From Verrucomicrobiales bacterium (GTDB lineage Bacteria; Verrucomicrobiota; Verrucomicrobiia; Verrucomicrobiales; DEV007): a stretch of 64,000 bases of DNA. Positions 1 through 64,000 of this stretch are shown one piece after another. The notes under the pieces were generated by a model. The model ran no database searches and was not told the origin of the DNA. It saw only the letters and a program-made list of their open reading frames with translations. How positions within the stretch are numbered: position 1 is the first letter of the stretch; each line of letters begins with the position of its first letter. Made by a program: the position numbers and the translations under genes. The DNA is taken from contig JARGOD010000001.1 in assembly GCA_029210205.1 (NCBI GenBank), positions 62,001 through 126,000 of the forward strand, in the 5' to 3' direction.

Positions 1-243
1 TGTCATTTCCGCCTCTCTGGCGACTAGCTCGTCGTGAGACTCTATACCCATTTTCAGATTTTCAAGTTCACGCGCGAGGGAACGCTTTAACTTTAACGCC
101 TCCGGAAAGCTCATTCCTTCGTCGCCCCCGGACATTGGAGTTTCAGAGCCATTACCATCGACCGATTCATCAGTAGATGTGTCAAAACACGAAGCGAGAA
201 ACAGAGAGGCAGTCAACAAAATCGCCAACCGGATAACTTTCAT
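1..243 (-). CDS. Truncated lipoprotein gene (N-terminal 81 residues)
   Basis: Reading leftward from an ATG at 243, an open frame reaches the window edge without a stop. The first 19 residues form a hydrophobic signal ending in a lipobox (LASC, Cys19), so the product should be a lipoprotein anchored outside the inner membrane. After it come a Ser/Asp/Gly-rich linker and a charged, probably helical stretch (residues about 45-81) rich in Glu, Lys and Leu. The C-terminus lies outside the window and no family is recognisable from what is present. The gene is divergent from the tRNA-Leu gene. Confidence 0.7.
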   Translation of the reverse strand, partial: MKVIRLAILLTASLFLASCFDTSTDESVDGNGSETPMSGGDEGMSFPEALKLKRSLARELENLKMGIESHDELVAREAEMT

Positions 244-323
244 GAAGGTAAATCCCCCATTAGTGGAAGCTGCGCAACAAAAAGGGGGGCACGATTTTAC
301 CGTAGATTCACTACCATGAGTCC

Positions 324-351
324 TTGCATTCCTGTTTTTGACGTCGATAAT
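324..351 (+). promoter_or_regulatory. Candidate sigma-70 promoter for tRNA-Leu
   Basis: TTGCAT (324-329) and GATAAT (346-351) are separated by 16 nt and lie about 50 nt upstream of the mature tRNA 5' end, a sensible position for a stable-RNA promoter. This is a pattern match only. Upstream, a GGTAAA...CCCCC stretch (247-258) faces GGGGGG...TTTTACC (284-301) and could form an imperfect hairpin in the leader of the divergent lipoprotein gene. Confidence 0.45.
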
Positions 352-404
352 CCGACCCTCGCTCGTCAATGGCGGTGGCAGCCCTGCTCACCCTCGTTTC
401 AAGC

Positions 405-486
405 GCCGGTGTGGCGGAATTGGTAGACGCGCGCGATTCAAAATCGCGTTCCCTCGGGAGTGCGGGTTCGATTCCCGCCGCCGGTA
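405..486 (+). tRNA. trnL-CAA: tRNA-Leu (anticodon CAA)
   Basis: An 82-nt cloverleaf with a long variable arm (class II). The acceptor stem GCCGGTG pairs with CGCCGGT (G-U at 1:72), with discriminator A486. The D-arm has the typical GGCGGAATTGGTAGACGC of leucine tRNAs. The anticodon stem CGCGA/TCGCG encloses loop TTCAAAA, giving anticodon CAA (decodes UUG). The variable arm is CCC/GGG-paired, and the T-arm GCGGG-TTCGATT-CCCGC is canonical. CCA is not encoded. The 3' end lies 12 nt from the end of the converging ribulokinase gene. Confidence 0.95.
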
Positions 487-498
487 TTTCCAACAGCT

Positions 499-2181
499 TC
501 AGGAACGTTGCTGCTGTCGAATATCGATCAAATCCTTCATGATGTGATCCAGTTGACCAGTCCATTCGGCGGTCCCAAAAGCATCGTGAAGAGTCTTGTA
601 GATCTCATAGAGTCTTTCATACACGACGACGTTTGCAGGGATCGGATGATATTCCACCTCACGCATGCGGCAGCATTTCTGCTGCACTTCAGAAATCGTA
701 AAGCTCCCCTCTGCAGTCGCTCCGAAGATAGCTGCTCCAAGTGCACAAGTCTGATCGCTTGCAGCGACCTTAAGCGGACGCTTCAGGATATCAGCGTAGA
801 TTTGCATCAGCGTCGCGTTCTTGACGGCAAGTCCTCCCGTGTTCACGACTTCGTTGATTGAAATACCGTATTCCTCCATCCGGTTGATAATTGTCAGCGC
901 GCCAAAGGCCGTTGCTTCGATGAGGGAACGATAAATTTCGTGAGCCTCGGTGTGAAGGGTTTGTCCAAGGATCATCCCCGTGAGCCGAACATCAGTTAGG
1001 ATCGTACGATTGCCGTTGTTCCAATCCAGAGCCATCAATCCAGTCGAGCCCGGTTTCGATCCCTCGAGCCGCTTTTCCATTTCGATAAACTTTTCGTCCT
1101 GGCTTGCGCCATAGGAATCTGGAACGAGATGATTCACGAACCAAAGGAAGATATCCCCCACTGCCGATTGGCCTGCTTCGACTCCGTAGTGCCCCGGAAG
1201 GACAGATCCATCAACAACACCGCAAACTCCGGGAACGTCGGCAAGATCGCGATCTGCGGGCAGCACGGTGATGTCGCAAGTACTGGTTCCCAGTATCTTA
1301 ACTAAAGTTCCGGCCTTCACTCCCGAACCAACTGCCCCCATGTGCGCATCAAAAGCCCCCACGGCCACGGTGATTCCTTCACTGAGGCCAAGTTTGCCAG
1401 CCCACTCCGCAGTCAGGGTGCCGGCAGAGATATCTGACGAGAATGCCTCGTCGTAGAGTCGGTCTCGCAGATCAGCGAGCGCGGGATCGAGCGTGCTGAG
1501 AAACTCTTTGTCCGGCAGCCCCCCCCAGGAGGCTGCATACATCGCCTTGTGGCCGGCTGCGCAGACACTCCGTTTCGCTGAGGAAGGCGATTCATTTCCC
1601 GTGAGAACGGCGGGAAGCCAATCACAGTGTTCAATCCAGGAATGGGCCGCGGCGAACACTTCAGGAGCTGCATTCTTGCAGCGAAGAATCTTGCTCCACC
1701 ACCATTCACTTGAGTAGGTCCCTCCGCATTTAGCTAAGTATTCGGGGCGCATCTCAGAAGCCAATGCCGTAATTTTGGCGGCCTCTTCATGAGCCGTGTG
1801 GTCTTTCCAAAGCCAAACATGTGCATCGAGATTCTCAGAAAATTCCGGAGTGAGCGCGAGAGGCGTCCCCTTTTCGTTCACTGGAATCGGAGTACTACCA
1901 GTCGTATCAACGCCAATCCCAATCACATCAGCAGCACTGAAAGCAGTCCGCTTCGCCGAAGCCTGTTCGAGTGCGCCTCGTATGATCGTGACCATTCCAT
2001 CGAGATAATCCTGAGGGTTCTGTCGAGCCACATTCGGATCCGCTGGATCGGTCAAAATCCCCAATTTCCCCGATGGGTAAGGAAAAACAACTGACCCAAG
2101 CTCTTCTCCATTATCGAGATCGACAAGAAGTGAGCGGCAGGAATTTGTCCCGTAATCTAATCCAATTGCATAGCGACTCAT
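499..2181 (-). CDS. araB: Ribulokinase (FGGY carbohydrate kinase)
   Basis: 560 residues, the usual length for ribulokinases. ATP-dependent phosphorylation of L-ribulose (and related ketopentoses) to the 5-phosphate in pentose catabolism; cytosolic. The N-terminal phosphate-binding signature GLDYGTNS is at residues 7-14. It is followed by the DPN-ARQNP-DYLDG segment typical of the AraB branch, and the second FGGY signature (GGLAVKN) is at about 449-455. The start at 2181 was chosen because homologous sequence begins with MSRYAIGLDYG; the 12 extra upstream codons are not family-like. No other arabinose genes lie beside it, so the physiological substrate is inferred from family only. Confidence 0.85.
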   Translation of the reverse strand: MSRYAIGLDYGTNSCRSLLVDLDNGEELGSVVFPYPSGKLGILTDPADPNVARQNPQDYLDGMVTIIRGALEQASAKRTAFSAADVIGIGVDTTGSTPIPVNEKGTPLALTPEFSENLDAHVWLWKDHTAHEEAAKITALASEMRPEYLAKCGGTYSSEWWWSKILRCKNAAPEVFAAAHSWIEHCDWLPAVLTGNESPSSAKRSVCAAGHKAMYAASWGGLPDKEFLSTLDPALADLRDRLYDEAFSSDISAGTLTAEWAGKLGLSEGITVAVGAFDAHMGAVGSGVKAGTLVKILGTSTCDITVLPADRDLADVPGVCGVVDGSVLPGHYGVEAGQSAVGDIFLWFVNHLVPDSYGASQDEKFIEMEKRLEGSKPGSTGLMALDWNNGNRTILTDVRLTGMILGQTLHTEAHEIYRSLIEATAFGALTIINRMEEYGISINEVVNTGGLAVKNATLMQIYADILKRPLKVAASDQTCALGAAIFGATAEGSFTISEVQQKCCRMREVEYHPIPANVVVYERLYEIYKTLHDAFGTAEWTGQLDHIMKDLIDIRQQQRS

Positions 2182-2312
2182 GAGCCTTGGTATAGGCGAT
2201 GGGCGAAACACTGGCAACTTTGGAATCGGCAGAAAATGCGTCTCCTTTTTTCCGTGAGATGCTCACAGGGCTTGCGCGACTATTCACTTTCGACGTTGCT
2301 AGCAACTCAACC

Positions 2313-2780
2313 ATGGAGATTTTCATCAATGACATCCCCGAAGAAGGACTGCACGAAACGGGGAAGTTTCCCGCTTCGATCTTTGACTTGTCACCTGAGG
2401 ACGCGATTCGTCCAATGGGTGCGGTCCTCTTCGATGTTCACATTCACGCCTTCGATGAAGTGATCGCTTTCTACGGAAGCCTCAAAGGCCCCTTTCAGTT
2501 GAAGTGCGGCACCTGCCTCGAATACAACGATTACGAGGCCGATTTTTCGGATTGGAAAACCGATCTCGATCTGGAAGAGAAGCAGCGCTCCTTTATTCTC
2601 GAGGAAGTCATCCGCGAGGAGTTCATTCTCAATCTTCCCGAGCACTTGCGCTGTGACGAATTAATCGAAGGGCATGTCTGTCCGAAAGCGGAACTGGTCG
2701 ATCAAGTGCTTGAGTCAGCGGAATCTGACGATGAAAGCGGAGGCAATCCCGATGCCTGGAAAGCGTTGGATGACTTGTAG
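2313..2780 (+). CDS. yceD: YceD/DUF177 family protein
   Basis: 155 residues. YceD (DUF177) proteins are small cytosolic proteins, usually encoded just before rpmF (ribosomal protein L32) and linked to 23S rRNA or L32 handling. Conserved cysteine pairs, expected of a metal-binding fold, are visible: CGTC near residue 64 and C-x8-C near residue 110-119. The start at 2313 gives the family-like opening MEIFINDIP. An in-frame ATG at 2199 would add 38 residues that overlap the divergent araB start and look non-coding. Unusually, no rpmF follows: the gene ends 10 nt before a palindrome and then meets the converging fbpC. Confidence 0.75.
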   Translation: MEIFINDIPEEGLHETGKFPASIFDLSPEDAIRPMGAVLFDVHIHAFDEVIAFYGSLKGPFQLKCGTCLEYNDYEADFSDWKTDLDLEEKQRSFILEEVIREEFILNLPEHLRCDELIEGHVCPKAELVDQVLESAESDDESGGNPDAWKALDDL

Positions 2781-2791
2781 GAAATAGACTC

Positions 2792-2822
2792 AACAGGGTT
2801 GTGTCGAAGGGCATACCCTGTT
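2792..2822. repeat. 31-nt palindromic repeat, copy 1
   Basis: AACAGGGT (2792-2799) and ACCCTGTT (2815-2822) are perfect inverted repeats, extended by one more C:G pair to 2791/2823. It lies between the convergent 3' ends of yceD and fbpC. The same outer arms and the same 31-nt length recur at 41236-41266 and 58428-58458. There is no T-run after the stem, so it is not a textbook intrinsic terminator. Confidence 0.7.
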
Positions 2823-2841
2823 GGAAATATCTGTGAAGCAT

Positions 2842-3858
2842 TCAACTTCTCCATGCAACTCGGTCTGGATTCCCCCGCCACGCGACACGACCACGCTCGC
2901 CAGCTCTGATCTGAGAACCCTCCTTTAAAAAGCAGAGCCAGCTTTCATTCTCGTATCCATCCGGGGCAACTCTGACCTCCCAGATGTGCCCCATCGAGCG
3001 AACGGACTCGACCGTGACCATGCATCCCTCGTCAGCGATTTCACATGAGATCCAGCGGGCATCCTCGGGACGTTTCCAACAGAGTTCCCCGGTCTCGGAT
3101 TCCCTAACCCCGTTCGCGGGACCAAAGCGCTCTGCACAATACTGATCGACCGGCTCCCGATAAACCTGAGACGGAGTGCCGGTCTGGAGAATCTGTCCTT
3201 CGTTGAGAATGGCGACGCGCGTCGAGATTGCGAGAGCATCTTCAGGATCGTGAGTCACCATGAGCGCAGTTTGCCCGAGATCGGATAGAATCGATCGGAT
3301 CTCTTCCCGCAGTTTGCGGCGAAGCGTTGGGTCGAGATGACTGAACGGTTCATCCAACAAAATCAATCTTGGCTGAGGTGCGAGAGCGCGGGCGAGAGCG
3401 AGGCGCTGGCGCTCCCCTCCGGAAAGTTCATGGGGGAATCGATTCTCTTTTCCTTTGAGATCAACCAGCTCAAGACATTCCGCGACGCGCGAAGCCTTCT
3501 CGCTTCGGCTCTGTTTTCTGAGGCCATAGGCAACATTTCGAGAGGCATTGAGATGGGGGAATAGCGCCCCGTCCTGAAAGACGAGTCCGAGTCGGCGGCG
3601 TTCGGGCGGAACTTCCGACCTCGCATCGGAAGCGTCAGCTACGGTTTCTCCACCAATGAAAACCTTTCCGGAATCAGGAAATTCGAGCCCGGCAGCAAGA
3701 CGAAGTAAGGTTGTTTTCCCACTCCCGCTTTCACCAATTAAAGCGATCACTTCCCCTTTCATTACCTCGAGAGACACATCCTTCACGGCAGGAACGGATT
3801 GTGCGTCGTACTGCCTAGAGACGTGCTCGAAACTGAGAATTGGTTCTGATTCACTCAT
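2842..3858 (-). CDS. fbpC: Ferric iron ABC importer, ATP-binding subunit
   Basis: 338 residues. Energises Fe3+ uptake across the inner membrane together with the permease and binding protein encoded immediately upstream. Walker A GESGSGKTT is at residues 42-50, the ABC signature LSGGERQR follows in mid-protein, and Walker B is LILLDEP with a downstream switch histidine (VTHD). The C-terminal ~100 residues are the regulatory/TOBE-like region found in FbpC and other MalK-type ATPases. The start overlaps the end of the permease gene by 8 nt, indicating translational coupling in a fbpA-fbpB-fbpC operon. Iron rather than another oxyanion is inferred from the partner binding protein. Confidence 0.85.
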   Translation of the reverse strand: MSESEPILSFEHVSRQYDAQSVPAVKDVSLEVMKGEVIALIGESGSGKTTLLRLAAGLEFPDSGKVFIGGETVADASDARSEVPPERRRLGLVFQDGALFPHLNASRNVAYGLRKQSRSEKASRVAECLELVDLKGKENRFPHELSGGERQRLALARALAPQPRLILLDEPFSHLDPTLRRKLREEIRSILSDLGQTALMVTHDPEDALAISTRVAILNEGQILQTGTPSQVYREPVDQYCAERFGPANGVRESETGELCWKRPEDARWISCEIADEGCMVTVESVRSMGHIWEVRVAPDGYENESWLCFLKEGSQIRAGERGRVAWRGNPDRVAWRS

Positions 3859-5524
3859 GCGAATTTGTCGGGGCGAGCCATCGATTCATGATGAGCAGTC
3901 CGACCGCCCCTGCTGCCACTATCATGAGCGAGGGCACGGCGCAAGCCTGGAGACGTGCCTCCTTCGCGAGACTGAATGCGCTCGTCGCAAGCGTCTCGAA
4001 ATTCGCAGGACGCAGAATCAAGGTGAGAGGGAGCTCCTTTAAAATATCGACGAAAAGCAACATCGCGGCCGCGAGAAGAGGCCCTTTCAAAAGAGGTAGG
4101 TCAATACGAAGAAAGGTCGTGAAAGGAGCCCAACCGAGCAGTCGGGATGCTTCACCGAGAGAGGGACCAAGTCGATCCATCCCGGCGCGACTTAGCTGGA
4201 GCGGAATCGCGATAAAGCGAACGAGGTAGGCAAAGCCGATTAGAAAGAGGCTCCCGCTGAAGAGAGGAATCCATCGGATTTCAAGGCGGTCGAGACCACC
4301 GAAGACAACAAGAACGCCAACTGCAATGACGGCACCCGGAGTCGCATACCCGAGGGTCGAGAGACGAAAACAGCTTTTCCGAACCGGATTCTCTCTCAGC
4401 CTCACAGCGAAGGCGAAGAACGAGGCGAGCAGAGTAACAACAAGGGCAGTAGCCCCTGCAAGCACGAGACCGCGAACCAGTGAATCTCCAAATGTCAGAC
4501 TGACACCGCGGTCGGAGGTGAGGTTTAACCATGACCAGTGCACGAGGCGGCCGACAGGATAAAGAAACCCGATCGTGAGAGGAATAAGGCAGCAGAGAAA
4601 AGCCGCCGCCGCTCTTCCGCCGCTCAGTGTCTTTCGCACCAATGGAATCGAACTTCCCTCGGCCTCGACATAGCGAGCCTTTCCCCGCAGGAGCTGCTCA
4701 ACGATGAGAAGCGCCGCTACCGCAAGCATGACGATCCCCGCGAGCCTCAGGGCTGACACCTTGTCCCCCATACCAAACCAAGTCCGAAAGATCCCTTCCG
4801 TCAGCGTTGGCACGCCGAAAAAATGGACGGCGCCATAGTCGTTTATCACCTCCATGATAACCAAAGCACTACCGGCGACCATGGCGGGACGGGCCAGCGG
4901 AATCGCGACGCGGAAGAAGACTGCGCCGGGGCGGTCGCCAAGACAGCGTGCGGATTCAATCAGGGTTCTCCCCTGCTGGGAGAACGCGGCACGGCAGGCG
5001 AGGTAGATGTAGGGATAGAGAACGGCACTCATCATGAGAATGAGAAGCCCATAGCGAATCACCAATTCAGTTTTCAAAAAGGCATCAACACTAATATTCG
5101 TCCTTATCCAGATAAGAAGAGGGATCGCTGCTTCTGGACCTTGATAAAACACGAATGCAGCGACATAACTCGGAAGTGCGAGCGGGAGAATCAGCATCCA
5201 GCAAAAGAGACCGCGCCCCGGAAAATTGTTAACCGTCACGAGCCACGCGGGCAACACCCCCATGAGAAGTGCCGCGGCAGTCACACCAACCACGAGCACT
5301 GCAGTGTTAATCAGGTATCGGGGTAGCACCGTCTCGACAAGGTGAGCCCACTCAGGACCCTCTTTTGTGAGATGAATCAGAACCGCAAAAATGGGAAGGC
5401 AGATGAGTGCCGTGAAAACACCAACGCTGATACCCCAGGAGTCAGGAGATTTCAGCTTACGCCAAGACCGATTCCTAACCGCAGGATAAGACCGTGCAGC
5501 CTTGTTCGACTCAGCTAATTCCAT
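3851..5524 (-). CDS. fbpB: Ferric iron ABC importer, double permease
   Basis: 557 residues with about twelve hydrophobic segments, arranged as two tandem binding-protein-dependent permease halves, the FbpB/ThiP-type architecture. It forms the transmembrane channel through which periplasmic Fe3+ enters the cytosol. EAA-like cytoplasmic loops that contact the ATPase are visible in each half, for instance around the segments with VINDYGA and DILKELP. It lies 21 nt downstream of fbpA and overlaps fbpC by 8 nt. Confidence 0.85.
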   Translation of the reverse strand: MELAESNKAARSYPAVRNRSWRKLKSPDSWGISVGVFTALICLPIFAVLIHLTKEGPEWAHLVETVLPRYLINTAVLVVGVTAAALLMGVLPAWLVTVNNFPGRGLFCWMLILPLALPSYVAAFVFYQGPEAAIPLLIWIRTNISVDAFLKTELVIRYGLLILMMSAVLYPYIYLACRAAFSQQGRTLIESARCLGDRPGAVFFRVAIPLARPAMVAGSALVIMEVINDYGAVHFFGVPTLTEGIFRTWFGMGDKVSALRLAGIVMLAVAALLIVEQLLRGKARYVEAEGSSIPLVRKTLSGGRAAAAFLCCLIPLTIGFLYPVGRLVHWSWLNLTSDRGVSLTFGDSLVRGLVLAGATALVVTLLASFFAFAVRLRENPVRKSCFRLSTLGYATPGAVIAVGVLVVFGGLDRLEIRWIPLFSGSLFLIGFAYLVRFIAIPLQLSRAGMDRLGPSLGEASRLLGWAPFTTFLRIDLPLLKGPLLAAAMLLFVDILKELPLTLILRPANFETLATSAFSLAKEARLQACAVPSLMIVAAGAVGLLIMNRWLAPTNSHE

Positions 5525-5545
5525 CCCACTTGCGAGTGATCGGAG

Positions 5546-6559
5546 TTACTCCCACCCAGCGCGATTGAAGAGACGAACCGCTTCTGCATTCAATTCTCCA
5601 AGTGTGGACAGTGGCACCGGGTCAGCCTTGAAATTGCCCCAAAGCTTCTGGTTCTCTGACCACCCCGCAGCAGGATTCACAGGATACTCGAAGGTGTTCT
5701 CCGGATAGCTGGCTTGTACTTCCTCGGAAAGGAGGAACGCGATCACTTCTTCCGCGAGGGCGGCATTTTCGCTTCCCTTGACGACTCCAATTCCGCTTAT
5801 ATTCACATGGGTCCCGCGATCATCTTGATTGGGAAAGTAGAGTCCCACAGCAGCAGCAGCCTCGCGGTCGTTCGATTCTTCAGAGGTCTCGAGAAGCCCG
5901 ACGTAGTAGGTATTCGCAACCGCAAGGTCAGCGAGTCCGGCAGCGACAGCCCGGATCTGATCTCGGTCACTGCCCTGAGGAGGTCGTGCCATGTTTTTCC
6001 TCACCGCAGCAGCCCACTCACCCGCTTTCTCCTCGCCATTCGCGGCAATGATCGTCGTCATGAGCGACTGATTGTATGAGTTCGAAGAGGAACGAATCAC
6101 AATGCGGCCCCTCCATTTCGGGTCTGCGAGGTCTTCGTAGGTAGATAGATCCTCCGGCTTGACGCGATCTTTGGAGTAAATGATGACGCGCGCTCGATTC
6201 GTGATCGCGACCCAGTGGTTTTCAGGATCTTTCAGCGTCGCAGGAACTAGAGCGATCACGGTCGAGTCAGAAATGGGCTGGAGTAGCCCCGCTTTATGAG
6301 CGCGATCGAGTCCAGCACCGTCAGCGGTCATGAAGAGGTCAGCAGGCGTATTTGCACCTTCTTCCTCAAGACGGCTAATTAGCTCATCGGCAGAAGCCTT
6401 GACGACATTAACCGTGATCCCCTTTTCTTCGAGGAGCTTTTCGTGAATCGTTTCGTCGAAGGCGTAGTGTCTCTGGGTGTAGAGCGTGACCTCTTTCGTT
6501 TCAGCAAAGACCTGCAGTGCAGCACCGAGGACAAGGAGAGTGGGGATAATCTTGATCAT
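5546..6559 (-). CDS. fbpA: Ferric iron-binding periplasmic protein
   Basis: 337 residues with an N-terminal signal peptide (cleavage probably after LQVFA, residue 19). The mature protein starts with the beta-strand VTLYTQRHY typical of FbpA/FutA ferric-binding proteins. The double tyrosine NTYYVG in the second half corresponds to the Fe3+-coordinating tyrosines of the family. It captures Fe3+ in the periplasm and delivers it to FbpBC. It is the first gene of the operon, and Fur-box-like sequences overlap and flank its start codon. A PQQGSDRDQIRAV segment matches family members that bind iron without synergistic anion, but this detail is inference. Confidence 0.85.
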   Translation of the reverse strand: MIKIIPTLLVLGAALQVFAETKEVTLYTQRHYAFDETIHEKLLEEKGITVNVVKASADELISRLEEEGANTPADLFMTADGAGLDRAHKAGLLQPISDSTVIALVPATLKDPENHWVAITNRARVIIYSKDRVKPEDLSTYEDLADPKWRGRIVIRSSSNSYNQSLMTTIIAANGEEKAGEWAAAVRKNMARPPQGSDRDQIRAVAAGLADLAVANTYYVGLLETSEESNDREAAAAVGLYFPNQDDRGTHVNISGIGVVKGSENAALAEEVIAFLLSEEVQASYPENTFEYPVNPAAGWSENQKLWGNFKADPVPLSTLGELNAEAVRLFNRAGWE

Positions 6560-6582
6560 AACGTTATTGCGAATGAATCTCG
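6544..6582 (-). promoter_or_regulatory. Possible Fur operator at fbpA start
   Basis: On the minus strand, 6558-6544 reads TGATCAAGATTATCC, matching 11 of 14 informative positions of the 7-1-7 Fur box TGATAATnATTATCA, but it overlaps the fbpA start codon. A weaker match (9/14) is at 6568-6582. An iron-uptake operon is the expected target of Fur. The coding overlap (Met-Ile-Lys-Ile-Ile) could produce the match by chance. Confidence 0.25.
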
Positions 6583-6716
6583 ATAGCGGAATCTTCTTCG
6601 AATGTTACGCTCTGGCAACTGCGAAATGGCGCTATATTTTTCCCCGCTACAAAATGAAGGGCGCTTGAGCCGTTGCGCCTCCGTCAAAAACGGCTAATTT
6701 CCCGCCCCTGTCCTCT

Positions 6717-8396
6717 ATGACTACACCCCGTTCGGCTTCCAAAGACTTCATCCGTGAGATTATTGACGAGGATCTCAATTCGGCTAAGCATGATGGCACC
6801 GTGACTCGATTTCCGCCCGAGCCGAACGGCTACCTCCATATTGGTCACGCCAAGTCGATCTGTCTCAATTTCGGAATTGCTCAGGAGTACGATGGTCGAT
6901 GCCATCTCCGATTTGATGACACGAACCCGGCAAAGGAGGATACGGAGTATGTCGACTCAATTAAAGAAGACATCCATTGGCTCGGATTTGATTGGGGAGA
7001 CCACCTCTATTTTGCTTCCGACTATTTCGAGAAACTTTTTGAGTGGGCGGTTCACCTTATTGAAAATGGGAAAGCCTATGTCGATGATCAGTCTTCTGAC
7101 GAAATGCGCTCAGGTCGTGGCGACCTTCAGAATCCGGGAACAGACAGCCCCTTCCGCAACCGTCCTCTGAAAGAAAATCTTGATCTCTTTGATCGGATGA
7201 GAGCCGGCGAGTTCAAGGATGGAGAAAAAGTTCTCAGAGCGAAAATCGACATGGCGCATCCGAATCTGAACATGCGCGATCCGGTGATCTATCGTATCGT
7301 TCACACGGAGCACCACCGGACGGGAGACACCTGGTGTATCTATCCAATGTATGATTTCACCCATGGGCAGAGCGACGCCCTTGAGTATGTGACACACTCT
7401 CTTTGCACTCTTGAATTCGAAAATCACCGGCCTCTCTATGAGTGGTTTCTAGAGAATCTGCCAGTTCCATCACGTCCTCGCCAGATTGAGTTTTCCCGCC
7501 TCAGCCTGAACTACACCGTGATGAGTAAGCGGAAGTTATTACAACTCGTGGAAGAGAACTATGTTTCAGGATGGAACGACCCTCGCATGCCGACAATTTC
7601 AGGAATTCGCCGGCGCGGCTACCCGGCTGAAGCAATCCGAAACTTCTGCAAGACTATCGGAATTACAAAATTCAAAAGCACCAACGATATTTCTCTTTTG
7701 GAGAGTTCTGTCAGGGAAGTTCTCAACGCTGATGCCTCACGGTTCATGGCGGTCCTGAAACCGCTTAAAGTTGTCATAACCAACTATCCGGAAGATCAGG
7801 TCGAGCAATTTGATGCAGTGATCAATCCTGAGAAGCCTGAGTTGGGAACTCGAAAGGTTCCATTCTCGCGTGAACTATTCATCGAGCAGGACGACTTCAT
7901 GGAGGATGCACCTAAGAAGTTTTTCCGCCTCACTGTCGGTAAAGAGGTTCGGTTCCGCTGTGCCTATTGGATTCGATGCAATGAGGTGATCAAGGACGAT
8001 GATGGCAATGTCACCGAATTGCGCTGCACTTATGATCCTGAGACTCGCGGAGGAGAGAATCCACCGGACGGACGAAAAGTGAAGGCAACGATTCACTGGG
8101 TCAGCGCCGATCATGCGTTGGATGCCGAAGTGCGTCTTTATGACCGCTTGTTTAACACCGAGTCTCCTGACAGCGGCGACAGCAATTTTCTGGAACACTT
8201 GAATTCCGACTCCTTGGAGATCCTTCCTGCGGCCAAGTTAGAGCCAAACCTCGCGGACGTTGCCGTAGGCGAGACAGTTCAGTTCGAACGTCTCGGTTAC
8301 TTCTGTGTCGATATCGAAAGCTCGGACGAATCACCCGTTTTCAACCGCACCGTAGGCCTTCGGGATTCATGGGCTAAGGCTAAGCCGAAAAGCTGA
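6717..8396 (+). CDS. glnS: Glutaminyl-tRNA synthetase
   Basis: 559 residues, normal for bacterial GlnRS. Charges tRNA-Gln with glutamine in the cytosol. The class I signature [12 protein letters not shown] is at residues 33-44 and the KMSKS-type loop (VMSKRK) at 268-273. The C-terminal two-barrel anticodon-binding region follows (about 340-550), with the typical ending [14 protein letters not shown]. It has the eukaryote-derived [13 protein letters not shown] form that distinguishes GlnRS from GluRS. A discriminating GltX is encoded at 23.3 kb, so this organism appears to glutaminylate directly. Confidence 0.97.
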
Positions 8397-8480
8397 ACTA
8401 CCGAAATTCGCAGGATCTCCATCGCTATTGCGGTACTTTGGATACTTGCGCAAATCTCCTTTCTTCGGGACACTTTCGGC

Positions 8481-9086
8481 ATGATTTCGAGACTCCCTTT
8501 ACTTCTGCTCATTGCTTTACTTCCCGCCTGCGCCAAGCAGGAAGCAGTTGAAACGATTGATTCAACACCCCTCTTGAACGGCACCGATTTGAGCGGTTGG
8601 AAGACGCCTGAGAATCCAGAATCGTGGAAGGTTGAGGAAGGCATTCTTAAGGTTCGAAGTAACGAAAAGCAGAAAGGCGGCATTCTTTGGACAGAGGCAG
8701 ATTTTGAAGACTTTATTGTCGACCTCGAATTCAAATTTATCAGTGGGACAATCGATTCCGGAGTTCACTTGAGGAACAACGATCAGATACAAATCGGCAT
8801 TTCGGGTTCACTGAAACGAGACATGACAGGCTCACCCTACATTGCTTCAAAAAAGGGATATCCCGTCGAAGCAGAGGGAGTCGCTGAACTTCTCAAGATG
8901 GAAGGCTGGAATTCAATGAAGATCGAAGCTCGCGGCATGAACTACATTGTTCATCTCAATGGAACTCAGGTCATGACTTACACTTCTGATACCGGCATCC
9001 CAAAGGGACCAATCGGACTTCAACTCCATGCAAAGCGAGACATGGGCATTGATTTTCGCAATATCCGCGTGGCTGAACTGGACTGA
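8481..9086 (+). CDS. DUF1080 lipoprotein (3-keto-disaccharide hydrolase-like)
   Basis: 201 residues. The signal ends in lipobox LPAC (Cys17), so it is an exported lipoprotein. Residues about 28-200 form one DUF1080 jelly-roll domain: LLNGTDLSGWK opening, the DSGVHLRN core and the FRNIRVAEL ending typical of the family. Members of this concanavalin-like family hydrolyse or bind 3-keto-glycosides and are abundant in Planctomycetes and Verrucomicrobia. It lies 84 nt after glnS and is followed 22 nt later by a haemoglobin gene, with no obvious functional link. Confidence 0.8.
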   Translation: MISRLPLLLLIALLPACAKQEAVETIDSTPLLNGTDLSGWKTPENPESWKVEEGILKVRSNEKQKGGILWTEADFEDFIVDLEFKFISGTIDSGVHLRNNDQIQIGISGSLKRDMTGSPYIASKKGYPVEAEGVAELLKMEGWNSMKIEARGMNYIVHLNGTQVMTYTSDTGIPKGPIGLQLHAKRDMGIDFRNIRVAELD

Positions 9087-9108
9087 TTCGTGCTCATTAC
9101 AATCAACA

Positions 9109-9480
9109 ATGGAATCAGAAGTATCCCTCTATGATCGAATCGGCGGGGCCGAGACAATTTCAAGCCTCCTCGATAGTTTTTACGCTAAGGTTCTCGCTGA
9201 CAGCGAACTGGCACACTATTTCAAAAATTCTCCGATGGATAAGCTCCTTAAGATGCAGAAGGAGTTTTTTTCCGCGGCAACCGGAGGCCCACTTACCTAC
9301 AGTGGAAAACCTTTGCGTGACGTGCATCGTCACATGGCGATCAGCAAGCGTGAGTTCGCAAGATTCACCGAACACTTGATTGAGACCCTCAAGGAAATTG
9401 GTGTGGAAGAGCAAGCTTCCTACGAAATCATCAGCCATGTGAATCTCTACGCAGACGAGATCACCAACGATGTTTATTAA
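9109..9480 (+). CDS. glbN: Group 1 truncated haemoglobin
   Basis: 123 residues, the standard size of trHb1 (2-on-2 globin). It binds haem and O2 or NO in the cytosol; family roles include NO dioxygenation and redox protection. The hallmarks are LYDRIGGAETIS at the N-terminus, the helix-B FY pair (Tyr B10) near residue 23, the TGGPLTYSGKPLRDVH motif with the proximal histidine (F8) in RDVH, and VNLYADEI at the end. The start at 9109 (ATG) gives the canonical N-terminus; an upstream in-frame ATG at 9028 overlaps the DUF1080 gene. An NnrS-like protein at 25 kb is another possible NO-related gene but is not linked. Confidence 0.9.
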   Translation: MESEVSLYDRIGGAETISSLLDSFYAKVLADSELAHYFKNSPMDKLLKMQKEFFSAATGGPLTYSGKPLRDVHRHMAISKREFARFTEHLIETLKEIGVEEQASYEIISHVNLYADEITNDVY

Positions 9481-9491
9481 GCGCCCGGGAG

Positions 9492-10919
9492 CTAAACCAT
9501 AATCGCATCCAGATTCTCGTGCTTCCGTTCGGCAGGTCCGAGTTTCTCTTTCGCGCCCATGCCCGAGAGCATTGTATTGTAGAGATCTACTCCTTCCGTG
9601 TTCGCGTCAATAATCTGACCAGTTTTGAATCGTCCGTTCGCCCCGGTGATGGCGTGGAATACTCCGGAGAGTTCGCGTTTCACATCATTGTGACGGCCGT
9701 CGCCGGATTCGGTCGATATCGTGATCATTGTATTCTCAAGAATACTTCGACCATTAACTTCGCGGCAGTCTTCGCCTTCGTGCAATCGATTCAGGAAATA
9801 GGCGACCTCCCGCATCTTCATGTGAGCGTGGGCACGAAGCTGCTCGTTCTCCTTCTTCTCGTTAAATTTGTGCCACCACTCATGACTGCACCCTTTCGAA
9901 CCTGAGGCGTTGAGGTGGCGACTGTCATCGAATCGATGAATGAGGCGGCCGTCATAGTGATAATCTCCCGTCAGCCTGATCCTCTCGCCGGCGGCGAGGA
10001 AAGTCAGGGAACCAAATCGAGCGCGGTCCATCTGGATCGAAAGGGCGTAAAGATCGGCCATAATGCGCCATGCTTCTGTCAGTTCCTCCAGCGTGATGTC
10101 GATCCCTTCACCTCCGGGGTCGGCTGAGCCACCGTGCTTCAGCTTTGAAGGGGGTGGCAACGTCGGAGCGTTCGGGTCGTCGACTTTCACAGCGAAAGAG
10201 CGCTGCTCGTATTCGCGGATGCGATCAAGGTGATTCTTAAAACGCTCTTTCGAGGCAGCTCCGAGCGGTGAATTCGCCCCTGTGTAGAAATGATATTGCT
10301 CCATAACCGAGTCGAGGACGCTTCGCTTGATGCGTTCCTCGCGGTCATCGCCGTCACCGGATAGCTCTACTCGCCCAAAAACTCGTTCGAACAGATCTCG
10401 TGGGCGTTCCTGGATCGGCGCCGCGACAGTCCCGTCCGGATGATAACTGTGAACGTAGCGCCCGACCCGACTGCGCCGGAAAAAAGTACCGCTAACCAGG
10501 GTGGGCACCATCCCGTTTGGCATGCCATTCGGATAATGCGCCCGCTTCACAAGCTGATCGATCGAGGCGCCGCCCGCTCTCGCTTCGCCATCCGGCGGAG
10601 TCGCGGTGAAGGCTCCGGAAGCGCCATCGAAATGAGCGTTCATGCCGGAGCGGTCGCAGCGGATCTGATTCACTTTGCGGAGAATTAGCAATTGATCCTT
10701 CAACGGAGAAAGTGGCTCTAGGACATCCGTAAAGCTATCCGGCTGGACTGGATCTGGAATGCCCAAACCGAAAAACACATTGAACGCACGAGTCGGAATC
10801 GGCGGGGCTTTGGCCGCGTATAGCGTGGAAGGAAGCATTTCCTCCATGAGGGGCATTCCAACGGCGACACCGCCGAGTCCGCGTAGGAGGGTTCTTCTCG
10901 AAAGAGGTTGGGACTTCAT
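9492..10919 (-). CDS. DUF1552 Tat-exported protein
   Basis: 475 residues. The N-terminus has a twin-arginine signal (SRRTLLRGLGG, residues 7-17) and then a long DUF1552 domain. DUF1552 proteins are secreted, distantly alkaline-phosphatase/sulfatase-like (DUF1501-related) and almost always occur beside a DUF1592 cytochrome-type protein in Planctomycetes and Verrucomicrobia. Their biochemical role is not established. It lies 8 nt downstream of such a DUF1592 gene on the same strand, so the two form an operon. The gene converges on glbN, with 11 nt between the two ends. Confidence 0.85.
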   Translation of the reverse strand: MKSQPLSRRTLLRGLGGVAVGMPLMEEMLPSTLYAAKAPPIPTRAFNVFFGLGIPDPVQPDSFTDVLEPLSPLKDQLLILRKVNQIRCDRSGMNAHFDGASGAFTATPPDGEARAGGASIDQLVKRAHYPNGMPNGMVPTLVSGTFFRRSRVGRYVHSYHPDGTVAAPIQERPRDLFERVFGRVELSGDGDDREERIKRSVLDSVMEQYHFYTGANSPLGAASKERFKNHLDRIREYEQRSFAVKVDDPNAPTLPPPSKLKHGGSADPGGEGIDITLEELTEAWRIMADLYALSIQMDRARFGSLTFLAAGERIRLTGDYHYDGRLIHRFDDSRHLNASGSKGCSHEWWHKFNEKKENEQLRAHAHMKMREVAYFLNRLHEGEDCREVNGRSILENTMITISTESGDGRHNDVKRELSGVFHAITGANGRFKTGQIIDANTEGVDLYNTMLSGMGAKEKLGPAERKHENLDAIMV

Positions 10920-10926
10920 GACAAAA

Positions 10927-13437
10927 TTAATCGGTGGAAGGAGCAGGTTCAGCGTAGCGAATAAGGCGACTTTTAGCGAGAGCGGTCATCACATCATGAT
11001 ACCGCCCTCCGTTCCGGGTCGCTTCTTCATGAATTTGAGAAACCGCGCCGGCATCCCCTGCGTTCAAAGGGCGACCAAGAGCAAACTGAGTAATTTTCCA
11101 AGTCATCGTTTCCTTCACCCGTGAGCTTTCAGCCAATAGATTCATCAACTCCTCGATACTTTCAAACGCAACCGGCTCAGCCTCTCCGGGAAAGAGCACT
11201 TCGCCATCTTCGCGAAGCACGTTGCCATGCTCATCGCGACTCATATAGCTGCCGAGCCCATCATATTTTTCCAGCCCGTAGGCCAGTGGTTCGAACTTGG
11301 AATGACAACCGCCACAACTGCTATCAGCGACACGCTCCATCGCGACCTCGCGGCGGGAGAGGTTTTCACCGCTCTCGATTGGGGTCGTGTCGACACAGGG
11401 CGGCGGATCCTTAATGACACCGCGCAGCAGATCATTCAGTACGAAGAGGCCCCGGGAAACCATCGAAGCCTCGTCACCGCCGATTGTCAGAAGACTTCCA
11501 TGAGTGAGCAGTCCTCCCCGCCCCTGCTCTCCTGACAAATCGACACGGGCAAGTTCACCATCCAATCCCTCAGATTCCAAACCGTAGTGCGCCGCGAGGT
11601 CACGACTCAGAAAGGAAAAGGGCGCATTAAGCAGTTCACCAAGCGGGCGCTGTTCTTTCCAGACGACTTCTTCATAGAAACGTAGTGTCTCCTCTTTCAT
11701 TTCCGCTGCCAGCGATGTTTCCCATTCGGGAAAGTGTTTCGCATTAGGCTGCAGAAACGCGAGTCGATCGAGATTGAGCCACTCAGAGCAGAATTCGAGA
11801 GAACGTGCCACCGCTCGCGGATCTCTCAACATTCTCTCGATCTGGCGATCCATCATTCCTTCCCGGTCAAATTGACGACTCGCGGCCATATTCAACAGCT
11901 CCATGTCCGGGGCACTACCCCAGATCGTATAGCTTAGTCGAGAGGCCAACTCGTAATCGCTCACGCGGCGGGCGCGGGATCCTGTCACCGGCTTCTCGAG
12001 GCGGTAAAGAAAACGTGGGGACTGCAGCATCGCTTCAATGACAAACCCGACGGCGTCATCAAATTCACCCCCGGCGCTTGCGGCGGAGGTGGACACGCCA
12101 CGATACAAGGACGTCTCCTTTTTCACCGCCGGGCCGCGAAGGATTGGCGTCGACATTTCCTCGATCAGCGAGATCATCGTCTTGTCGGTCATGTCTCGCT
12201 TGTTCGTGAAGCGCTTCACGAAAGCAGCAACGTCGAGCTTTTTTACGATGATCGCAGCCAACTCGGAGTAGCCCTCGATATGCTTCAGGTCGACGCTAAG
12301 ATTGTAAATCGTGTTACTGAAGCCATCCGCCCTTACCTCAGGCGGGAGAATCGATTTTGCCTCAGCAAAAATATCGACCCCGAAGACATCGCGCACCGTG
12401 TTAATGTATTCAGTAACGGTGAGACGTCGCGCTCTCGCGGGGATCGGCTCCGCTGGCCTCGAGTAGATTGCCGGATCAATGAAGTTGATCGTCCAAGCCG
12501 CACCGCCGTCGATCCACTCACGAAAGATCTCCTTTTCCTCGACAGAAAGCGGCTCCCTTTTGTGAGGCATATCATCGAGCTCAATCGACTCCCATAGCAG
12601 GCTCGCCGCCGCATCGCCGGGGACGAGGATGCCATCATCAGTGTGACTGGCGAGCGCTTTCGAGAGATCGAGATCCCCGTCCGCAGTGGCTGAATCGTGG
12701 CATTCGAGACAGTGTCGCGTCAAAATGGTGGTGACCTTTGTTTCGAAGAGCTCCTCGTTCGCCCGATGCGGGGGAATTGAAGTCACCTTCGTCATCTTGG
12801 TCAAATTCTCTCCGTCCACCAGTGCGAGCAACTCTTCCTCGCTCAAGATGCGGGGATAGATGGCGAGATCTTCCAACTTTCCTTTCCACTCCCTTCCGCC
12901 GGACACTTCATCGCCGAGGATCAATGTAAATCCCGGATCCCAGTTTCTAAGACTTCCTTCAATCAACTTCTTCGCGACGGGCTCGCCGTTCAGATAGAGG
13001 ATGGTCGACCCGCTTTGATCACGGGTCAGGGCAAGGTGCGTCGAGACATTTTCTACGAGGACATCATCAGTACTGAATCCGGGAAGTCCATTCGTGCTGG
13101 TCTTGGTGCTACGGAGCCGAACCTCAATCCTCCCCTTCTCCTGCCCGATCGTGAAATTGCGATGACTGGTGTTCCTTGAAATCGAAACGATTCTCGCGGG
13201 CCCCGCCTGATCTAGATCGTCAGTCTCAAACCGGAAGGCGACCGTAAATTCCTCCGAGTGCTTGATCGATTCAACCAGACCGGAGGCGCGTTTCAGAAGA
13301 ACGACACCGTCTTGTTTTCCGCCACCAAACTCGTGGGCTTCAACCGGATTTTCCACCCATCGCGAGATCAGCTCTTCAGCGTGAAGGGAGCAAACGCCAT
13401 AGGCGAGAATCAGAACAAAAATCAGTCTTCGAACCAT
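10927..13437 (-). CDS. LamG + cytochrome-like DUF1587/DUF1592/DUF1588/DUF1585 protein
   Basis: 836 residues, exported by an N-terminal signal (residues 1-20). Order of parts: a laminin-G/concanavalin-like domain (about 45-205), a PSCyt1-type haem motif CLECH (243-247), a DUF1587 segment (NTVRDVFGVDI), DUF1592 (FLYRLE...YELASRLSYTIW), DUF1588 (GGLLTHGSLL) with a second CxxCH (SCGGCH), and a C-terminal DUF1585. Such proteins are probable periplasmic or surface c-type cytochrome fusions linked to polymer breakdown; function is unproven. The start at 13437 was preferred to 13512 because it begins directly with the signal peptide. It forms an operon with the DUF1552 gene. Confidence 0.85.
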   Translation of the reverse strand: MVRRLIFVLILAYGVCSLHAEELISRWVENPVEAHEFGGGKQDGVVLLKRASGLVESIKHSEEFTVAFRFETDDLDQAGPARIVSISRNTSHRNFTIGQEKGRIEVRLRSTKTSTNGLPGFSTDDVLVENVSTHLALTRDQSGSTILYLNGEPVAKKLIEGSLRNWDPGFTLILGDEVSGGREWKGKLEDLAIYPRILSEEELLALVDGENLTKMTKVTSIPPHRANEELFETKVTTILTRHCLECHDSATADGDLDLSKALASHTDDGILVPGDAAASLLWESIELDDMPHKREPLSVEEKEIFREWIDGGAAWTINFIDPAIYSRPAEPIPARARRLTVTEYINTVRDVFGVDIFAEAKSILPPEVRADGFSNTIYNLSVDLKHIEGYSELAAIIVKKLDVAAFVKRFTNKRDMTDKTMISLIEEMSTPILRGPAVKKETSLYRGVSTSAASAGGEFDDAVGFVIEAMLQSPRFLYRLEKPVTGSRARRVSDYELASRLSYTIWGSAPDMELLNMAASRQFDREGMMDRQIERMLRDPRAVARSLEFCSEWLNLDRLAFLQPNAKHFPEWETSLAAEMKEETLRFYEEVVWKEQRPLGELLNAPFSFLSRDLAAHYGLESEGLDGELARVDLSGEQGRGGLLTHGSLLTIGGDEASMVSRGLFVLNDLLRGVIKDPPPCVDTTPIESGENLSRREVAMERVADSSCGGCHSKFEPLAYGLEKYDGLGSYMSRDEHGNVLREDGEVLFPGEAEPVAFESIEELMNLLAESSRVKETMTWKITQFALGRPLNAGDAGAVSQIHEEATRNGGRYHDVMTALAKSRLIRYAEPAPSTD

Positions 13438-13577
13438 CCGCAGCAGATTGATCAACTCCCTTTGGTTTGTCACGGCCAAACAGCCCGCAACTCCGTCACC
13501 CTGACCCGGCAATGATGGATAACCTTCAGAGAGAGAGCTTGCTTGGCATTAGTGACAATTTCTGCTTCATTCCAGCC

Positions 13578-15116
13578 ATGTTAAAACGCTTACTCGTTTG
13601 TGCTTTCCTCGTCTTCCCGACCGTTTCGATATTCGCCCAGGATGAGGAACCTCTCACCCCTGAAGAGATTGCGAAGCAGGAGGAATTGCTAAAGCTTCCC
13701 AATCTCGTCCTCATTATTGCCGACGACCTCGCCTGGGACGACTCCTCACCTTACGGGCATGACTCGATCATGACACCAAACCTGCAGCGAATGGCAGATG
13801 AAGGAATGCGCTTTGACAATGCCTTCGTCACGATCTCCTCCTGCAGTCCGAGCCGGGCCAGCATTATCACAGGTCGTTATGCTCATCAGACTGACGCAGA
13901 GGAACTTCACTGGCCAGTTCCGAAGGAGCAAGTCACCTTCGTTGAGAAGCTAAAGGAGAAGGGCTACTGGACTGCCGCGGCCGGGAAATGGCATCTCGGT
14001 GACGCGATGCGCGATCGTTTTGACGAAGTTCGCGAAGTCGACACCTCCGGCTTTCAACTCCCCAGTGGAGACACCAGCGGAAAGTTCAAGGAGACTCTGG
14101 AGGGAGAGGCCCAGAGCGGATGCGCGGACTGGATTCCTATGATGCGCGATCGCCCTGCCGGAAAACCGTTTTTTCTGTGGCTCGCAGCGCTTGATCCACA
14201 TCGACCCTATCACTCCGGCATCATCCCTGATCCATCAAGACCGGAGGAAATCAAAGTGCCGCCCTATCATCCTGACACTCCTGCCGTGAGGGCAGACTAT
14301 CAGATCTACTATGATGAAATCACTCGCCTTGACCGCTACGTAGGTCTTGTCATGGACGAGTTGGAGAAGCAAGGAGCCAGCGATAACACCCTGATCCTCT
14401 TCATCAGCGACAACGGTCGACCCTTTCCCCGCGACAAAACAACTCTTTATGATAGCGGAATTCGAACGCCCTGGTTCGTGAAATGGCCTGCCAAGGTCCA
14501 GGCTGGATCGGTATGCACCAAGCTCGTCAGCACGATCGATATTGCGAAAACCTTCATGCGTCTCGGCGGGATCGGAAACCCCGGCCAATCCTTCGAAGGG
14601 ATCGATTTTTCACCACTTCTAACTGAGCCTGAAAAACCTCTCCGCGATTATATTTATGCGGAAAAAAACTGGCATGACTTTGAAGACCACGTTCGTGCCG
14701 TCAGGAATGAACGTTACAAATATATCCGGAATTATTATCCCGACTTACCTCAAACACCTTCCGCAGACGGGCTCCGAAGCCCCACCTACATCGAACTACT
14801 CCGACTTCGCGAAAAGGGAGAGCTTACACCAGCACAGGAAGCTTGCTTCGTCGCGCCACGTCCTGAAGAGGAACTCTATGACACGAAGCTTGATCCCTTC
14901 GAATTGACCAATCTTGTCGAAGACGAACGTTTCGCACCGCTCCTCCGCGCTATGAGAGCAGCATTAGCGGATTGGGAGAAGAAAACAGGAGATAGCGCAC
15001 CGAAGTTGCGCACTGCGGATGAGTTCGATCGAGTCACCGGCCTTCCCACCGATGCGAGAGTGAGACCAAGACTTCCCAAGAAAGAAATGGTAGAGAAAGG
15101 GCTCGTTGCACCATGA
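13578..15116 (+). CDS. Secreted type I sulfatase
   Basis: 512 residues with a signal peptide (1-20). Formylglycine-dependent sulfatase that cleaves sulfate esters or sulfamates from polysaccharides outside the cytosol. The metal-binding Asp pair is at IIADDLAW (49-50). The maturation motif C89-S-P-S-R93 followed by ASIITGR is intact, so Cys89 should be converted to formylglycine. It resembles the heparan N-sulfatase-like group. The start at 13578 was chosen for the signal peptide; the longer frame from 13467 overlaps the divergent DUF1592 gene. Its stop overlaps the next start (ATGA), indicating coupling with the DUF6807 gene. Confidence 0.88.
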   Translation: MLKRLLVCAFLVFPTVSIFAQDEEPLTPEEIAKQEELLKLPNLVLIIADDLAWDDSSPYGHDSIMTPNLQRMADEGMRFDNAFVTISSCSPSRASIITGRYAHQTDAEELHWPVPKEQVTFVEKLKEKGYWTAAAGKWHLGDAMRDRFDEVREVDTSGFQLPSGDTSGKFKETLEGEAQSGCADWIPMMRDRPAGKPFFLWLAALDPHRPYHSGIIPDPSRPEEIKVPPYHPDTPAVRADYQIYYDEITRLDRYVGLVMDELEKQGASDNTLILFISDNGRPFPRDKTTLYDSGIRTPWFVKWPAKVQAGSVCTKLVSTIDIAKTFMRLGGIGNPGQSFEGIDFSPLLTEPEKPLRDYIYAEKNWHDFEDHVRAVRNERYKYIRNYYPDLPQTPSADGLRSPTYIELLRLREKGELTPAQEACFVAPRPEEELYDTKLDPFELTNLVEDERFAPLLRAMRAALADWEKKTGDSAPKLRTADEFDRVTGLPTDARVRPRLPKKEMVEKGLVAP

Positions 15117-16078
15117 TCAGACAGCTCGCTCTCACAGTCCTTTTTAGCACCCTTCTTCCGCAACTCACGGAAGCGCAGTTTTCGTGGAAAGACACAGAAG
15201 GAAAATATCTCGATTTGACTCACGGATCCCGATCCATCGCCCGCTATGTCTACGAACCGGTAGATGATTCATCGATTGAACGGCGCAATGAAACCTACAA
15301 GCCGTTCTGCCATATCTACCAGTGGTGGAGTGGTGATAACTTCATCACTAAAGGGCCCGGCGGAAAATACCCTCACCATCGTGGGATCTACTACGGCTTC
15401 TCGAGAATCAGCTACACCGACGACGCAGGCGTTAAGCACGAAAAGGTCGATAACTGGCATTGCCGCAAAGCCGCTCAGGTACATCGTGAGTTCACGGATA
15501 AAGTGGCAACTAAGGACAGCGCCTCTTTCACCTCGAGAATCGACTGGCTCGGTGACAACGGAACAGCATTCGCGAGCGAATCCCGGAGCATGACTTTCTC
15601 TCTCCAAAACAAAGATATCGTCATCGATTTCACTTCCACACTAACACCACTCATTTCCTCGCTTCTTCTCGACGGTGATCCTCAGCATGCTGGATTTCAG
15701 TTTCGCGCCAGTCAGGAAGTCTTCGAGAAAACGGCCAAAGCGACCTACTTCATTCGGCCAGACTCAGGGATCGGCAAACCTGGAGTCACTATCAATTGGT
15801 CTTCCAAAACCGACAACGAACAGACTCGCGATCTTCCCTGGAAAGGAATGGCTTTCCGTCTCAAGGAAAAAACTTACACTGTGGCCTACCTGGACGCTCT
15901 CTCAAACCCGAAGCCGGCGCGCTACAGCGAACGTGATTATGGCCGCTTTGGAAGCTACTTCGCCACCGAAGTTGCCAAGGAAGCCCCCCTCACGGTCAAC
16001 TATCGGCTCATCATTCGCATGGGTGAAATGACGCCTGAGGAAATCAGTGCGATGAGTGAGGCCTTCGCCAACAACTGA
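15113..16078 (+). CDS. DUF6807 (PmoA-like) secreted protein
   Basis: 321 residues with a signal peptide (about 1-21, ending EAQ). The rest matches the DUF6807 family, often labelled PmoA because of a historical link with methane oxygenase names but actually a beta-sandwich protein of unknown activity common in Verrucomicrobia and Planctomycetes. Diagnostic segments are CHIYQWWSGDNFITKGPGG-YPHHRGIYYG and RYSERDYGRFGSYF. Translational coupling to the sulfatase suggests a joint role in polysaccharide use; this is inference. Confidence 0.75.
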   Translation: MIRQLALTVLFSTLLPQLTEAQFSWKDTEGKYLDLTHGSRSIARYVYEPVDDSSIERRNETYKPFCHIYQWWSGDNFITKGPGGKYPHHRGIYYGFSRISYTDDAGVKHEKVDNWHCRKAAQVHREFTDKVATKDSASFTSRIDWLGDNGTAFASESRSMTFSLQNKDIVIDFTSTLTPLISSLLLDGDPQHAGFQFRASQEVFEKTAKATYFIRPDSGIGKPGVTINWSSKTDNEQTRDLPWKGMAFRLKEKTYTVAYLDALSNPKPARYSERDYGRFGSYFATEVAKEAPLTVNYRLIIRMGEMTPEEISAMSEAFANN

Positions 16079-16089
16079 GCGAATTTTTA

Positions 16090-17046
16090 ATGTCCCTTTT
16101 CAAGTCCAGGCCTAAACCCAAAGTCGGCAGCGATGAGCATCTCTCCGAGCACACGAGATCTGAGGTCACGGAAATCTTGAGGCGTGTTCGGAAGATCGAG
16201 CTGCGAACCAGGGGTCTCGTCAGGGAAAGCTTTGGGGGTGAATATCACAGTAGTTTCAAAGGAGACGGAATCGATTTCGAAGACTTCCGTGAATACCAGC
16301 CCGGGGACGAGGTGCGCTCGATCGACTGGAATGTGACGGCAAGAATGGGTCACCCCTTCGTGAAAAAGTTCATCGAAGAGCGCGAGATGACCGTCTTTGT
16401 CTGCGTCGATATTAGCGCCTCCGGCAACTACGGAAGCCATGGGCCGAGCAAGCGGGAACTCATGGCCGAAGTCGCCGCCTTGCTGACTTTCAGCGCGCTT
16501 CAAAACAAGGACAAAGTAGGGCTCATTCTTTTCACCGACGAGATCGAACTCTACCTACCTCCAAAGAAGGGCACCGGGCACGCACTGCGTATTATTCGCG
16601 AGATTCTACTCCATGAGCCAAACGGACATAAAACCTCACTCGAAGGTCCGATTCATATTCTTAAAAACGCAATACGTCGGCGCTCACTCGTCTTCATGCT
16701 CTCAGATTTCCTCTTCGAAGAGGACCTCGCTGCCGACCTCCGGATCGTTAATCGAAAGCACGACCTTGTTGCGATCCAGATCAGCGATCCGGCTGAGCTC
16801 GCGATTCCTTCTCTTGGGCAGGTCAGGCTTGAAGATCCTGAAACAGGACAGCAGGTCGAAATCAACACCTCAAGCCCCCGTGTCCGTGCAGCCTATGAGA
16901 GTGCGGCCGCTGAATGGCAGGAAGAAGTCGACCAGCAGTTCAAGCGGCTTTCCATCGATAAACTTTCTCTCCGCACGGACGAGGAATACGTCCCTGCCCT
17001 TCACGGGTTTTTCAAACGTCGCACCAGCGCAGAAATTGCCGGATGA
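16090..17046 (+). CDS. DUF58 domain protein (MoxR/vWA-associated)
   Basis: 318 residues, no signal peptide. The DUF58 core is clear: FKGDGIDFEDFREYQPGDEVRSIDWNVTARM (about 57-88), followed by a von Willebrand A-like fold with a degenerate metal site DISASGN (about 103-109). DUF58 proteins usually occur with a MoxR AAA ATPase and BatA/BatB vWA proteins, forming a chaperone-like system that matures secreted or membrane complexes. Here only the next gene (DUF4381-like) is present and no moxR is visible, so the cluster appears split. Confidence 0.85.
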   Translation: MSLFKSRPKPKVGSDEHLSEHTRSEVTEILRRVRKIELRTRGLVRESFGGEYHSSFKGDGIDFEDFREYQPGDEVRSIDWNVTARMGHPFVKKFIEEREMTVFVCVDISASGNYGSHGPSKRELMAEVAALLTFSALQNKDKVGLILFTDEIELYLPPKKGTGHALRIIREILLHEPNGHKTSLEGPIHILKNAIRRRSLVFMLSDFLFEEDLAADLRIVNRKHDLVAIQISDPAELAIPSLGQVRLEDPETGQQVEINTSSPRVRAAYESAAAEWQEEVDQQFKRLSIDKLSLRTDEEYVPALHGFFKRRTSAEIAG

Positions 17047-17609
17047 TGACCTTTACGTTCTTTGCCTATCTCGCTCAGGATAAACCGCCTGAGAACGATA
17101 TTTACGATATTGTCGTGCTTGCTCCGAAAGACTCCTTTTGGCCCCTCATTGTCTGGAGTTCCATTGGTCTCATTCTCCTTGCCGCACTGGGATGGGCGCT
17201 CTGGTATTTTTTAAGAGGAAGCCAAAGCAACACCTCAAGACGATCTCCTGAATCAAAGACTCTCGCCCGCCTCAAATCCGCAGGACGTCTCCAAAACGAG
17301 GTTTCACCGAATGAGTACGCCCTCTCACTTTCTGAAGCTTTAAAAGATTACTTTGCGGAAAAATACGAAGACCCGGTTCGATATGAAACGACTCAGGAGT
17401 ATCTCAACCGCATCGCAACGGAGCAGGCTCGTTTCCCGGCTGCTGCACAGCAACACCTGCAGTCATTCCTCGTGCGGGCTGACGAAGTAAAATTTGGAAA
17501 CGCCTCTGACGCCGAATCAAAAGCGTCCCCTCTCGGGAAAATTGCCGAGCAGGTCGTGCAACTCTGTCAGGTCGTGAATGATCAGGGCAATACCAGCGGA
17601 ACGAATTAG
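17043..17609 (+). CDS. DUF4381-like membrane protein
   Basis: 188 residues. One transmembrane segment (about residues 35-58, FWPLIVWSSIGLILLAALGWALWYF) precedes a cytosolic helical domain containing SPNEYALSLSEALKDYFAEKYEDPVRYETTQEYL. This layout fits the DUF4381 proteins that follow DUF58 in MoxR-type operons. The start overlaps the DUF58 stop by 4 nt. A BatA-like vWA gene, expected next, is absent; the following gene is an unrelated lipoprotein. Confidence 0.65.
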   Translation: MMTFTFFAYLAQDKPPENDIYDIVVLAPKDSFWPLIVWSSIGLILLAALGWALWYFLRGSQSNTSRRSPESKTLARLKSAGRLQNEVSPNEYALSLSEALKDYFAEKYEDPVRYETTQEYLNRIATEQARFPAAAQQHLQSFLVRADEVKFGNASDAESKASPLGKIAEQVVQLCQVVNDQGNTSGTN

Positions 17610-17685
17610 TCGGTATCTCCATCCTCCCGTCTAATTCGCCACTTGCAGCCTTCAAAAAATCCGTTTCCTTTCGAAGTATCTCTTC

Positions 17686-18129
17686 ATGAAACTTTCATCT
17701 CTTTGCTTCACCCTGATTTCAGTCGCCATGCTGACAAGCTGCACCAGTTTTGAAAAGGAGTGGAAGACGGCTGTCGCTGCGTATGAGGACGGTGCCATCA
17801 AAAGCCCTGAAGGCCCCTGGGCTGGCAGTTGGACCACGAACACGAACGGTCACACTGGCAACCTTCGAGCGATCGTCAAAGAGTCGAAAAAGAATCCCGG
17901 CGAGTATGACTTCCGCTATCATGCGACCTGGGCGAAGATTTTTTCAGGGAGCTATACCGTGAGTTTCCCCGTCGTGGGTAGCGGAAGCAACTACCGGGTC
18001 GATGGTGAGCACAACCTCGGTCCTTTCGGAACATTCGGACACAAAGGCAAAATCCAGGGCAACTCCTTCACCGCAACCTACTTCAGTGATAAAGGAGACC
18101 TCGGTGATTTCAAGTTAGCACGGCCCTAG
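17686..18129 (+). CDS. Small lipoprotein
   Basis: 147 residues. Signal with lipobox LTSC (Cys19). The mature part is a probable beta-barrel or beta-sandwich: GPWAGSW opening, alternating strands and a final Gly-rich strand set ending in DFKLARP. The GxWxGxW/Y style resembles small lipocalin-like outer proteins, but I do not recognise a named family. It stands alone between the DUF4381-like gene and hrpB. Confidence 0.7.
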   Translation: MKLSSLCFTLISVAMLTSCTSFEKEWKTAVAAYEDGAIKSPEGPWAGSWTTNTNGHTGNLRAIVKESKKNPGEYDFRYHATWAKIFSGSYTVSFPVVGSGSNYRVDGEHNLGPFGTFGHKGKIQGNSFTATYFSDKGDLGDFKLARP

Positions 18130-18293
18130 GGCGCCAAGGCTTTGCAACTCGCGCATCGGGGGAATTTTCTTCCGCTCCCCCATCTCCCCGGGGCCAGTAG
18201 CGGCGGTGATTGAAAATTGCCAGCACTCCAAGGCTTCCAACTGGAGCACGCAGCCATTTCCATCTATGCTCGGCTCTTCCCATTTTTTCAACT

Positions 18294-20852
18294 ATGCCAC
18301 GCGACCGCTCGCTCCCCATCTTCGATCTCGAAATCGACCTTGCTGCTGCTGTCGCAAATGCCAATGCGCGAGTTGTCATCGAAGCCCCGACGGGTTCGGG
18401 TAAATCCACTCAAGTCCCGCAATTCCTTGCTGATTCAGGATTATGCGGAGATGGCGAAATCTACGTTCTTCAGCCCCGCCGTCTCGCCGCCCGGATGCTC
18501 GCGACGCGTGTCGCGAGCGAGCGAAGCGGCCGAGTCGGCGATGAAGTCGGCTATCAGGTCCGATTTGAGAACGCAGTCTCCGACCAAACCCGGATCCGCT
18601 TTGTCACTGAGGGGATCCTGATCCGGAAGCTCATCGATCAGCCTGACCTCTCGGGAATTGCAGCCGTTGTTCTTGACGAGTTTCACGAGCGCCACTTCTT
18701 CGGCGACATCAGCCTTGCCCGTTGCCTTGAAGTCCAGAAGGCGTTACGCCCCGATTTAAAACTTGTCGTCATGTCCGCGACGCTTGAGGCCGGCGCACTC
18801 AAAAGCTACCTCGGCGAGGGCTGCGACCATCTTGTCTCGAAGGGCCGAACTTTTCCGGTCATTACTCAATTCGAGCCTCCCCGGGAACGCCACAAGGGCG
18901 AGATCTGGGATCAAACCGCGCGGGTCATTAAAGATCATTTAAAAGTCGATGGGATTCAGGGACATATTTTGGTTTTTATGCCGGGACGGTATGAAATCCA
19001 AAAAACCGCCCAGACTATTCGCAAAGCGAGCTGGAGCAGCGCCTTCACGATTCATGAACTCTACGGCGAACTCTCACCCGACAAACAGGATGCAGCAGTC
19101 TCGCAGAGCGACCGGCCAAAGATTGTCATCGCCACGAATGTCGCCGAAACTTCGATCACGATCGATGGAGTCACTCTTGTCGTCGATTCCGGACTCGAAC
19201 GCCGTTCTGCCTTTGATCATCGAAGAGCAATCACCACCCTGCACATTGAGAAGATCTCCCGCGCTTCAGCAGATCAGCGAGCGGGGCGCGCCGGACGAAC
19301 CGGGCCAGGCACCGCAATCCGGCTCTGGAGTGAGCGGGATCATGAAGCTCGCGTCCCAGCTACTCCCGCTGAGATCCAGCGGATGGACCTTATCGAAGCC
19401 GTGCTCATTCTAGCCTCCAGCGGGATCGAATCGATCCGCGAATTCCCCTGGTTTGAAAAGCCGGATCCGGCCGGACTCGAAGAAGCAATTCAGCGCCTTC
19501 AGATTCTCGGCGCACTGGATACCGGGGAAAAGCTCACTTCGATGGGAAAAAGGATCAGCCACCTCCCTGTTCCTCCGCGGTATGGCAGAATCATTGACGA
19601 AGCCGCTCGATCAGGCTGCCTCGACGCAGCCGCTCTCATCACCGCCCTGAGCCAATCCCGCCCGCTCTTTCCGGCGCGGAAGCGGCAACCCGATCACGTT
19701 CTTGCCGAAGACTTCGCCGACTCCGATGACGTCACCGACTTTCAGGCTCTCATTCGTGCCTGGAGTCAGATGAAACAAAACCGCTTCAGTCGTGCCCTTG
19801 GAGAGCGCCTCGGAATTCATGCTGGAGCCTGCAGGGATGTGGATCGCATTTCCGGCCAAGTCTCACGCATCGCCTCTCGCTGGCACTCGAACCCGAATCG
19901 CGATGCCCACCCCTCGGCAGAAACCCTCGCCAAAGTCCTCCTCACCGGCTTCTCGGACCGACTCGCGATTCGTCACAGCACCTCCACCCTCAGCTGTGCT
20001 GTTATCGGCGGACGAAAGGGCCAGCTGGATAAAAACAGCCTCGCGAATGACAAGGACGTGAAACTTTTTCTCGCCGGGGAGATGATCGAAGTCGAAGGCC
20101 GCGACGTGAACGTGAAACTCAACCTATGCACCCGCATTGAGGAGGACTGGCTCCGCGATCTCTTCCCCAACGACTTCGACGAATACGACGGCGCCGTCTG
20201 GGAGAGCAGCACCCGTCGAGTCGAAGCTCGCAGGGAGCGCCGCTTTCGCGATCTCGTGCTTGAGACCCGTGCCTCCGGCGACTTGCCCCTCGACCTGGCC
20301 GCCTCGATGCTCGCGAGTCGGGTTCTTTCCGGAGAACTCAACCTCAAAGCCTGGGATGACAAAGTCTCGGCCTGGATCGCCCGCATCAACCTCGCAGCAG
20401 AACACTGCCCCATCTACGAATTCCCTGCGATCGATGACGAGTCGCGCCTCCTCATGCTGGAGCAGATCTGCGAAGGCGCGGTAAGCTACAAGCAGATCAA
20501 AGACCGCAAAGTCTGGCCCGTGTTGAAGGAATGGCTCCCACCGAATCAGGTAAAAGCGCTTGATCACCTCACTCCCGAGCGCATCCAACTCTCGAGTGGA
20601 AAAGAAACTCGAATATTTTACCAACAGAGTGAAAAGCCTAAGATATCCGTTCTTATTCAACACCTTTGGGGATTAAACGATTCTCCCACCATTTGCGAGG
20701 GAAAGGTTCCACTCGTCATTGAGATCCTCGCACCCAACTCCCGTCCCGTGCAGGTCACCGAGAACCTCGCCGGATTCTGGACGGGAAGCTATCCGGCAGT
20801 TCGCGCGCAGTTGAGGGGACGATACCCAAAGCACGAGTGGCCGGAGTATTAG
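18294..20852 (+). CDS. hrpB: ATP-dependent helicase HrpB
   Basis: 852 residues, within the normal HrpB range. DEAH-related superfamily 2 RNA helicase, cytosolic. Walker A (APTGSGKST) is at 31-39, the DEFHER box characteristic of HrpB/HrpA starts at residue 128, SAT (motif III) follows, and motif VI (QRAGRAGRTGPG) lies in the second RecA domain. Helicase-associated and HrpB C-terminal domains fill the remainder. The start at 18294 (MPRDRSLPIF) was chosen because 28 upstream in-frame residues look non-coding. In many bacteria hrpB is dispensable and its RNA target is unclear. Confidence 0.92.
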   Translation: MPRDRSLPIFDLEIDLAAAVANANARVVIEAPTGSGKSTQVPQFLADSGLCGDGEIYVLQPRRLAARMLATRVASERSGRVGDEVGYQVRFENAVSDQTRIRFVTEGILIRKLIDQPDLSGIAAVVLDEFHERHFFGDISLARCLEVQKALRPDLKLVVMSATLEAGALKSYLGEGCDHLVSKGRTFPVITQFEPPRERHKGEIWDQTARVIKDHLKVDGIQGHILVFMPGRYEIQKTAQTIRKASWSSAFTIHELYGELSPDKQDAAVSQSDRPKIVIATNVAETSITIDGVTLVVDSGLERRSAFDHRRAITTLHIEKISRASADQRAGRAGRTGPGTAIRLWSERDHEARVPATPAEIQRMDLIEAVLILASSGIESIREFPWFEKPDPAGLEEAIQRLQILGALDTGEKLTSMGKRISHLPVPPRYGRIIDEAARSGCLDAAALITALSQSRPLFPARKRQPDHVLAEDFADSDDVTDFQALIRAWSQMKQNRFSRALGERLGIHAGACRDVDRISGQVSRIASRWHSNPNRDAHPSAETLAKVLLTGFSDRLAIRHSTSTLSCAVIGGRKGQLDKNSLANDKDVKLFLAGEMIEVEGRDVNVKLNLCTRIEEDWLRDLFPNDFDEYDGAVWESSTRRVEARRERRFRDLVLETRASGDLPLDLAASMLASRVLSGELNLKAWDDKVSAWIARINLAAEHCPIYEFPAIDDESRLLMLEQICEGAVSYKQIKDRKVWPVLKEWLPPNQVKALDHLTPERIQLSSGKETRIFYQQSEKPKISVLIQHLWGLNDSPTICEGKVPLVIEILAPNSRPVQVTENLAGFWTGSYPAVRAQLRGRYPKHEWPEY

Positions 20853-21429
20853 ACATCCCGCAAGGGGTTGAACTATCCAGCCAATCAAGCCCTTCTGCAG
20901 GCAAGGCAGAGCAACCTCGATTCGATCAATTTTACAGGAGAGTAAAAAGCACCTGTTCAGCGTTGGTTGTTAACATGTTACCCATGACTTTTTAGCTTGA
21001 GCACTGACGAATCCGCAACTCTTACTCCCTCAATGACCTACACCCATCACAAAGGGAGCCGGGAGCAGCCCCGCTCAAGACTTTAAGCCCCAGCTCTTAT
21101 TCGACCTCAACACCAAGTAGGGCTCTCTTCGCAGACAAAACTAAATTATCTAAAATTATACTAAATTTTAGATAATTTATTAAATACCTTCAACAATTTT
21201 TGTTCCGCCCGAAAATCGGACGTTACCATCGCGAGTTTCCCTTTAAGGACCTTGACCTCTTTCCTGAAAGGCCCATACGGGCCACGCTGCCCTCCCCTGC
21301 TTGGCAGAACAAAAGGGTTTACAGTTAGTTAAGAAACCTTAAGTATCTTCTTGGTATCTCCTCGATCTATGATGGGTCGGAGCGGAGGTCCCACCCACTC
21401 AAGAAAAGTATCTCAGCCACTCATGCGTC
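20853..21429. other. Gene-free 577-nt stretch upstream of the DUF4407 gene
   Basis: I see no convincing ORF on either strand. The stretch holds a 10-nt palindrome (TAACATGTTA, 20971-20980), a strong AT-rich hairpin (21142-21179, listed separately), a GGCCC/GGGCC hairpin near 21273 and a TTTACA element (21318-21323) without a good -10 partner. It is more AT-rich in the centre than its neighbours. It probably carries a long 5' leader or control region of the DUF4407 gene, or an unrecognised small RNA. Confidence 0.4.
21142..21179. repeat. Perfect 16-bp AT-rich inverted repeat
   Basis: TAAATTATCTAAAATT (21142-21157) is exactly complementary to AATTTTAGATAATTTA (21164-21179), with a 6-nt loop ATACTA. 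A 16-bp perfect stem made almost only of A/T stands out against the mid-GC surroundings. It could be a dimeric regulator's operator, a terminator-like structure or a remnant site of a mobile element. It is 251 nt upstream of the DUF4407 start. Confidence 0.7.
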
Positions 21430-23190
21430 ATGAACAATCACTCTTACTCACACACGAGTTCGGCTCCTGCAGGGCCGATTAAGCAACTCTTCATCTGGCT
21501 TTCCGGTGCGGGTGCAGAGACTCTGGAGCAGTGCCCCGAATGGGAGCAGCGAAAGTATGTCGCCTTCGGAGCGACCGTCCTCGTCCCGACTGTCTTTGCT
21601 TTTATTGCCTGTGCCTACGCCCTCTCCACCCTCACGGACGACTGGCGCATCATCGCGTCCGTCGCCACAGTATGGGGATTGATCATCATGACAATCGATC
21701 GGGCCCTTCTCTCGATCTATCGATCTTATCAGCGTTTTCACCGAAAAATCAGTCAGTTCTTTCTCCGAATCGTGGTCGCCGCTCTCATGGGCATCACGAT
21801 TTCCCACCCACTCACCCTTCTTCTCTTCAATGACACGATTGCCACGGTTATCGACGAAGAACGTCAGGAGGAAGTTGAAGAGGTTCGGGTCGCTGCAAAT
21901 CGCGACAAAATGGAGGTCGAGGAGAAGATCGTCGCCCTTGAGACTCAGATCGCTGAACAGCGAATTCGATTCGATGAAACCTTCTCTGCCCAATTCCTCG
22001 TCGAGGATGCCTCGGTTGGTATCGCTGATCCACTTGCAGAGCTTGATGACGAGCTTCGTGCACAAATGACTGCTCGCATAGAAACTGATACCGCCAGTTA
22101 TCGCGAGAAGCTGGAAACCGCAGACGGTGAGTTCTCAACGATGCAGACATCCTACGCAACGTTGCAAACCGAGCTTGATCACTGGCAAACCGAATTTGAG
22201 CGTGAGGTGAACGGCCAGCGCAGCGGCATTGTGGGGGTAGGCCCAAGAGCAAAGAGCATTCGCGATGACCAGCTTGCCTGGCGCCGTGAAGAAGCAAAGC
22301 GCCTCGCCGACGTGCTCGCTTTTCTTACGGAACGAAGGAATGATCTCTCTGAACAAATCAAATCCACGGAGGAAGGAATCAAAACCGAATTCCTTGCCCT
22401 GGCCGCGGACAAAGCGGACCGCGTCAAAGAAGAGCGGGCTCGCATCGCTGATTTGAAGCGACAAGTCCAGCAATCTCAGGCTGGCCAGTTTGTTGAGCAA
22501 CAGAACACGATCCGCTCGACAATTGCCTCGCAGATCGAGACACGCCTCACCGAGCTCACAAGGCTTCAAGGGGAACTCGCCGCCATTGGGGGCCAGGAAC
22601 AGGATCGCATCACCGGCATCAACGCAGAGCCACGGAAAGACATCCTCACCCAGACTCTTGCCCTTCACCGCCTTTTTGAAGAAGACGCCGAAGGTGGGAA
22701 GTTTGCTCTCATTGCCTACCTCATTCTCGCGGGTCTCTTCATGCTCATCGACACGATTCCCCTCGTCGTGAAATTTTTCTCACAGCCCGGGCCTTACGAT
22801 GCACTGGTCGATCGCGATGAAGTTCGCTTCGCACGCGAGCGCGAAGCCTGGCTGAAGAGTTACAACGAATACATGGACAGCCTCTCTTCGGGTCGACTCC
22901 TCCACCTAACCCAAAACAAGCCACTCGAGAAAGCCGTCATCGAAGGAATCGACAGCTCACGTGCCGCCAAAGAATTCGTCGAGAACCTGATCGATCTTGA
23001 AACGGCTTTTGAAGAGCGCATCGAAACCGAGAAAAGCCGCCTGAAAGAGGAAAAGAATCAGCGATCCGGCGTGAGGGCGGAACGCCTCGAACAGTTTTCT
23101 GAAACCTTTTACCGCGATCTCAACAAGCGTATGGAATCCTTCTTCGACGACGATGCCGCAAAGCAGGCGGTTGCGAGAGGTGTTGCCTAG
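21430..23190 (+). CDS. DUF4407 coiled-coil membrane protein
   Basis: 586 residues. Three hydrophobic segments near the N-terminus (about 46-66, 73-93, 111-133), then a long charged coiled-coil region (about 140-405) rich in Glu/Arg/Gln heptads. A fourth hydrophobic segment (about 424-445, IAYLILAGLFMLIDTIPLVV) and a second charged helical tail follow. The ECPEWEQRKYVAFGATVLVPTVFAFIACAYAL opening and IDRALLSIYR are hallmarks of DUF4407, a family of unknown role in Bacteroidetes, Cyanobacteria and PVC bacteria. It is not in an operon and has an unusually long upstream region. Confidence 0.85.
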   Translation: MNNHSYSHTSSAPAGPIKQLFIWLSGAGAETLEQCPEWEQRKYVAFGATVLVPTVFAFIACAYALSTLTDDWRIIASVATVWGLIIMTIDRALLSIYRSYQRFHRKISQFFLRIVVAALMGITISHPLTLLLFNDTIATVIDEERQEEVEEVRVAANRDKMEVEEKIVALETQIAEQRIRFDETFSAQFLVEDASVGIADPLAELDDELRAQMTARIETDTASYREKLETADGEFSTMQTSYATLQTELDHWQTEFEREVNGQRSGIVGVGPRAKSIRDDQLAWRREEAKRLADVLAFLTERRNDLSEQIKSTEEGIKTEFLALAADKADRVKEERARIADLKRQVQQSQAGQFVEQQNTIRSTIASQIETRLTELTRLQGELAAIGGQEQDRITGINAEPRKDILTQTLALHRLFEEDAEGGKFALIAYLILAGLFMLIDTIPLVVKFFSQPGPYDALVDRDEVRFAREREAWLKSYNEYMDSLSSGRLLHLTQNKPLEKAVIEGIDSSRAAKEFVENLIDLETAFEERIETEKSRLKEEKNQRSGVRAERLEQFSETFYRDLNKRMESFFDDDAAKQAVARGVA

Positions 23191-23292
23191 AGACTAATCT
23201 GGGAACTTACTACCTGAAAAGAGACAAGGAGGTGGATCTACACCGCCGCGCTGCTCCTTGACGATTGCTGCATTTGCGGCACTTTCCACGCC

Positions 23293-24648
23293 ATGAGTGT
23301 TCGCACCCGTTTTGCCCCCTCCCCGACTGGATTCCTTCACATTGGAGGAGCTCGTACTGCTTTGTATAACTGGCTTTATGCAAAACATCACGGAGGCAGT
23401 TTCGTCTTACGGGTGGAAGACACAGATGCGGAACGCAGCACAAAAGCTTCAATGCAAGTCATCCTCGACGGCCTGAAATGGCTGGGACTGGATTGGGATG
23501 AAGGGCCTGGCGTTGGTGGGGATTTTGGCCCCTACCATCAGAGCGAGCGCGTCGAAATTTATGATCGCTACCTCGCCAAGCTCGAGGCTTCCGGCCATGT
23601 CTATGAAGACGAAGGCGCAATCCGCTTCCGGGTCCCCGATAAACTGATCACAGTCCATGATGAGATCTGTGGAGATGTGTCGACCAACCTCAAGGAACAG
23701 GGCTCGCGCCGTTTCAATACCGAGACAAATGAGGAAGAGGAAGCCAATCCTGACATCGTCATCAAGCGCCCTAATGGAGGCTACATTTTCCACTTCGTGA
23801 ATGTCGTCGATGATATCGAGATGGGAATCAGCCATGTCATCCGAGGCGAAGATCATCTTTCGAACACACCGAAGCACCTCGCTCTTTTCGAAGCTTTTGG
23901 AGTGACACCGCCGACATTCGCCCACATCCCGCTGAACCTGAATCCCAGCGGCACGAAAATGAGCAAGCGTGATCAGGGAGCACTCATTCACGAGTATCAA
24001 GAAAGCGGATTCCTTCCCGCAGCGGTGAACAACTATATGGCCTTGTTAGGTTGGTCTGCTAAGGACGATCAGGAGATTTTCCTCCCGGAGGAACTACAAA
24101 GTCGTTTCGACCTCGGTGGAATCAACAAATCGAATTCGAAGTTCGATTACGATAAGTGCAAATGGGTCAACGGTGAGCATCTCCGCCAGCTCTCAAGCAC
24201 AGATCTTCAGGATTGGGCCGGACCATTTCTTACTCGCGCCGGATTGCCCGCAGGAGACGCCCGAGTTCCAGCCGCACTGGAGCTCAGCCGGGAACGCGCC
24301 CAATTGCTCAGTGAGATCCCGGATGTGATTGCCACCATCTTCGAAACTGTTGTCACTTACGATGAAACCTCGGTCGCGAAAGTGGCAAGTCAGGACGACA
24401 TCGCGAACAAACTCTCAGCCCTCACCTCAGGGTTGGAAGGAGCTGAGTCATGGGACGAGGTCGCGATCAAATCGACCATCACCGAAGCAGCTCAGGGGGT
24501 TGGAGTAAAAATGGGAGCTCTAATGTTACCTTGCCGTGTGGGCGTGATGGGTAGCACCAGCGGTGCCGATCTCGTTCCGGTGCTCGTTCTCCTCGGCAAG
24601 CCGGAAGTGATCCGTCGCCTGCAGGAGTTTTCCAGCCAATTTGGCTGA
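23293..24648 (+). CDS. gltX: Glutamyl-tRNA synthetase
   Basis: 451 residues, slightly shorter than the usual 465-490. Attaches glutamate to tRNA-Glu in the cytosol. Class I signature PSPTGFLHIGG (9-19), KMSKR loop at 222-226, and an alpha-helical anticodon-binding domain at the C-terminus ending CRVGVMGSTSGADL-PVLVLLGK. The zinc-site cysteines of some GluRSs are not obvious. Because GlnRS is also encoded, this enzyme is probably the discriminating type, which is inference. It follows the DUF4407 gene by 102 nt. Confidence 0.96.
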   Translation: MSVRTRFAPSPTGFLHIGGARTALYNWLYAKHHGGSFVLRVEDTDAERSTKASMQVILDGLKWLGLDWDEGPGVGGDFGPYHQSERVEIYDRYLAKLEASGHVYEDEGAIRFRVPDKLITVHDEICGDVSTNLKEQGSRRFNTETNEEEEANPDIVIKRPNGGYIFHFVNVVDDIEMGISHVIRGEDHLSNTPKHLALFEAFGVTPPTFAHIPLNLNPSGTKMSKRDQGALIHEYQESGFLPAAVNNYMALLGWSAKDDQEIFLPEELQSRFDLGGINKSNSKFDYDKCKWVNGEHLRQLSSTDLQDWAGPFLTRAGLPAGDARVPAALELSRERAQLLSEIPDVIATIFETVVTYDETSVAKVASQDDIANKLSALTSGLEGAESWDEVAIKSTITEAAQGVGVKMGALMLPCRVGVMGSTSGADLVPVLVLLGKPEVIRRLQEFSSQFG

Positions 24649-24752
24649 ACCTTGCAATACAAGTCGACACTTTCGTGGCATCAAGGAGGAAGACGAGCGC
24701 TTCCCCTCTTAGACTTTCTACGCTAATTCATGCGGCAGACTTCAAGTCGGCT

Positions 24753-25928
24753 CTAATTATCCTCGGATTTCGGCGCCGGTTTCCGGAGCTGAAGAATCCC
24801 CCATATCAAAAAGATCACGATCAGCATGATCGCCGCGTAGATATGATGCGAAATTCTGGTTGAGGGAACAAGATCCGCCGTCGCCCGGGTCGCCGCAGTC
24901 AAAACCATGAGCCAGACGATCCACTGCCAACTTCGACTGCGAAGCGGAGCGCCTTTGTCATAACAGTGCCCCATAACGACACGATCCGCGACAAGGAGAA
25001 TCAACTGCGTAAAGCCTCCGAGGAAGAGAAGATGCTCGAAAGCAAAAATCTCTCCCGGTCGAATCGCCCGCAAGAGAAAGGCCACGCAGACCATGATCAG
25101 TCCCATGCGGAGCGCCCAGGCTCGCGTCCCCGGTGCGCGCCGTTGGAACAGGGTTGGCAGAAGCGCTACCGCCCAGACCACAACCGCAAAAAGACGAGTC
25201 ACATTTCCCCAGGTCACCGAGTAGTAAACTTCGATAAAGAACGAGACCACAATCACGATCGCAGTACCCCACACGAAAACAGCGCGCCGCGCCGGAGAAA
25301 CCATGGAAGGACGCTTTCCTTCCTCGTGAAAAAATCTTGGAAAAAGGTAAGACCCAACGCCGAGAATCGGAAGAATTAAAAATCCCTGATAGCCAAAAAG
25401 CCGCAACAGATAATCCACTTCCGGAGAGGTGAGGTGAAGCTGAAATCCCCACGCAAAGAGCACCCCGACACTCATGACGACGGAGAGGAAGGCGAGGCTG
25501 AATCCCGGCGGTGGCAGCGAACGATCGTTGCTAAAAAGCCTTCTCCCGAGGATGACAAGGAGGAGGCACCCCGTCGCGGCCGCCAGAAAATCGCCGAGTG
25601 CAATCGACGACTTTGCATACGCGAGCTGTGTGAGGACCCAACCGATTGCCAAAAGTGAAACCTCGACTCGATTGAGCGCCGAGGATTCCAGAAACCTCGG
25701 CCATGCTGTACCGAGGAAGCCGAAGACAAACGCGGCACCGAATCCAAAAATGAGGATCCGGGGATGCTGCAGGGCCGGATAAAGCGGCCACCATCCAACA
25801 TAGTGCAGCGGCCAAAGGACAAGACCAAAAATTGCGGCAACTATTCCGAGCGGGAAAAACACGCGAAACGGCTCAGAAGCCCAGATGGGTCCGCCCGTCG
25901 AGAGCGCTTCGTATCGTGGTTTGCCCAT
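24753..25928 (-). CDS. nnrS: NnrS-like polytopic membrane protein
   Basis: 391 residues with about eleven to twelve hydrophobic segments. The opening SEPFRVFFPLGIVAAIFGLVLW, the HPRILIFGFGAAFVFGFLGTAWPRF segment and the GYQGFLILPILGVGSYLFPRFF loop match the NnrS family, haem- and copper-containing membrane proteins linked to nitric oxide response in denitrifiers. In typical NnrS the second motif starts HAHEM; here it is HPRIL, so one histidine ligand is lost and NO-related function is uncertain. No denitrification genes are nearby. Confidence 0.7.
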   Translation of the reverse strand: MGKPRYEALSTGGPIWASEPFRVFFPLGIVAAIFGLVLWPLHYVGWWPLYPALQHPRILIFGFGAAFVFGFLGTAWPRFLESSALNRVEVSLLAIGWVLTQLAYAKSSIALGDFLAAATGCLLLVILGRRLFSNDRSLPPPGFSLAFLSVVMSVGVLFAWGFQLHLTSPEVDYLLRLFGYQGFLILPILGVGSYLFPRFFHEEGKRPSMVSPARRAVFVWGTAIVIVVSFFIEVYYSVTWGNVTRLFAVVVWAVALLPTLFQRRAPGTRAWALRMGLIMVCVAFLLRAIRPGEIFAFEHLLFLGGFTQLILLVADRVVMGHCYDKGAPLRSRSWQWIVWLMVLTAATRATADLVPSTRISHHIYAAIMLIVIFLIWGILQLRKPAPKSEDN

Positions 25929-25960
25929 CGGTCGATGGCCTGTCCGAAAAGGCTGCTACC

Positions 25961-27124
25961 TTAAACGGCTGGGAACTTCACCCACTTTTGGTCGGAAGCA
26001 GAACTCTCCACTGCCGCCTTGATGAAAGCGAGACCGGCAACACCGTCATCTACGCCGGGGAAGTCATAGCCTCCTTCAGGAGCTGGCGTCCCATCGATTT
26101 TGTCAGCCATTGCCTGAGCCGCCGCGAGATAGATGTTGGCGAACGCTTCAATGAATCCTTCAGGGTGCGCAAAAGGTGTTCTCGTAAAGCCATGACCGGA
26201 AGCCGCCTCGCTGATGTAGTCGTTTCCGCGGCGGTAAATCTTCCGGGGAGCGTTCGCGAATTTCACTATGAGTTCGTTCGGATCTTCCTGATGCCATTCG
26301 AGAGAGGCTTTCGTTCCGTAGACTCGGATGTTGAGAGCGTTTTCATCACCATTAGAAATTTGTGAAGCGTGAATGATGCCTTTCGCTCCGCCTTCGAAGC
26401 GAACGAGGTTGTTACCATCATCGTCCAACTCGCGGCCGGGAATAAAGGCGGTGAGGTCAGAGCAGATTTCTTCGATTTCGAGTCCGGTGATATAGCGAAT
26501 CAAGTTGTGGGCGTGGGTTCCGATGTCCCCCATGCAGTTCGAGATTCCCGCAATCGCCGGATCAGAACGCCAGTTGTTGATCTTCCCCTGCCCGTCTCCC
26601 TCGACATCTCCAACGGCGTAGCCCTGAGGATACTCAGCAACGATCTTGAGAATGCGCCCGAGATCGCCGTTCTTCACCATCTGTTTCGCCTCCTTCACCA
26701 TCGGGTAACCGGTGTAGTTGTGAGTGAGCGCGAAGATCTGGTCGCTGTTGTTCACGATCTCACGAAGTTTCGTGGCCTGCTCATACGTCAGGGTCATCGG
26801 CTTGTCACAGATCACGTTAAAGCCGGCCTCGATGAAGCACTTCGCAACATCGAAGTGGAGGAAGTTCTGAACGACGATGGATACGAAGTCGACCCTGTCT
26901 TCACGAGCGGCCTCTTTCTCAGCCATTTCCTGATAGCTTCCATACGCCCGGTCAGGATCGATAAAAAAGTCTTCACCTGAGAGCTTCGACTTTTCAGGAT
27001 CAGATGAAAAACAACCAGCAACCAGTTCGATCTTTCCATCCAGATTCGCCGCCATGCGGTGTACCTGACCAATAAAAGCTCCACGGCCGCCTCCGACCAT
27101 TCCCATGCGTAATTTTCGATTCAT
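25961..27124 (-). CDS. Gfo/Idh/MocA family oxidoreductase
   Basis: 387 residues. N-terminal Rossmann fold with GMVGGGRGAFIGQVHR (8-23), dinucleotide-binding, then the DKP catalytic motif (ICDKPMTLTYEQA, with the conserved Lys) and the C-terminal alpha/beta substrate domain. Such enzymes oxidise or epimerise sugars or inositols with NAD(P). No signal peptide is visible, so it should be cytosolic. It is the last gene of a minus-strand series after a sulfatase, a DUF1592 and a DUF1552 protein, which supports a role in processing sugars released from a sulfated glycan. Confidence 0.88.
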   Translation of the reverse strand: MNRKLRMGMVGGGRGAFIGQVHRMAANLDGKIELVAGCFSSDPEKSKLSGEDFFIDPDRAYGSYQEMAEKEAAREDRVDFVSIVVQNFLHFDVAKCFIEAGFNVICDKPMTLTYEQATKLREIVNNSDQIFALTHNYTGYPMVKEAKQMVKNGDLGRILKIVAEYPQGYAVGDVEGDGQGKINNWRSDPAIAGISNCMGDIGTHAHNLIRYITGLEIEEICSDLTAFIPGRELDDDGNNLVRFEGGAKGIIHASQISNGDENALNIRVYGTKASLEWHQEDPNELIVKFANAPRKIYRRGNDYISEAASGHGFTRTPFAHPEGFIEAFANIYLAAAQAMADKIDGTPAPEGGYDFPGVDDGVAGLAFIKAAVESSASDQKWVKFPAV

Positions 27125-27193
27125 AAAAGTGTAGTGAGGGTTGCGCAGACCGTAGCAAATCGGAATAGAAAAGCAATCCTCAGCGAGAAGCTC

Positions 27194-28627
27194 TTATCGA
27201 CCGGAGCGTTTCGCTGCCTCCACTCCGAGCTGACGAAAGCGCTTGTAGCCTTCCTCACTGAGAAGTGGATCGTTCGTTTCTTTCTGCCACTCGAGGAGCG
27301 CTTCCTTCATTGTCGCCATATGCTCTGTATGCTCTGGCTCTTCAGAAAGGTCGATAAACTCGACCGGGTCGTTTTTTAGATCGTAGAACTCCCATTCGGG
27401 GGGATTTCCATAGCGCTGAAAGGCTTTGCCCGCCGGGGTGTCCACGTACTTGGGCTGAGTCGCAAAAACGCCGGTGGGATCTCCATCAACGCGAGTGAGC
27501 GGATTGCCATTTTCAGCGAGAGAATTGTGGATCAATTTAAAGCGGTCATCACGAATTGCTCGGCGCGGAAAGAATCCGGTGGGACCGTGAAAATGGAACT
27601 CACCGACGAGATACTCACGCCATCCATCGGTTGCCGCTTCTGAGGAAAGCACAGCTCTGAGAGACTCACCGTGAAATTCGCGAGGAAATTCAGCACCAAC
27701 AGCGTCGAGAACTGTCGGAACAATATCAGCCGCCGAAACGAGGGCTTCGCTTTCGATGCCAGCCTCAGACACTCCCGGCCAACGCACAATGAAGGGAACC
27801 CTGAGCCCGGACTCGTAGCAGGTCGTTTTACCTCGATTGAAAGGCGGTCCGTGATCTCCTAAGAAGATGACGAGCGTGTCTTCCGATCGGCCTGCCTTCT
27901 CCAGCTCATCGAGGAGGAGCCCAACCCCGACGTCGAGCCGCTTGACGGTGTTGTAATAGTTGGAAGCGCGCTCCCGTGCGACAGGTTCATCGAAACCCTG
28001 GAAATCCCACCCCGGAACGGTGTCCTCAGGAATTGGATCCGCCGGGATCCCTTTCCAGGTCGCCGGGAAAATAGGCTTGCCCTTGGTTTTCTCTTTGTAG
28101 AAGTGGGGATCAGAATAATTCACCATGAGGAAAAAGGGCTTCTCATTCGATGAATTCAGAAACGTGGCGGCGTTCTGGGCGACCGCTTTAACATCGCGTG
28201 TATCCCCCTTTTTCGGACGATAGTCGAAGGGGAAACTGTCTTCCGGCGTGACATGCAGCTTTCCGAGAATGCCGGTGCGGTATCCGGCATTCTTCAAATA
28301 GCCGGGCAAATTTTTCCCCACCTGCGCGGGATCAAGAACAAAGCCGCCATTTGCCAATCCGATCTGCCCGGTCGTGTGCGGGTAGAGCCCGGTAAACATG
28401 GATGATCGTGAAGAGCTGCAACTCGCCTGCGTGACATAAGCGGTCCGAAACATGACACCGCTATCGGCAAGTGCATCGAGCTGGGGCGTTTTGATGTAGG
28501 GATCGCCATAGCAGGACAACTGGAGTCCAAGATCGTCTGCCGTGATCAGTAAAATGTTAGGATCAGCCCGGAGGCTAAGAGCACTGCTGGTAAAAAGTAG
28601 CAACGAACAAAAAATGGTGGTCCTCAT
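27194..28627 (-). CDS. Secreted sulfatase with CSSSR motif
   Basis: 477 residues, signal peptide 1-21. Metal-binding Asp pair at ITADDLG (31-32), HGPPFNRGKTTCYESGLRVPF in mid-protein and a heparan-N-sulfatase-like overall plan. The maturation motif reads C70-S-S-S-R74 instead of the canonical C-x-P/A-S-R; Cys70 and Arg74 are preserved, so formylglycine formation is still plausible. It should remove sulfate from polysaccharides in the periplasm or outside. It is 10 nt downstream of the DUF1592 gene. Confidence 0.87.
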   Translation of the reverse strand: MRTTIFCSLLLFTSSALSLRADPNILLITADDLGLQLSCYGDPYIKTPQLDALADSGVMFRTAYVTQASCSSSRSSMFTGLYPHTTGQIGLANGGFVLDPAQVGKNLPGYLKNAGYRTGILGKLHVTPEDSFPFDYRPKKGDTRDVKAVAQNAATFLNSSNEKPFFLMVNYSDPHFYKEKTKGKPIFPATWKGIPADPIPEDTVPGWDFQGFDEPVARERASNYYNTVKRLDVGVGLLLDELEKAGRSEDTLVIFLGDHGPPFNRGKTTCYESGLRVPFIVRWPGVSEAGIESEALVSAADIVPTVLDAVGAEFPREFHGESLRAVLSSEAATDGWREYLVGEFHFHGPTGFFPRRAIRDDRFKLIHNSLAENGNPLTRVDGDPTGVFATQPKYVDTPAGKAFQRYGNPPEWEFYDLKNDPVEFIDLSEEPEHTEHMATMKEALLEWQKETNDPLLSEEGYKRFRQLGVEAAKRSGR

Positions 28628-28636
28628 AGATAGAAT

Positions 28637-31129
28637 TTATCGGGAACGGAAAATCTCACTGGAGACAGATTCAACAATGAGCGTGCGAAGTCCGAAATCG
28701 TTCTCCTTCACAACCTGAAGAATCTCTTCAATCTCGTATTGATCGACCGGCTCCATGTGTCGGCCCGTTCCATAGCTGAGGACCTGCGTGATCAAATGCT
28801 CAGCGAAAACCTCTTTGCGCGTGTTGAGGAGTGTCTTACGGAACTCCCGAAAATCTTTGAATATTTCGCCCGAAGAGAGTTCCCCACTAGGATCGATCTT
28901 CGGTGCGGGTGCCTTTCCTTTTGGTTTGGGATAACTCAATCGCCAGCGGCCGATCGGATCAAAGGTCTCGAGTCCGAAACCGAGTGGATCGATTTTCCGG
29001 TGACATTCGGCGCAGGTCTTGTCCGAACTGTGCAGTGCGAGACGCTCTCGAATCGTCGTCGCGGCACTGACATCTGAGTCGATCGCGGGCACTTCATCAG
29101 GAGGAAGAGGAGGCTCGACTCCGAGAATGTTCTCCGAGACCCACACGCCGCGAGTTACCGGAGAGGTCTCCACTCCGTTTGCGCTCACGGTGAGAACCCC
29201 GGCCATTCCAAGAAGGCCTCCTCGCTGATTTTGGTTCTCCAGTTTGACTCGTTGAAAACCATCACTGAGGCGCATCGTGTTCTTTTCGGGGAGTTGATAG
29301 AGCTTGGCTAGCTTCTTATCAACGAAGGCATAGTTCGCATCGAGAAAACGATCGATGGGGGCATCTCTCACTAGCAAATCCTGAAAGAAAAGTTGCGCCT
29401 CTTTCTTCATCGACTCGGGTAAATTCTCGGCATAGAAAGCCCGATAGGCATCCCGCGGCGGAGGCATCCCGCCAAGATCGCGAAGATTGAGCCAGCTATC
29501 GAGAAATCCATTGATGAATCCCTTGTAGCGCTTGTCGCCAAGAAGACGCTTTGCCTGCTTCCGAAGTTCCGCTACCTCGGTGAGTTTCCCGGAGGCAGCA
29601 GCCTCAAGGAGTGGCTTATCCGGCGGGAGCGCCCACAGGGCATACGACAACCGCGAGGCGAGGTCATAGGGCCTGAGGCGCCGTTCGTCCTCTTCTGTGA
29701 TTTCGGAAAAGTAGAGAAACGACGGAGAGCAAAGAATCATTTTCACGGCATCGAGAGCGGCCTGCTTCGCTCCAACTTCATCTGCAAGTCGTGCCTCGTA
29801 GGTTTTGCGTATGCTCTCCCTGTCTGCGTCTTCAAGGGGACGTCGAAAGGCCCGCTCGCCAAAAGCGAAGAGTTGCTTCATTGCCTCCTTCTCCTGAAAT
29901 CCATCCGGGCCGAAAACGGCACGCTCTTCCCTCGTCCCTGCTTTCTCCGGAACCGGGCCCGTGATCTTGATCTCGCCTATTTGAATTCGCGGCAAAGCGC
30001 CTTCACGCAGAAGATGAGTTCGACTTACTCCGACTGCCGATACTTTACCTTTGAATTCGTCTTTGTATTTCTTGTTCACCGCGATCACCGAGGCCCGCGA
30101 TTCGAAGGGTCCATTCGGGAAGATGAATCGCGGCGTCTGCCCCGCTTCAAGCCAAACCCGAAAGCTGATCCACTCCGGCTTATCGTCAGGAACCTGCTTC
30201 TGCGCGAGGATTGGCTCAATCGCCTGGGGGTAATGAATATGCCCCGCCGTGACATCACCGGGCACAATCCCAAGGAGAAAAGGTTCGGAGAAATCAATCC
30301 CGAAGATGGACGCATCGTAGTGAGTATCGCGATGCTTTGCCTGAGCGAGGACCTTGATGTCGTAGAGTCCCGAAACAGGGACTCCTTCGAGGAAGTCTTC
30401 GATGTGACCATAGCCGCCCTGCCTCGTATCTGTGTTAGGCTGCTCGTAGAGGCAAAGATACTCGTAATTAAAAACGGACCGGTGGGCTCCGGAAAGCTCT
30501 TCGTATTGCAAGAAGTTGTCTTTGAAATGCCAGGACTTTGGCTCCATTTCATCTTTTCCGAGACGAGCTTCAACGAGGCGATTCGCAGATTGAAAATACT
30601 GATCGAGGAGAAAGCCGGAAGTCACGAGTGACTTGCCAATGGTATCGAGGTGCCGGCTCGTGTTCTCCTTCGGAAAATTGGCCGTCAGCCCGAGAGTATC
30701 GACCCGGCGATCAAAAAGGGTCCTCAGTGTGTTCTCATACTCCCTGCTCGAGAGGCGTCGGATCACGGTGAGCGCGTCGGAGCTTTCGATCTTTCCGTGA
30801 GCAAGCGCAAGGCTGTCTCGCAAGGCACGAATCACGGCAAGGCGTTCCTCATCTGATGGCTGATCCGCTTTCTTCGGCGGCATCTCTTTCAGCGTAACCT
30901 GGTCGATAATTTCCTTAGCGACGATCAAGTCATGAACCGACTCCAGTGGAAGATCGAATCTCTCAAACTCACGATCAGCCTTTTGGACCGCGTCGTCATG
31001 ACACTCAAGACAATATTTGCCAACGAAGTTGAAAATGATTTCCTGATTCGTTGCCTCGTCGGCATTCAACAGAGAAATCGATGCAAAGAAGCAGGCCGCC
31101 TTGAGTGACAACGAAAGTTTCATCCTCAA
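28637..31129 (-). CDS. Cytochrome-like DUF1587/DUF1592/DUF1588/DUF1585 protein
   Basis: 830 residues with an export signal (about 1-23). Order: haem motif CLECH (40-44), DUF1587 (SSREYENTLRTLF), a CBM-like or PA14-like middle region, DUF1595/DUF1592 (PYDLASRLSYALW), DUF1588 (GGLLGMAGVLTVSANGVETSPVTRG) with a second CxxCH (TCAECH) and a C-terminal DUF1585 (YGTGRHMEPVDQYEIEEIL). Unlike the paralogue at 10.9-13.4 kb it lacks an N-terminal LamG domain. It lies 12 nt after the DUF1552 gene. Possibly a multi-domain extracellular c-type cytochrome; activity unknown. Confidence 0.87.
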   Translation of the reverse strand: MRMKLSLSLKAACFFASISLLNADEATNQEIIFNFVGKYCLECHDDAVQKADREFERFDLPLESVHDLIVAKEIIDQVTLKEMPPKKADQPSDEERLAVIRALRDSLALAHGKIESSDALTVIRRLSSREYENTLRTLFDRRVDTLGLTANFPKENTSRHLDTIGKSLVTSGFLLDQYFQSANRLVEARLGKDEMEPKSWHFKDNFLQYEELSGAHRSVFNYEYLCLYEQPNTDTRQGGYGHIEDFLEGVPVSGLYDIKVLAQAKHRDTHYDASIFGIDFSEPFLLGIVPGDVTAGHIHYPQAIEPILAQKQVPDDKPEWISFRVWLEAGQTPRFIFPNGPFESRASVIAVNKKYKDEFKGKVSAVGVSRTHLLREGALPRIQIGEIKITGPVPEKAGTREERAVFGPDGFQEKEAMKQLFAFGERAFRRPLEDADRESIRKTYEARLADEVGAKQAALDAVKMILCSPSFLYFSEITEEDERRLRPYDLASRLSYALWALPPDKPLLEAAASGKLTEVAELRKQAKRLLGDKRYKGFINGFLDSWLNLRDLGGMPPPRDAYRAFYAENLPESMKKEAQLFFQDLLVRDAPIDRFLDANYAFVDKKLAKLYQLPEKNTMRLSDGFQRVKLENQNQRGGLLGMAGVLTVSANGVETSPVTRGVWVSENILGVEPPLPPDEVPAIDSDVSAATTIRERLALHSSDKTCAECHRKIDPLGFGLETFDPIGRWRLSYPKPKGKAPAPKIDPSGELSSGEIFKDFREFRKTLLNTRKEVFAEHLITQVLSYGTGRHMEPVDQYEIEEILQVVKENDFGLRTLIVESVSSEIFRSR

Positions 31130-31141
31130 TTACAGAGCTTG

Positions 31142-32425
31142 CTACGAGAAGCTGCCCGTGCTGGAACCGAACGATTCGATCTCCACTCCCATGCGCTGGG
31201 CTAGATCAACATAGAGATTACAAAGCGGAACTTTGTTGATTCCTGAAGCCTCCACTTTTCTGAACTCTCCGTGACGATAGCCACCGCCCGCAAGAATGAT
31301 TGGAAGGTCAGAGTTCTTGTGAGAGTGCGCGTTTCCGATACCACTGCCGAAAAGAACTGCGGTCGAGTCGAGGAGGGTTTGATCGCCATCTTCAATTTTC
31401 GAAAGCCTCGTCAGGAAGCGGTTGAAATGCTCGATCTGGTATGTCTCCAGCTTGATCAGATTCGCAATCGCCTCTTCGTCGTTTCCATGGTGAGAGAGGC
31501 CGTGGTAGGACTTATCGATACCGAGGTTCTGCGGCAGAAAACATCCCCCGATCTCCAACGTTGAAACGCGAGTCGAATCAGTTTGCAAAGCAAGAGCAAG
31601 CAGCTCGTAGAGCACCGGAAGATCTTCTACCGTGTTCACATTGGAAGGCTTCTCGAACGGTGCTTTCGGCTTGGGATGACTTGCCCAGCGCTCGCGCAAC
31701 TCAAGTCGTTTCTCCACATCTCTGATTGAGGTGAAGTATTCGTCGAGCTTGTCTTTGTCCTCGCGGTTCACTCGCTTTGAAAGTCGATTTGCGTCCTCCA
31801 GAACCGAATCCAGAATCGAAGCTTGAATGCGATTCTCCTCGACCCGTTCGACTTTGCGCTGCTCGGAGTCTTCAACGAAAAGCTTCTCAAACAACTCAGC
31901 CGGTCCTGTGATCGGAGGGACACGCACGCCGGATTTGGTCCAGGCGATCTGGCAGCCACCGTGAATTCCCCCCTCTGATCCAATCGTGAGCGATGGGAAG
32001 CGAGTTTCCACGCCGACCTCATCAGCGATAAACTGATCGAGCGAAACATTCCCATCGGGACGGTTCTGCGCTTCGGAATTCAAGACCCCGGAAAGGAAAG
32101 AGTGCACCGCAAAATGTCCACCTTTGATCCCATGGTCGAGACCACGATAAACCGTCATTTTATCCCGGTTTTCTGAGAGAGGTTTCAGGAGCGTCGTTTC
32201 CTCGTAGCTCTTGCCTTCCGTCTCCGGGAAAAAGGATTTTTGCTGGAATCCAAGAAGGTTGCCTACCGCGACAAAGCGCTTCGCCCCGACGCCGGCACCG
32301 CGAGTTGATTGAATCGCTGCAGACTTACCGGCCTCCTTGGCCATAAGCGAAGGAAGCCCGGGAAGGGCAAGACTTGCTCCCACGGTCCTGAGGACGAATC
32401 GGCGACGGTTGATGGGCTTGGCCAT
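31142..32425 (-). CDS. DUF1552 Tat-exported protein
   Basis: 427 residues. Twin-arginine signal RRRFVLR (7-13) followed by a hydrophobic stretch and cleavage near LMA. The DUF1552 domain follows, with GSEGGIHGG, FGSGIGNAHSHKNSDLPIILAGGG and a final SSTGSFS. It is the first gene of the minus-strand series 32425 to 25961. It precedes its DUF1592 partner, whereas in the pair at 9.5-13.4 kb the DUF1592 gene comes first. Confidence 0.87.
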   Translation of the reverse strand: MAKPINRRRFVLRTVGASLALPGLPSLMAKEAGKSAAIQSTRGAGVGAKRFVAVGNLLGFQQKSFFPETEGKSYEETTLLKPLSENRDKMTVYRGLDHGIKGGHFAVHSFLSGVLNSEAQNRPDGNVSLDQFIADEVGVETRFPSLTIGSEGGIHGGCQIAWTKSGVRVPPITGPAELFEKLFVEDSEQRKVERVEENRIQASILDSVLEDANRLSKRVNREDKDKLDEYFTSIRDVEKRLELRERWASHPKPKAPFEKPSNVNTVEDLPVLYELLALALQTDSTRVSTLEIGGCFLPQNLGIDKSYHGLSHHGNDEEAIANLIKLETYQIEHFNRFLTRLSKIEDGDQTLLDSTAVLFGSGIGNAHSHKNSDLPIILAGGGYRHGEFRKVEASGINKVPLCNLYVDLAQRMGVEIESFGSSTGSFS

Positions 32426-32554
32426 TGTCTAACGTCTTCGTAAATAGATGATTCGCAAATGCCAGCTGGGGACGTTTTGACGTGTCGAATTCAGGCAGCG
32501 TTAGCATCATAAAAAAAATTCGCAACAAAACGCCTTGAGCATCGTTTCAACTGT

Positions 32555-33823
32555 ATGCGCCGATCTACTCTTACGTTTCTTACCATTGCCTTGGCCTCCT
32601 CGACAACGGCCTTCGCTGACTGGACTCAGTTTCGCGGTCCTAATGCCCTCGGAGTTTCAGAAGTTAGCGTCCCGACTTCGTGGAGCTCAACTGAGAATTT
32701 GAAATGGATGACCGAGCTTCCCGGCGAGGGCAGTTCTTCACCGATCATCTCAGGAGATGCCATATTTGTCACCAGCTACACCGGCGAGGGTGACGGCATT
32801 ATGCGTCATCTCATGAAAATCGATTTCAAGAGCGGTGAGATTCTTTGGGAGAAAGCCGTCGCGACTGAGTTTACGGAGGACGCGGCTCGCGGGTACATCA
32901 CGGAACACGGATGGGCAAGCAATACGCCAGTAACAGACGGTGAATCAGTCTTTTGTTACTTTGGGAAAGCAGGTGTCTATGCCTTCGATCTAGACGGCAA
33001 TGAACTCTGGAAGGCCTCGACCGGACCTCAGTCCTCCGGCAAGAGATGGGGATCTGCTTCCAGCCCGATCCTCTTTGGAGATCTTCTCATCGTTCCCGCA
33101 GGCGACGAGACACGCGCGATCATTGCCTTTAATAAGACGACTGGAGAAGAGGCCTGGCGATATGAAAGCCCCGTCACGGAAGAAACTTATGGCACGCCAA
33201 TCATCGTTGAAATCGACGGCTCACGCACGGATCTCGTCTTTGCAGCCGCGACGCGCTGGGTTGGCCTAAATCCTGACACAGGGGAGCAAGTCTGGTTCGC
33301 GAACTACAACCTCCCCGGAAACATGTCGAACACGACTCACCTTTCCGGGGATATTCTCACAATCTCCGGAGGGTTTCCCCGAACGGCGCGTGTTGCCGTC
33401 AAAACTGGTGGAGTTGGCGATATCACCGATGACATACTCTACGACACTCAGAAACCGACGACTTATATGACGATGCCCGTGGAAGTCGATGGCGTTCTTT
33501 ACTGGATCTCAGACAGTGGTATCGCGTTCGCTGCTGAGCCAGGTGAAGCGGAAGAATTGTGGCAGGAGCGAGTCCCCGACCTGAAAGGTGCGGGAGGGCG
33601 CGGAAAGCCATTCTATGCTTCCCCAATCGTCGCTGGCGGGAAAATTTACGTTGTGAGTCGTGCCAATGGCACTTTTGTGATTGAACCGTCGCGTGAGGGT
33701 CTCAAGGTCCTCTCACAGAACACTTTTGAAGACGATGAGACAATTTACAACGCTACTGCTGCGGTCTCTCAAGGTAAGCTTCTCATCCGCTCCCAGAACA
33801 AGCTCTACTGTGTCGGAGAGTAG
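32555..33823 (+). CDS. PQQ-like beta-propeller protein
   Basis: 422 residues with a signal peptide (about 1-21, ending AFA-D). Repeated Trp-docking blades are visible (GEILWEKAVATEF, GNELWKASTG, GEEAWRYESPV, GEQVWFANYN, AEELWQERVPD), as in PQQ-binding-like (BamB-like) propellers of Planctomycetes and Verrucomicrobia. No calcium/PQQ dehydrogenase active-site motifs are evident, so a redox role cannot be claimed. It is divergent from the DUF1552 operon and ends in front of a bidirectional terminator. A paralogue is at 45.3-46.5 kb. Confidence 0.85.
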   Translation: MRRSTLTFLTIALASSTTAFADWTQFRGPNALGVSEVSVPTSWSSTENLKWMTELPGEGSSSPIISGDAIFVTSYTGEGDGIMRHLMKIDFKSGEILWEKAVATEFTEDAARGYITEHGWASNTPVTDGESVFCYFGKAGVYAFDLDGNELWKASTGPQSSGKRWGSASSPILFGDLLIVPAGDETRAIIAFNKTTGEEAWRYESPVTEETYGTPIIVEIDGSRTDLVFAAATRWVGLNPDTGEQVWFANYNLPGNMSNTTHLSGDILTISGGFPRTARVAVKTGGVGDITDDILYDTQKPTTYMTMPVEVDGVLYWISDSGIAFAAEPGEAEELWQERVPDLKGAGGRGKPFYASPIVAGGKIYVVSRANGTFVIEPSREGLKVLSQNTFEDDETIYNATAAVSQGKLLIRSQNKLYCVGE

Positions 33824-33908
33824 GTCTTCCTTCTCTATCCTAGAGTGGCGGGATTCGGAGTTGAATCGATCAGGATGAATCTGCCCCATTTTCCATATTA
33901 GGACGAAA

Positions 33909-33939
33909 AAAGGGCGCAGAATTGTCCTGCGCCCTTTTC
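33909..33939. terminator. Bidirectional intrinsic terminator
   Basis: AAAAGGGCGCAG (33909-33920) pairs perfectly with CTGCGCCCTTTT (33928-33939) across a 7-nt loop. The GC core flanked by A-run and T-run gives a terminator on both strands, placed between the converging PQQ propeller and Gfo/Idh genes. Confidence 0.9.
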
Positions 33940-33961
33940 GAAAATTCTTACGTCGTCAGAA

Positions 33962-35038
33962 TTAAATTGCGACGGGCTTGCCGCTCCCGGCAGACTCATA
34001 GACTGCGTCAATGATCTGCATGAGGGCAAGTCCCTGCTCCGCATTGTTGAGTGGAGCTGACTTGCCTTCGATAGCCTCGATGAAGTTTGCCGCTGAGTTT
34101 ATCCGACCCATGTCTTCGCACTCTTCAACTTCGATCGTCTTGTCGACAGACTTTCCGTCTTCCTGAACGTAGAGCTCGCAGGTATCGATCGCAGTCTCGT
34201 CGTCTCCGTCGGAGCCGAAAAGCCGCTCAACCTTACCTCCCGCAGTGATTCCTTGAAAGACGACAGAAACCTCTTCCCGCTTCACCATCTCGGCCCAGGA
34301 CATCTGAAAACTCAAAGTTTGTCCTGTTTCAAAAGTCACGAAACCATGAGCGGCTGATTCAACATCAGTGACCCCGCCCTCGCGGTCCGGGATCCCCCAC
34401 GGACCTTTGAAATCTTTGTTTGTAATGTGATCATCAAACGTGTTCCCAACGACAAAAGCAGGCTTGGGATTCCCCATGAAATACATCGCGAGATCAAGCA
34501 TGTGGAGCAGGTCGATGACCGGACCACCTCCTGAGAGCGCCTTTGTCGTAAACCAGCCACCGAAACCGGGAATACCAGTGCGACGCGCCCACTTTGCCTG
34601 CGCTGAATTGATTTTTCCAACTACACCGGACTCGATGAACTTCATCATCTCACGAGACTCAGGACGAGCGCGGTTATTGAAGTTAAACATGAGGAATTTG
34701 CCTGCCTTGTCGCGGGCGGCGATCATTTCCTCAACCTCGGGAGCACTGATCGCAGGCGGCTTCTCGCAAAAGACATGCTTACCAGCTTCGAGAGCTTGAA
34801 TCGCGAGAGGAGCATGAAACTTGTTCGGAACAATAATTGAAACCGCATCGATATCGCTCGCGAGCATTTCTGCAACGTCCCCATATGAAGTGGGGATATC
34901 GTTCGACTCAGCCGAAGCCTTTGCCGCCTCTGCATTCACATCCGCCATCGCGACGACTTCGGCGCCGGCCTGACGAAATCCTGCTATATGATAGTGGGCC
35001 ATTCCGCCCGCTCCGATCACTCCTACTTTGATTGCCAT
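33962..35038 (-). CDS. Gfo/Idh/MocA family oxidoreductase
   Basis: 358 residues. Rossmann fold GVIGAGGMAHYHIAGFRQAG (6-25), catalytic EKP motif (CEKPPAISAPEV) and C-terminal substrate domain with WGIPDREGG. Predicted cytosolic NAD(P)-dependent oxidoreductase acting on a sugar-like substrate. It stands between a terminator and the OmpH-like gene; the latter ends upstream on the same strand about 47 nt away, so co-transcription is possible but not indicated by function. Confidence 0.88.
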   Translation of the reverse strand: MAIKVGVIGAGGMAHYHIAGFRQAGAEVVAMADVNAEAAKASAESNDIPTSYGDVAEMLASDIDAVSIIVPNKFHAPLAIQALEAGKHVFCEKPPAISAPEVEEMIAARDKAGKFLMFNFNNRARPESREMMKFIESGVVGKINSAQAKWARRTGIPGFGGWFTTKALSGGGPVIDLLHMLDLAMYFMGNPKPAFVVGNTFDDHITNKDFKGPWGIPDREGGVTDVESAAHGFVTFETGQTLSFQMSWAEMVKREEVSVVFQGITAGGKVERLFGSDGDDETAIDTCELYVQEDGKSVDKTIEVEECEDMGRINSAANFIEAIEGKSAPLNNAEQGLALMQIIDAVYESAGSGKPVAI

Positions 35039-35085
35039 AAATGTAAGTTTTACTCTGAAATTTGAAATTTGCTAGAATCCGCAGC

Positions 35086-35685
35086 CTAATCCTCCGGTTC
35101 ACCCTCGCCGCTCGGCTCATTACCGGCAGTATCTGTTGTCTCGGGAGCCGCCTCCACAGGAATTTCAACTTTCATCCCTGCCTCCTCTGCCATCTTGGCA
35201 GTCAACTCAGTGATATCGACTTCTGCAACAGAAGCGATGAAAGGCGGCGTAACTTTCATGAGAACAACGTCGAGATCCTTCTCCTCGGCCGCCTTTAAGG
35301 CGATCGGTTCGATTTGAATTCTAAACTCACTAATCAAGCGAGCGCGCTCTTGTGCGAGGGTCTGTTGAGCTTGGGCCTTAAGACGATTGAATTCAGCATT
35401 GAGCTGTTGATTCGATGCCAATATCTGGCGTCGCTGTTCCTCTGTCGGGTTTTCCCCCGCGGACTGCTCCAAACCGGTCATTTGGCTTTGCAGCTGGGCC
35501 TGGGTCTTTTTCAAATCTTCATTCAACTGGTTTTGCATCTCGATGAGATCAACCTGAACCTTCTCTTCCACACCAAGGTGCCGAGCAACCGCATCAATAT
35601 CGAGGACCGCAACGCCTCCTTTCTGCGCGCTGGCAGAACAAAGCAGGAGAATGGTCGTAAACGTTGCCAGTATAAACTTCATCAT
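35086..35685 (-). CDS. OmpH/Skp-like periplasmic chaperone
   Basis: 199 residues from the ATG at 35685 (a TTG two codons upstream is possible). Signal peptide about 1-20 ending in SASA. The mature protein opens GGVAVLDIDAVARHLG, then a long Gln/Glu-rich helical hairpin (about 45-125) and LISEFRIQIEPIALKAAEEKDLDVVL, the pattern of Skp/OmpH chaperones that escort outer-membrane proteins. The tail is acidic and low-complexity (Pro/Glu/Gly/Asp). bamA or lpx genes, the usual neighbours, are absent here, so this may be a paralogue. Confidence 0.75.
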   Translation of the reverse strand: MMKFILATFTTILLLCSASAQKGGVAVLDIDAVARHLGVEEKVQVDLIEMQNQLNEDLKKTQAQLQSQMTGLEQSAGENPTEEQRRQILASNQQLNAEFNRLKAQAQQTLAQERARLISEFRIQIEPIALKAAEEKDLDVVLMKVTPPFIASVAEVDITELTAKMAEEAGMKVEIPVEAAPETTDTAGNEPSGEGEPED

Positions 35686-35843
35686 AGTCAAAATTCGAAA
35701 TTTGGTAAGGCGCCGAACCTAGACCAGAGTGGGGCTGAAAGTCCAGATATTTTACTATGCCAGTCGGATAGCTTGACTGAATAAATACACCTCATGAAAC
35801 GTCCTTCAAAGATCTGTAAGTCCACTCCGGTGCAGTATCTTCT

Positions 35844-36980
35844 ATGACGGAATCTACGAAAAATCTCTCGGCATCGTGTCTGGTATCAAGTCCATTTGAT
35901 CAAGAATTGATTCAACAAGCCGCTCATGCCTGCCTAAATAAGCTCGGCAGCGATCCCGACCTTGTCGTTGCCTTTGTCACGTCTGACTACAAACCTCATC
36001 TGAAGGCATTGACTGAATCGCTCCAGATCGATGGTCATGCCTCTACGATTATCGGCGGCAGCGCCTGTGGATTGGCGGGAGTAAGCCGCGAGCAGGAGCA
36101 CATCAGCGGAATTTCCCTGCTTTTCCTTTGCATGCCAGAGACAGACATCAAAATCGGCGAAGATATCGTTTCGGGCGCGATTCCCGATGCAGCGCTCTTG
36201 CTCAGCAACCCTCTCGAAACCACTTTTGATTCCCTGCTTGAAAAATGGGACGACAAATTTCCGGGCTGTCCTCTCGTCGGAGGAAATATCACAGGAGGAC
36301 CGGATGAGGAAGCTCTCTTCTTGTTCAATGAGTGCGGCGAGGTCATTTCAGGAAGTCTTCTCGCGCACTTCACCGGCGGGGTCAAAGTTGAGTCACTCGT
36401 CGCTCCGGGATGTCGGCCGATCGGGAACCCTATGGTCGTCACTGAAGCAGAGGGCGATGAGGTCCTCTCACTCGGACGCCGGGAACCTTTCGATGTTCTC
36501 GAGGAAACGTTCTCGGCCCTTGGTGAAGATCTCCAGATCGAGGCTGAGGGAAACATCTTCGCCGGGGTGGTCATCAATGAGCAAACGGACGAGTTCGAAA
36601 GTGGCGATTTCAGAATTCACCAAATTGTCAGTGCGAGGCTTGAGGATGGCCGCCTCAAGCTAGGTTCTCCGGTCAGGGCCGGTCAAACGATGCAGTTCCA
36701 GCTTCGCGATTCGCTCGCTGCCGAGATGCTGCTACGATCAGAGTGTGATCGAATTTTTGAGGCTTCAGGAAAGCCGTTTGCTGCCCTTCTCTTTATGGGG
36801 ATGGGCCGCGGCAAGAATCTTTTCGGTGTGGAAGACCGCAATGTGAGAACTTTTGAGGAAACATTCGGGAAGGTACCTCTGACAGGAATTCATTCGTTTG
36901 GTGAGGTGGGTTCTGCTAGTTCCATGACCGAGCGCCACGATCATTCCATCTGCGGGGCACTTTTTTATTCAAAGGATTGA
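35844..36980 (+). CDS. FIST domain protein
   Basis: 378 residues, no signal peptide or membrane segment. An N-terminal FIST_N domain (about 30-215) shows GGSACGLAGVSREQE and FPGCPLVGGNITGG, and a C-terminal FIST_C (about 225-370) shows ALLFMGMGRGKNLFG and FGEVGS. FIST domains are cytosolic sensory modules thought to bind small ligands such as amino acids. Here the protein has no attached output domain. It converges with a GAF-subtilase operon, 6 nt between ends. A 17-codon ORF (35794-35847) overlaps its start by ATGA. Confidence 0.85.
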   Translation: MTESTKNLSASCLVSSPFDQELIQQAAHACLNKLGSDPDLVVAFVTSDYKPHLKALTESLQIDGHASTIIGGSACGLAGVSREQEHISGISLLFLCMPETDIKIGEDIVSGAIPDAALLLSNPLETTFDSLLEKWDDKFPGCPLVGGNITGGPDEEALFLFNECGEVISGSLLAHFTGGVKVESLVAPGCRPIGNPMVVTEAEGDEVLSLGRREPFDVLEETFSALGEDLQIEAEGNIFAGVVINEQTDEFESGDFRIHQIVSARLEDGRLKLGSPVRAGQTMQFQLRDSLAAEMLLRSECDRIFEASGKPFAALLFMGMGRGKNLFGVEDRNVRTFEETFGKVPLTGIHSFGEVGSASSMTERHDHSICGALFYSKD

Positions 36981-36986
36981 GCTGGC

Positions 36987-37742
36987 TCAATTCTCACGCA
37001 AGCTGGCCAACGCCACCTTCAACTGAAACGCCGTCAAATCAGGGAAGTGCTGTCGGAGTTTCGCTGCGATCCCCGTGATCTGCGGACAGGCAAAACTTGT
37101 TCCCGTGAACTGCTGCCATCCACCAGCCGGGGTAGGAGCGTCGACGTAGACTCCACTGGCTTCCACCTCAGTGACCCGATCAGAGAAGAAGCGGAAATTC
37201 AGTGGATCTTCGAAGTAATCCATGTCCACACCCACGACCGAAGCAAGTCCTGCGGGATAGCCGACTTTATTCCGTTTGTTGTCCTTGGCGGCAACCCAGA
37301 GCATTCCCTGGTAGTAGGCTTTGTCGGCGAGACGGGCTAACTGCTCGTAACTGGACTCAGTCCCGAGGCTGAGATTCAAAATGTCCCACTGCTGCTCAAC
37401 CGCGAATTCCAAAGCGGCGAGCAGCTTTTGTGATGTTGCGCTATGACTTGCCCCAATGACACGAACACTGTGCAGTTCCGCTTCGGGGGCGTGTTGGTGA
37501 ATAATGTAGGCACACGCTGTCCCGTGATCGATAACATCCTCCCCTTTCGCCAGTGAAACGATTTCCGGTTTACCGCGCCTGTACTCGACGACTTCGTAGT
37601 TACCCACCACCGCTCCATTCAACTCTGGCAAGTCAGATGCCACGCCGGAATCAAGAATCCCCACTTTGACGCCTTTTCCAGTCCCGCTGGCAAGACATTC
37701 ACGGAGGCGCTCCTGATCAACCACCCGGTCAAATGTCTTCAT
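36987..37742 (-). CDS. Cytosolic mini-subtilase (S8 family peptidase)
   Basis: 251 residues, without signal peptide, propeptide or C-terminal domain, much smaller than most subtilases. Catalytic triad: Asp31 (ILDSGV), His73 (DHGTACAY), Ser216 (GTSFACPQ). The oxyanion-hole region, AAGN in most relatives, reads AAKDN here, so the usual Asn is shifted or replaced. The start at 37742 follows a GAGGAAGAGGAAG ribosome-binding stretch and overlaps the GAF gene by 14 nt; a start at 37766 is also open. Tight coupling with GAF suggests signal-controlled proteolysis, or leader-peptide cleavage for the RiPP locus at 40-45 kb. Both are inference. Confidence 0.85.
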   Translation of the reverse strand: MKTFDRVVDQERLRECLASGTGKGVKVGILDSGVASDLPELNGAVVGNYEVVEYRRGKPEIVSLAKGEDVIDHGTACAYIIHQHAPEAELHSVRVIGASHSATSQKLLAALEFAVEQQWDILNLSLGTESSYEQLARLADKAYYQGMLWVAAKDNKRNKVGYPAGLASVVGVDMDYFEDPLNFRFFSDRVTEVEASGVYVDAPTPAGGWQQFTGTSFACPQITGIAAKLRQHFPDLTAFQLKVALASLREN

Positions 37743-38463
37743 GTCTATCTTCCTCTTCCTCTGCAAACTCGCCTAGCAAATCAGCCATCCTCGAAAGCAT
37801 TTCACGTTCCTTTTCGGGTAATGAGAGGGACTTTTCTGCGATCAAAGCCGGGATACGAAATTTGTGAGCGACCTCGCTGGCACGCGCGAGCCCCCCCATT
37901 TCCTCGAGTCCGAATTCACTCACATGCTCGGCAATTTCCAGCTCAGCTACCGAGGTGCTGAACTCGATCTTGCGATAGAGTTTCATCGCCGTTGCATAGA
38001 TTTCACCGAAGCCTTGCGCCGCTTTCAAGTCCTGAATTGAAAACGGTGTCTCCGAGGCTTCCCCGCAGCGATTCACGAATGTTGCGACCCCGTAGACGCG
38101 ATCGTCATCAATGATCGGAACGGCGAGGAGAAACTGCGTCTCAATTTGCGCGACTTCGTCCACCTTAGAGACACCCGGACTTTCCGGATGAACCTTTGCC
38201 ATGGCCTGACGTGAACTGAATACATAACCACTCACCGAACGGGAAACCGAAACCGTGATGTCAGACCCCTCAAGCGCGGGGTTCATAGACACGAGAAACC
38301 GGAGCTCGGTCTGATCATCTGAAGGAATCAAAATTGACCCTTCCGAGGCCGAAATCGCCTCACAAGTATCTTTCACCAGTTGACGCAACATTTCAGCCGC
38401 ATCGAGAAGAATCCCGTCGCCATGCTTATGGATGCGCTTCAACGCCGTCGCGAAATCGGACAT
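37729..38463 (-). CDS. GAF domain protein
   Basis: 244 residues from the ATG at 38463 (an ATG at 38547 would add 28 residues of unlikely sequence). After an N-terminal helix, a GAF domain spans about residues 15-160: SASEGSILIPSD, VSRSVSGYVFSSRQ, FLLAVPIIDDDRVYGVATFVNR, LKAAQGFGEIYATAM. The C-terminal ~75 residues are helical and highly acidic at the end. GAF domains bind small ligands such as cyclic nucleotides or haem. It has no HATPase, GGDEF or DNA-binding output; its only coupled partner is the mini-subtilase downstream. Confidence 0.8.
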   Translation of the reverse strand: MSDFATALKRIHKHGDGILLDAAEMLRQLVKDTCEAISASEGSILIPSDDQTELRFLVSMNPALEGSDITVSVSRSVSGYVFSSRQAMAKVHPESPGVSKVDEVAQIETQFLLAVPIIDDDRVYGVATFVNRCGEASETPFSIQDLKAAQGFGEIYATAMKLYRKIEFSTSVAELEIAEHVSEFGLEEMGGLARASEVAHKFRIPALIAEKSLSLPEKEREMLSRMADLLGEFAEEEEDRHEDI

Positions 38464-38571
38464 GAGAGGAATAGAACACAAGCGACAGAAAAGAGCACGT
38501 CGATTCGTCTTCTTTTCTTGAACCTCTGGATAACTACCCATTAGCATAGAAATCGATTCATCCCGTATTTA

Positions 38572-40005
38572 ATGATCACTTGTAGAAACGCAGCTCTTTT
38601 CATTTTCTCCACGTTCTGTCTCATCTTCCCATCGGCAGCGAGGAGTAACGAAGTCGCTGAGTTAAATGACTTGCTCAATAACTACGCTGAAAAACAGAAA
38701 GAGATTTCTCTGCCTTTCGTTGAATCACGAAACGCTCTTCGCGCAAAGTATGAGGCAATGCTCAAGCCGCTTCTCGCAAATGCAACCCGTCAGGGCAATC
38801 TGAGTCAGGCTCTCGTGGTAAAAAAGGAACTTGAAGGGCTAAGTTTGGGAAGACTGAGTGAACTCGCGGAGGATGTCCCGGAAGACCTTTCGCGCCTGCG
38901 CAACATCTACGATTCAGAACTCGAGAAAATCGACACGAAGGAAAAAGAGGAACTTGGCAAGCTGATCCCACTCCTAATAGAGTCGCTTGATAATTTGGAG
39001 ATCATGCTCACCAAAAATGCCCGCCTTAATGATGCTGTAGTAGTCAACTCCGTAAAGGTCAGGTTTCAAAAAGAGTCTACCAATTTCGTCGCCTCACAGA
39101 GCACATCTCCCAGTGAAACGATCAGTCGAAGCGAACTTGAACGGCGACGAGAAGAAGGAGGAAAGCTTCGCATCGAAGGAGCATTTTTACCGGGAATGCC
39201 GGCCATGATTCCGGAATTGGATAAGTTGCCTTCTGACTTTATCTCGGTCTTTGCTTTCCGCAGCAGTTGGGTCGCACTTCGGGCGAACGGCAAGTCGTTA
39301 GTAATTGGACTAAACCGTGACAAAACAGTCGTCGAATCAACTGACGACATGAATATTCGTCTCATCGGTAACGGCTACGACGCCTTTATCTACACGAAGG
39401 ATAAAATGCTCCACCGTCTCGTTAACTGGGAACTCAATCACCTCAATGCAACCATAAGCAACCCCATCGCCTTAGCGGGAGGTCATGCTACCGGCCTTCT
39501 GCTTAACTCAAGAGGTGATCCAGAGGCCCGCGGAGGAAGTACGCTTGCCGTTCCACCTGAGGACTTTCGGAGAAACATCAAGGCGCTCGCTTCTACAAAG
39601 CACACCTTTCTAACTCTGAGTGAGGACGGAGTCGCCCGCATCTGGAACATGCGGGAAGGACGCGAAATGAAATCCCCTGAGCTTGAAGCGAGAAAGATCG
39701 AACGTATCGAAGGGGGACAAAGCCACTATCTCATCGAAGACATCGAGGGTCATGTCATTGCCATCGACGTCTCGGGTTCATCAGCTGTCTCGGGATTTGT
39801 TCCAAACTTTGCTCATTCTCCCCACCAGATCAGAGCCGGAGGCAACATGAGTGCGGTTCAAATGCTGGACGGTACGTGGAAAGCCTGGGGCGAAGACAAT
39901 GCCTTGTCCGATACAGTCGACAGAGCCGGAAAGGCCAATGACCTCGACCTCTATTCAGGGGAATCTTCTGAGTATGTCATCTGGATAGAGAATCCAACAG
40001 ACTAG
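38572..40005 (+). CDS. Secreted coiled-coil plus RCC1/propeller-like protein
   Basis: 477 residues. Signal peptide (about 1-24, ending AARS). Residues about 25-160 form charged helical coiled-coil (NEVAELNDLLNNYAEKQKEI, LVVKKELEGLSLGRLSEL), a pattern seen at the N-terminus of Verrucomicrobia/Planctomycetes surface proteins. Residues about 195-475 look like a beta-propeller with RCC1-type blades (ALRANGKSLVIGL, DGVARIWNMREG, QMLDGTWKAWGEDN). Function unknown. It lies between the GAF-subtilase operon (divergent) and the DUF692 gene, with which it converges stop to stop with no spacer. Confidence 0.7.
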   Translation: MITCRNAALFIFSTFCLIFPSAARSNEVAELNDLLNNYAEKQKEISLPFVESRNALRAKYEAMLKPLLANATRQGNLSQALVVKKELEGLSLGRLSELAEDVPEDLSRLRNIYDSELEKIDTKEKEELGKLIPLLIESLDNLEIMLTKNARLNDAVVVNSVKVRFQKESTNFVASQSTSPSETISRSELERRREEGGKLRIEGAFLPGMPAMIPELDKLPSDFISVFAFRSSWVALRANGKSLVIGLNRDKTVVESTDDMNIRLIGNGYDAFIYTKDKMLHRLVNWELNHLNATISNPIALAGGHATGLLLNSRGDPEARGGSTLAVPPEDFRRNIKALASTKHTFLTLSEDGVARIWNMREGREMKSPELEARKIERIEGGQSHYLIEDIEGHVIAIDVSGSSAVSGFVPNFAHSPHQIRAGGNMSAVQMLDGTWKAWGEDNALSDTVDRAGKANDLDLYSGESSEYVIWIENPTD

Positions 40006-41211
40006 CTAAAAACCACCCGGCCCGAGCTGATTGGCCCATGCCGCCCATTCGCGCTGCTCATATTCTTTCGCGACCTGTTCGTCCTCTTTTTCAAAGTAGT
40101 CCCACGCTTCCTCGAACTCATGGACGAGGCGGCCGTCGCACTCAACGAGCTTTTGAAACCACTCAGGATCGGTGACTCCGTATTGCTTGACTGCTTCGGG
40201 GGCGTTGGCGAGAAATGCATCGCGAAAAGGCGGATTCGAGATGCGTCCCATGAGCGCCCTTTGAAAGCTTTTCATCCCCGCGAACTCGGGTGCATCAGGA
40301 TCCGGAGCAATATCCACGTCAGCAAAGGGAGCACTCTCGAGCGTTGGAGCCTCGGAAGGTCGATGGCTATAAAAGATCTCACGCGCCTTGCGAATATCAG
40401 TCATGACTGAATCAAATGGCTTGAGCTTGCTGTCCCGCTCAAGAATCACATTTCGGAGATTTGAGGAACGCTTCACTGCTTCGTTAAAGAGTGGCCAGAC
40501 TTCATCCATCACAGGAGCAGAGTGGCTGTCCTCCCATCGTCCGTCAGGTAACTGATGCCCACCGGCGAGATGCATCTGGGACACGCGATCCATCGGGAGT
40601 CGGTCAATAAACTCGATTGGGTCGTAGTTGTGATTCCTCGAATTGTTGAAGACATTCGTCACATCGAGCAACAGGGTGCAATCAGTCTCTTCGCAAATCC
40701 GACAGAGAAACTCAGCTTCACTCAATGAGCCTTTCGGAACGGGAAAGGAGTAGGTCACATTTTCGAGGGCAAACGGACGCCCAACCGCGCGGCGAGCGGC
40801 ATAGTAGTTTCGCTTAACCCACTGCACCGCAACTTCTTCAAACGGGATCGCAAGGAACATCGTGAGATCATTTCCATCGACGCGATGGTAGGCGAGATGC
40901 TCACTGAAAATGTTGAGACCATTCTCTTCCATGAAGCGCCTCGTGCTATTGAGGTAGACATCGTCGAGTTCACCGACCGTACCGATCGAAAGGCTGAGGC
41001 CATGAGCGACGCATGGAAAAGTCGCAAGTGCATCCTTAAGAAGGCGTTCGTTAGGGTCACTGAAGGTGCGGCGCTCACGAATGATATAGTCTTCCGTTGA
41101 AATTTCGAGGAGATCGATCTCGCTGCGGTGTTGCACTGCTTCGCGGTGAACATTGAAGCGATAAGCCAGGCCGACGCCGTAAGGCTGCTCGTGATGGTTC
41201 GGGTTGCTCAT
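40006..41211 (-). CDS. DUF692 (MNIO) peptide-modifying enzyme with C-terminal extension
   Basis: 401 residues. Residues 1-285 are a DUF692 TIM-barrel of the multinuclear non-haem iron oxidative (MNIO) family, with candidate metal ligands His70, Glu104/His105, Glu150/Asn151, Asp183/Asn186, His214, Asp228/His230 and Glu259. Family members oxidise Cys or Asp residues in RiPP precursors. Residues about 305-401 are an extra helical domain containing MGRISNPPFRDAFLANAPEA and YGVTDPEWFQKL, resembling LigA/nitrile-hydratase-like leader or partner modules, possibly replacing the separate partner protein MNIOs usually need. It is downstream of the precursor gene on the same strand. Confidence 0.85.
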   Translation of the reverse strand: MSNPNHHEQPYGVGLAYRFNVHREAVQHRSEIDLLEISTEDYIIRERRTFSDPNERLLKDALATFPCVAHGLSLSIGTVGELDDVYLNSTRRFMEENGLNIFSEHLAYHRVDGNDLTMFLAIPFEEVAVQWVKRNYYAARRAVGRPFALENVTYSFPVPKGSLSEAEFLCRICEETDCTLLLDVTNVFNNSRNHNYDPIEFIDRLPMDRVSQMHLAGGHQLPDGRWEDSHSAPVMDEVWPLFNEAVKRSSNLRNVILERDSKLKPFDSVMTDIRKAREIFYSHRPSEAPTLESAPFADVDIAPDPDAPEFAGMKSFQRALMGRISNPPFRDAFLANAPEAVKQYGVTDPEWFQKLVECDGRLVHEFEEAWDYFEKEDEQVAKEYEQREWAAWANQLGPGGF

Positions 41212-41235
41212 GTCAGGGGGAATCTACGTTGAGTG

Positions 41236-41266
41236 AACAGGGTTGGGTCACTGACTTAACCCTGTT
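41236..41266. repeat. 31-nt palindromic repeat, copy 2
   Basis: AACAGGGTT (41236-41244) and AACCCTGTT (41258-41266) are perfect inverted arms; inner GTCA/TGAC (41247-41255) lengthens the possible stem. It lies 25-55 nt upstream of the DUF692 start, between it and the precursor gene. The outer arms are shared with 2792-2822 and 58428-58458. Confidence 0.75.
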
Positions 41267-41326
41267 AGGTGTTCATCGTTTTCGCGAAAGTTCAGAAAAC
41301 GCTCACGGAAAAGATGACCTTCGGAT

Positions 41327-41358
41327 TCTCCGGGCAGCTTTATGAAGCTGCCCGGAGA
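41327..41358 (-). terminator. Strong hairpin after the RiPP precursor gene
   Basis: TCTCCGGGCAGCTT (41327-41340) is perfectly complementary to AAGCTGCCCGGAGA (41345-41358) with tetraloop TATG: a 14-bp GC-rich stem 17 nt past the precursor stop. There is no U-run on the minus strand, so it may act as an mRNA-stabilising or attenuating structure that keeps precursor output above that of the DUF692 gene, rather than as a full terminator. Confidence 0.7.
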
Positions 41359-41375
41359 TCGAAGATATCTACCAA

Positions 41376-41735
41376 TCAGTGGTGGCAGTGGTTGCGCCAG
41401 CAGTTGCGACGCCAGCAGTTGTTGAAGTAATTGCGACGCCAGCACCAGTTGTGTGCTTCAACGTCTCCTTCAGCTTCGCTTTCAGGACCTTCCTCGTAGC
41501 CACCTTCGTAGCCGCCCATAGGCGCACCACCAGTGTGGATCTGAATCACGACCTGACCGTTCGTGCCTGGAACAGGCATTCCCTGGCTTGGGCCGGGGCC
41601 GACTGGTCCTTCGGTGGGGCCAACGCCCGCATCACCGAGTTTTTCTTTGATCTGGTCCGCCGGGATGAGCGCGCTCTCGAGCTGCTCATCTGCGACTTCA
41701 TAGAACTTTCCGTCACTACTTCTAAGTATAGCCAT
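41376..41735 (-). CDS. Putative RiPP precursor peptide
   Basis: 119 residues. Leader: MAILRSSDGKFYEVADEQLE plus PADQIKEKL (1-33), then a Gly/Pro-rich linker (38-60), a QVVIQIH strand (61-67), a Gly/Tyr/Glu-rich stretch (69-93) and a tail (95-119) dense in Trp, Cys, Asn, Arg and His. The tail contains W97, W99, W108, W113, C98, C107, C112, C117 and repeats of the form W-R-R-N or W-R-N (99-102, 108-111, 113-115). An AAGGA ribosome-binding site precedes the ATG. It sits between the radical SAM maturase and the DUF692 gene, which supports precursor identity. No export signal is present. Confidence 0.8.
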   Translation of the reverse strand: MAILRSSDGKFYEVADEQLESALIPADQIKEKLGDAGVGPTEGPVGPGPSQGMPVPGTNGQVVIQIHTGGAPMGGYEGGYEEGPESEAEGDVEAHNWCWRRNYFNNCWRRNCWRNHCHH

Positions 41736-41824
41736 GTTATTTTTCTTTCCTTGGTTTTGGTTTTGTTATGTTGTGGTTGATGGCCCGCCTCGTGAAAATT
41801 CAGTTGGCGTGGACCAGCAAAGGG

Positions 41825-43111
41825 TTAGACGCCTTCCGGCTTCGGTAATTCAATAAGCGGTGATTCGGTCTCATTGATGCCGAGATCATTCTCAAGGTCT
41901 TCGAGCACGATCTTCATCGGCATCTGCACGGTGGAGACGCACTGGTGAGTTTCAGTCGAGTCGAAGGAGCCGTTCTCGTAGTATTTGTTCGAGGGAGATG
42001 CACCGCCGCAGTATTGGTAAAATTCACACTCCTGGGAGCACTTCTTATTTCCCGCTTCGATGTCGGCAAGAACGTGCTGAAAAGATTCGTTCACGGTCGC
42101 GTCATAAAGCGACCCGCCGATGAGACTTCCGAAGCTGAACGATCCATATTTTTCCGTCGGCTGACCGAGCAACTCGGGAGAGAACATCGAGAAGTTGCCA
42201 AAGCAATCGACATTGATCATGCCAAAAGGGTCAGCCTCCTGATTGTAGTAGTCGCCGTCGGGCTTCGAACACCAGCCGGGCTCCATGATGTTCCGCTCGG
42301 CGTTCTGAAACTCTCTCACATTGAGAGGAAATCCGTCGGCTTTGTTGCGGAGATAGAACTGCTTGAGAAACGAATAGATGCGATCCCGACCACCGGATTT
42401 ATCGAGCGAGGAGGTGGCATTGGCACCCTCGACTTCCTCTATGTTGAATCCGATTCCGGTAATGCCGTGCTCCCGGTAAAAGTCATACATTTCATCAGGA
42501 TGATCGACTGAGACATCAGAGATCACGGAGACAACTCCGAAGGGGACGTTGTTCTTCTTGAGGCACTCAAGACCGCGCATCGCCTTATCGAAGGTGCCCT
42601 CACCTTTTCGCGTCTTGCGGTGGTGGTCGTGGATGTGCTGAGGGCCGTCGATGCTGATACCGACTTCCACTTCGTGCTCGTTGAGGAACTCGCACCACTT
42701 GTCATTCACAAGGGTGCCGTTGGTTTGCACGGAGTGGATCACGAATTCTTTTGCCTTCGGGTAACGGTTGATGATTTCAAAGGCCTCCTCATACCACTTG
42801 ATTGGAACAGCAAGAGGCTCACCGGCATGCCAGAGGAGGCTGAAGGGATTCATGACAAGCCCGCTTTCCCAGACCTTGTCCATGACCTTTTCGAGCACTT
42901 TGAAATCCATACGGCGGGTGTCGGTCCGATTCGGCAAATAGCAGTAGTCGCAGTTGATGTTGCAGAACGGGCTCGGCTGAATCACGAGTAACCCCATCGA
43001 AAGGCGCTCGGAGTTTTGCGGCGTCAACTTCGGGATCGTTCCGGTCACGTGACCTTCGGAAACATTCCGTGAAGGAGTGACAGTTGGAGTGGCTTCAAGG
43101 GTGGTTGTCAT
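41825..43111 (-). CDS. Radical SAM/SPASM peptide maturase (GrrM-like, cyclophane-type)
   Basis: 428 residues. Radical SAM cluster ligands are C50, C54 and C57 (CNINCDYC). WHAGEPL, VQTNGTLVND and GISIDGP-IHDHHRKTRKGEGTFDKAMRG are the core features shared with the GrrM/OscB cyclophane-forming maturases. A C-terminal SPASM domain has cysteines in GWCSKPD, NVDCFGNF, KCSQECEFYQYCGG and HQC for two auxiliary Fe-S clusters. The first ~40 residues are a Thr/Pro-rich extension. It is expected to install radical cross-links on aromatic residues of the precursor, whose gene begins 89 nt downstream. It resembles sulfatase-maturing enzymes in fold, but context argues for a RiPP role. Confidence 0.88.
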   Translation of the reverse strand: MTTTLEATPTVTPSRNVSEGHVTGTIPKLTPQNSERLSMGLLVIQPSPFCNINCDYCYLPNRTDTRRMDFKVLEKVMDKVWESGLVMNPFSLLWHAGEPLAVPIKWYEEAFEIINRYPKAKEFVIHSVQTNGTLVNDKWCEFLNEHEVEVGISIDGPQHIHDHHRKTRKGEGTFDKAMRGLECLKKNNVPFGVVSVISDVSVDHPDEMYDFYREHGITGIGFNIEEVEGANATSSLDKSGGRDRIYSFLKQFYLRNKADGFPLNVREFQNAERNIMEPGWCSKPDGDYYNQEADPFGMINVDCFGNFSMFSPELLGQPTEKYGSFSFGSLIGGSLYDATVNESFQHVLADIEAGNKKCSQECEFYQYCGGASPSNKYYENGSFDSTETHQCVSTVQMPMKIVLEDLENDLGINETESPLIELPKPEGV

Positions 43112-43164
43112 GATGCAAGGGAGACGATTGGAGATTTCGAGATATGAAATTTTTCTGAAGGTTT

Positions 43165-43326
43165 TTACTTCCGCTCTTTTAAAGAAGCTTCGAAGGCGTG
43201 CGGCCGATGATGATTTTTCTTCGCACGCTTTTCACGGACGAGGTCGATGCGATACTGGAGCGGCTGCTTTGCGCGGGCTCCGACTCGCACTGAGCGGATT
43301 CGATCGTTGAGGCTTTTGGCTTTCAT
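43165..43326 (-). CDS. 53-residue basic small protein, possible cluster member
   Basis: ATG at 43326, stop at 43165, 53 nt upstream of the radical SAM gene on the same strand. The product is very basic (many Lys/Arg), opening MKAKSLNDRIRSVRVGARAK and ending in HHRPHAFEASLKERK. No Shine-Dalgarno sequence is evident, but that is also true of the radical SAM gene. I do not recognise the family. It could be an accessory or regulatory peptide of the RiPP operon, or a spurious frame. Confidence 0.45.
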   Translation of the reverse strand: MKAKSLNDRIRSVRVGARAKQPLQYRIDLVREKRAKKNHHRPHAFEASLKERK

Positions 43327-43478
43327 GGAGAGAAATGATCTGAAGTTATGAATTGGTTTTCAAGCCTTACCGGGAAAATGAACTGCCACGGTTTTGCTCT
43401 TGAATTTCGAGGTGAATCGAATCACGCTCCCCGGAGAGACGGCCCGGGTCGGCTCCTTATGCAAAAGGATCTCCACTC

Positions 43479-45254
43479 ATGTCGAACGAACCGCCCGCAT
43501 CCCCTTCCCAGAACGAAGGACCACCCATGGATGGCCCTGATGGTCCACCGCCCGGCTTCGACCTCGATCCAAAGGAGATGCGAAAGCACTGCTTCCGGCT
43601 CATTCGAGAAGTGATCGGGAGCCTTGGGTGGAAGTATAAGCTGTGGATCCCGGCGGCAATGCTCCTCTCTGCCGTTCACCTGCTCCCGCCCCGCTTCCTT
43701 CTCTTTTTCACGGAGCGAACCCAGGCCCTTTCCGAAACCGGGGCTGATGACTTTATCAAAATGCTTCTCATTTTCGGGGTCGCGGTCGGCGTTTGCCAAT
43801 GGCTCGCGCTCGTCTTTGACAGCATCCTCAGCGAATGGCTTCGCCTCACCGTGAGCATCCGAATGAAGCAAGACGCGGTCGACAGCCTCAGCCGCACTCG
43901 TATCGACTCTTTGGACTCTGCTCAACGTGGGGATTGGATGACACGCCTCTCCAGCGATATTTATAATGCTGAAGAATTCCTCACCGCTTCCCTCCCCGGC
44001 CAGATCACCAACTTCACGATGATGGTCGGTTCGGCGGCGCTCTTCTTCTATTACTCAGGCCCGATCGCTTTCATCCCACTCGTCGCGGCGCTTTTTCTTG
44101 GTTGGTTCAATATCGCGGTGCAACGAAAAATGGGACCCGTCCTCTCTCGCGCTCGCATGCTGGAAGGTGGCGTCTTTCAATCCATGATTGAAACCTTTGA
44201 AGGACTGCGCACGATTCGCAGTTACGGAGCCGAAGGCTTCACCCGACGTAAACTGACCGGGCAGCTGAACGAAGTTTACGATGTCGGGATGCGGATCACT
44301 AGATCCATGGCCTTGCTCATTGGGGTGACCGAGTTTGTCGGTCAACTCATCGTCACGGGTCTCCTGACCCTTGTTGCTTTTCAGGTCATCGGGGAAACGC
44401 TCACCGCGGAGAATGCGCTCGTTTACCCTTTTTATCTCACGCTTTTTCTCGGAGCAGCGAAAGGGCTCGTGGGATCAGCCTACGACTGGAATCGTTTCTT
44501 CATCGAAGGCGGGCGCCTTGCCTCCCTGCTCTATGATGAAGACAATAAGGAGGCAGATCGCGAGAAGCTCTTCGGAACCTTCGAGTCGGATATCAAAGCA
44601 GTGAAGCGCTTCTCCGCTGAGGGGATCTCAATTGCGTACGGTGATAATCCGCCCGTGATTCGGAATCAGGATCTGGAGCTGAGCCGTGGTGAGATTGTCG
44701 CCCTCATGGGCGAATCCGGCTGTGGAAAATCGACCCTCACGGAATCCTTTGCAGGACTCCGTCAAGCGAATGCCGGTTCATTTGTTGCCGCGATGGATGG
44801 TGGAGAAAATCGGACCTTCGAACAGGCGCCTCCCTTCCTCGGTGCCTTTGTCGAGCAACAACCCTACCTCTTTGTTGGAAGCATTCGGGATAACATCACC
44901 CTCGGCCACGGAGATGTCAGCGACGACGATGTTCGCTCGGCTCTTGCGGAAGTCGGACTCGCCGCAACGGTCGAACAGCGTGGTGGACTGGATCACGTCC
45001 TCACGGATCGTGGCCGAAACATGAGCGTTGGTCAGCAATACCGCCTTGCTCTCTGCCGCGCTCTTGTGTGCGGGCGACCTTTCCTCCTCATGGATGAACC
45101 CTTTGCCGCGCTCGATGAGGAGTCGGTCGAGCTCGTCGTCAAATCAATGAAGGAGGAACGAACACGCGGGACCGGAATTCTACTGATCACTCACCTTCTC
45201 CCTGAAGGGCTCGAAGCCGACCGAATTGTCGACCTCGTGGCGCACCGGGATTGA
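43479..45254 (+). CDS. ABC exporter (fused permease-ATPase)
   Basis: 591 residues. After a cytosolic Pro/Gly-rich N-terminus (1-45), a six-helix transmembrane domain (about 55-345) precedes the ATPase domain (about 370-590). Walker A GESGCGKST is near 411, Walker B FLLMDEP near 535, and H-loop ITHL. The ABC signature is degenerate (MSVGQQYR instead of LSGGQxQR). Type IV exporters of this form move peptides or lipids outward. No C39 peptidase domain is present. It is divergent from the radical SAM operon across 152 nt, so it is the likely exporter of the modified peptide, which is inference. Confidence 0.82.
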   Translation: MSNEPPASPSQNEGPPMDGPDGPPPGFDLDPKEMRKHCFRLIREVIGSLGWKYKLWIPAAMLLSAVHLLPPRFLLFFTERTQALSETGADDFIKMLLIFGVAVGVCQWLALVFDSILSEWLRLTVSIRMKQDAVDSLSRTRIDSLDSAQRGDWMTRLSSDIYNAEEFLTASLPGQITNFTMMVGSAALFFYYSGPIAFIPLVAALFLGWFNIAVQRKMGPVLSRARMLEGGVFQSMIETFEGLRTIRSYGAEGFTRRKLTGQLNEVYDVGMRITRSMALLIGVTEFVGQLIVTGLLTLVAFQVIGETLTAENALVYPFYLTLFLGAAKGLVGSAYDWNRFFIEGGRLASLLYDEDNKEADREKLFGTFESDIKAVKRFSAEGISIAYGDNPPVIRNQDLELSRGEIVALMGESGCGKSTLTESFAGLRQANAGSFVAAMDGGENRTFEQAPPFLGAFVEQQPYLFVGSIRDNITLGHGDVSDDDVRSALAEVGLAATVEQRGGLDHVLTDRGRNMSVGQQYRLALCRALVCGRPFLLMDEPFAALDEESVELVVKSMKEERTRGTGILLITHLLPEGLEADRIVDLVAHRD

Positions 45255-45261
45255 GAAAGCA

Positions 45262-46506
45262 CTACTCGCCGATCGCATAAAGCGTCGTTCCTGAACGAAT
45301 CAAGAGCTGCCCGGCTGTCGGAGTGATCGTGGCACGAAAAATTTCGTCCTTCGCCTTCATCCCGAGAGAATTCACAGAGACAATATCGAGTTCCTTGCCA
45401 GGACGAATCACAGCCACATCGCCGCCTGAAACGGTCTGAAGATAGATGAGCCCGTTGACAACCAGTGGCGCCGCTGCGACTTCAACCGCTCCCTCTTCGA
45501 CGAGGCGCTCGGTGTAAAAGACATCACCCGTCTCTGCGTCGTAACAACTTACGATGCCGCTCATGCTGCTGATAAAAAGATAGCCATCTACTACTACCGG
45601 CGAAGGTAAATCGCGTCCCCCCTTCCGGGAGGAGTTCCAGAGACGATGCGTCTTTGTCACATCGCCCGATCCCCCGGGCTTCACGCAATAGGTGTCACCG
45701 GGCTTTCCATTAACCACATAAAGCTTCCCATCGTGAAAGTCCGGGACCGGTGCGCCGCGGCCGTTGAAGCCCTCACAAAACCAAAGTTCTTTTCCGCTCT
45801 CTGGATCATAGCCGCGCACGCCGAACTCACCATTGAGGACGAGCTCCTGCCGCTCACCCGTGTCGATCAGGATCGGAGTGCTCCAACCACCACGCGGCTT
45901 TTCTTCACGAGGAGTGCTCCAGATCTCACTTCCATCTTCCAGGTTCAAGGCGACAAGGCGTGAAACCCCCATCGAGTCACAGTTTTGAATGACCTTTCCG
46001 TCCACAATGATCGGAGACGCCGCGATTCCCCAGGAGCCAGCGAAAACACCGAGGTCGACTTCCCACTTCTTTTCCCCCCCGGTCGTGAAGCAGTGAATTC
46101 CGGCTGGACCGAAAAAGGCGACGACGTTTTCCCCGTCGGTCACACAACTTGGCGTCGCGCGGCTATTCATCTTGTGAATCTCCTCAGGAGAATCACTCGC
46201 GATTGTTTCGCTCCAGAGAAGACTCCCGTCCTTCTTCGAGAGTGACATTACATAACGCTCGGTGCCGTCCTCCGAGGCACCGGTCAGAAAAATCTGATCG
46301 CCCCACACCACCGGCGAGGACTGACCGCTCCCCTTCAAATCGGCCTTCCAGGCGATCTTCGACTCGTCCCATGAGGTCGGAACATCAGTCGATACAGAGT
46401 GACCACGGCCGGTGGGACCGCGAAACTGAGCCCAGTTATCCTCGGCGAGAAGATCTCCAGAGAAGGCAGCGGCGACAAGAGCGGGGATGAATCGATGGGT
46501 CATCAT
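45262..46506 (-). CDS. PQQ-like beta-propeller protein
   Basis: 414 residues, signal peptide about 1-21. Propeller blades with WAQFRGPTGRGHS at the start, GSLLWSETIAS, GSEIWSTPREE and GKELWFCEGF, and ITPTAGQLLIRSGTTLYAIGE at the end, as in the paralogue at 32.5 kb. Likely a secreted or periplasmic scaffold; enzymatic activity not evident. Its ATG overlaps the stop of the upstream methyltransferase gene (ATGA), so the two are co-translated. It converges with the ABC exporter gene. Confidence 0.85.
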   Translation of the reverse strand: MMTHRFIPALVAAAFSGDLLAEDNWAQFRGPTGRGHSVSTDVPTSWDESKIAWKADLKGSGQSSPVVWGDQIFLTGASEDGTERYVMSLSKKDGSLLWSETIASDSPEEIHKMNSRATPSCVTDGENVVAFFGPAGIHCFTTGGEKKWEVDLGVFAGSWGIAASPIIVDGKVIQNCDSMGVSRLVALNLEDGSEIWSTPREEKPRGGWSTPILIDTGERQELVLNGEFGVRGYDPESGKELWFCEGFNGRGAPVPDFHDGKLYVVNGKPGDTYCVKPGGSGDVTKTHRLWNSSRKGGRDLPSPVVVDGYLFISSMSGIVSCYDAETGDVFYTERLVEEGAVEVAAAPLVVNGLIYLQTVSGGDVAVIRPGKELDIVSVNSLGMKAKDEIFRATITPTAGQLLIRSGTTLYAIGE

Positions 46507-47219
46507 GGTAATTTAGGTTTTTGATAGACTAGGAAATGCTGAATTGGAAGAAAGTCGCGAACTTCGACAAACTCCATGCCGACTGCAACCATCTCGCGCG
46601 TGACCTGTTTCACGGTCATCTTGTGCAAGGGCTTGATCGGCACTCCGGGGTCTTCGCCCCGATACTCAAGAAAAATGATTCGTCCGCCGGGCTTGAGGCC
46701 CTCGACAATGGATTCTGCCATTTCGCGTGGATGAGAGAATTCGTGGTAGGCATCTACCATGAGCGCGAGATCTACTGACTCAGCTTCGAGCTTCGTGTCC
46801 TCAATCGTTCCAAGGTGCGTTTGGATATTGCTGACTTGCTTGAGTTTCTTCTTTCCCTCAATGAAATCCAACATCTCCTGCTGAATATCAACTGCGACAA
46901 CTTTTCCCTCCGGAACGAGGGGCGCGAGTAAGAAAGAGAAATACCCGGAGCCGGCCCCGATATCAGCGACGACCGCATCATTCGCAAGATCGAGCTGGCC
47001 CATAACGAGAGACGGTTTCTCCTCCCCTTCCCGATCACGACGCTCGAGCCAGCCAATCGCATGCTGGCTGACCACTTGAGAAATTTCCCGCCCCATGTAG
47101 ACCTTCCCGATTCCATCGCGGGAAGGCGTTTTCGTCGAATAGTGGGCGGTCTCTTCAGCACTACTGAGATAGCTGAAGGCAAGAACGCTCAAACACGAGA
47201 AAACGGAGATCCGAAGCAT
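46503..47219 (-). CDS. Class I methyltransferase-like protein with signal peptide
   Basis: 238 residues. Residues 1-21 look like a cleavable signal peptide (ending LSSAEE). The rest is a class I SAM-binding Rossmann domain: motif I VADIGAGSGYF (85-95), VVAVDIQ (motif II), and an LKPGGRIIFLEYRGED segment. If truly exported, the source of SAM outside the cytosol is a puzzle; alternatively the N-terminus is a membrane anchor facing inward. Coupled by overlap to a PQQ propeller gene. Related secreted methyltransferase-like proteins occur in other PVC bacteria (recalled, not checked). Confidence 0.8.
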   Translation of the reverse strand: MLRISVFSCLSVLAFSYLSSAEETAHYSTKTPSRDGIGKVYMGREISQVVSQHAIGWLERRDREGEEKPSLVMGQLDLANDAVVADIGAGSGYFSFLLAPLVPEGKVVAVDIQQEMLDFIEGKKKLKQVSNIQTHLGTIEDTKLEAESVDLALMVDAYHEFSHPREMAESIVEGLKPGGRIIFLEYRGEDPGVPIKPLHKMTVKQVTREMVAVGMEFVEVRDFLPIQHFLVYQKPKLP

Positions 47220-47344
47220 AATGAGATGATGGGCGATGAGTCAAAAAAACGAAAGACCGAATGTGCCCCCATTTGCGCAGGCTGAAGCACCCTCTTTTGA
47301 GCATTGCCTGATTGTCTCGAAACGCGTAACGTCACGCTAGATTT

Positions 47345-48646
47345 ATGGGTGAAGAAGATTCAAAAAAGCAGCACGTGATTTTCGGGAGCGCAGGGATGGC
47401 TGCATCTGGAATGATGTCAGGCATAAAGGCGAAGCGAAAAATACAACGGAGACTGATCGTTCCCGAAAGCGATTCGAAAACTGAAGAAACCCAAGAGGCC
47501 TCTGAAACAGCTCCGTCTCACGCTGAGTCCGCTGTCTTCACCGGAATGAAAGCCGCCGTGATCGGTCACTCAGGATCGGGTAATTTCGGTCGGGGACTGG
47601 ATACCATTTTTCAACGATTTGATGACGTTCGCCTTTTTGCTCTCACTGATCTCAATCCCGAAACGGTAAATGATGTCTGCGTTCATGCCGGAGCACCGGC
47701 GGGTTACAGCGATCCTGCAGAAATGTTGGAAAAGGAATCTCCCGACATTGTCTCCGTTGCCGCGACGAACACGACGAGACGCTTTGAGCAGATCAAATCA
47801 GTTCTTAGCTCAGGCGCTCACGTTTTGAGCGAAGCCCCAATCGCTAGAACTTTGAAAGAGTCTGACGAGTTGCTTGCCCTCGCGAAGTCCTCGGGTCTGA
47901 GAATTGCGGCTCGTCACCCCATGCGAGTTGATCCTCATTTGGTGGCCTTCCGGGCTCAAATGACGGACTTGATTGGAGACCTCTGTCAAATTCGTGTCTG
48001 GGGTGCTTGCGATGAAAGCGCCGGTGGCGAGGATATGCTGCTGAATGGATTGCCCCTTTTTGATATCGCACGCTGGTTTGCCGGAGAGGTCAGCTTTTGC
48101 ACAGCGAGCATTTCCAAGGACGGGATTGCTGCCATTGCCGAAGATTTTCATCTCTCTGAATCAGGAGACTTCGGACCGCTTCTCGGCGATACGATCCATG
48201 CGGAGTTCGAAATGGATTCCGGCGTCCGAGTTTCTTTTGTCTCCGACCGAAAATTGCAACCGGTCCTCGGTCCGGCCGGGATAGAGTTTGTCGGAACCAA
48301 CTCGAAGATGCGCCTCATCGCCGGAGCGCCGGTGACACTTTCCTACCTGGCCAATCCCAATCCTTTTTCAGCAACGCGCACGGAGTCATGGGTGCGATGG
48401 CCGGAGGTGCAGGGTGCATATCATCACCCTGTGGATCATCTTGTCGGCGAGGAGGCATCAAACCGCATCCTCATGAAGGACTTGATCGCCGCGGTCTCAG
48501 GAGATACCGCCCCTTCCGCGTCAGGAGACAATGCCGCAAAGGCACTTGAGATGGCGCATGGAGTCTGGCAGGCGGGAGTGACGATGAGACGCGCTTATTT
48601 TCCGCTCGCGAATCGCCTCCACCCACTCAGTGAAGAGTCTCAGTGA
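47345..48646 (+). CDS. Gfo/Idh/MocA-like protein lacking the catalytic lysine
   Basis: 433 residues. The Rossmann domain begins near Met68 (MKAAVIGHSGSGNFGRGL). The first 67 residues are a polar, low-complexity extension with several Met/Gly and Ser/Glu runs, so an alternative start at 47546 is possible. The usual EKP motif is replaced by SEAPIARTL, removing the lysine used for catalysis in this family. AHP and PFDIARWF-like segments of the substrate domain persist. It may be a non-catalytic sugar-binding or regulatory relative. Divergent from the methyltransferase gene. Confidence 0.75.
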   Translation: MGEEDSKKQHVIFGSAGMAASGMMSGIKAKRKIQRRLIVPESDSKTEETQEASETAPSHAESAVFTGMKAAVIGHSGSGNFGRGLDTIFQRFDDVRLFALTDLNPETVNDVCVHAGAPAGYSDPAEMLEKESPDIVSVAATNTTRRFEQIKSVLSSGAHVLSEAPIARTLKESDELLALAKSSGLRIAARHPMRVDPHLVAFRAQMTDLIGDLCQIRVWGACDESAGGEDMLLNGLPLFDIARWFAGEVSFCTASISKDGIAAIAEDFHLSESGDFGPLLGDTIHAEFEMDSGVRVSFVSDRKLQPVLGPAGIEFVGTNSKMRLIAGAPVTLSYLANPNPFSATRTESWVRWPEVQGAYHHPVDHLVGEEASNRILMKDLIAAVSGDTAPSASGDNAAKALEMAHGVWQAGVTMRRAYFPLANRLHPLSEESQ

Positions 48647-48714
48647 TTTATCTGTTGAGTCGCGGAATCCTTTCCGCTTTGATGGCCGCCGGGAACCATC
48701 TGGAAGACCGGTAA

Positions 48715-49938
48715 ATGAAACAGCGAAAGCCGGCCCTCATCTTTATCTTTATCACGTTGTTTCTCGATATACTCGGGATCGGACTCATCGTACCCATTCT
48801 GCCGCGATTGATCGAGCAATTGGGTGATGGTCAGGTTGCTTCAGCCTCCTTTATCTATGGCTGGCTTGTGGGTCTTTACTCACTAATGCTCTTCATCTTT
48901 GCTCCGGTCATCGGAAGCCTCTCGGATCGGTTTGGCCGTCGTCCTGTCATTCTGCTTTCGCTCTTTGGAACGGGACTCGACTATTTCCTCCTCGCCTGGG
49001 CCCCCACGCTCGCATGGTTTTTCGTAGGGCGCCTCATTTCCGGGATTACCGGAGCGAACTATTCGGCGGCTGCGGCCTACGTCGCTGATGTGAGCCCGCC
49101 TGAAAAACGGTCGGCTAATTTCGGAATCATCGGCGCAGCATTCGGACTTGGATTTATCTTCGGACCGGCTCTAGGTGGATGGCTCGGGGAATACGGGTTG
49201 AGAGTCCCCTTCATTGTTGCCGGGATTCTGACGCTTGTTAACTGGCTCTACGGTTTTCTTGTTCTTCCTGAATCTTTGAAGAAAGAAAATGCGAGGAGTT
49301 TTAGCCTTGATAGGGCAAATCCCATCGCTGCTCTGCTCGAACTGAAACGACAGCCGCTTATCCTCGGGCTTTCAGGCAGTTATTTTATCAGCAGCATCGC
49401 TCATCAGGTTTACCCCAGCATCTGGGTGCTTTACACCGCTTTCAGGTATGAATGGGACACGAAACAGACTGGACTTTCGCTGGCACTGGTGGGGCTCATG
49501 GCCGCGATTGTCCAAGGAGGACTGGCTCGATATATTATTCCAAAAATTGGCGAAAGGAATTCAGCGGTGGGCGGACTGATCGTCATGGCGTTGGCTCTAA
49601 CGGGATATGGACTCGCCTCTGAAGGCTGGATGGTCTACTTCATCATCGTCCTTGGGTCGCTATCAGGCGTCGCGGTTCCTGCTATTCAAGGGATGGTCTC
49701 TAAGTCAGTCGGCGACAACGAACAAGGAGCCATTCAGGGATCGCTCTCGAGCCTGCAGAGTGTTGCCGGATTCGTCGGTCCACTTATTGCGACTTCTATT
49801 TTTGGATTTTTCATCAGTGAGCGCGCGCCGTTTATTTTGCCGGGAGCTTCGTTTTATTTCAGTGCAACGCTCAGCGTTGTCGCAGCGGTTTTGGCCGCGG
49901 TGAGTTTCCGGGAATCATCTCGTATCGCCGCCGGGTAA
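48715..49938 (+). CDS. MFS exporter, TetA-like
   Basis: 407 residues with twelve predicted membrane segments. LFLDILGIGLIVPILPRLI at the N-terminus and motif A SDRFGRRPV after helix 2 are typical of the TCR/TetA drug:H+ antiporter group; RLISGITGAN and GAAFGLGFIFGPALGG are the matching helix-4/5 motifs. It probably exports a small molecule in exchange for protons; tetracycline itself cannot be assumed because chromosomal relatives of this type are common. Starts 69 nt after the Gfo/Idh-like gene. Confidence 0.88.
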   Translation: MKQRKPALIFIFITLFLDILGIGLIVPILPRLIEQLGDGQVASASFIYGWLVGLYSLMLFIFAPVIGSLSDRFGRRPVILLSLFGTGLDYFLLAWAPTLAWFFVGRLISGITGANYSAAAAYVADVSPPEKRSANFGIIGAAFGLGFIFGPALGGWLGEYGLRVPFIVAGILTLVNWLYGFLVLPESLKKENARSFSLDRANPIAALLELKRQPLILGLSGSYFISSIAHQVYPSIWVLYTAFRYEWDTKQTGLSLALVGLMAAIVQGGLARYIIPKIGERNSAVGGLIVMALALTGYGLASEGWMVYFIIVLGSLSGVAVPAIQGMVSKSVGDNEQGAIQGSLSSLQSVAGFVGPLIATSIFGFFISERAPFILPGASFYFSATLSVVAAVLAAVSFRESSRIAAG

Positions 49939-49971
49939 TTATGAAAGCAAGACGCTCTCTGTTTCCTGCCC

Positions 49972-50067
49972 ATGCTTGAACCCTCACTAGTGGCGCTCAC
50001 AAAATTTGCTATCCTTCTGCTTGGCATTGCCCATGCTCTGCTACTCATTCAGCATCTGTTTTCATAA
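49972..50067 (+). CDS. Possible 31-residue membrane micropeptide
   Basis: A short frame between the MFS gene and the GH63-like gene: MLEPSLVALTKF followed by a single hydrophobic helix (AILLLGIAHALLLIQHL) and stop. Composition suits a one-pass membrane peptide and the gap is otherwise empty. No convincing ribosome-binding site is present, so this is tentative. Confidence 0.25.
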   Translation: MLEPSLVALTKFAILLLGIAHALLLIQHLFS

Positions 50068-50088
50068 CCTGTTGCACCCCTTTGACCG

Positions 50089-52752
50089 ATGAGCCTCTCC
50101 CATCTCTTTGCCCAATCTGATCCGGAATCGAAACGCCTCCGTGATGATCCAGTAAAACGAACCAACTGGAAGCTTTGGGGGCCCTACTTGTCGGAGCGGC
50201 AATGGGGCACCGTTCGTGAGGACTATTCCGCCGATTCGGATGCCTGGCAGAGCTTTCCTCGCGAACATGCACCTTCTCGCGCTTACCGCTGGGGTGAGGA
50301 TGGACTTCTCGGGTGGTCAGATCGTTACGGGCGCCTTTGCTTCTCAATCGCTCTCTGGAATGGGAAAGACAAGATACTGAAAGAGCGTCTCTTCGGCCTC
50401 ACCAACCATGAAGGCAATCACGGGGAGGACGTCAAAGAACTCTACTACTACCTCGACTCGACCCCGACGCATTCTTTCGCCCGCTCCCTTTACAAATATC
50501 CTCAGCAGGAATTTCCCTATCAGGATATCATCGAGACGAACGGGAAGCGTTCCCGAACTGAGCCTGAATATGAAATCGAAGACACTGGAGCCTTCGACGA
50601 AGATCGTTTCTTCGATGTCGAGGTCAGCTATGCCAAAGGGGGGCCGGAGGATCTACTCATTGTCGTCTCCCTGACCAATCGCGGCCCGGATTCAGCTGAA
50701 TTGACTCTGCTGCCTTCGCTCTGGTTCAGGAACACCTGGTCTTGGGGCCGCGAAGGAGAGGACATGACCGCGAAGCCTTCGATCATGCTTCGTGACGGTC
50801 TCCTTGTCACGAACCATGACACGCTTCCTCCTTATCAATTCGCGATTGATGGTGAGCCCGAAATTTGGTTCACCGAAAACGAAACCAACCCGGCACTATG
50901 GGGAAAGAAGCCGAAGAGCGACGGCCCTGCTCACTTTAAAGATGCCTTTGCTGAAGCTCTCATCGAAGGGAATCGAGCAGCGCTGAAAACTGACGGAGAA
51001 GGGACAAAAGCGGCGGCGGTTTTCACACAGACCCTGGAAGCTGGCGAATGCCGCGAGTTTCGCCTTCGCTTGAGCCGGATCACTGAAGCCCCGGAATCTG
51101 GTGATCTCTTCGGTGATCCCTTTACGCAGATCTATGAAGATCGACTCAGCGACGCCGATTTGTTTTACGAACATCGTCACTCTAATGAGCTCTCGAACGA
51201 AAAATCTATGATTCTCCGCCAATCGTACGCGGGACTCATGTGGACGAAGCAATTTTATCATTTCATCGTAAACGACTGGCTCGACGGGGATCCTGACAAT
51301 CCCGCTCCTTCGCAGCGCCGTCTTGGCAGAAACAGTGAGTGGGGCCACCTCTTTAATCGGGACGTCATCTCAATGCCCGACAAATGGGAATATCCCTGGT
51401 ATGCAGCATGGGATCTTGCTTTCCACACTCTTCCGATCGCCGAAATCGATCCCCACTTTGCGAAACGCCAGTTAAGCCTCTTCCTTCGAGAGTGGTACAT
51501 GCATCCGAACGGACAGATCCCGGCTTACGAATGGAACTTCAGCGATGTGAATCCCCCGGTCCATGCCTGGGCGGTCTGGAGGGTCTATAAAATTGCGGCT
51601 GAGAGGGGCGACCGGGATTTATCCTTCCTCGGTTCCGCCTTCCAGAAACTGCTCATGAACTTTACCTGGTGGGTGAACCGGAAGGATGAAAACGGAAATA
51701 GTCTCTTCGCAGGCGGGTTCCTCGGACTCGACAACATTGGAGTCTTTGATCGGTCCGAAGGGCTGCCTTTCGGAGCCAGTCTCGAACAAGCGGATGGCAC
51801 GGGATGGATGGCCTTTTACTGCACGACAATGATGGCAATCGCCATCGAGTTAGCGGAGGAGGATAAAGCCTACGAGGATCTTGCTTCGAAATTCTTTGAG
51901 CATTTCGTTACGATCACTCTGGCCATCAACGGCCACGGACGGCACAACGGCCTCTGGTGCGAAGGAGAGAACTTCTACTACGACTGGTTGACTAAAGATG
52001 GAAAACGAAATCCTCTCGCAGTTCGCTCACTGGTCGGGCTTCTCCCAATGATTGCCGTGGAAATTCTGGATCGTGACCACATTGAGCCACTTCGGGGTTT
52101 CAGCGAAAGAACCAACTGGTTTGTCGAGCACCGCCCGCATCTTGCCGAATCGGTCTCATCCTTGAATGAAAACGGTGAGATGCGCCTGCTTTCATGCTGC
52201 TCAAAAGAACGACTCACGCTGCTCCTTGAGTTTCTTTTTGATGAAGACGAGTTCCTCTCTCCCTTCGGGATTCGGTCTCTCTCGAAATACCACGAGGAAC
52301 ATCCTTTTTCAGTGAAGCTGGAAAATGGTGTTCACACGATTCAATACACGCCCGGGGAATCCGATTCGCCTATGTTTGGCGGTAACTCGAACTGGCGGGG
52401 ACCGATTTGGTTTCCGATGAACTACCTCCTACTCGAGGCGCTTGAACGCTATCATCATTTTTACGGTGATGATTTCCTTGTCGAGTTCCCAACCGGATCA
52501 GGCGTGAAGATGAACCTGCGAGAGGCGGCTCACCGAATCGGTCAACGACTCATTTCACTCTTTGAAGTGAATGAGAACACTGACCGTCGCCCTGCGCACG
52601 GAAATTCGGCGCTCCATAATGCTTCGCGTAAGGAGAACGAACTGGTTCATTTTTATGAGTATTTTCATGCAGAAACAGGCGAAGGGCTGGGCGCATCACA
52701 TCAAACGGGTTGGACATCCCTCGTAAGCAGACTCATTCAGAAGTATGAGTAG
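50089..52752 (+). CDS. GH63-like glycosidase (MGH1-type)
   Basis: 887 residues, no signal peptide, so cytosolic. The N-terminal half is a beta-sandwich-like region (KLWGPYLSERQWGTVREDYS), and the C-terminal half an (alpha/alpha)6 barrel with WEYPWYAAWDLAFHTLPIA, GQIPAYEWNFSDVNPPVHAWA, FLGLDNIGVFDRS and NWRGPIWFPMNYLLLEAL, the landmarks of bacterial GH63/MGH1-like alpha-glucosidases. These hydrolyse alpha-glucosides such as glucosylglycerate or mannosylglycerate-type osmolytes in some relatives; substrate here is unknown. Confidence 0.85.
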   Translation: MSLSHLFAQSDPESKRLRDDPVKRTNWKLWGPYLSERQWGTVREDYSADSDAWQSFPREHAPSRAYRWGEDGLLGWSDRYGRLCFSIALWNGKDKILKERLFGLTNHEGNHGEDVKELYYYLDSTPTHSFARSLYKYPQQEFPYQDIIETNGKRSRTEPEYEIEDTGAFDEDRFFDVEVSYAKGGPEDLLIVVSLTNRGPDSAELTLLPSLWFRNTWSWGREGEDMTAKPSIMLRDGLLVTNHDTLPPYQFAIDGEPEIWFTENETNPALWGKKPKSDGPAHFKDAFAEALIEGNRAALKTDGEGTKAAAVFTQTLEAGECREFRLRLSRITEAPESGDLFGDPFTQIYEDRLSDADLFYEHRHSNELSNEKSMILRQSYAGLMWTKQFYHFIVNDWLDGDPDNPAPSQRRLGRNSEWGHLFNRDVISMPDKWEYPWYAAWDLAFHTLPIAEIDPHFAKRQLSLFLREWYMHPNGQIPAYEWNFSDVNPPVHAWAVWRVYKIAAERGDRDLSFLGSAFQKLLMNFTWWVNRKDENGNSLFAGGFLGLDNIGVFDRSEGLPFGASLEQADGTGWMAFYCTTMMAIAIELAEEDKAYEDLASKFFEHFVTITLAINGHGRHNGLWCEGENFYYDWLTKDGKRNPLAVRSLVGLLPMIAVEILDRDHIEPLRGFSERTNWFVEHRPHLAESVSSLNENGEMRLLSCCSKERLTLLLEFLFDEDEFLSPFGIRSLSKYHEEHPFSVKLENGVHTIQYTPGESDSPMFGGNSNWRGPIWFPMNYLLLEALERYHHFYGDDFLVEFPTGSGVKMNLREAAHRIGQRLISLFEVNENTDRRPAHGNSALHNASRKENELVHFYEYFHAETGEGLGASHQTGWTSLVSRLIQKYE

Positions 52753-52839
52753 CTCATTATAAAACACTTTAATAAGTTTTTACTCCATTATCGTAATATA
52801 AAATGGAAATTTGACCGAATTCCCAACAGGCAGCGTAAA

Positions 52840-52887
52840 ACAACATGTTGTGGTGCATTTCGAATTGACACCCCCACATCTAGTTGT
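52840..52887 (+). promoter_or_regulatory. Candidate NrdR boxes and promoter of nrdR
   Basis: ACAACATGTTGT (52840-52851, perfect 12-nt palindrome) and ACATCTAGTTGT (52876-52887) share the ACA...TTGT outer pattern and resemble half-degenerate NrdR boxes. A perfect -35 TTGACA (52865-52870) lies between them, placing the second box in the promoter spacer; the -10 is less clear. NrdR commonly represses ribonucleotide reductase genes and sometimes itself. The 36-nt spacing differs from the usual ~31, so this is a candidate only. Confidence 0.35.
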
Positions 52888-52927
52888 AACTCTGACAATG
52901 CTGTCACAAAGGTGACTTATATTTGAG

Positions 52928-53431
52928 ATGCGGTGTGTCAAGTGCAGTAGCCTGGATGACAAGGTGATCGATTCCAGATTATCGAAGGATGGTTTTTCCA
53001 TCCGTCGTCGTCGTGAGTGCCTGGACTGTTCACATCGTTTCACCACCTATGAGCAGGTAGAGCGACGCGATGTCCTCGTCATCAAACGTGATGGCACGCG
53101 CGAACCGTTCAAACGCGAGAAGCTGCTATCAGGCTTGATTAAGGCGTGTGAGAAACGCCCAGTTTCCCTCGAAGTTCTTGAGAACGCGGTTGAGGAGATC
53201 GTGAATGACTTGACCGCTGAGGGTCTCAAAGAAATCCCGAGCCGGATGATGGGACCAAAAGTGATGGCCCGACTCCAGAAAATAGATCCCGTAGCATTTG
53301 TTCGCTACGCATCTGTCTACCGTCAGTTCCAAGACGTAGGCGAGTTCAATGACGTTATCGAGTCATTGGAAAACGCCCCCGTCGACAGTCTGCTCCAACC
53401 GGATCTTTTTGAGGCCGGTAAGGCGCCTTGA
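52928..53431 (+). CDS. nrdR: Transcriptional repressor NrdR
   Basis: 167 residues. Zinc ribbon with C3, C6, C31 and C34, the RRRREC-DC-HRFTTYE signature, then an ATP-cone domain (about 49-139: VIKRDGTREPFKREKLLSGLIKAC ... VAFVRYASVYRQF). NrdR represses ribonucleotide reductase genes when bound to dATP/ATP. The start (ATG at 52928) gives MRCVKC, as in relatives. It is followed by an ATP-cone-like protein gene 71 nt later. Confidence 0.96.
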   Translation: MRCVKCSSLDDKVIDSRLSKDGFSIRRRRECLDCSHRFTTYEQVERRDVLVIKRDGTREPFKREKLLSGLIKACEKRPVSLEVLENAVEEIVNDLTAEGLKEIPSRMMGPKVMARLQKIDPVAFVRYASVYRQFQDVGEFNDVIESLENAPVDSLLQPDLFEAGKAP

Positions 53432-53442
53432 GAAAGCGCCTT
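53420..53442 (+). terminator. Weak hairpin at nrdR 3' end
   Basis: AAGGCGC (53420-53426) pairs with GCGCCTT (53436-53442) around a 9-nt loop that contains the nrdR stop codon. No strong T-run follows, so it may only attenuate transcription into the next gene. Confidence 0.35.
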
Positions 53443-53502
53443 CAAAATCCTTCCATTCCAACACAACACACACCCGTAACACCGCACCCACAGACCACTA
53501 CC

Positions 53503-54066
53503 ATGATTGCCCTTCCGCAAGCCATGCCCTTCATTCGTATCGGCTCGTCCAGCCTCGCACTTTGTCAGGCGGACTGGATTACTGAAACTCTCACCAAGGC
53601 AGCCGCCGGAACTGATGTTCCCCCCTGGATGGCCGAAGACATCTCCAAAGGAGTCGAACGCTTTCTCACCAATCATTATCGGGGGACCGTGATTGGTTCT
53701 GACGAGTTGTTTGAACGGATCGAAAAGACTCTGTCTAATCTGGGCCTCGACGAAGTCGCCGAGAATATTGACAAGACTCCGCCACCAGTCCGCATTTCCC
53801 TGAGCGAATTGGCACGTCGCGCCGGCAGCGGATATGAACTCGCTTTTTTCCGACTTCTTGATGAGCAACTTCGCTCCGCTGCTTCCGGAGGTGCGAACCG
53901 TGTTGAGTGCCACGGCCTCAGAACCTGCGTAAAGCGTCTTTCTGCCTCCAAGAAATGGAGCCGACGATGTGATCAACTACAGTCAGAGATCACTGAGTTT
54001 GTCGACTCCACGAGCAGTCTTGTCACCCGTGCTCGTCCTGAGATCTCGATGCGCATTGCTTCCTGA
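53503..54066 (+). CDS. ATP-cone-like domain protein
   Basis: 187 residues from ATG 53503 (the frame is open from 53428, but those residues are Thr/Pro/His-rich and unlikely). Residues about 10-90 fit an ATP-cone: FIRIGSSSLALCQADWITETLTKAA, then AEDISKGVERFLTNHY and GTVIGSDELFERIEKTLSNLGLDEVAENI, mirroring the three-part layout seen in NrdR and NrdA. Residues 95-187 are helical and basic with no recognised fold. Its place directly after nrdR suggests a role in nucleotide-sensing control of ribonucleotide reduction. Domain call is by eye. Confidence 0.6.
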   Translation: MIALPQAMPFIRIGSSSLALCQADWITETLTKAAAGTDVPPWMAEDISKGVERFLTNHYRGTVIGSDELFERIEKTLSNLGLDEVAENIDKTPPPVRISLSELARRAGSGYELAFFRLLDEQLRSAASGGANRVECHGLRTCVKRLSASKKWSRRCDQLQSEITEFVDSTSSLVTRARPEISMRIAS

Positions 54067-54074
54067 GGAAAGGC

Positions 54075-54419
54075 ATGACTCTCTTCGAGAAAATCATCGC
54101 CCGGGAGATTCCAGCCGACATCGTTTTTGAAGATGACGAGTCTCTGGCGTTTCGCGATATTTCTCCCCAGGCACCGACGCATGTCCTCATCATTCCAAAG
54201 AAGCCAATCCCGCGCGTCGGTGAAGCGGAGGCCGAGGATAAAGACTTGCTCGGTCATCTCCTTTTGACTGCCGGGAAAGTGGCAACCGATCTCGGTTTCA
54301 ACAGCACAGATGAAGGGTTCCGACTCGTCATCAACAATGGGAAGAACGGAGGCGAGGCTGTGCCTCACCTTCATATCCACTTACTTGCCGAAAGGCCGAT
54401 GCAGTGGCCTCCGGGTTAA
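54075..54419 (+). CDS. HIT family nucleotide-binding protein (HinT-like)
   Basis: 114 residues. Histidine triad H98-L-H100-I-H102 in PHLHIHLLAE, preceded by FRDISPQAPTHVLIIPKKPI, the HinT branch signature. HinT proteins hydrolyse adenosine phosphoramidates and AMP-lysine in the cytosol. It lies 8 nt after the ATP-cone-like gene, in the same transcription direction, so co-expression is likely though the functional link is unclear. Confidence 0.92.
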   Translation: MTLFEKIIAREIPADIVFEDDESLAFRDISPQAPTHVLIIPKKPIPRVGEAEAEDKDLLGHLLLTAGKVATDLGFNSTDEGFRLVINNGKNGGEAVPHLHIHLLAERPMQWPPG

Positions 54420-54473
54420 AAAAGCCTCAATTCTCCATTTGGAATTTCATCGCGCTCTCTCTTAAGGTCAGGC

Positions 54474-54935
54474 GTGAACGATCATCCACTTCAATACCCT
54501 GTCATTGGTTGGCGCGAATGGCTTTCCATTCCGTCTCTAGGTATCCCGCACATCAAAGCGAAAGTTGATACCGGGGCGCGGACCTCGGCACTGCACACCT
54601 TTGATCTTGAGACCTACGTCACTGACAAAGGCGCAGAGCGCGTCCGCTTTTCGGTTCACCCTTTTCAGGGCGATACCGAAACGGTGATCAACTGTGACTG
54701 CGCGATCATCGGAAATCGCTCAGTCCGTGACTCGGGCGGCCATGAGCAAGTTCGGCCTTTCATCTGCGTTCCCGTCGTTTTTGGCGAATTTAACTGGGAC
54801 GTCGAATTCAGTCTCACCAATCGGGATAACATGAAATTCCGAATGCTTCTCGGTCGAACCGCAATGGAGAATCGCTTTCTCGTCAATCCCGCCCTATCCT
54901 ATCAGCAGGGCAAACCCTTCAAGACCCCTTCTTAA
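54474..54935 (+). CDS. Retropepsin-like protease of the RimK-associated family
   Basis: 153 residues starting at GTG (54474). The catalytic-type motif D32-T-G-A35 ([11 protein letters not shown]) and [10 protein letters not shown] near the end mark the pfam05618 family, once called ATP-dependent zinc protease and now regarded as retropepsin-like aspartic peptidases. These occur beside RimK, as here (4 nt before the rimK start), and may trim glutamate tails added by RimK; this role is by analogy. Cytosolic. Confidence 0.88.
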
Positions 54936-54939
54936 TCTA

Positions 54940-55854
54940 ATGAAACTCGCCATCTTATCGCGCAACAAGCGGCTCTACTCCACCAATTCGCTTTACGAGG
55001 CGGCCGTGAAAGCCGGCCACGAGGTTCGCGTCATCGACTATGTAAAATGCCACATGGAGATCACCTCGATGCGGCCCAGCATTTACCTTGGCGACGAGAA
55101 ACTCGAAGGCTTTGATGCGATCATTCCACGCATCGGCGCCACCTACACCTTCTTTGGCTGTGCCGTGGTAAGGCAGTTCGAGATGATGAATGTTTACAGC
55201 TTGAACGAATCGGTCGCGATCTCGCGTTCGCGGGATAAACTGCGTTCCCTCCAACTCCTCGCTCGCAAAGGAATCGGGCTTCCTGTGACCACTTTCGCAC
55301 ACGATCCGCGTGCGACCGGCCAACTTGTTAAGCAGGTCGGTGGAGCTCCGGTTGTGATCAAACTTCTTGAAGGCACTCAGGGAGTCGGCGTCGTCCTCGC
55401 CGAAACGAACAAGGCAGCCGAATCAGTCATCGAAGCCTTTCGTGGATTGAACGCGAATATTCTTGCTCAGGAGTTCATCAAAGAAGCTGGTGGTGCCGAC
55501 ATTCGCTGTTTTGTCGTCGGCGGAAAAGTGGTTGCCGCAATTAAGCGTCAAGGTAAAGAGGGCGAATTTCGCTCTAACTTGCACCGCGGTGGCTCCGCCT
55601 CAATCGTCAAGATCACTCCCGAAGAGAGATCCACCGCTGCTCGTGCGGCCAAGATCATGGGGCTGAATGTTGCAGGAGTTGACCTGCTCCGCTCAAATCA
55701 CGGACCTGTCGTCATGGAGGTGAACTCCTCACCAGGCCTCGAAGGCATCGAAACTGCGACGGGCAAAGATGTCGCAGGATTAATCATCACCCTCATCGAA
55801 AATCAGATAAAGATTCAGACGCCGAACCGCACGCGCACCAAAGGTAAGGGTTGA
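54940..55854 (+). CDS. rimK: RimK-type ATP-grasp alpha-L-glutamate ligase
   Basis: 304 residues. N-terminal domain [22 protein letters not shown] with [19 protein letters not shown], then an ATP-grasp fold (about 100-290): [68 protein letters not shown] and [14 protein letters not shown]. RimK adds glutamates to the C-terminus of ribosomal protein S6 or makes poly-glutamate. It lies between the retropepsin-like gene and an AstE-like gene, the standard three-gene arrangement. Confidence 0.93.
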
Positions 55855-55868
55855 TCCACTGACATTTC

Positions 55869-56906
55869 ATGATCAATCACTCAGAGCCCCTCACGATCGG
55901 CGAAGTATCTTTTGCTCCGGGCAGTAAGGGAGAAGTCAACTTGCCAATCGGCTCCCTGATCGATTACCAGGCGATTTCGATGAACGTCCATGTCCGTCGT
56001 GGAAAGCACGAAGGGCCAGTCCTGCTCCTCACCGCAGGGATTCACGGCGATGAAATTGTCGGTGTGGAAATCCTTCGCCGACTATTGAAGTCAAAACGTC
56101 TACAAGGTTTGCGGGGGTCGATCATTGTCGTCCCCGTGGTTTGCATGCCGGCCTTTCTCGCGCGAACTCGCTATCTTCCCGACCGACGCGATTTAAACCG
56201 CCTCTTCCCCGGCTCACCGGACGGCTCGCTGGGAGGGCGCCTTGCCGCTACTTTCACCGACGAGGTGGTTCCAAACTGCGACTACGCGATCGACTTTCAC
56301 ACTGGAGCAGTCGCTCGACCAAACCTCCCCCAGATCAGGGTCTCGCCCAGCGACGAAAAGAGTATGGCGCTTGCGAAAGCCTTTAAGCCGCCAGTGATTA
56401 TGGAGTCGGGGGTTCGCGAGGGATCTCTTCGCTATCATTTCACCAAGAAGGGAGTTCCTTCCCTTCTCTATGAGGCAGGTGAAGCATTTCGGCTCGATGC
56501 TGCACCCGTAAAATATGGACTTCGCGGCGTCATCTCGGTGATGCGACACCTCGGAATGCTCCCACCGTCACGCTCAAGGGCGGAGCCTAAGACCAAGACA
56601 GTGATTGCGTCCGGCACGAGCTGGGTTCGAGCGCCACAAGGCGGGCTCTTTACTCCCTTTGTTGACCTGGGGAAAGCCGTCACGCCCGGGATGAAGCTGG
56701 GACTCGTTGGCGATCCTTTTGGTCGTCACGAGACCCCTGTCACGTGCAACATGGAAGGTGTCGTTATCGGGCTGAATCGCGAGGCGACCACCGATGAAGG
56801 CGATGCACTCTTCCACATCGCGACCTTTGAAAATCCTGAAAAAGTGGAGGCTCAGATTCTTCGTAGCGAGGTGATCATGGAAGAGCACACCGCCGAGCTC
56901 AAATAG
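55869..56906 (+). CDS. Succinylglutamate desuccinylase/aspartoacylase family protein
   Basis: 345 residues. Zinc carboxypeptidase-like fold with metal ligands His59 and Glu62 (GIHGDE), a DLNRLFPG motif, and the third ligand histidine in AIDFHTGAV. This is the deacylase commonly encoded after RimK. It starts 14 nt after rimK. The substrate in this setting is not established; family members hydrolyse N-acyl amino acids. The C-terminal ~80 residues form a barrel-like lid typical of AstE proteins. Confidence 0.88.
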   Translation: MINHSEPLTIGEVSFAPGSKGEVNLPIGSLIDYQAISMNVHVRRGKHEGPVLLLTAGIHGDEIVGVEILRRLLKSKRLQGLRGSIIVVPVVCMPAFLARTRYLPDRRDLNRLFPGSPDGSLGGRLAATFTDEVVPNCDYAIDFHTGAVARPNLPQIRVSPSDEKSMALAKAFKPPVIMESGVREGSLRYHFTKKGVPSLLYEAGEAFRLDAAPVKYGLRGVISVMRHLGMLPPSRSRAEPKTKTVIASGTSWVRAPQGGLFTPFVDLGKAVTPGMKLGLVGDPFGRHETPVTCNMEGVVIGLNREATTDEGDALFHIATFENPEKVEAQILRSEVIMEEHTAELK

Positions 56907-56960
56907 CAAGCCGCATCTACGTCATTGCCAAGGTTCAGGAGAACTGGTGTCATCCTCACG

Positions 56961-58400
56961 ATGAACCGACTCTTTCTATACGCCACTCTCGTGACCGCCC
57001 TTATCGCGCCCAGTCACGCTCAGAACAAAGCTAAAAAAACTGATCCTGCGCTCGCAGCTGGAAAAGCAAGCCTCGCCCGCCTCGATACTGTCGAAAATTG
57101 GGTGAAGCTATTTAATGGAAAAGACTTCACAAACTGGCAGGGCGATACGGAAAATTACACGATCGAAGACGGCGTCTTGATCTGTCAGGCAGGAGCAAAA
57201 ACGCTCGAAACCGAGAAGGAATATTCCGATTTTGCTTTCAAGTTCGAATTCAAATTAACCGAGTCAGGGAACAATGGGCTTGGCATTAGAGTGCCACCGG
57301 GTGGACGGGCCGCCTACGACGGAATGGAACTTCAAATCCTCGATCATCGGGGAGAGCGCTATCAAAAAGAAACCACCGACGGGAAAAGCCTCAGTATCCT
57401 CAAACCATGGCAGGTTCACGGCTCAATCTACGGGGTCATGCCCGCAAAAACCGGCTATTTGAGACCTCTCGATGAATGGAACGAGCAAACCGTGATCTGC
57501 ATCGAAGATCATGTAAAAGTAATCCTCAATGGCGCGGTCATTCTCGATGCCTATCTCGACGATCTCACGCCCGGTGATCTGAAGGAACATCCAGGCCTTA
57601 AGCAGCGCTCGGGCCACATCCAGTTCGCCGGTCATAACGACCACGTCGAGTTCCGGAACATTCACCTCGCCGACTTCTCGCCTTCCGAGCCTATGCCGAA
57701 GGTCGAAAATGACAATGTTGCTCCTGAAGGTTTCAGCGCGCTCTTCAACGGCAAAGATCTCGATGGCTGGAAGGGGCTCGCTCACAAAGATGCCAACAAG
57801 CGCCGCGCCCTCGAGGGTGACGAGCTCACAGAAGCTCAGAAGATCGCCGACGAAATCATGAACGAACACTGGAGTGTTGTGGATGGCATTCTCACCTACT
57901 CCGGAGAAGGACAATCACTCTGCACAGCCAAAAACTACGGCGATTTCGAATTCTATATCGACTGGAAAATCCCGCCTGGCGCGGACAGCGGAATTTATCT
58001 TCGTGGAACGCCACAAATTCAGATCTGGGACCCACGGGACCCAACGATGAAAAATGATGAAATGCCTGATTCAGTAGAGGACTGGATCGAAACTTATAAG
58101 ACAGGACGCAATCTCGGATCGGGAGGACTCTGGAATAACAAGCGCGCAAGCAACCGGCCTCTTGTCATGGCTGACAAAGTTCCCGGCGAGTGGAACACCT
58201 TTCTCATTCGCATGGTCGGCGATAAAGTTACGATCTGGTTAAACGGCAAACTCGTCGTTGATCGCACCGAACTGGAGAATTACTGGGACCGTGAGGGTGA
58301 TCGCGATATCCCTCTGCCGAGAGCCGATCAGATCGAGCTTCAACATCACGGCAGCGATCTCTATTTCAAGAATCTCTTTATCCGCGAGATTCCTTACTAG
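56961..58400 (+). CDS. Secreted protein with two DUF1080 domains
   Basis: 479 residues from ATG 56961 with a signal peptide (about 1-20, ending SHAQ). Two DUF1080 jelly-rolls: the first about 45-235 (KLFNGKDFTNWQG ... FRNIHLADFS), the second about 250-478 (ALFNGKDLDGWKG ... LYFKNLFIREIPY), each with the SGIYLRG/NGLGIRV core. The tandem layout suggests duplication and possibly bivalent binding or hydrolysis of 3-keto-glycosides. The gene ends 27 nt before repeat copy 3. Confidence 0.87.
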   Translation: MNRLFLYATLVTALIAPSHAQNKAKKTDPALAAGKASLARLDTVENWVKLFNGKDFTNWQGDTENYTIEDGVLICQAGAKTLETEKEYSDFAFKFEFKLTESGNNGLGIRVPPGGRAAYDGMELQILDHRGERYQKETTDGKSLSILKPWQVHGSIYGVMPAKTGYLRPLDEWNEQTVICIEDHVKVILNGAVILDAYLDDLTPGDLKEHPGLKQRSGHIQFAGHNDHVEFRNIHLADFSPSEPMPKVENDNVAPEGFSALFNGKDLDGWKGLAHKDANKRRALEGDELTEAQKIADEIMNEHWSVVDGILTYSGEGQSLCTAKNYGDFEFYIDWKIPPGADSGIYLRGTPQIQIWDPRDPTMKNDEMPDSVEDWIETYKTGRNLGSGGLWNNKRASNRPLVMADKVPGEWNTFLIRMVGDKVTIWLNGKLVVDRTELENYWDREGDRDIPLPRADQIELQHHGSDLYFKNLFIREIPY

Positions 58401-58427
58401 CTCCGCCCCCAACAGGCTTATCCAAAT

Positions 58428-58458
58428 AACAGGGTTAACTCACCGAACTAACCCTGTT
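58428..58458. repeat. 31-nt palindromic repeat, copy 3
   Basis: AACAGGGTTA (58428-58437) and TAACCCTGTT (58449-58458) are perfect inverted arms. The repeat overlaps the last 11 nt of the converging LAB-N gene and supplies its final Glu-Gln-Gly and stop. Its reverse complement and copy 2 share the same outer arms and length, as does copy 1. Confidence 0.75.
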
Positions 58459-59038
58459 CAGTCTCGTCTTTCTGAGTCTTGCCGTAGATGAACCAGAGAT
58501 TCCGAATGTAGATGAACCATCCAGTACTCTGCCCAAGGAATCCGATAATCTCCCAGCGCCAGATGAAGTAAACCATCAGCATTGAAGATCCAAGGAGACT
58601 CAGCCACCAGAAGACCGGCGGCACAACAGATGATCTCGCTTTTTCGCTCGCCTGCCACTGCACGATCATTCGAGCCATGAACACCGCCTGACCGAGAAAC
58701 CCGAAGAACACCCAGGCAACTCCTGTCCATGAAGTGACATCGAGCAGCATGAAGAGCCAAGATTGATTTCTCTGTCGCTTCAGCAGTAGGTCGTAAAACT
58801 CATGAGGCGTCAGCTCAGGATCTCCCTCTTCCCAATTCTTGAATCGTGCAACCAAGGCACCATCTTTCCCCTCAATCACCTCAATAGTGGAAATTCGATC
58901 GGAGTTATTGAAGGGTGGCTCGACCGCCTCACCGGGCGTGGCGACGAGGCCTAGATTCAGGAGGGCGATCCACCCTAAGATGGGTAAGGCCAGCAACAGC
59001 GCCGCTGTCGCGATCACTTTTTTCCGGGCACTGCTCAT
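58448..59038 (-). CDS. Lipid A biosynthesis N-terminal (LAB-N) domain membrane protein
   Basis: 196 residues with a first membrane segment near residues 8-32 and two to three more (about 95-190). SWTGVAWVFFGFLGQAVFMARMIVQWQASEKARSSVVPPVFWWLSLLGS and YGxFIYIRNLWFIYGK are the hallmark of the LAB-N domain found before LpxB in some bacteria and standing alone in others. It may handle lipid substrates at the inner membrane. It overlaps the DUF4199 gene by ATGA, last gene of a minus-strand envelope group. Confidence 0.82.
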   Translation of the reverse strand: MSSARKKVIATAALLLALPILGWIALLNLGLVATPGEAVEPPFNNSDRISTIEVIEGKDGALVARFKNWEEGDPELTPHEFYDLLLKRQRNQSWLFMLLDVTSWTGVAWVFFGFLGQAVFMARMIVQWQASEKARSSVVPPVFWWLSLLGSSMLMVYFIWRWEIIGFLGQSTGWFIYIRNLWFIYGKTQKDETEQG

Positions 59039-59535
59039 GCTCTTCGCTTCCTCAGGAACATCAGGATAATTGCCGTCGAGATCATTCCAATGATGATCGC
59101 TCCGAGTGCCGACTGGATCATGTATGAGGTAAGACCAAAGGTTTGCTTTGCTCCCTCGGCAAACTGCTCTGCCTCGGTTTCGGGCAGACCCGATTCGAGG
59201 TAGAAATTCCGGGTCAACTCCACCATCTGCTCCGTCCAGCCCGGATTGATGAGTTTGAAATAGATGACCTGAGAGAGCGCGGCAAACACCGCCACGATCC
59301 CGGCAATGATCGCCCCTGAACGAAGTCCTTCCTTGTACTGAGTATCGGGAAACCGAAACGTGATGTCACGCAAACCAAGGAGATAGCCGACCACAGAGAG
59401 AAGAACCGACACCAGGGTCATGACCTGGATCATTCCCAGCCCCTGATCATGCATCCCGAGGTAATAGGAAAGAAAGAGCCAGCCCATGTTGACTGACCCG
59501 ATGATCAGTCCCCATCTGAGTTCCAGTGATCTCAT
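59035..59535 (-). CDS. DUF4199 membrane protein
   Basis: 166 residues from ATG 59535 (a GTG at 59550 would add five). Four hydrophobic segments, with RSGAIIAGIVAVFAALSQVIYFKLINPGWTEQMVE and the final MIQSALGAIIIGMISTAIILMFLRKRR. DUF4199 is a family of unknown role common in Bacteroidetes and Verrucomicrobia. Coupled to the LAB-N gene by a 4-nt overlap. Confidence 0.8.
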   Translation of the reverse strand: MRSLELRWGLIIGSVNMGWLFLSYYLGMHDQGLGMIQVMTLVSVLLSVVGYLLGLRDITFRFPDTQYKEGLRSGAIIAGIVAVFAALSQVIYFKLINPGWTEQMVELTRNFYLESGLPETEAEQFAEGAKQTFGLTSYMIQSALGAIIIGMISTAIILMFLRKRRA

Positions 59536-59605
59536 GAATTCCAAAAACACGATTAAAATCAGTCCTTAGCCCAGCGCGGGCAACGACGCAAGACTCCTTC
59601 CCCGT

Positions 59606-60124
59606 TTATGACTTATCCTCGGCGGGTGGTATCCGCGTGAAATACCGAAGAAGAAACATAGTCCAGACTGTGCTTGCGACAATCAACAGCACTGTCAGCG
59701 CAATAAGACCAACCCCATTGAGCCTCGGTGGCCGTTCCAGGTTCGCCGCGACGACGAGGCAGAGCAATCCAGTCGTCCAGACAAGGAAGGCCGCGCTGAA
59801 CCAGAATGAGGTGCGGAACATAAAATCGCACGCACGCCGAAAGTTTTCCGGTTTCCGCCAATATTCGGGATGCGGCGAGTTCAGCAATTTCGGAGACATG
59901 AACCGGATCGGATAAAGCAGCACGATGAGAATGAGCGGAATACTCAGTCCTATCCCCAGCATCCACGCGAAGAATTCGTCGGAAGGCATCTTCCCGGACG
60001 GCTTTCCCGCTTCATTGAAATGCCCGACCATTTTCGCCGGAGCATCAGCGGCGTAATGCCAAACCATGAACAGGAAGAGAACCAAAGTGACAGCAAAAGC
60101 GAGGTAGGGAAGCCGTTGTTTCAT
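59606..60124 (-). CDS. DUF1648-like membrane protein
   Basis: 172 residues from ATG 60124 with four hydrophobic segments. The N-terminus has AKMVGHFNEAGKPSGKMPSDEFF just after the first segment, matching the lP-H-n-xG motif of DUF1648/SdpI-related proteins. The frame is open to 60172 but the added residues overlap the upstream amidase gene. Function unknown; it lies 10 nt after the amidase gene. Confidence 0.7.
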   Translation of the reverse strand: MKQRLPYLAFAVTLVLFLFMVWHYAADAPAKMVGHFNEAGKPSGKMPSDEFFAWMLGIGLSIPLILIVLLYPIRFMSPKLLNSPHPEYWRKPENFRRACDFMFRTSFWFSAAFLVWTTGLLCLVVAANLERPPRLNGVGLIALTVLLIVASTVWTMFLLRYFTRIPPAEDKS

Positions 60125-60134
60125 GGCAAATCGA

Positions 60135-60743
60135 TCAAGGGGTTTCGGAAAGTTCAGACAACCTCGCTTCAATCAACGCTTTCCCGTCACCCTCAAACCA
60201 TTCCTGAAGTCGATCACCCGGGCAATCGGTCGCCGCAACCATTCGATGAGTCACGAGATCCTTTCCGGTCAGACCATTTTTCTTCAGTGATCTAGCAGTC
60301 CATTCAATCAGAGAATTTAGCGCTTCCTCGCTCGGGAGCTCCTTCGTGAAATCGCCTAATACACAGATCAAAAGTCGTCCATCCAAATCGTAAGAAGTGC
60401 CACTATCTCCCTGAAATTCAGCATCTCGCCCTTCGAAGATACGACCATCTGACCCGATCAGGTAGTGATAAGCGACATCTCCCCACTCGCGCTCGACGAT
60501 GTGGTAGCGTTGGACGTTAACAAGACGAGCCCGCTGGAACGCGGCGATTTCATTTGGGCTTTGCGTGTGATGGATTACGACCGAGGTGATCCCTTCGCTG
60601 TGGCGTCCCATCCTCTCAGGCACAGGCTGTGTTCCCTCTTTTGACCAAACTGCCTGCGGAATAGGAGCCAGTCCATCTTTCTCCGAACCATCCGCGATAA
60701 GTGCGACAACGAGGAAACAAAGTAGGAGAAAAAATCGCAGCAT
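60135..60743 (-). CDS. Secreted PGRP/N-acetylmuramoyl-L-alanine amidase
   Basis: 202 residues from ATG 60743 with a signal peptide (about 1-18). Amidase_2/PGRP domain: VVIHHTQSP (first zinc His), YHYLIGSDGRIFEGRD, and HRMVAATDCPGD with the second His and the Cys zinc ligand. It cleaves the amide between muramic acid and the peptide in the cell wall. It heads a minus-strand group with three small membrane proteins that may all act at the cell envelope. Confidence 0.88.
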   Translation of the reverse strand: MLRFFLLLCFLVVALIADGSEKDGLAPIPQAVWSKEGTQPVPERMGRHSEGITSVVIHHTQSPNEIAAFQRARLVNVQRYHIVEREWGDVAYHYLIGSDGRIFEGRDAEFQGDSGTSYDLDGRLLICVLGDFTKELPSEEALNSLIEWTARSLKKNGLTGKDLVTHRMVAATDCPGDRLQEWFEGDGKALIEARLSELSETP

Positions 60744-60922
60744 GGTGTCTAAGAATCGCAAACTTTGCCCTGTGAAGCAAGGCCGTCGAGTCGACGATTT
60801 TTATCCCTTAATTTGCTGGAAGGAGCACTGCTGAAACGATACAAGGGTAGCCCCCCGCGATACAGGCATCGCCTCTTCGTGCGTTTGCATCGCGGCCTGA
60901 TCGACTCTTCCTTTCCAGCTCT

Positions 60923-61942
60923 ATGATGAACAAAGTCCCCCTTCTGGCCGGCATTTCCTTGGCCATGGCTCTCTTCTCTCCCGGCACAGCGATTGCGGAG
61001 CCCCTCCTGAAGCCTGACGACCGCGTCGTTTTCATCGGCAATACCCTCATCGAGCGGGCTCGACTATACGGCCATCTCGAAGCCGCTCTCCAAATCGCAG
61101 CAGGGCCTGAGGTCACGGGACTCACCTTTCGCAACCTTGGCTGGAGCGCCGACTCGGTCTTTTCTGACTCCCGCTCCTACTTCGGGACACCTGAAGAAGG
61201 TCGAGCCCGCCTCGCCAAAAACGTCGAGGAGCTAGGGCCCACCATCGTCGTCCTCGGCTACGGAACCGGCGAGGCCATGTCCGTAGAGCAAGGCTGGACC
61301 AATGAAAAAGGGGCCGCCGATGTTTCCGCCGCTGGTCTCGAGGAGAGTCTCAATCTCTTTGTGAATGCCTATCAAAAGAAGATCGACACGATTCGCAACA
61401 ACTCGGGTGGCTCGATCCGGGAAATGGTTCTGCTCTCTCCTCCGCCTCTCGAAAATCTGGGCGCCCCGCTTCCCGACCAAACCGCGAACAACAAGAACAT
61501 CGCCGCCTTCCGCGATGCCATTGCTGACCTCGCGAAGAAGAATGACGCTCAGTTTGTCGACCTGTTCGCCGCTCTGGGTGGAGATGAATTCGACGGTAGA
61601 ATCGCGAACACTGCACTCACTGACAACGGCGTCCACTACACCGAGGAGGGCTATGCCATTCTTGCCAAGGCGCTGCTGAAGGATCTCGGCTACGACGAGC
61701 TCCCTGTCTCAGTCGCAGACACAGAAGCGAAAAATGCCCTCCGCGCCGAGATCGTTGAAAAGAACCGTCTCTTCCTCCACCGTTGGCGCCCTGCCAATGA
61801 GACTTACCTGTTCCTCTTTCGAAAACACGAACAAGGTCAGAACGCCAGGGAGATCCCCATGTTTGATCCCCTGATCGAAGCGCAGGAGACCCGAATCGCT
61901 GAGGCCCGCGCACGCGTTTTCTCTGGAAACGCCAAGAACTAA
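60923..61942 (+). CDS. SGNH-like protein with substituted nucleophile
   Basis: 339 residues with a signal peptide (about 1-25, ending AIAE). The overall pattern fits the SGNH/GDSL hydrolases that precede PVC-type haem-binding proteins: FRNLGWSADSV, VVLGYGTGEAM, LLSPPPLE and DNGVHYTEEGYAILA. But the GDS block reads FIGNTLIERA, so the nucleophilic Ser is absent; the later His and the G/N residues remain. Perhaps a non-catalytic binding protein or one using another nucleophile. The downstream gene starts 25 nt later. Confidence 0.75.
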   Translation: MMNKVPLLAGISLAMALFSPGTAIAEPLLKPDDRVVFIGNTLIERARLYGHLEAALQIAAGPEVTGLTFRNLGWSADSVFSDSRSYFGTPEEGRARLAKNVEELGPTIVVLGYGTGEAMSVEQGWTNEKGAADVSAAGLEESLNLFVNAYQKKIDTIRNNSGGSIREMVLLSPPPLENLGAPLPDQTANNKNIAAFRDAIADLAKKNDAQFVDLFAALGGDEFDGRIANTALTDNGVHYTEEGYAILAKALLKDLGYDELPVSVADTEAKNALRAEIVEKNRLFLHRWRPANETYLFLFRKHEQGQNAREIPMFDPLIEAQETRIAEARARVFSGNAKN

Positions 61943-61967
61943 ATCCCCCCTTCTTTTTCCGACGACC

Positions 61968-64000
61968 ATGAATCGTTTCTTCTTTCTCAGCTCTCTTCTG
62001 CTCGCTCTAAGTGCCACTCTCCACGCCCAGAACGGCTTGCGGGACATTCCCGACACCTCGCATGAGGCCCAGCTCGAAGCCTTTTCACTCCGCGAAGGAG
62101 CTTCCATCAACCTCTTCGCGCATGAGCCGGCGGTAAAAAACCCGGTTCACATGAACTGGGACGAGCGCGGCCGTCTCTGGGTCGTGAGCAGTCCGTTGTA
62201 TCCTCACATTCAGCCCGGCGAGGAGGACAATGACCGCATCATTATCCTTGAAGATGAGGACGGAGACGGCGTCGCCGAGAAGCACACCGTGTTTGCCGAT
62301 CATCTCCACATTCCGACCGCGATTCTTCCGGGCGATGGCGGATGCTATGTCGCAAATGCGATTGAGGTGCTCTTCCTTAAAGACACGGACGGAGACGACG
62401 TCGCCGACGAGCGTCAAGTCGTGCTCTCAGGCTTCGGCACCGAGGACACCCACCACCTCGTTCACACTTTCCGCTATGGTCCCGAAGGCATGGTCTGGAT
62501 GAATCAGTCAATCTACATCCACACCCACCTTGAGACTCCCTATGGCGTTCGCCGTCTCCTCGGTGGTGGCATGTGGCACTATCGTCCCGAAACCCGGCGC
62601 GCCGAGGTCTTCATGAAAGGCCTCATCAACCCATGGGGCCATGCCTTCGATGAATGGGGGCAGAGTTTCCTCACCGATGGAGCCGGCAGTGAGGGGATTA
62701 ATTTTGTCTTCCCCCGTTCTGTCTTCAAGACCTCTCCCGGAGCGTCACGTGTTCTGAATGGACTCAACCCGGGGCAGCCCAAGCATTGCGGTCTCGAACC
62801 TCTCACCGGTGGTCATATCCCTGATGACCTGCAGCAAGCGCTTGCGGCTCCCGACTTCCGCGGAAATCGGATCAATCTTTTCAAGCTGACCGACAACGGG
62901 AGCGCTTACACCTCTTCTCAGATCGAGGACCTCGTATCATCGAAGCATCCCGCCTTCCGTCCGATCGATATCAAGATGGGACCCGACGGCGCGGTCTACA
63001 TCGCGGATTGGTATAACCCCATCATCCAACATGGTGAGGTCGACTTTCGCGATCCACGCCGTGACAAAGAGCATGGACGTATCTGGAGAATCAGTTTCGA
63101 TGGTCGGGATCTTCTCGAGAAGCCGGAAATCGATACTGCCTCCGACGCCGACGTGATCGCTCAAGCGCTGACATCAGACGCAGCCTGGGTTCGTGAACAG
63201 GCCGGGAAAGAATTGCGGACACGCAATCCCGAAATCGCTCTGCCCATTCTCGCTTCTGCCAGTGCGCCGGAACAGATGGACGCGGATTTATTTCATCTTA
63301 GAAAGGTCTGGGCGTCCCAGTCGATGAACAGCCTCGACGTAGACACGGCAGCAGCCCTGCTCAAGTCAGAAAATCACAAAGCCCGCGCCGGTGCTCTTCG
63401 TGCCATTTACTACACAGCCGCAGAGAATGACCGCGCTCTTGAAATTGCGAGCGCCGCGGTCACTGATCCACATCCGCAAGTTCGTCTCTGGGCCGTGAGC
63501 GTGCTCTCCCAGCTTAGTTCTCCGGAAACCGTAAACCTGGCTCTACAGGCTCTCGAAGGGATTGAAGTCGACGACTTCCTTGACTTCGCGATCTGGTCGA
63601 TCTGCCGTGAGCACGAGGACCGATGGGTCGAACTCACGAAGAAGGGCAATCCGTTTGAAAACACCCGCCAGTTGCTCTTCGCGGTTCGCGCACTCAATAA
63701 GCCCGTCGCAGTTCCGATCATCCTCTCTGCACTCAAGGATGGCGAATTCACCACGACCGAAGAAATCAGTGACGTCACGGACTGGATTTCTAAAGTCGGC
63801 TCCCCTGCCAACCTGAACGCCATTTTTGAATACGGTTTGAGCGACGGGACCTCCGAGTCAGCTCAAGAGATCATGCTCGAGGCACTCGCCAGCGCCGGTC
63901 GCCTCCGCAAATTGAAGCCTGAAGGTGACACCGATCGCCTCTCGCGCTTTCTGCGCTCCGATAACCAGGCCCTTTTCGCCAGCGCCGCTGCACTTGCCGG
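61968..64000 (+). CDS. PVC-type haem-binding propeller protein (C-terminus beyond window)
   Basis: 677 codons are present and the frame stays open to the window end. Signal peptide about 1-20 ending HAQ. A membrane-bound-dehydrogenase-type propeller (about 25-375) has MNWDERGRLWVVSSPLYPH, GDGVAEKHTVFADHL, GPEGMVWMN and DIKMGPDGAVYIADWYNPIIQHGEVDFRDPRRD. HEAT-like helical repeats follow (about 385-677). In full-length relatives a cytochrome c CxxCH domain comes last; it is not in the window. Likely periplasmic or surface-associated and coexpressed with the SGNH-like gene. Sugar dehydrogenase activity is often proposed, unproven. Confidence 0.88.
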   Translation, partial: MNRFFFLSSLLLALSATLHAQNGLRDIPDTSHEAQLEAFSLREGASINLFAHEPAVKNPVHMNWDERGRLWVVSSPLYPHIQPGEEDNDRIIILEDEDGDGVAEKHTVFADHLHIPTAILPGDGGCYVANAIEVLFLKDTDGDDVADERQVVLSGFGTEDTHHLVHTFRYGPEGMVWMNQSIYIHTHLETPYGVRRLLGGGMWHYRPETRRAEVFMKGLINPWGHAFDEWGQSFLTDGAGSEGINFVFPRSVFKTSPGASRVLNGLNPGQPKHCGLEPLTGGHIPDDLQQALAAPDFRGNRINLFKLTDNGSAYTSSQIEDLVSSKHPAFRPIDIKMGPDGAVYIADWYNPIIQHGEVDFRDPRRDKEHGRIWRISFDGRDLLEKPEIDTASDADVIAQALTSDAAWVREQAGKELRTRNPEIALPILASASAPEQMDADLFHLRKVWASQSMNSLDVDTAAALLKSENHKARAGALRAIYYTAAENDRALEIASAAVTDPHPQVRLWAVSVLSQLSSPETVNLALQALEGIEVDDFLDFAIWSICREHEDRWVELTKKGNPFENTRQLLFAVRALNKPVAVPIILSALKDGEFTTTEEISDVTDWISKVGSPANLNAIFEYGLSDGTSESAQEIMLEALASAGRLRKLKPEGDTDRLSRFLRSDNQALFASAAALA

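Follow-up and report, generated by a model that had tools for sequence, protein, structure and literature searches.

A candidate RiPP cassette for a triceptide/MNIO hybrid peptide in Verrucomicrobiales, with a possible leader in trans

A 64,000-nucleotide stretch from a Verrucomicrobiales bacterium (GCA_029210205.1 JARGOD010000001.1:62001-126000; here called the window) was found to carry, at 40006-45254, a RiPP cassette whose product probably combines the features of a triceptide with those of an MNIO-oxidised peptide. We place the probability of this reading at about 0.58, the chemistry of the product being predicted from the genes. The initial annotation had described five ORFs here as a RiPP locus, probably of a Verrucomicrobiota, with a GrrM-like radical SAM/SPASM maturase and a DUF692/MNIO enzyme. 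All five ORFs were present at their positions and on their strands (Table 1), and the assignments of locus and host were both supported. The maturase proved to be a true GrrM/OscB member, scoring 439.6 bits against a cut-off of 310 for TIGR04261 (GrrM/OscB), and the MNIO matched PF05114 at 235 bits against a cut-off of 25.

Table 1. Features of the cassette, in window positions
Feature	Position	Strand	Basis
53-aa basic ORF (candidate trans-acting leader)	43165..43326	-	Conservation; likeness to GrrA leaders by HMM and profile
GrrM/OscB-family radical SAM/SPASM maturase, predicted three-residue cyclophane former	41825..43111	-	TIGR04261 score; tree
119-aa precursor: conserved leader MAILRSSDGKFYEVADEQL, variable Gly/Pro-rich linker, C-terminal core	41376..41735	-	Alignments
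Core peptide HNWCWRRNYFNNCWRRNCWRNHCHH, four [C]-aromatic-X-(X)-Asn repeats	41379..41453	-	Alignments; comparison with 15 MNIO-less precursors
Strong intergenic hairpin, downstream of the precursor stop and upstream of the MNIO	41318..41365	-	Folding energy; z scores
MNIO (PF05114), 401 aa: HvfB/BufB-like TIM barrel (residues about 12-279) and C-terminal extension	40006..41211	-	
Fused helical C-terminal domain of MNIO (residues about 306-395), NHLP-clan leader-like	40027..40296	-	Model; NF038399; structural match
Divergent ABC exporter: membrane domain and ATPase, no C39 peptidase domain	43479..45254	+	PF00664, PF00005; kept in cassette

Conservation and distribution of the cassette

The maturase was used as the query in one scan of 84,980 species genomes, which returned 28 loci. 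The order ABC exporter (divergent), 53-residue ORF, maturase, precursor and MNIO was kept in 16 of these and in further genomes, 16-18 besides the window's own in all, with MNIO identities from 83% down to about 54%. For the recurrence that had been set in advance as the test of the pairing, the precursor was found beside both enzymes in about 18 other genomes. Alignments showed that the precursor and the 53-residue ORF are conserved at the protein level. Substitutions at the three codon positions numbered 545/320/1915 in the precursor leader and 28/43/265 in the core, mostly at the third position in both, and 2240/1742/3230 in the 53-residue ORF, where the third-position excess was weaker. 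By comparison across these genomes, the cassette genes were shown to form one conserved unit. The hairpin that follows the precursor stop (-34 kcal/mol) had z scores between -2.8 and -9.2 in all 15 cassettes tested and is a candidate attenuator or mRNA processing or stabilising element.

About 280 genomes were drawn from the order. The MNIO-paired maturase clade occurred in 20 of them, and the C-terminal domain of the MNIO in precisely those 20. G024, one of the 20, has the maturase and the MNIO at the ends of two contigs, so that the precursor falls in the assembly gap. Within the genus of the window, 15 of 34 genomes carry the maturase, and its presence is therefore patchy. In phylum-wide draws, TIGR04261 at its strict threshold was matched in the window's own genome alone, and the precursor gave one doubtful extra match (E 0.005) and nothing else. 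Across the genomes sampled, all carriers of the cassette, which are uncultured Verrucomicrobia, belong to a single family within one order. Every MNIO-paired maturase fell on one side of a single branch in the maximum-likelihood tree (support 100/100), which fits a single origin for these maturases.

Precursor core and modifying enzymes

Beyond stray matches, neither the precursor nor the 53-residue ORF belonged to a family in NCBIfam or Pfam, and no signal-peptide-like start was seen when the precursor sequence was read. The aligned cores gave the consensus CWRRN-xFxN-xWRRN-CWRN, that is, four [C]-Omega-X-(X)-N repeats in which Omega is aromatic. The window core reads CWRRN-YFNN-CWRRN-CWRN-HCHH, and two others read CWRRN-CFHN-CWRRN-CFRN-CYR (L031) and CWHN-CWRRN-CWRN-CWHN-CWHH (L034). 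FxN and WRN sites, which are of the aromatic-X-Asn/Asp/Arg type of triceptides, were found in every cassette core. GrrM loci of Verrucomicrobia, Bacteroidota and Rhizobiales that lack an MNIO also have precursors rich in Omega-X-N, and four of those scanned (L036, L037, L039 and L084) passed TIGR04260. Cys was present in the core of 16/16 MNIO-paired precursors and 1/15 MNIO-less GrrM precursors (L079), with a Fisher p of 6e-8. As all MNIO-paired loci belong to a single clade, this p-value scores the same event repeatedly. A fair reading of these sequences is that the MNIO and the core Cys were gained together on the same branch, as one evolutionary event.

The radical SAM CxxxCxxC motif of the maturase is FCNINCDYC, near the N terminus, and SPASM-type C-terminal Cys were read from the sequence in KKCSQECEFYQYC together with further Cys. 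The Pfam search of the maturase gave radical SAM and 4Fe-4S matches alone, with no B12-binding domain. No GrrA/OscA precursor (TIGR04260) was found beside the window maturase, the window precursor being without a family match. OscB crosslinks an aromatic residue (Trp or Phe) to an Asn or Asp at i+2 through the beta carbon of the latter, and in the related XncB the partner of Trp is Arg or Asn (PMC11002830). This makes FxN and WRN standard crosslink sites. By analogy, WRRN could be crosslinked at Arg (i+2), and a crosslink at Asn (i+3) is less likely.

Against family HMMs the MNIO scored 202 bits for HvfB, 188 for BufB, 89 for ApyH, 58 for ChrH and 33 for MbnB. The equivalog cut-offs of the two best were not reached (202/360 bits for HvfB and 188/310 for BufB). 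In captophorins, which are copper-associated, HvfB/BufB-type enzymes turn Cys into 5-thiooxazole (PMC13097082); with scores below both cut-offs, this product is a guess here, one of several MNIO chemistries. The predicted model matched 3bww, TglH and MbnB in Foldseek, with 3bww, 8hci and 7dz9 at E 1e-12 or better, and 18 members showed no variation in the ERD motif or at the MNIO fold's His, Asp and Glu positions. Aligned to 3bww, the enzyme retains the first Arg of an adjacent pair (R18) and has Phe or Tyr in place of the second; the ERD motif (D260) is also retained and is followed by Ser, not Phe. From this alignment we infer that these sites would correspond to Arg15, Arg16, Asp249 (the catalytic base) and Phe250 of FonB.

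No DUF2063(-RRE) partner gene for the MNIO was found anywhere in the cassette. The enzyme itself carries a C-terminal helical domain, modelled at pLDDT 84, which NF038399 (Os1348, NHLP clan) matched in 14/18 members with a best E of 3.6e-6, the scores listed (12.5-20.9 bits) being below the curated cut-off of 40. The best structural match was likewise Os1348 (6lk7), at a Z of 6.4 that is in the range common for helical domains. Foldseek with this domain returned nothing at E below 1, and its profile, run against PDB sequences, picked up no MNIO partner chain but stray matches alone, none with an E better than 0.18. We read this domain as a partner fused to the enzyme, with an NHLP-like origin as a possibility. 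This fits the observation that MNIO precursors without a signal peptide (of the TIGR04222 kind) tend to pair with non-DUF2063 partners (PMC12452194).

The initial annotation had cited MNIO oxidation of Cys or Asp as known chemistry. Asp was dropped as a target, the core being without Asp, and the likely target is thus Cys. Known MNIO chemistry extends beyond Cys to C-terminal Asp, to Asn and to the hydroxylation of Phe (PMC12452194), and about two Cys positions only are conserved throughout the family, several changing to His or Tyr. Both points would suit an MNIO that modifies another core residue (e.g., Asn, His or an aromatic), with the Cys serving as metal ligands, in disulfides or in maturase-made thioethers. 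This was considered unlikely, since the sister precursors without an MNIO retain the aromatic-X-Asn sites yet 14/15 have no Cys, and the enzyme is nearest by score to the Cys-modifying HvfB/BufB. Far less probable still is that the maturase and the MNIO are mere neighbours acting on different peptides. The two enzyme families do have separate origins, and in L021 an unrelated 526-aa gene intervenes between precursor and MNIO, but each cassette has a single precursor type (in two tandem copies in L026), the 53-residue protein has no aromatic-X-Asn core, and presence across the about 280 genomes of the order is all-or-none.

The 53-residue protein as a possible leader in trans

The family consensus of the 53-residue protein, SLxxRIxxVRxxxRxxQPLxxRIxxVR, which includes divergent loci, contains the helix motif LxxR[IV]xxVR twice. 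The same motif occurs in canonical GrrA leaders, for example in NSLETRIQKLRQQL (L039) and SSLDQRVARVRQTL (L038). An HMM of the 53-residue family gave at least 3.3 bits to 9/15 canonical precursors, each of which beat all 200 of its own shuffles, against a background of 0.28% of 1795 ORFs at 3.3 bits and none at 5. In the reverse direction, an HMM of GrrA leaders placed 14/18 of the 53-residue proteins above the 99.9th percentile of background. Profile comparison (hhalign) of the family with GrrA leaders gave E 1.4e-4 and a probability of 53% over a short helix, and the comparison with the new precursor gave no match (E 0.28). The leader match failed for Rhizobiales GrrA (L042 and L045) and for L051, and it thus holds mainly for Verrucomicrobia and Bacteroidota. 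One top background match of the 53-residue HMM was the L041 precursor, which lies immediately upstream of its maturase.

The gene is directly upstream of the maturase, the usual position of GrrA, and the new precursor is without the GrrA helix; together with the helix shared with GrrA leaders, this suggests a leader in trans. The simplest account of these sequences is that the 53-residue protein descends from a GrrA which lost its core and signal peptide, kept its recognition helix and would now act in trans. On this basis we tentatively propose a split precursor, at somewhat worse than even odds, in which the leader of the maturase would be a separate, core-less GrrA and the core would lie on a new peptide with a second leader, that of the MNIO. 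The product would then combine cyclophanes and Cys-derived heterocycles that share Asn-Cys junctions.

Given nearly an even chance is the reading that the 53-residue protein is a regulator, chaperone or structural remnant and that the maturase reads the precursor's own MAILRSSDGKFYEV leader. No stretch of the precursor is better conserved than this leader, and the motif common to the GrrA leaders is short. Furthermore, no homologue of the 53-residue protein was found in the L032 cassette or in the rest of that genome, where maturase, precursor and MNIO look intact. Against this, the ORF was present in all other cassettes examined, at the GrrA position and with the helix motif twice, and the HMM matches in both directions and the profile match tie it to GrrA leaders. 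The initial annotation had listed the 53-residue ORF without this likeness, and had missed the extra domain of the MNIO.

Proposed pathway and relation to known systems

In the proposed pathway, the hairpin downstream of the precursor stop would help to supply precursor in excess, and the 53-residue protein would activate or tether the maturase in trans via its GrrA-type recognition helix. The maturase would form three-residue cyclophanes by coupling each aromatic residue to the beta carbon two residues on (Trp/Phe to Asn and, in WRRN, perhaps Trp to Arg). The iron-dependent MNIO with its fused helical partner domain would then oxidise Cys next to the cyclophanes, at the Asn-Cys junctions, with 5-thiooxazole as the most likely product by analogy with its nearest characterised relatives. 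The MAILRSSDGKFYEV leader of the precursor would serve the MNIO, export or both. Since the ABC exporter has no peptidase domain, removal of the leader was assigned to a protease outside the cassette, perhaps cutting at the conserved V(E/T)(A/P)HG, and the exporter would export the peptide after cleavage. Copper handling by the product is plausible, as suggested by the type of MNIO alone, and an antibacterial role is equally plausible.

With GrrM/OscB triceptides (TIGR04261/TIGR04260) the cassette has in common the maturase family, the aromatic-X-Asn sites and the leader-helix motif, here on a separate protein. It departs from them in its precursor, which falls outside TIGR04260, is encoded downstream of the maturase, carries Cys in every core and shows neither a Sec-type leader nor the GrrA helix, and in the addition of the MNIO and the ABC exporter. 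Captophorins and bufferins (HvfB/BufB-type MNIO, 5-thiooxazole) likewise have a Cys-bearing core and an enzyme of the MNIO superfamily, the nearest by score. Unlike them, the cassette has no Sec signal peptide, EGKCG motif or DUF2063 partner gene; it has instead the fused NHLP-like domain, plus a cyclophane maturase. Likeness to NHLP/Os1348 clan leaders is confined to weak sequence similarity and a possible likeness of fold in the C-terminal domain of the MNIO, which scores below the curated cut-off and sits inside an enzyme and not a precursor.

A product with both modifications had been taken to be chemically new. On the literature searched, this would hold for the pairing of a SPASM cyclophane maturase with an MNIO and not for an MNIO with a radical SAM enzyme generally, as an MNIO and a B12-dependent radical SAM enzyme act on one peptide in biphenomycin-like PbsA peptides (PMC12257519) and in aminopyruvatides (PMC11002830). 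The novelty is therefore narrowed to the triceptide/MNIO hybrid. The biphenomycin-like (pbs) and aminopyruvatide (apy) clusters, which have in common with the cassette an MNIO and a radical SAM enzyme for one peptide, differ from it in the B12 dependence of the latter, in separate RRE partners and in MNIO chemistry on Phe or C-terminal Asp. A search of the open-access literature found no SPASM-type cyclophane maturase (GrrM) paired with an MNIO, and in the same literature no report of a natural trans leader for a bacterial RiPP and no precedent for a Cys-punctuated triceptide core or an NHLP-like fused MNIO domain were found; these are weak negatives.

If the proposal is correct, the cassette would define a peptide class joining strained cyclophanes with Cys-derived, probably copper-binding heterocycles in a poorly explored phylum. 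It would also represent a natural RiPP maturase served by a separately encoded leader, an arrangement that would help to steer such enzymes onto leaderless peptides. The contrast between the MNIO-paired loci and their MNIO-less sisters makes the target residue of the MNIO directly testable.

Hairpin between the precursor and MNIO genes

In the window, the interval from the precursor stop to the MNIO start contains a long GC-rich hairpin, and one was likewise found in the equivalent gap of 14 other cassettes. Among cassettes, its stability was kept while its sequence was variable, with z-scores of −2.8 to −9.2 against dinucleotide shuffles.

Coordinates of features in the window and at loci in other genomes
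Locus	Coordinates	Strand	Feature
Window	41318-41365	−	GC-rich hairpin
Window	35844-38547		FIST-like, subtilase-like and GAF-like ORFs
L021	3650-5230		threonine-dehydratase-like gene
L026	7416-8265		tandem precursor genes
L079	2700-3092	−	precursor with Cys-containing core
L113	G011:C18:640692-640859		MNIO C-terminal domain fragment

Variation in cassette composition

The cassette L032 (genome G637) was the only one without a homologue of the 53-aa ORF, which was found neither near the maturase nor elsewhere in G637. At L021, an otherwise conserved cassette is split between precursor and MNIO by the 526-aa dehydratase-like insertion. The two precursors of L026 have unlike cores, the second repeat carrying YF in one and CF in the other. 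Just past the MNIO side of the window cassette, three ORFs are grouped, the subtilase-like one being short; their labels were assigned by sequence reading.

Precursor and MNIO sequences outside the cassette

Among the 15 precursors of MNIO-less GrrM loci, only that of L079 has a core containing Cys, located in two RRRGCWR units, and no MNIO gene was found in the flanking sequence examined. Genome G011 contains, elsewhere, a second, stop-containing MNIO C-terminal domain fragment (L113), perhaps the remnant of a second cassette.

Follow-up and report, generated by a model that had tools for sequence, protein, structure and literature searches.

A small gene cassette of uncultured Verrucomicrobia appears to direct the production of a secreted peptide rich in Trp, Arg and Cys, made by means of a ring-forming radical SAM enzyme (rSAM) and an iron oxidase of the MNIO (DUF692) family. 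The cassette lies in a 64,000-nucleotide stretch of a Verrucomicrobiales genome (hereafter, the window), where the gene for a short precursor is accompanied by those for the two enzymes, a subtilisin-like protease, a GAF-domain protein and an ABC transporter (Table 1). On our best reading, a triceptide-type rSAM and an MNIO are joined here in one cassette with Qhp-like processing, which would represent an apparently unreported hybrid RiPP. The literature searched on MNIO/DUF692 together with cyclophane/SPASM enzymes, and on RiPPs of Verrucomicrobia, does not describe this pairing; subscription papers were largely outside the scope of this survey, and novelty is not proven. The gene families, their linkage, the conserved residues and the purifying selection documented below are read directly from the sequences.

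Table 1 Features of the cassette in the window, with the evidence for each
Feature	Position	Strand	Evidence
S8 subtilisin-like protease, DSG/HGT/GTS motifs	36987..37766	minus	PF00082 1.2e-25
GAF-domain protein adjoining the protease	37729..38547	minus	PF13185/PF01590
MNIO (DUF692) oxidase, 401 aa	40006..41211	minus	PF05114, 235.2 bits; AlphaFold2 model
Helical C-terminal domain of MNIO, residues about 300-396	40024..40314	minus	pLDDT 91.1; weak fold matches
MNIO barrel, residues about 8-287	40351-41190	minus	fold matches 8hi7_B, 3bww
Predicted RiPP precursor, 119 aa	41376..41735	minus	ORF translation; family search negative; dN/dS 0.11-0.25 by region
Precursor core, residues 94-119	41379..41456	minus	units C98-W99-R-R-N102, F104-x-N106, W108-x-R-N111, C112-W113-R-N115
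Precursor conserved leader, residues 1-37 (MAILRSSDGKFYEVADEQLESALIPADQIKEKLGDAG)	41625..41735	minus	A1 alignment of 22 sequences
Radical SAM/SPASM cyclophane maturase, GrrM/OscB subfamily	41825..43111	minus	TIGR04261, 439.6 bits (cut-off 310)
Divergent ABC transporter (TMD + NBD)	43479..45254	plus	PF00664 + PF00005

Linkage and distribution of the cassette

The rSAM gene is located upstream and the MNIO gene downstream of the precursor gene, in agreement with the original prediction, which had read the precursor tail as a candidate substrate of a triceptide-forming enzyme and of an MNIO: the rSAM exceeds the GrrM/OscB cut-off and the oxidase matches PF05114. This rSAM-precursor-MNIO trio is linked in 18 related genomes, namely at 16 of the loci L045-L061 and at L076 and L077; the exception, L057, ends after the rSAM gene. 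The gene order ABC / rSAM-precursor-MNIO recurs in related genomes, and the S8 and GAF genes then follow in many, not all, of them. The source records of the relatives are metagenome-assembled genomes (MAGs) of uncultured Verrucomicrobiales/Akkermansiaceae. Within the order, a search with a precursor profile gave matches in 21 of 386 genomes, which come from a single family (f1) and are distributed over 5 of 50 genera; across the phylum, only one of 387 genomes matched, the window's own, so that the precursor family looks narrow. Occurrence within the genus is patchy, the cassette being found in 14 of 33 genomes, including its own. Among 240 genomes sampled across the phylum, no GrrM above the cut-off was detected except that of the window.

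A conserved precursor with a Trp-, Arg- and Cys-rich core

The precursor has AHNWCWRRNYFNNCWRRNCWRNHCHH as its C-terminus, and its residues 95-119 translate as HNWCWRRNYFNNCWRRNCWRNHCHH; the span originally assigned to these residues, 41376-41451, is 2 nt short, since the codon of residue 95 occupies 41453-41451. The protein matches no Pfam, NCBIfam or PHROGs family and has no signal peptide, its start (MAILRSSDGKFYEVADEQL) being devoid of a hydrophobic stretch. Leader positions M1, A2, I3, R5, D8, G9, Y12, D16 and L19 are invariant in the 22 sequences of alignment A1. Judged by the median pairwise dN/dS over 120 pairs (leader 0.11, linker 0.25, core 0.17), the precursor is under purifying selection. 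Just before the core units, V92 and H95 are conserved in a V-x-[AP]-H motif, a candidate mark of leader removal.

The repeat units described in the original prediction (N96-W-C-W-R-R-N102, N106-C-W-R-R-N111 and N111-C-W-R-N115) and the Cys residues at positions 98, 107, 112 and 117 are confirmed by the ORF translation. The prediction had also named homologues without conserved aromatic-x-x or Cys positions as the observation that would speak against it; in an alignment of 17 homologous cores, conservation of both was found. H95, C98, W99, R100, N102, F104, N106, W108, R110, N111, C112, R114 and N115 are invariant in all 17 cores, position 97 is W or Y, position 113 is W or F, and position 101 is R except for H in one core. 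Four aromatic units can be distinguished: W99-R-R-N102, F104-x-N106, W108-x-R-N111 and W/F113-R-N115. The second and fourth are aromatic-x-Asn (i, i+2) motifs conserved in 17/17 cores; in the W99 and W108 units, Arg occupies i+2 and Asn follows at i+3. Accordingly, some of the cross-link pairs proposed earlier stay candidates and others do not: W113/N115 (W or F, with N conserved) and the invariant W108/R110 do so, and W99/R101 nearly so (R101 is H once), whereas Y103/N105 is rejected because both positions vary (Y, H, C or S at 103; N, C, S or H at 105), the conserved pair being F104-x-N106. Likewise, of the four Cys put forward as MNIO targets, Cys98 and Cys112 are invariant, whereas Cys107 and Cys117 are variable (present in 8/17 and 12/17 cores, respectively); the number of Cys per core ranges from 2 to 5 across the precursor family. 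The C-terminal ends in relatives (RW, R, SY, YPRW, GYGGYGY) show that the His-rich end is not conserved. A His-based copper site, suggested earlier as an alternative role of this end, is unsupported as a family function, and a conserved metal site at the His-rich C-terminus is ruled out by the same alignment.

Composition alone is a weak argument for the tail motif. In shuffles of the tail's own residues, a repeated NCWR arose in 0.03% and three C-aromatic pairs in 3%, and the aromatic-x-N count, which is not unusual, was reached in 11%. The strong argument is of an evolutionary kind, coming from sequence conservation across the 17 cores together with the dN/dS values. More distant members of the family, L060 (CWRNCWRRNCWRNCWHNCW), L073 (WRNWRNWRNWRN / CGWRNWRNWRNWRNCGWQNC) and L074 (WQNCWQNWHNWHNWNNWNN), use plain W-x-N, which makes it likely that W-x-N is the ancestral unit and W-R-R-N a variant.

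The precursor gene itself differs at individual loci. At L053, a tandem pair (9416-9763 and 9912-10262) encodes slightly different cores with C-terminal GYGG tails that lack the last Cys. At L045, a run of N near 9665-9804 falls inside the precursor core of the public contig, so that automated gene calling could overlook this precursor or cut it short; the split match stems from this assembly gap, and breakage of the gene by a real insertion is ruled out.

The radical SAM enzyme and its probable cross-links

The TIGR04261 match, which exceeds the curated cut-off, covers residues 44-408 of the rSAM and the model from end to end (1-363/363). The CX3CX2C motif (C50, C54, C57) and the auxiliary-cluster Cys residues (C358, C362, C368, C391) are invariant in the 13 sequences of alignment A4. 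OscB reportedly joins Trp C7 or Phe C4 to the C-beta of Asn or Asp at i+2, and Arg is known from XncB as a cross-link partner at i+2 (PMC11002830). F104-x-N106 and W/F113-R-N115 fit the published OscB rule, but the two WRRN units cannot be matched to it directly, since described OscB substrates have Asn/Asp at i+2, where Arg is found here. Given these motifs, OscB-type Trp/Phe-to-Asn cyclophanes on the precursor are probable. The system resembles the GrrM/OscB triceptides (OscB, TIGR04261/IPR026357) in an rSAM scoring over the curated cut-off and in aromatic-x-Asn core repeats, but differs from them in that the precursor has no signal peptide, a different leader and a Cys-rich core with W-R-R-N units, and in that the cassette also holds an MNIO, an S8 protease and an ABC exporter. 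GrrA-type precursors of GrrM-like loci from other lineages have a Sec-type start and Cys-free W-x-N repeats; the present precursor, with four core Cys, has neither.

An MNIO with a fused helical domain

The match of the oxidase to PF05114 compares with a gathering score of 25 bits. H70, H105, E150, D183, H214, D228, H230 and E258 are invariant in the 20 sequences of alignment A2, and we take these residues to be the metal ligands of the family. The AlphaFold2 model (pLDDT 86.6) matches TglH (8hi7_B; Z 28.4, rmsd 2.7 over 269), HS_1138 (3bww; Z 27.0) and MbnB (7dz9_A; Z 26.4), the matched part being residues 8-286. The protein falls under every curated NCBIfam equivalog cut-off (HvfB 202/360, BufB 188/310, ApyH 89/400, ChrH 58/600 and MbnB 33/325 bits), HvfB and BufB being the nearest curated families. 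Its C-terminal region, which matches no Pfam family, is modelled as five helices (residues 300-396). All fold matches of this domain are weak (Os1348 6lk7, Z 6.8; LigAB 1bou, Z 5.0; borosin precursor SonA, Z 4.6) and include RiPP precursor/leader domains (SonA, DprE2); no DUF2063-type match was obtained by fold, the best being to Os1348/LigA-type folds, although the domain may still be DUF2063-like. Because MNIOs usually act with a partner protein (PMC12452194) and none is seen here as a separate gene, we propose the fused domain as a candidate built-in partner or substrate-binding domain.

With other MNIO-modified RiPPs (bufferins/HvfB, methanobactin, pearlins/TglH, aminopyruvatides/ApyH, biphenomycin-like/PbsC), the system shares a PF05114 barrel with conserved ligand-type residues and a small Cys-containing precursor gene directly before the MNIO. 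It differs in the fused helical domain, no separate DUF2063-type partner being seen, and in the enzyme paired with the MNIO, which is a SPASM cyclophane maturase and not a B12-rSAM or P450. Bufferin systems have a Sec signal peptide and a DUF2063 partner, neither of which was found here, where the genes following the MNIO encode the GAF and S8 proteins. In most MNIO substrates described so far, Cys is the modified residue (PMC12452194), and the core alignment makes MNIO oxidation of Cys98 and Cys112 plausible.

Association of MNIO with core cysteines

Ten loci of other lineages (L063-L072), retrieved with the same rSAM query and encoding rSAM relatives of 36-49% identity, served as a natural control. 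No MNIO was found at these loci by tblastn or with a profile built from 20 family MNIOs. Precursors were recognised by eye beside nine of the ten (that of L068 was not found), and all nine have W-x-N or F-x-N repeats and a Cys-free core; the single Cys counted in L069 and in L072 falls within the N-terminal section of the ORF as called. Those with a clear start have, by eye, a hydrophobic Sec-like N-terminus. The rSAMs of loci with both MNIO and core Cys form one group (support 88/100). This distribution supports a link between the presence of MNIO and core Cys; it reflects one event, perhaps two with a sister cassette, and might therefore be a coincidence.

Two sister cassettes, L073 in genome G038 and L074 in genome G044, encode the same leader type, W-x-N cores with 2-3 Cys, and GAF, S8 and ABC genes together with a different rSAM. 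This SPASM-type enzyme (L073:1706-2911, minus strand; L074:3748-4956, plus strand) passes no curated NCBIfam cut-off (best PapB, 118-125 bits vs 340), which looks like rSAM replacement within one RiPP family. In G038, contig C101 carries an MNIO (38% identity) after the ABC gene; the start of C101 and the end of C312 share an overlap of 41 nt within that ABC gene, which joins the two halves of the cassette (L073/L081). In G044, with two core Cys, no MNIO was seen in a genome that is 83% complete and on a contig that ends in the ABC gene. Both loci also have an ORF after the precursor gene (L074:5540-5746, plus strand; L073 within 422-988, minus strand) with a precursor-like leader (MAIVNTLDGRYYDLDPEFLESCRIPDEAL... 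and GLDGRVFEVTEETLEKCRIPDEQV..., respectively) and no Trp/Cys core, perhaps encoding a leader-like accessory protein.

Protease, GAF-domain protein and transporter

The S8 protease, likely the leader protease, scores 115.3 bits against QhpE (NF049966), below the cut-off of 165. The cassettes of 12 related genomes also include its gene, and in one split cassette it lies next to the MNIO gene; at several loci for which downstream DNA is available, no S8 gene was found nearby. The GAF gene is next to the protease gene in many cassettes, and its product perhaps has a sensory role. The ABC gene, in which no C39 peptidase domain was found, is kept beside the rSAM gene, in divergent orientation, in nearly all loci with upstream DNA, and likely encodes the exporter. 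In qhp, modification by a cytoplasmic rSAM is combined with a subtilisin-like leader protease and ABC export (PMC7876137). The present cassette resembles this system of QHNDH gamma-subunit maturation (QhpD rSAM, QhpE subtilisin, QhpF ABC exporter) in all three respects, but its protease is under the QhpE cut-off, its rSAM is of another family, an MNIO is present, and no dehydrogenase subunits are encoded among its genes.

Two further genes of the window adjoin these. Between the MNIO and GAF genes, on the opposite strand, lies a gene for 477 aa (38572-40005, plus strand) that has no more than a weak RCC1-like match. At L046 the MNIO and GAF genes are adjacent, so that this gene may have been inserted into the cassette. 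A FIST-domain sensory protein gene (35844-36980, plus strand) is convergent to that of the S8 protease and occupies the same place in several relatives.

Proposed pathway and alternatives

We consider it fairly probable that the cassette encodes a hybrid RiPP pathway with GrrM/OscB-type cyclophanes, oxidation by an MNIO with a fused partner domain, leader removal by the S8 protease and ABC export; every chemical step, the step order, the cleavage site and the biological role of the product are what we infer. The precursor tail would form the core of a ribosomal peptide of cytoplasmic origin, with leader residues 1-37 being recognised and guiding modification. The rSAM would close three-residue cyclophanes on F104-x-N106 and W113-R-N115, linking the ring of the aromatic residue to the C-beta of Asn. 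Each W-x-R-N unit (W99, W108) would probably gain one ring as well, with either the Arg at i+2 or the Asn at i+3 as partner. The MNIO, its helical domain standing in for a separate partner protein, would oxidise core residues, most likely Cys98 and Cys112, each directly before Trp (W or F at position 113). The S8 protease would then remove the leader near the V-x-A-H motif and the divergent ABC transporter export the product; these two steps are proposed because QhpE and QhpF do so for QhpC (PMC7876137). A reading that we regard as rather unlikely has the two enzymes working at interleaved sites of one repeat: each C-W-x-(x)-N unit would receive a Trp ring from the rSAM, which in W-R-R-N would span four residues from Trp to Asn, and the Cys ahead of the Trp would be converted by the MNIO to a sulfur heterocycle or a related group. 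The product, part cyclophane and part heterocycle, would define a new RiPP class with a swappable rSAM (GrrM/OscB vs the uncurated enzyme of L073/L074), a constant leader and exporter, and an MNIO in at least one sister genome.

Part of the doubt concerns the target of the MNIO. It is conceivable, if somewhat doubtful, that the rSAM forms the cyclophanes while the MNIO acts on a non-Cys residue (Phe104, another aromatic, with PbsC-like ortho-hydroxylation, or Asn), the Cys forming disulfides after export. MNIOs that hydroxylate Phe and others that cleave Asn are on record (PMC12257519; PMC11002830), and F104 and all four Asn are as invariant as Cys98 and Cys112; however, Cys is modified in most described MNIO substrates (PMC12452194), HvfB and BufB are the nearest curated families, and the MNIO-free GrrM-like loci keep Trp and Asn but not Cys. 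The extent of the system is less in doubt: that it consists of the rSAM and MNIO only, with the S8, ABC and GAF genes as mere neighbours, would accord with the loci where no S8 gene is nearby, but is very unlikely, given that the ABC gene diverges from the rSAM gene at almost every locus and that S8, GAF and ABC genes recur with a different rSAM in L073/L074.

As to the role of the mature peptide, binding of a metal (copper) through modified Cys and His ligands, as in bufferins or methanobactin, is brought to mind by MNIO relatives that function in copper chelation (PMC12452194) and by the Cys-rich core with invariant His95, Cys98 and Cys112. We consider it unlikely, as neither a Sec signal peptide nor a separate DUF2063 partner of the bufferin kind was found, the cassette (rSAM, MNIO, GAF, S8, ABC) includes no DoxX or sigma-factor gene such as bufferin clusters have, and the His-rich end varies among relatives. 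Also somewhat doubtful is a role as an exported cationic antimicrobial, rich in Trp and Arg and stiffened by cyclophanes: it would suit the Arg/Trp-rich core, the ABC exporter and protease in the cassette, and the patchy occurrence within the genus, whereas no immunity gene was recognised and the core is strongly conserved among species, unlike antimicrobials, which often diversify.

MNIOs and cyclophane-forming SPASM rSAMs represent two active fields of RiPP enzymology, and in the hybrid pathway favoured here both would act on one short repeat. The precursor family offers a ready-made test set, with relatives that have or lack an MNIO, cores with 2 to 5 Cys, and W-x-N or W-R-R-N units, while the two different rSAM enzymes that would act on cores behind one leader type provide a further natural comparison.
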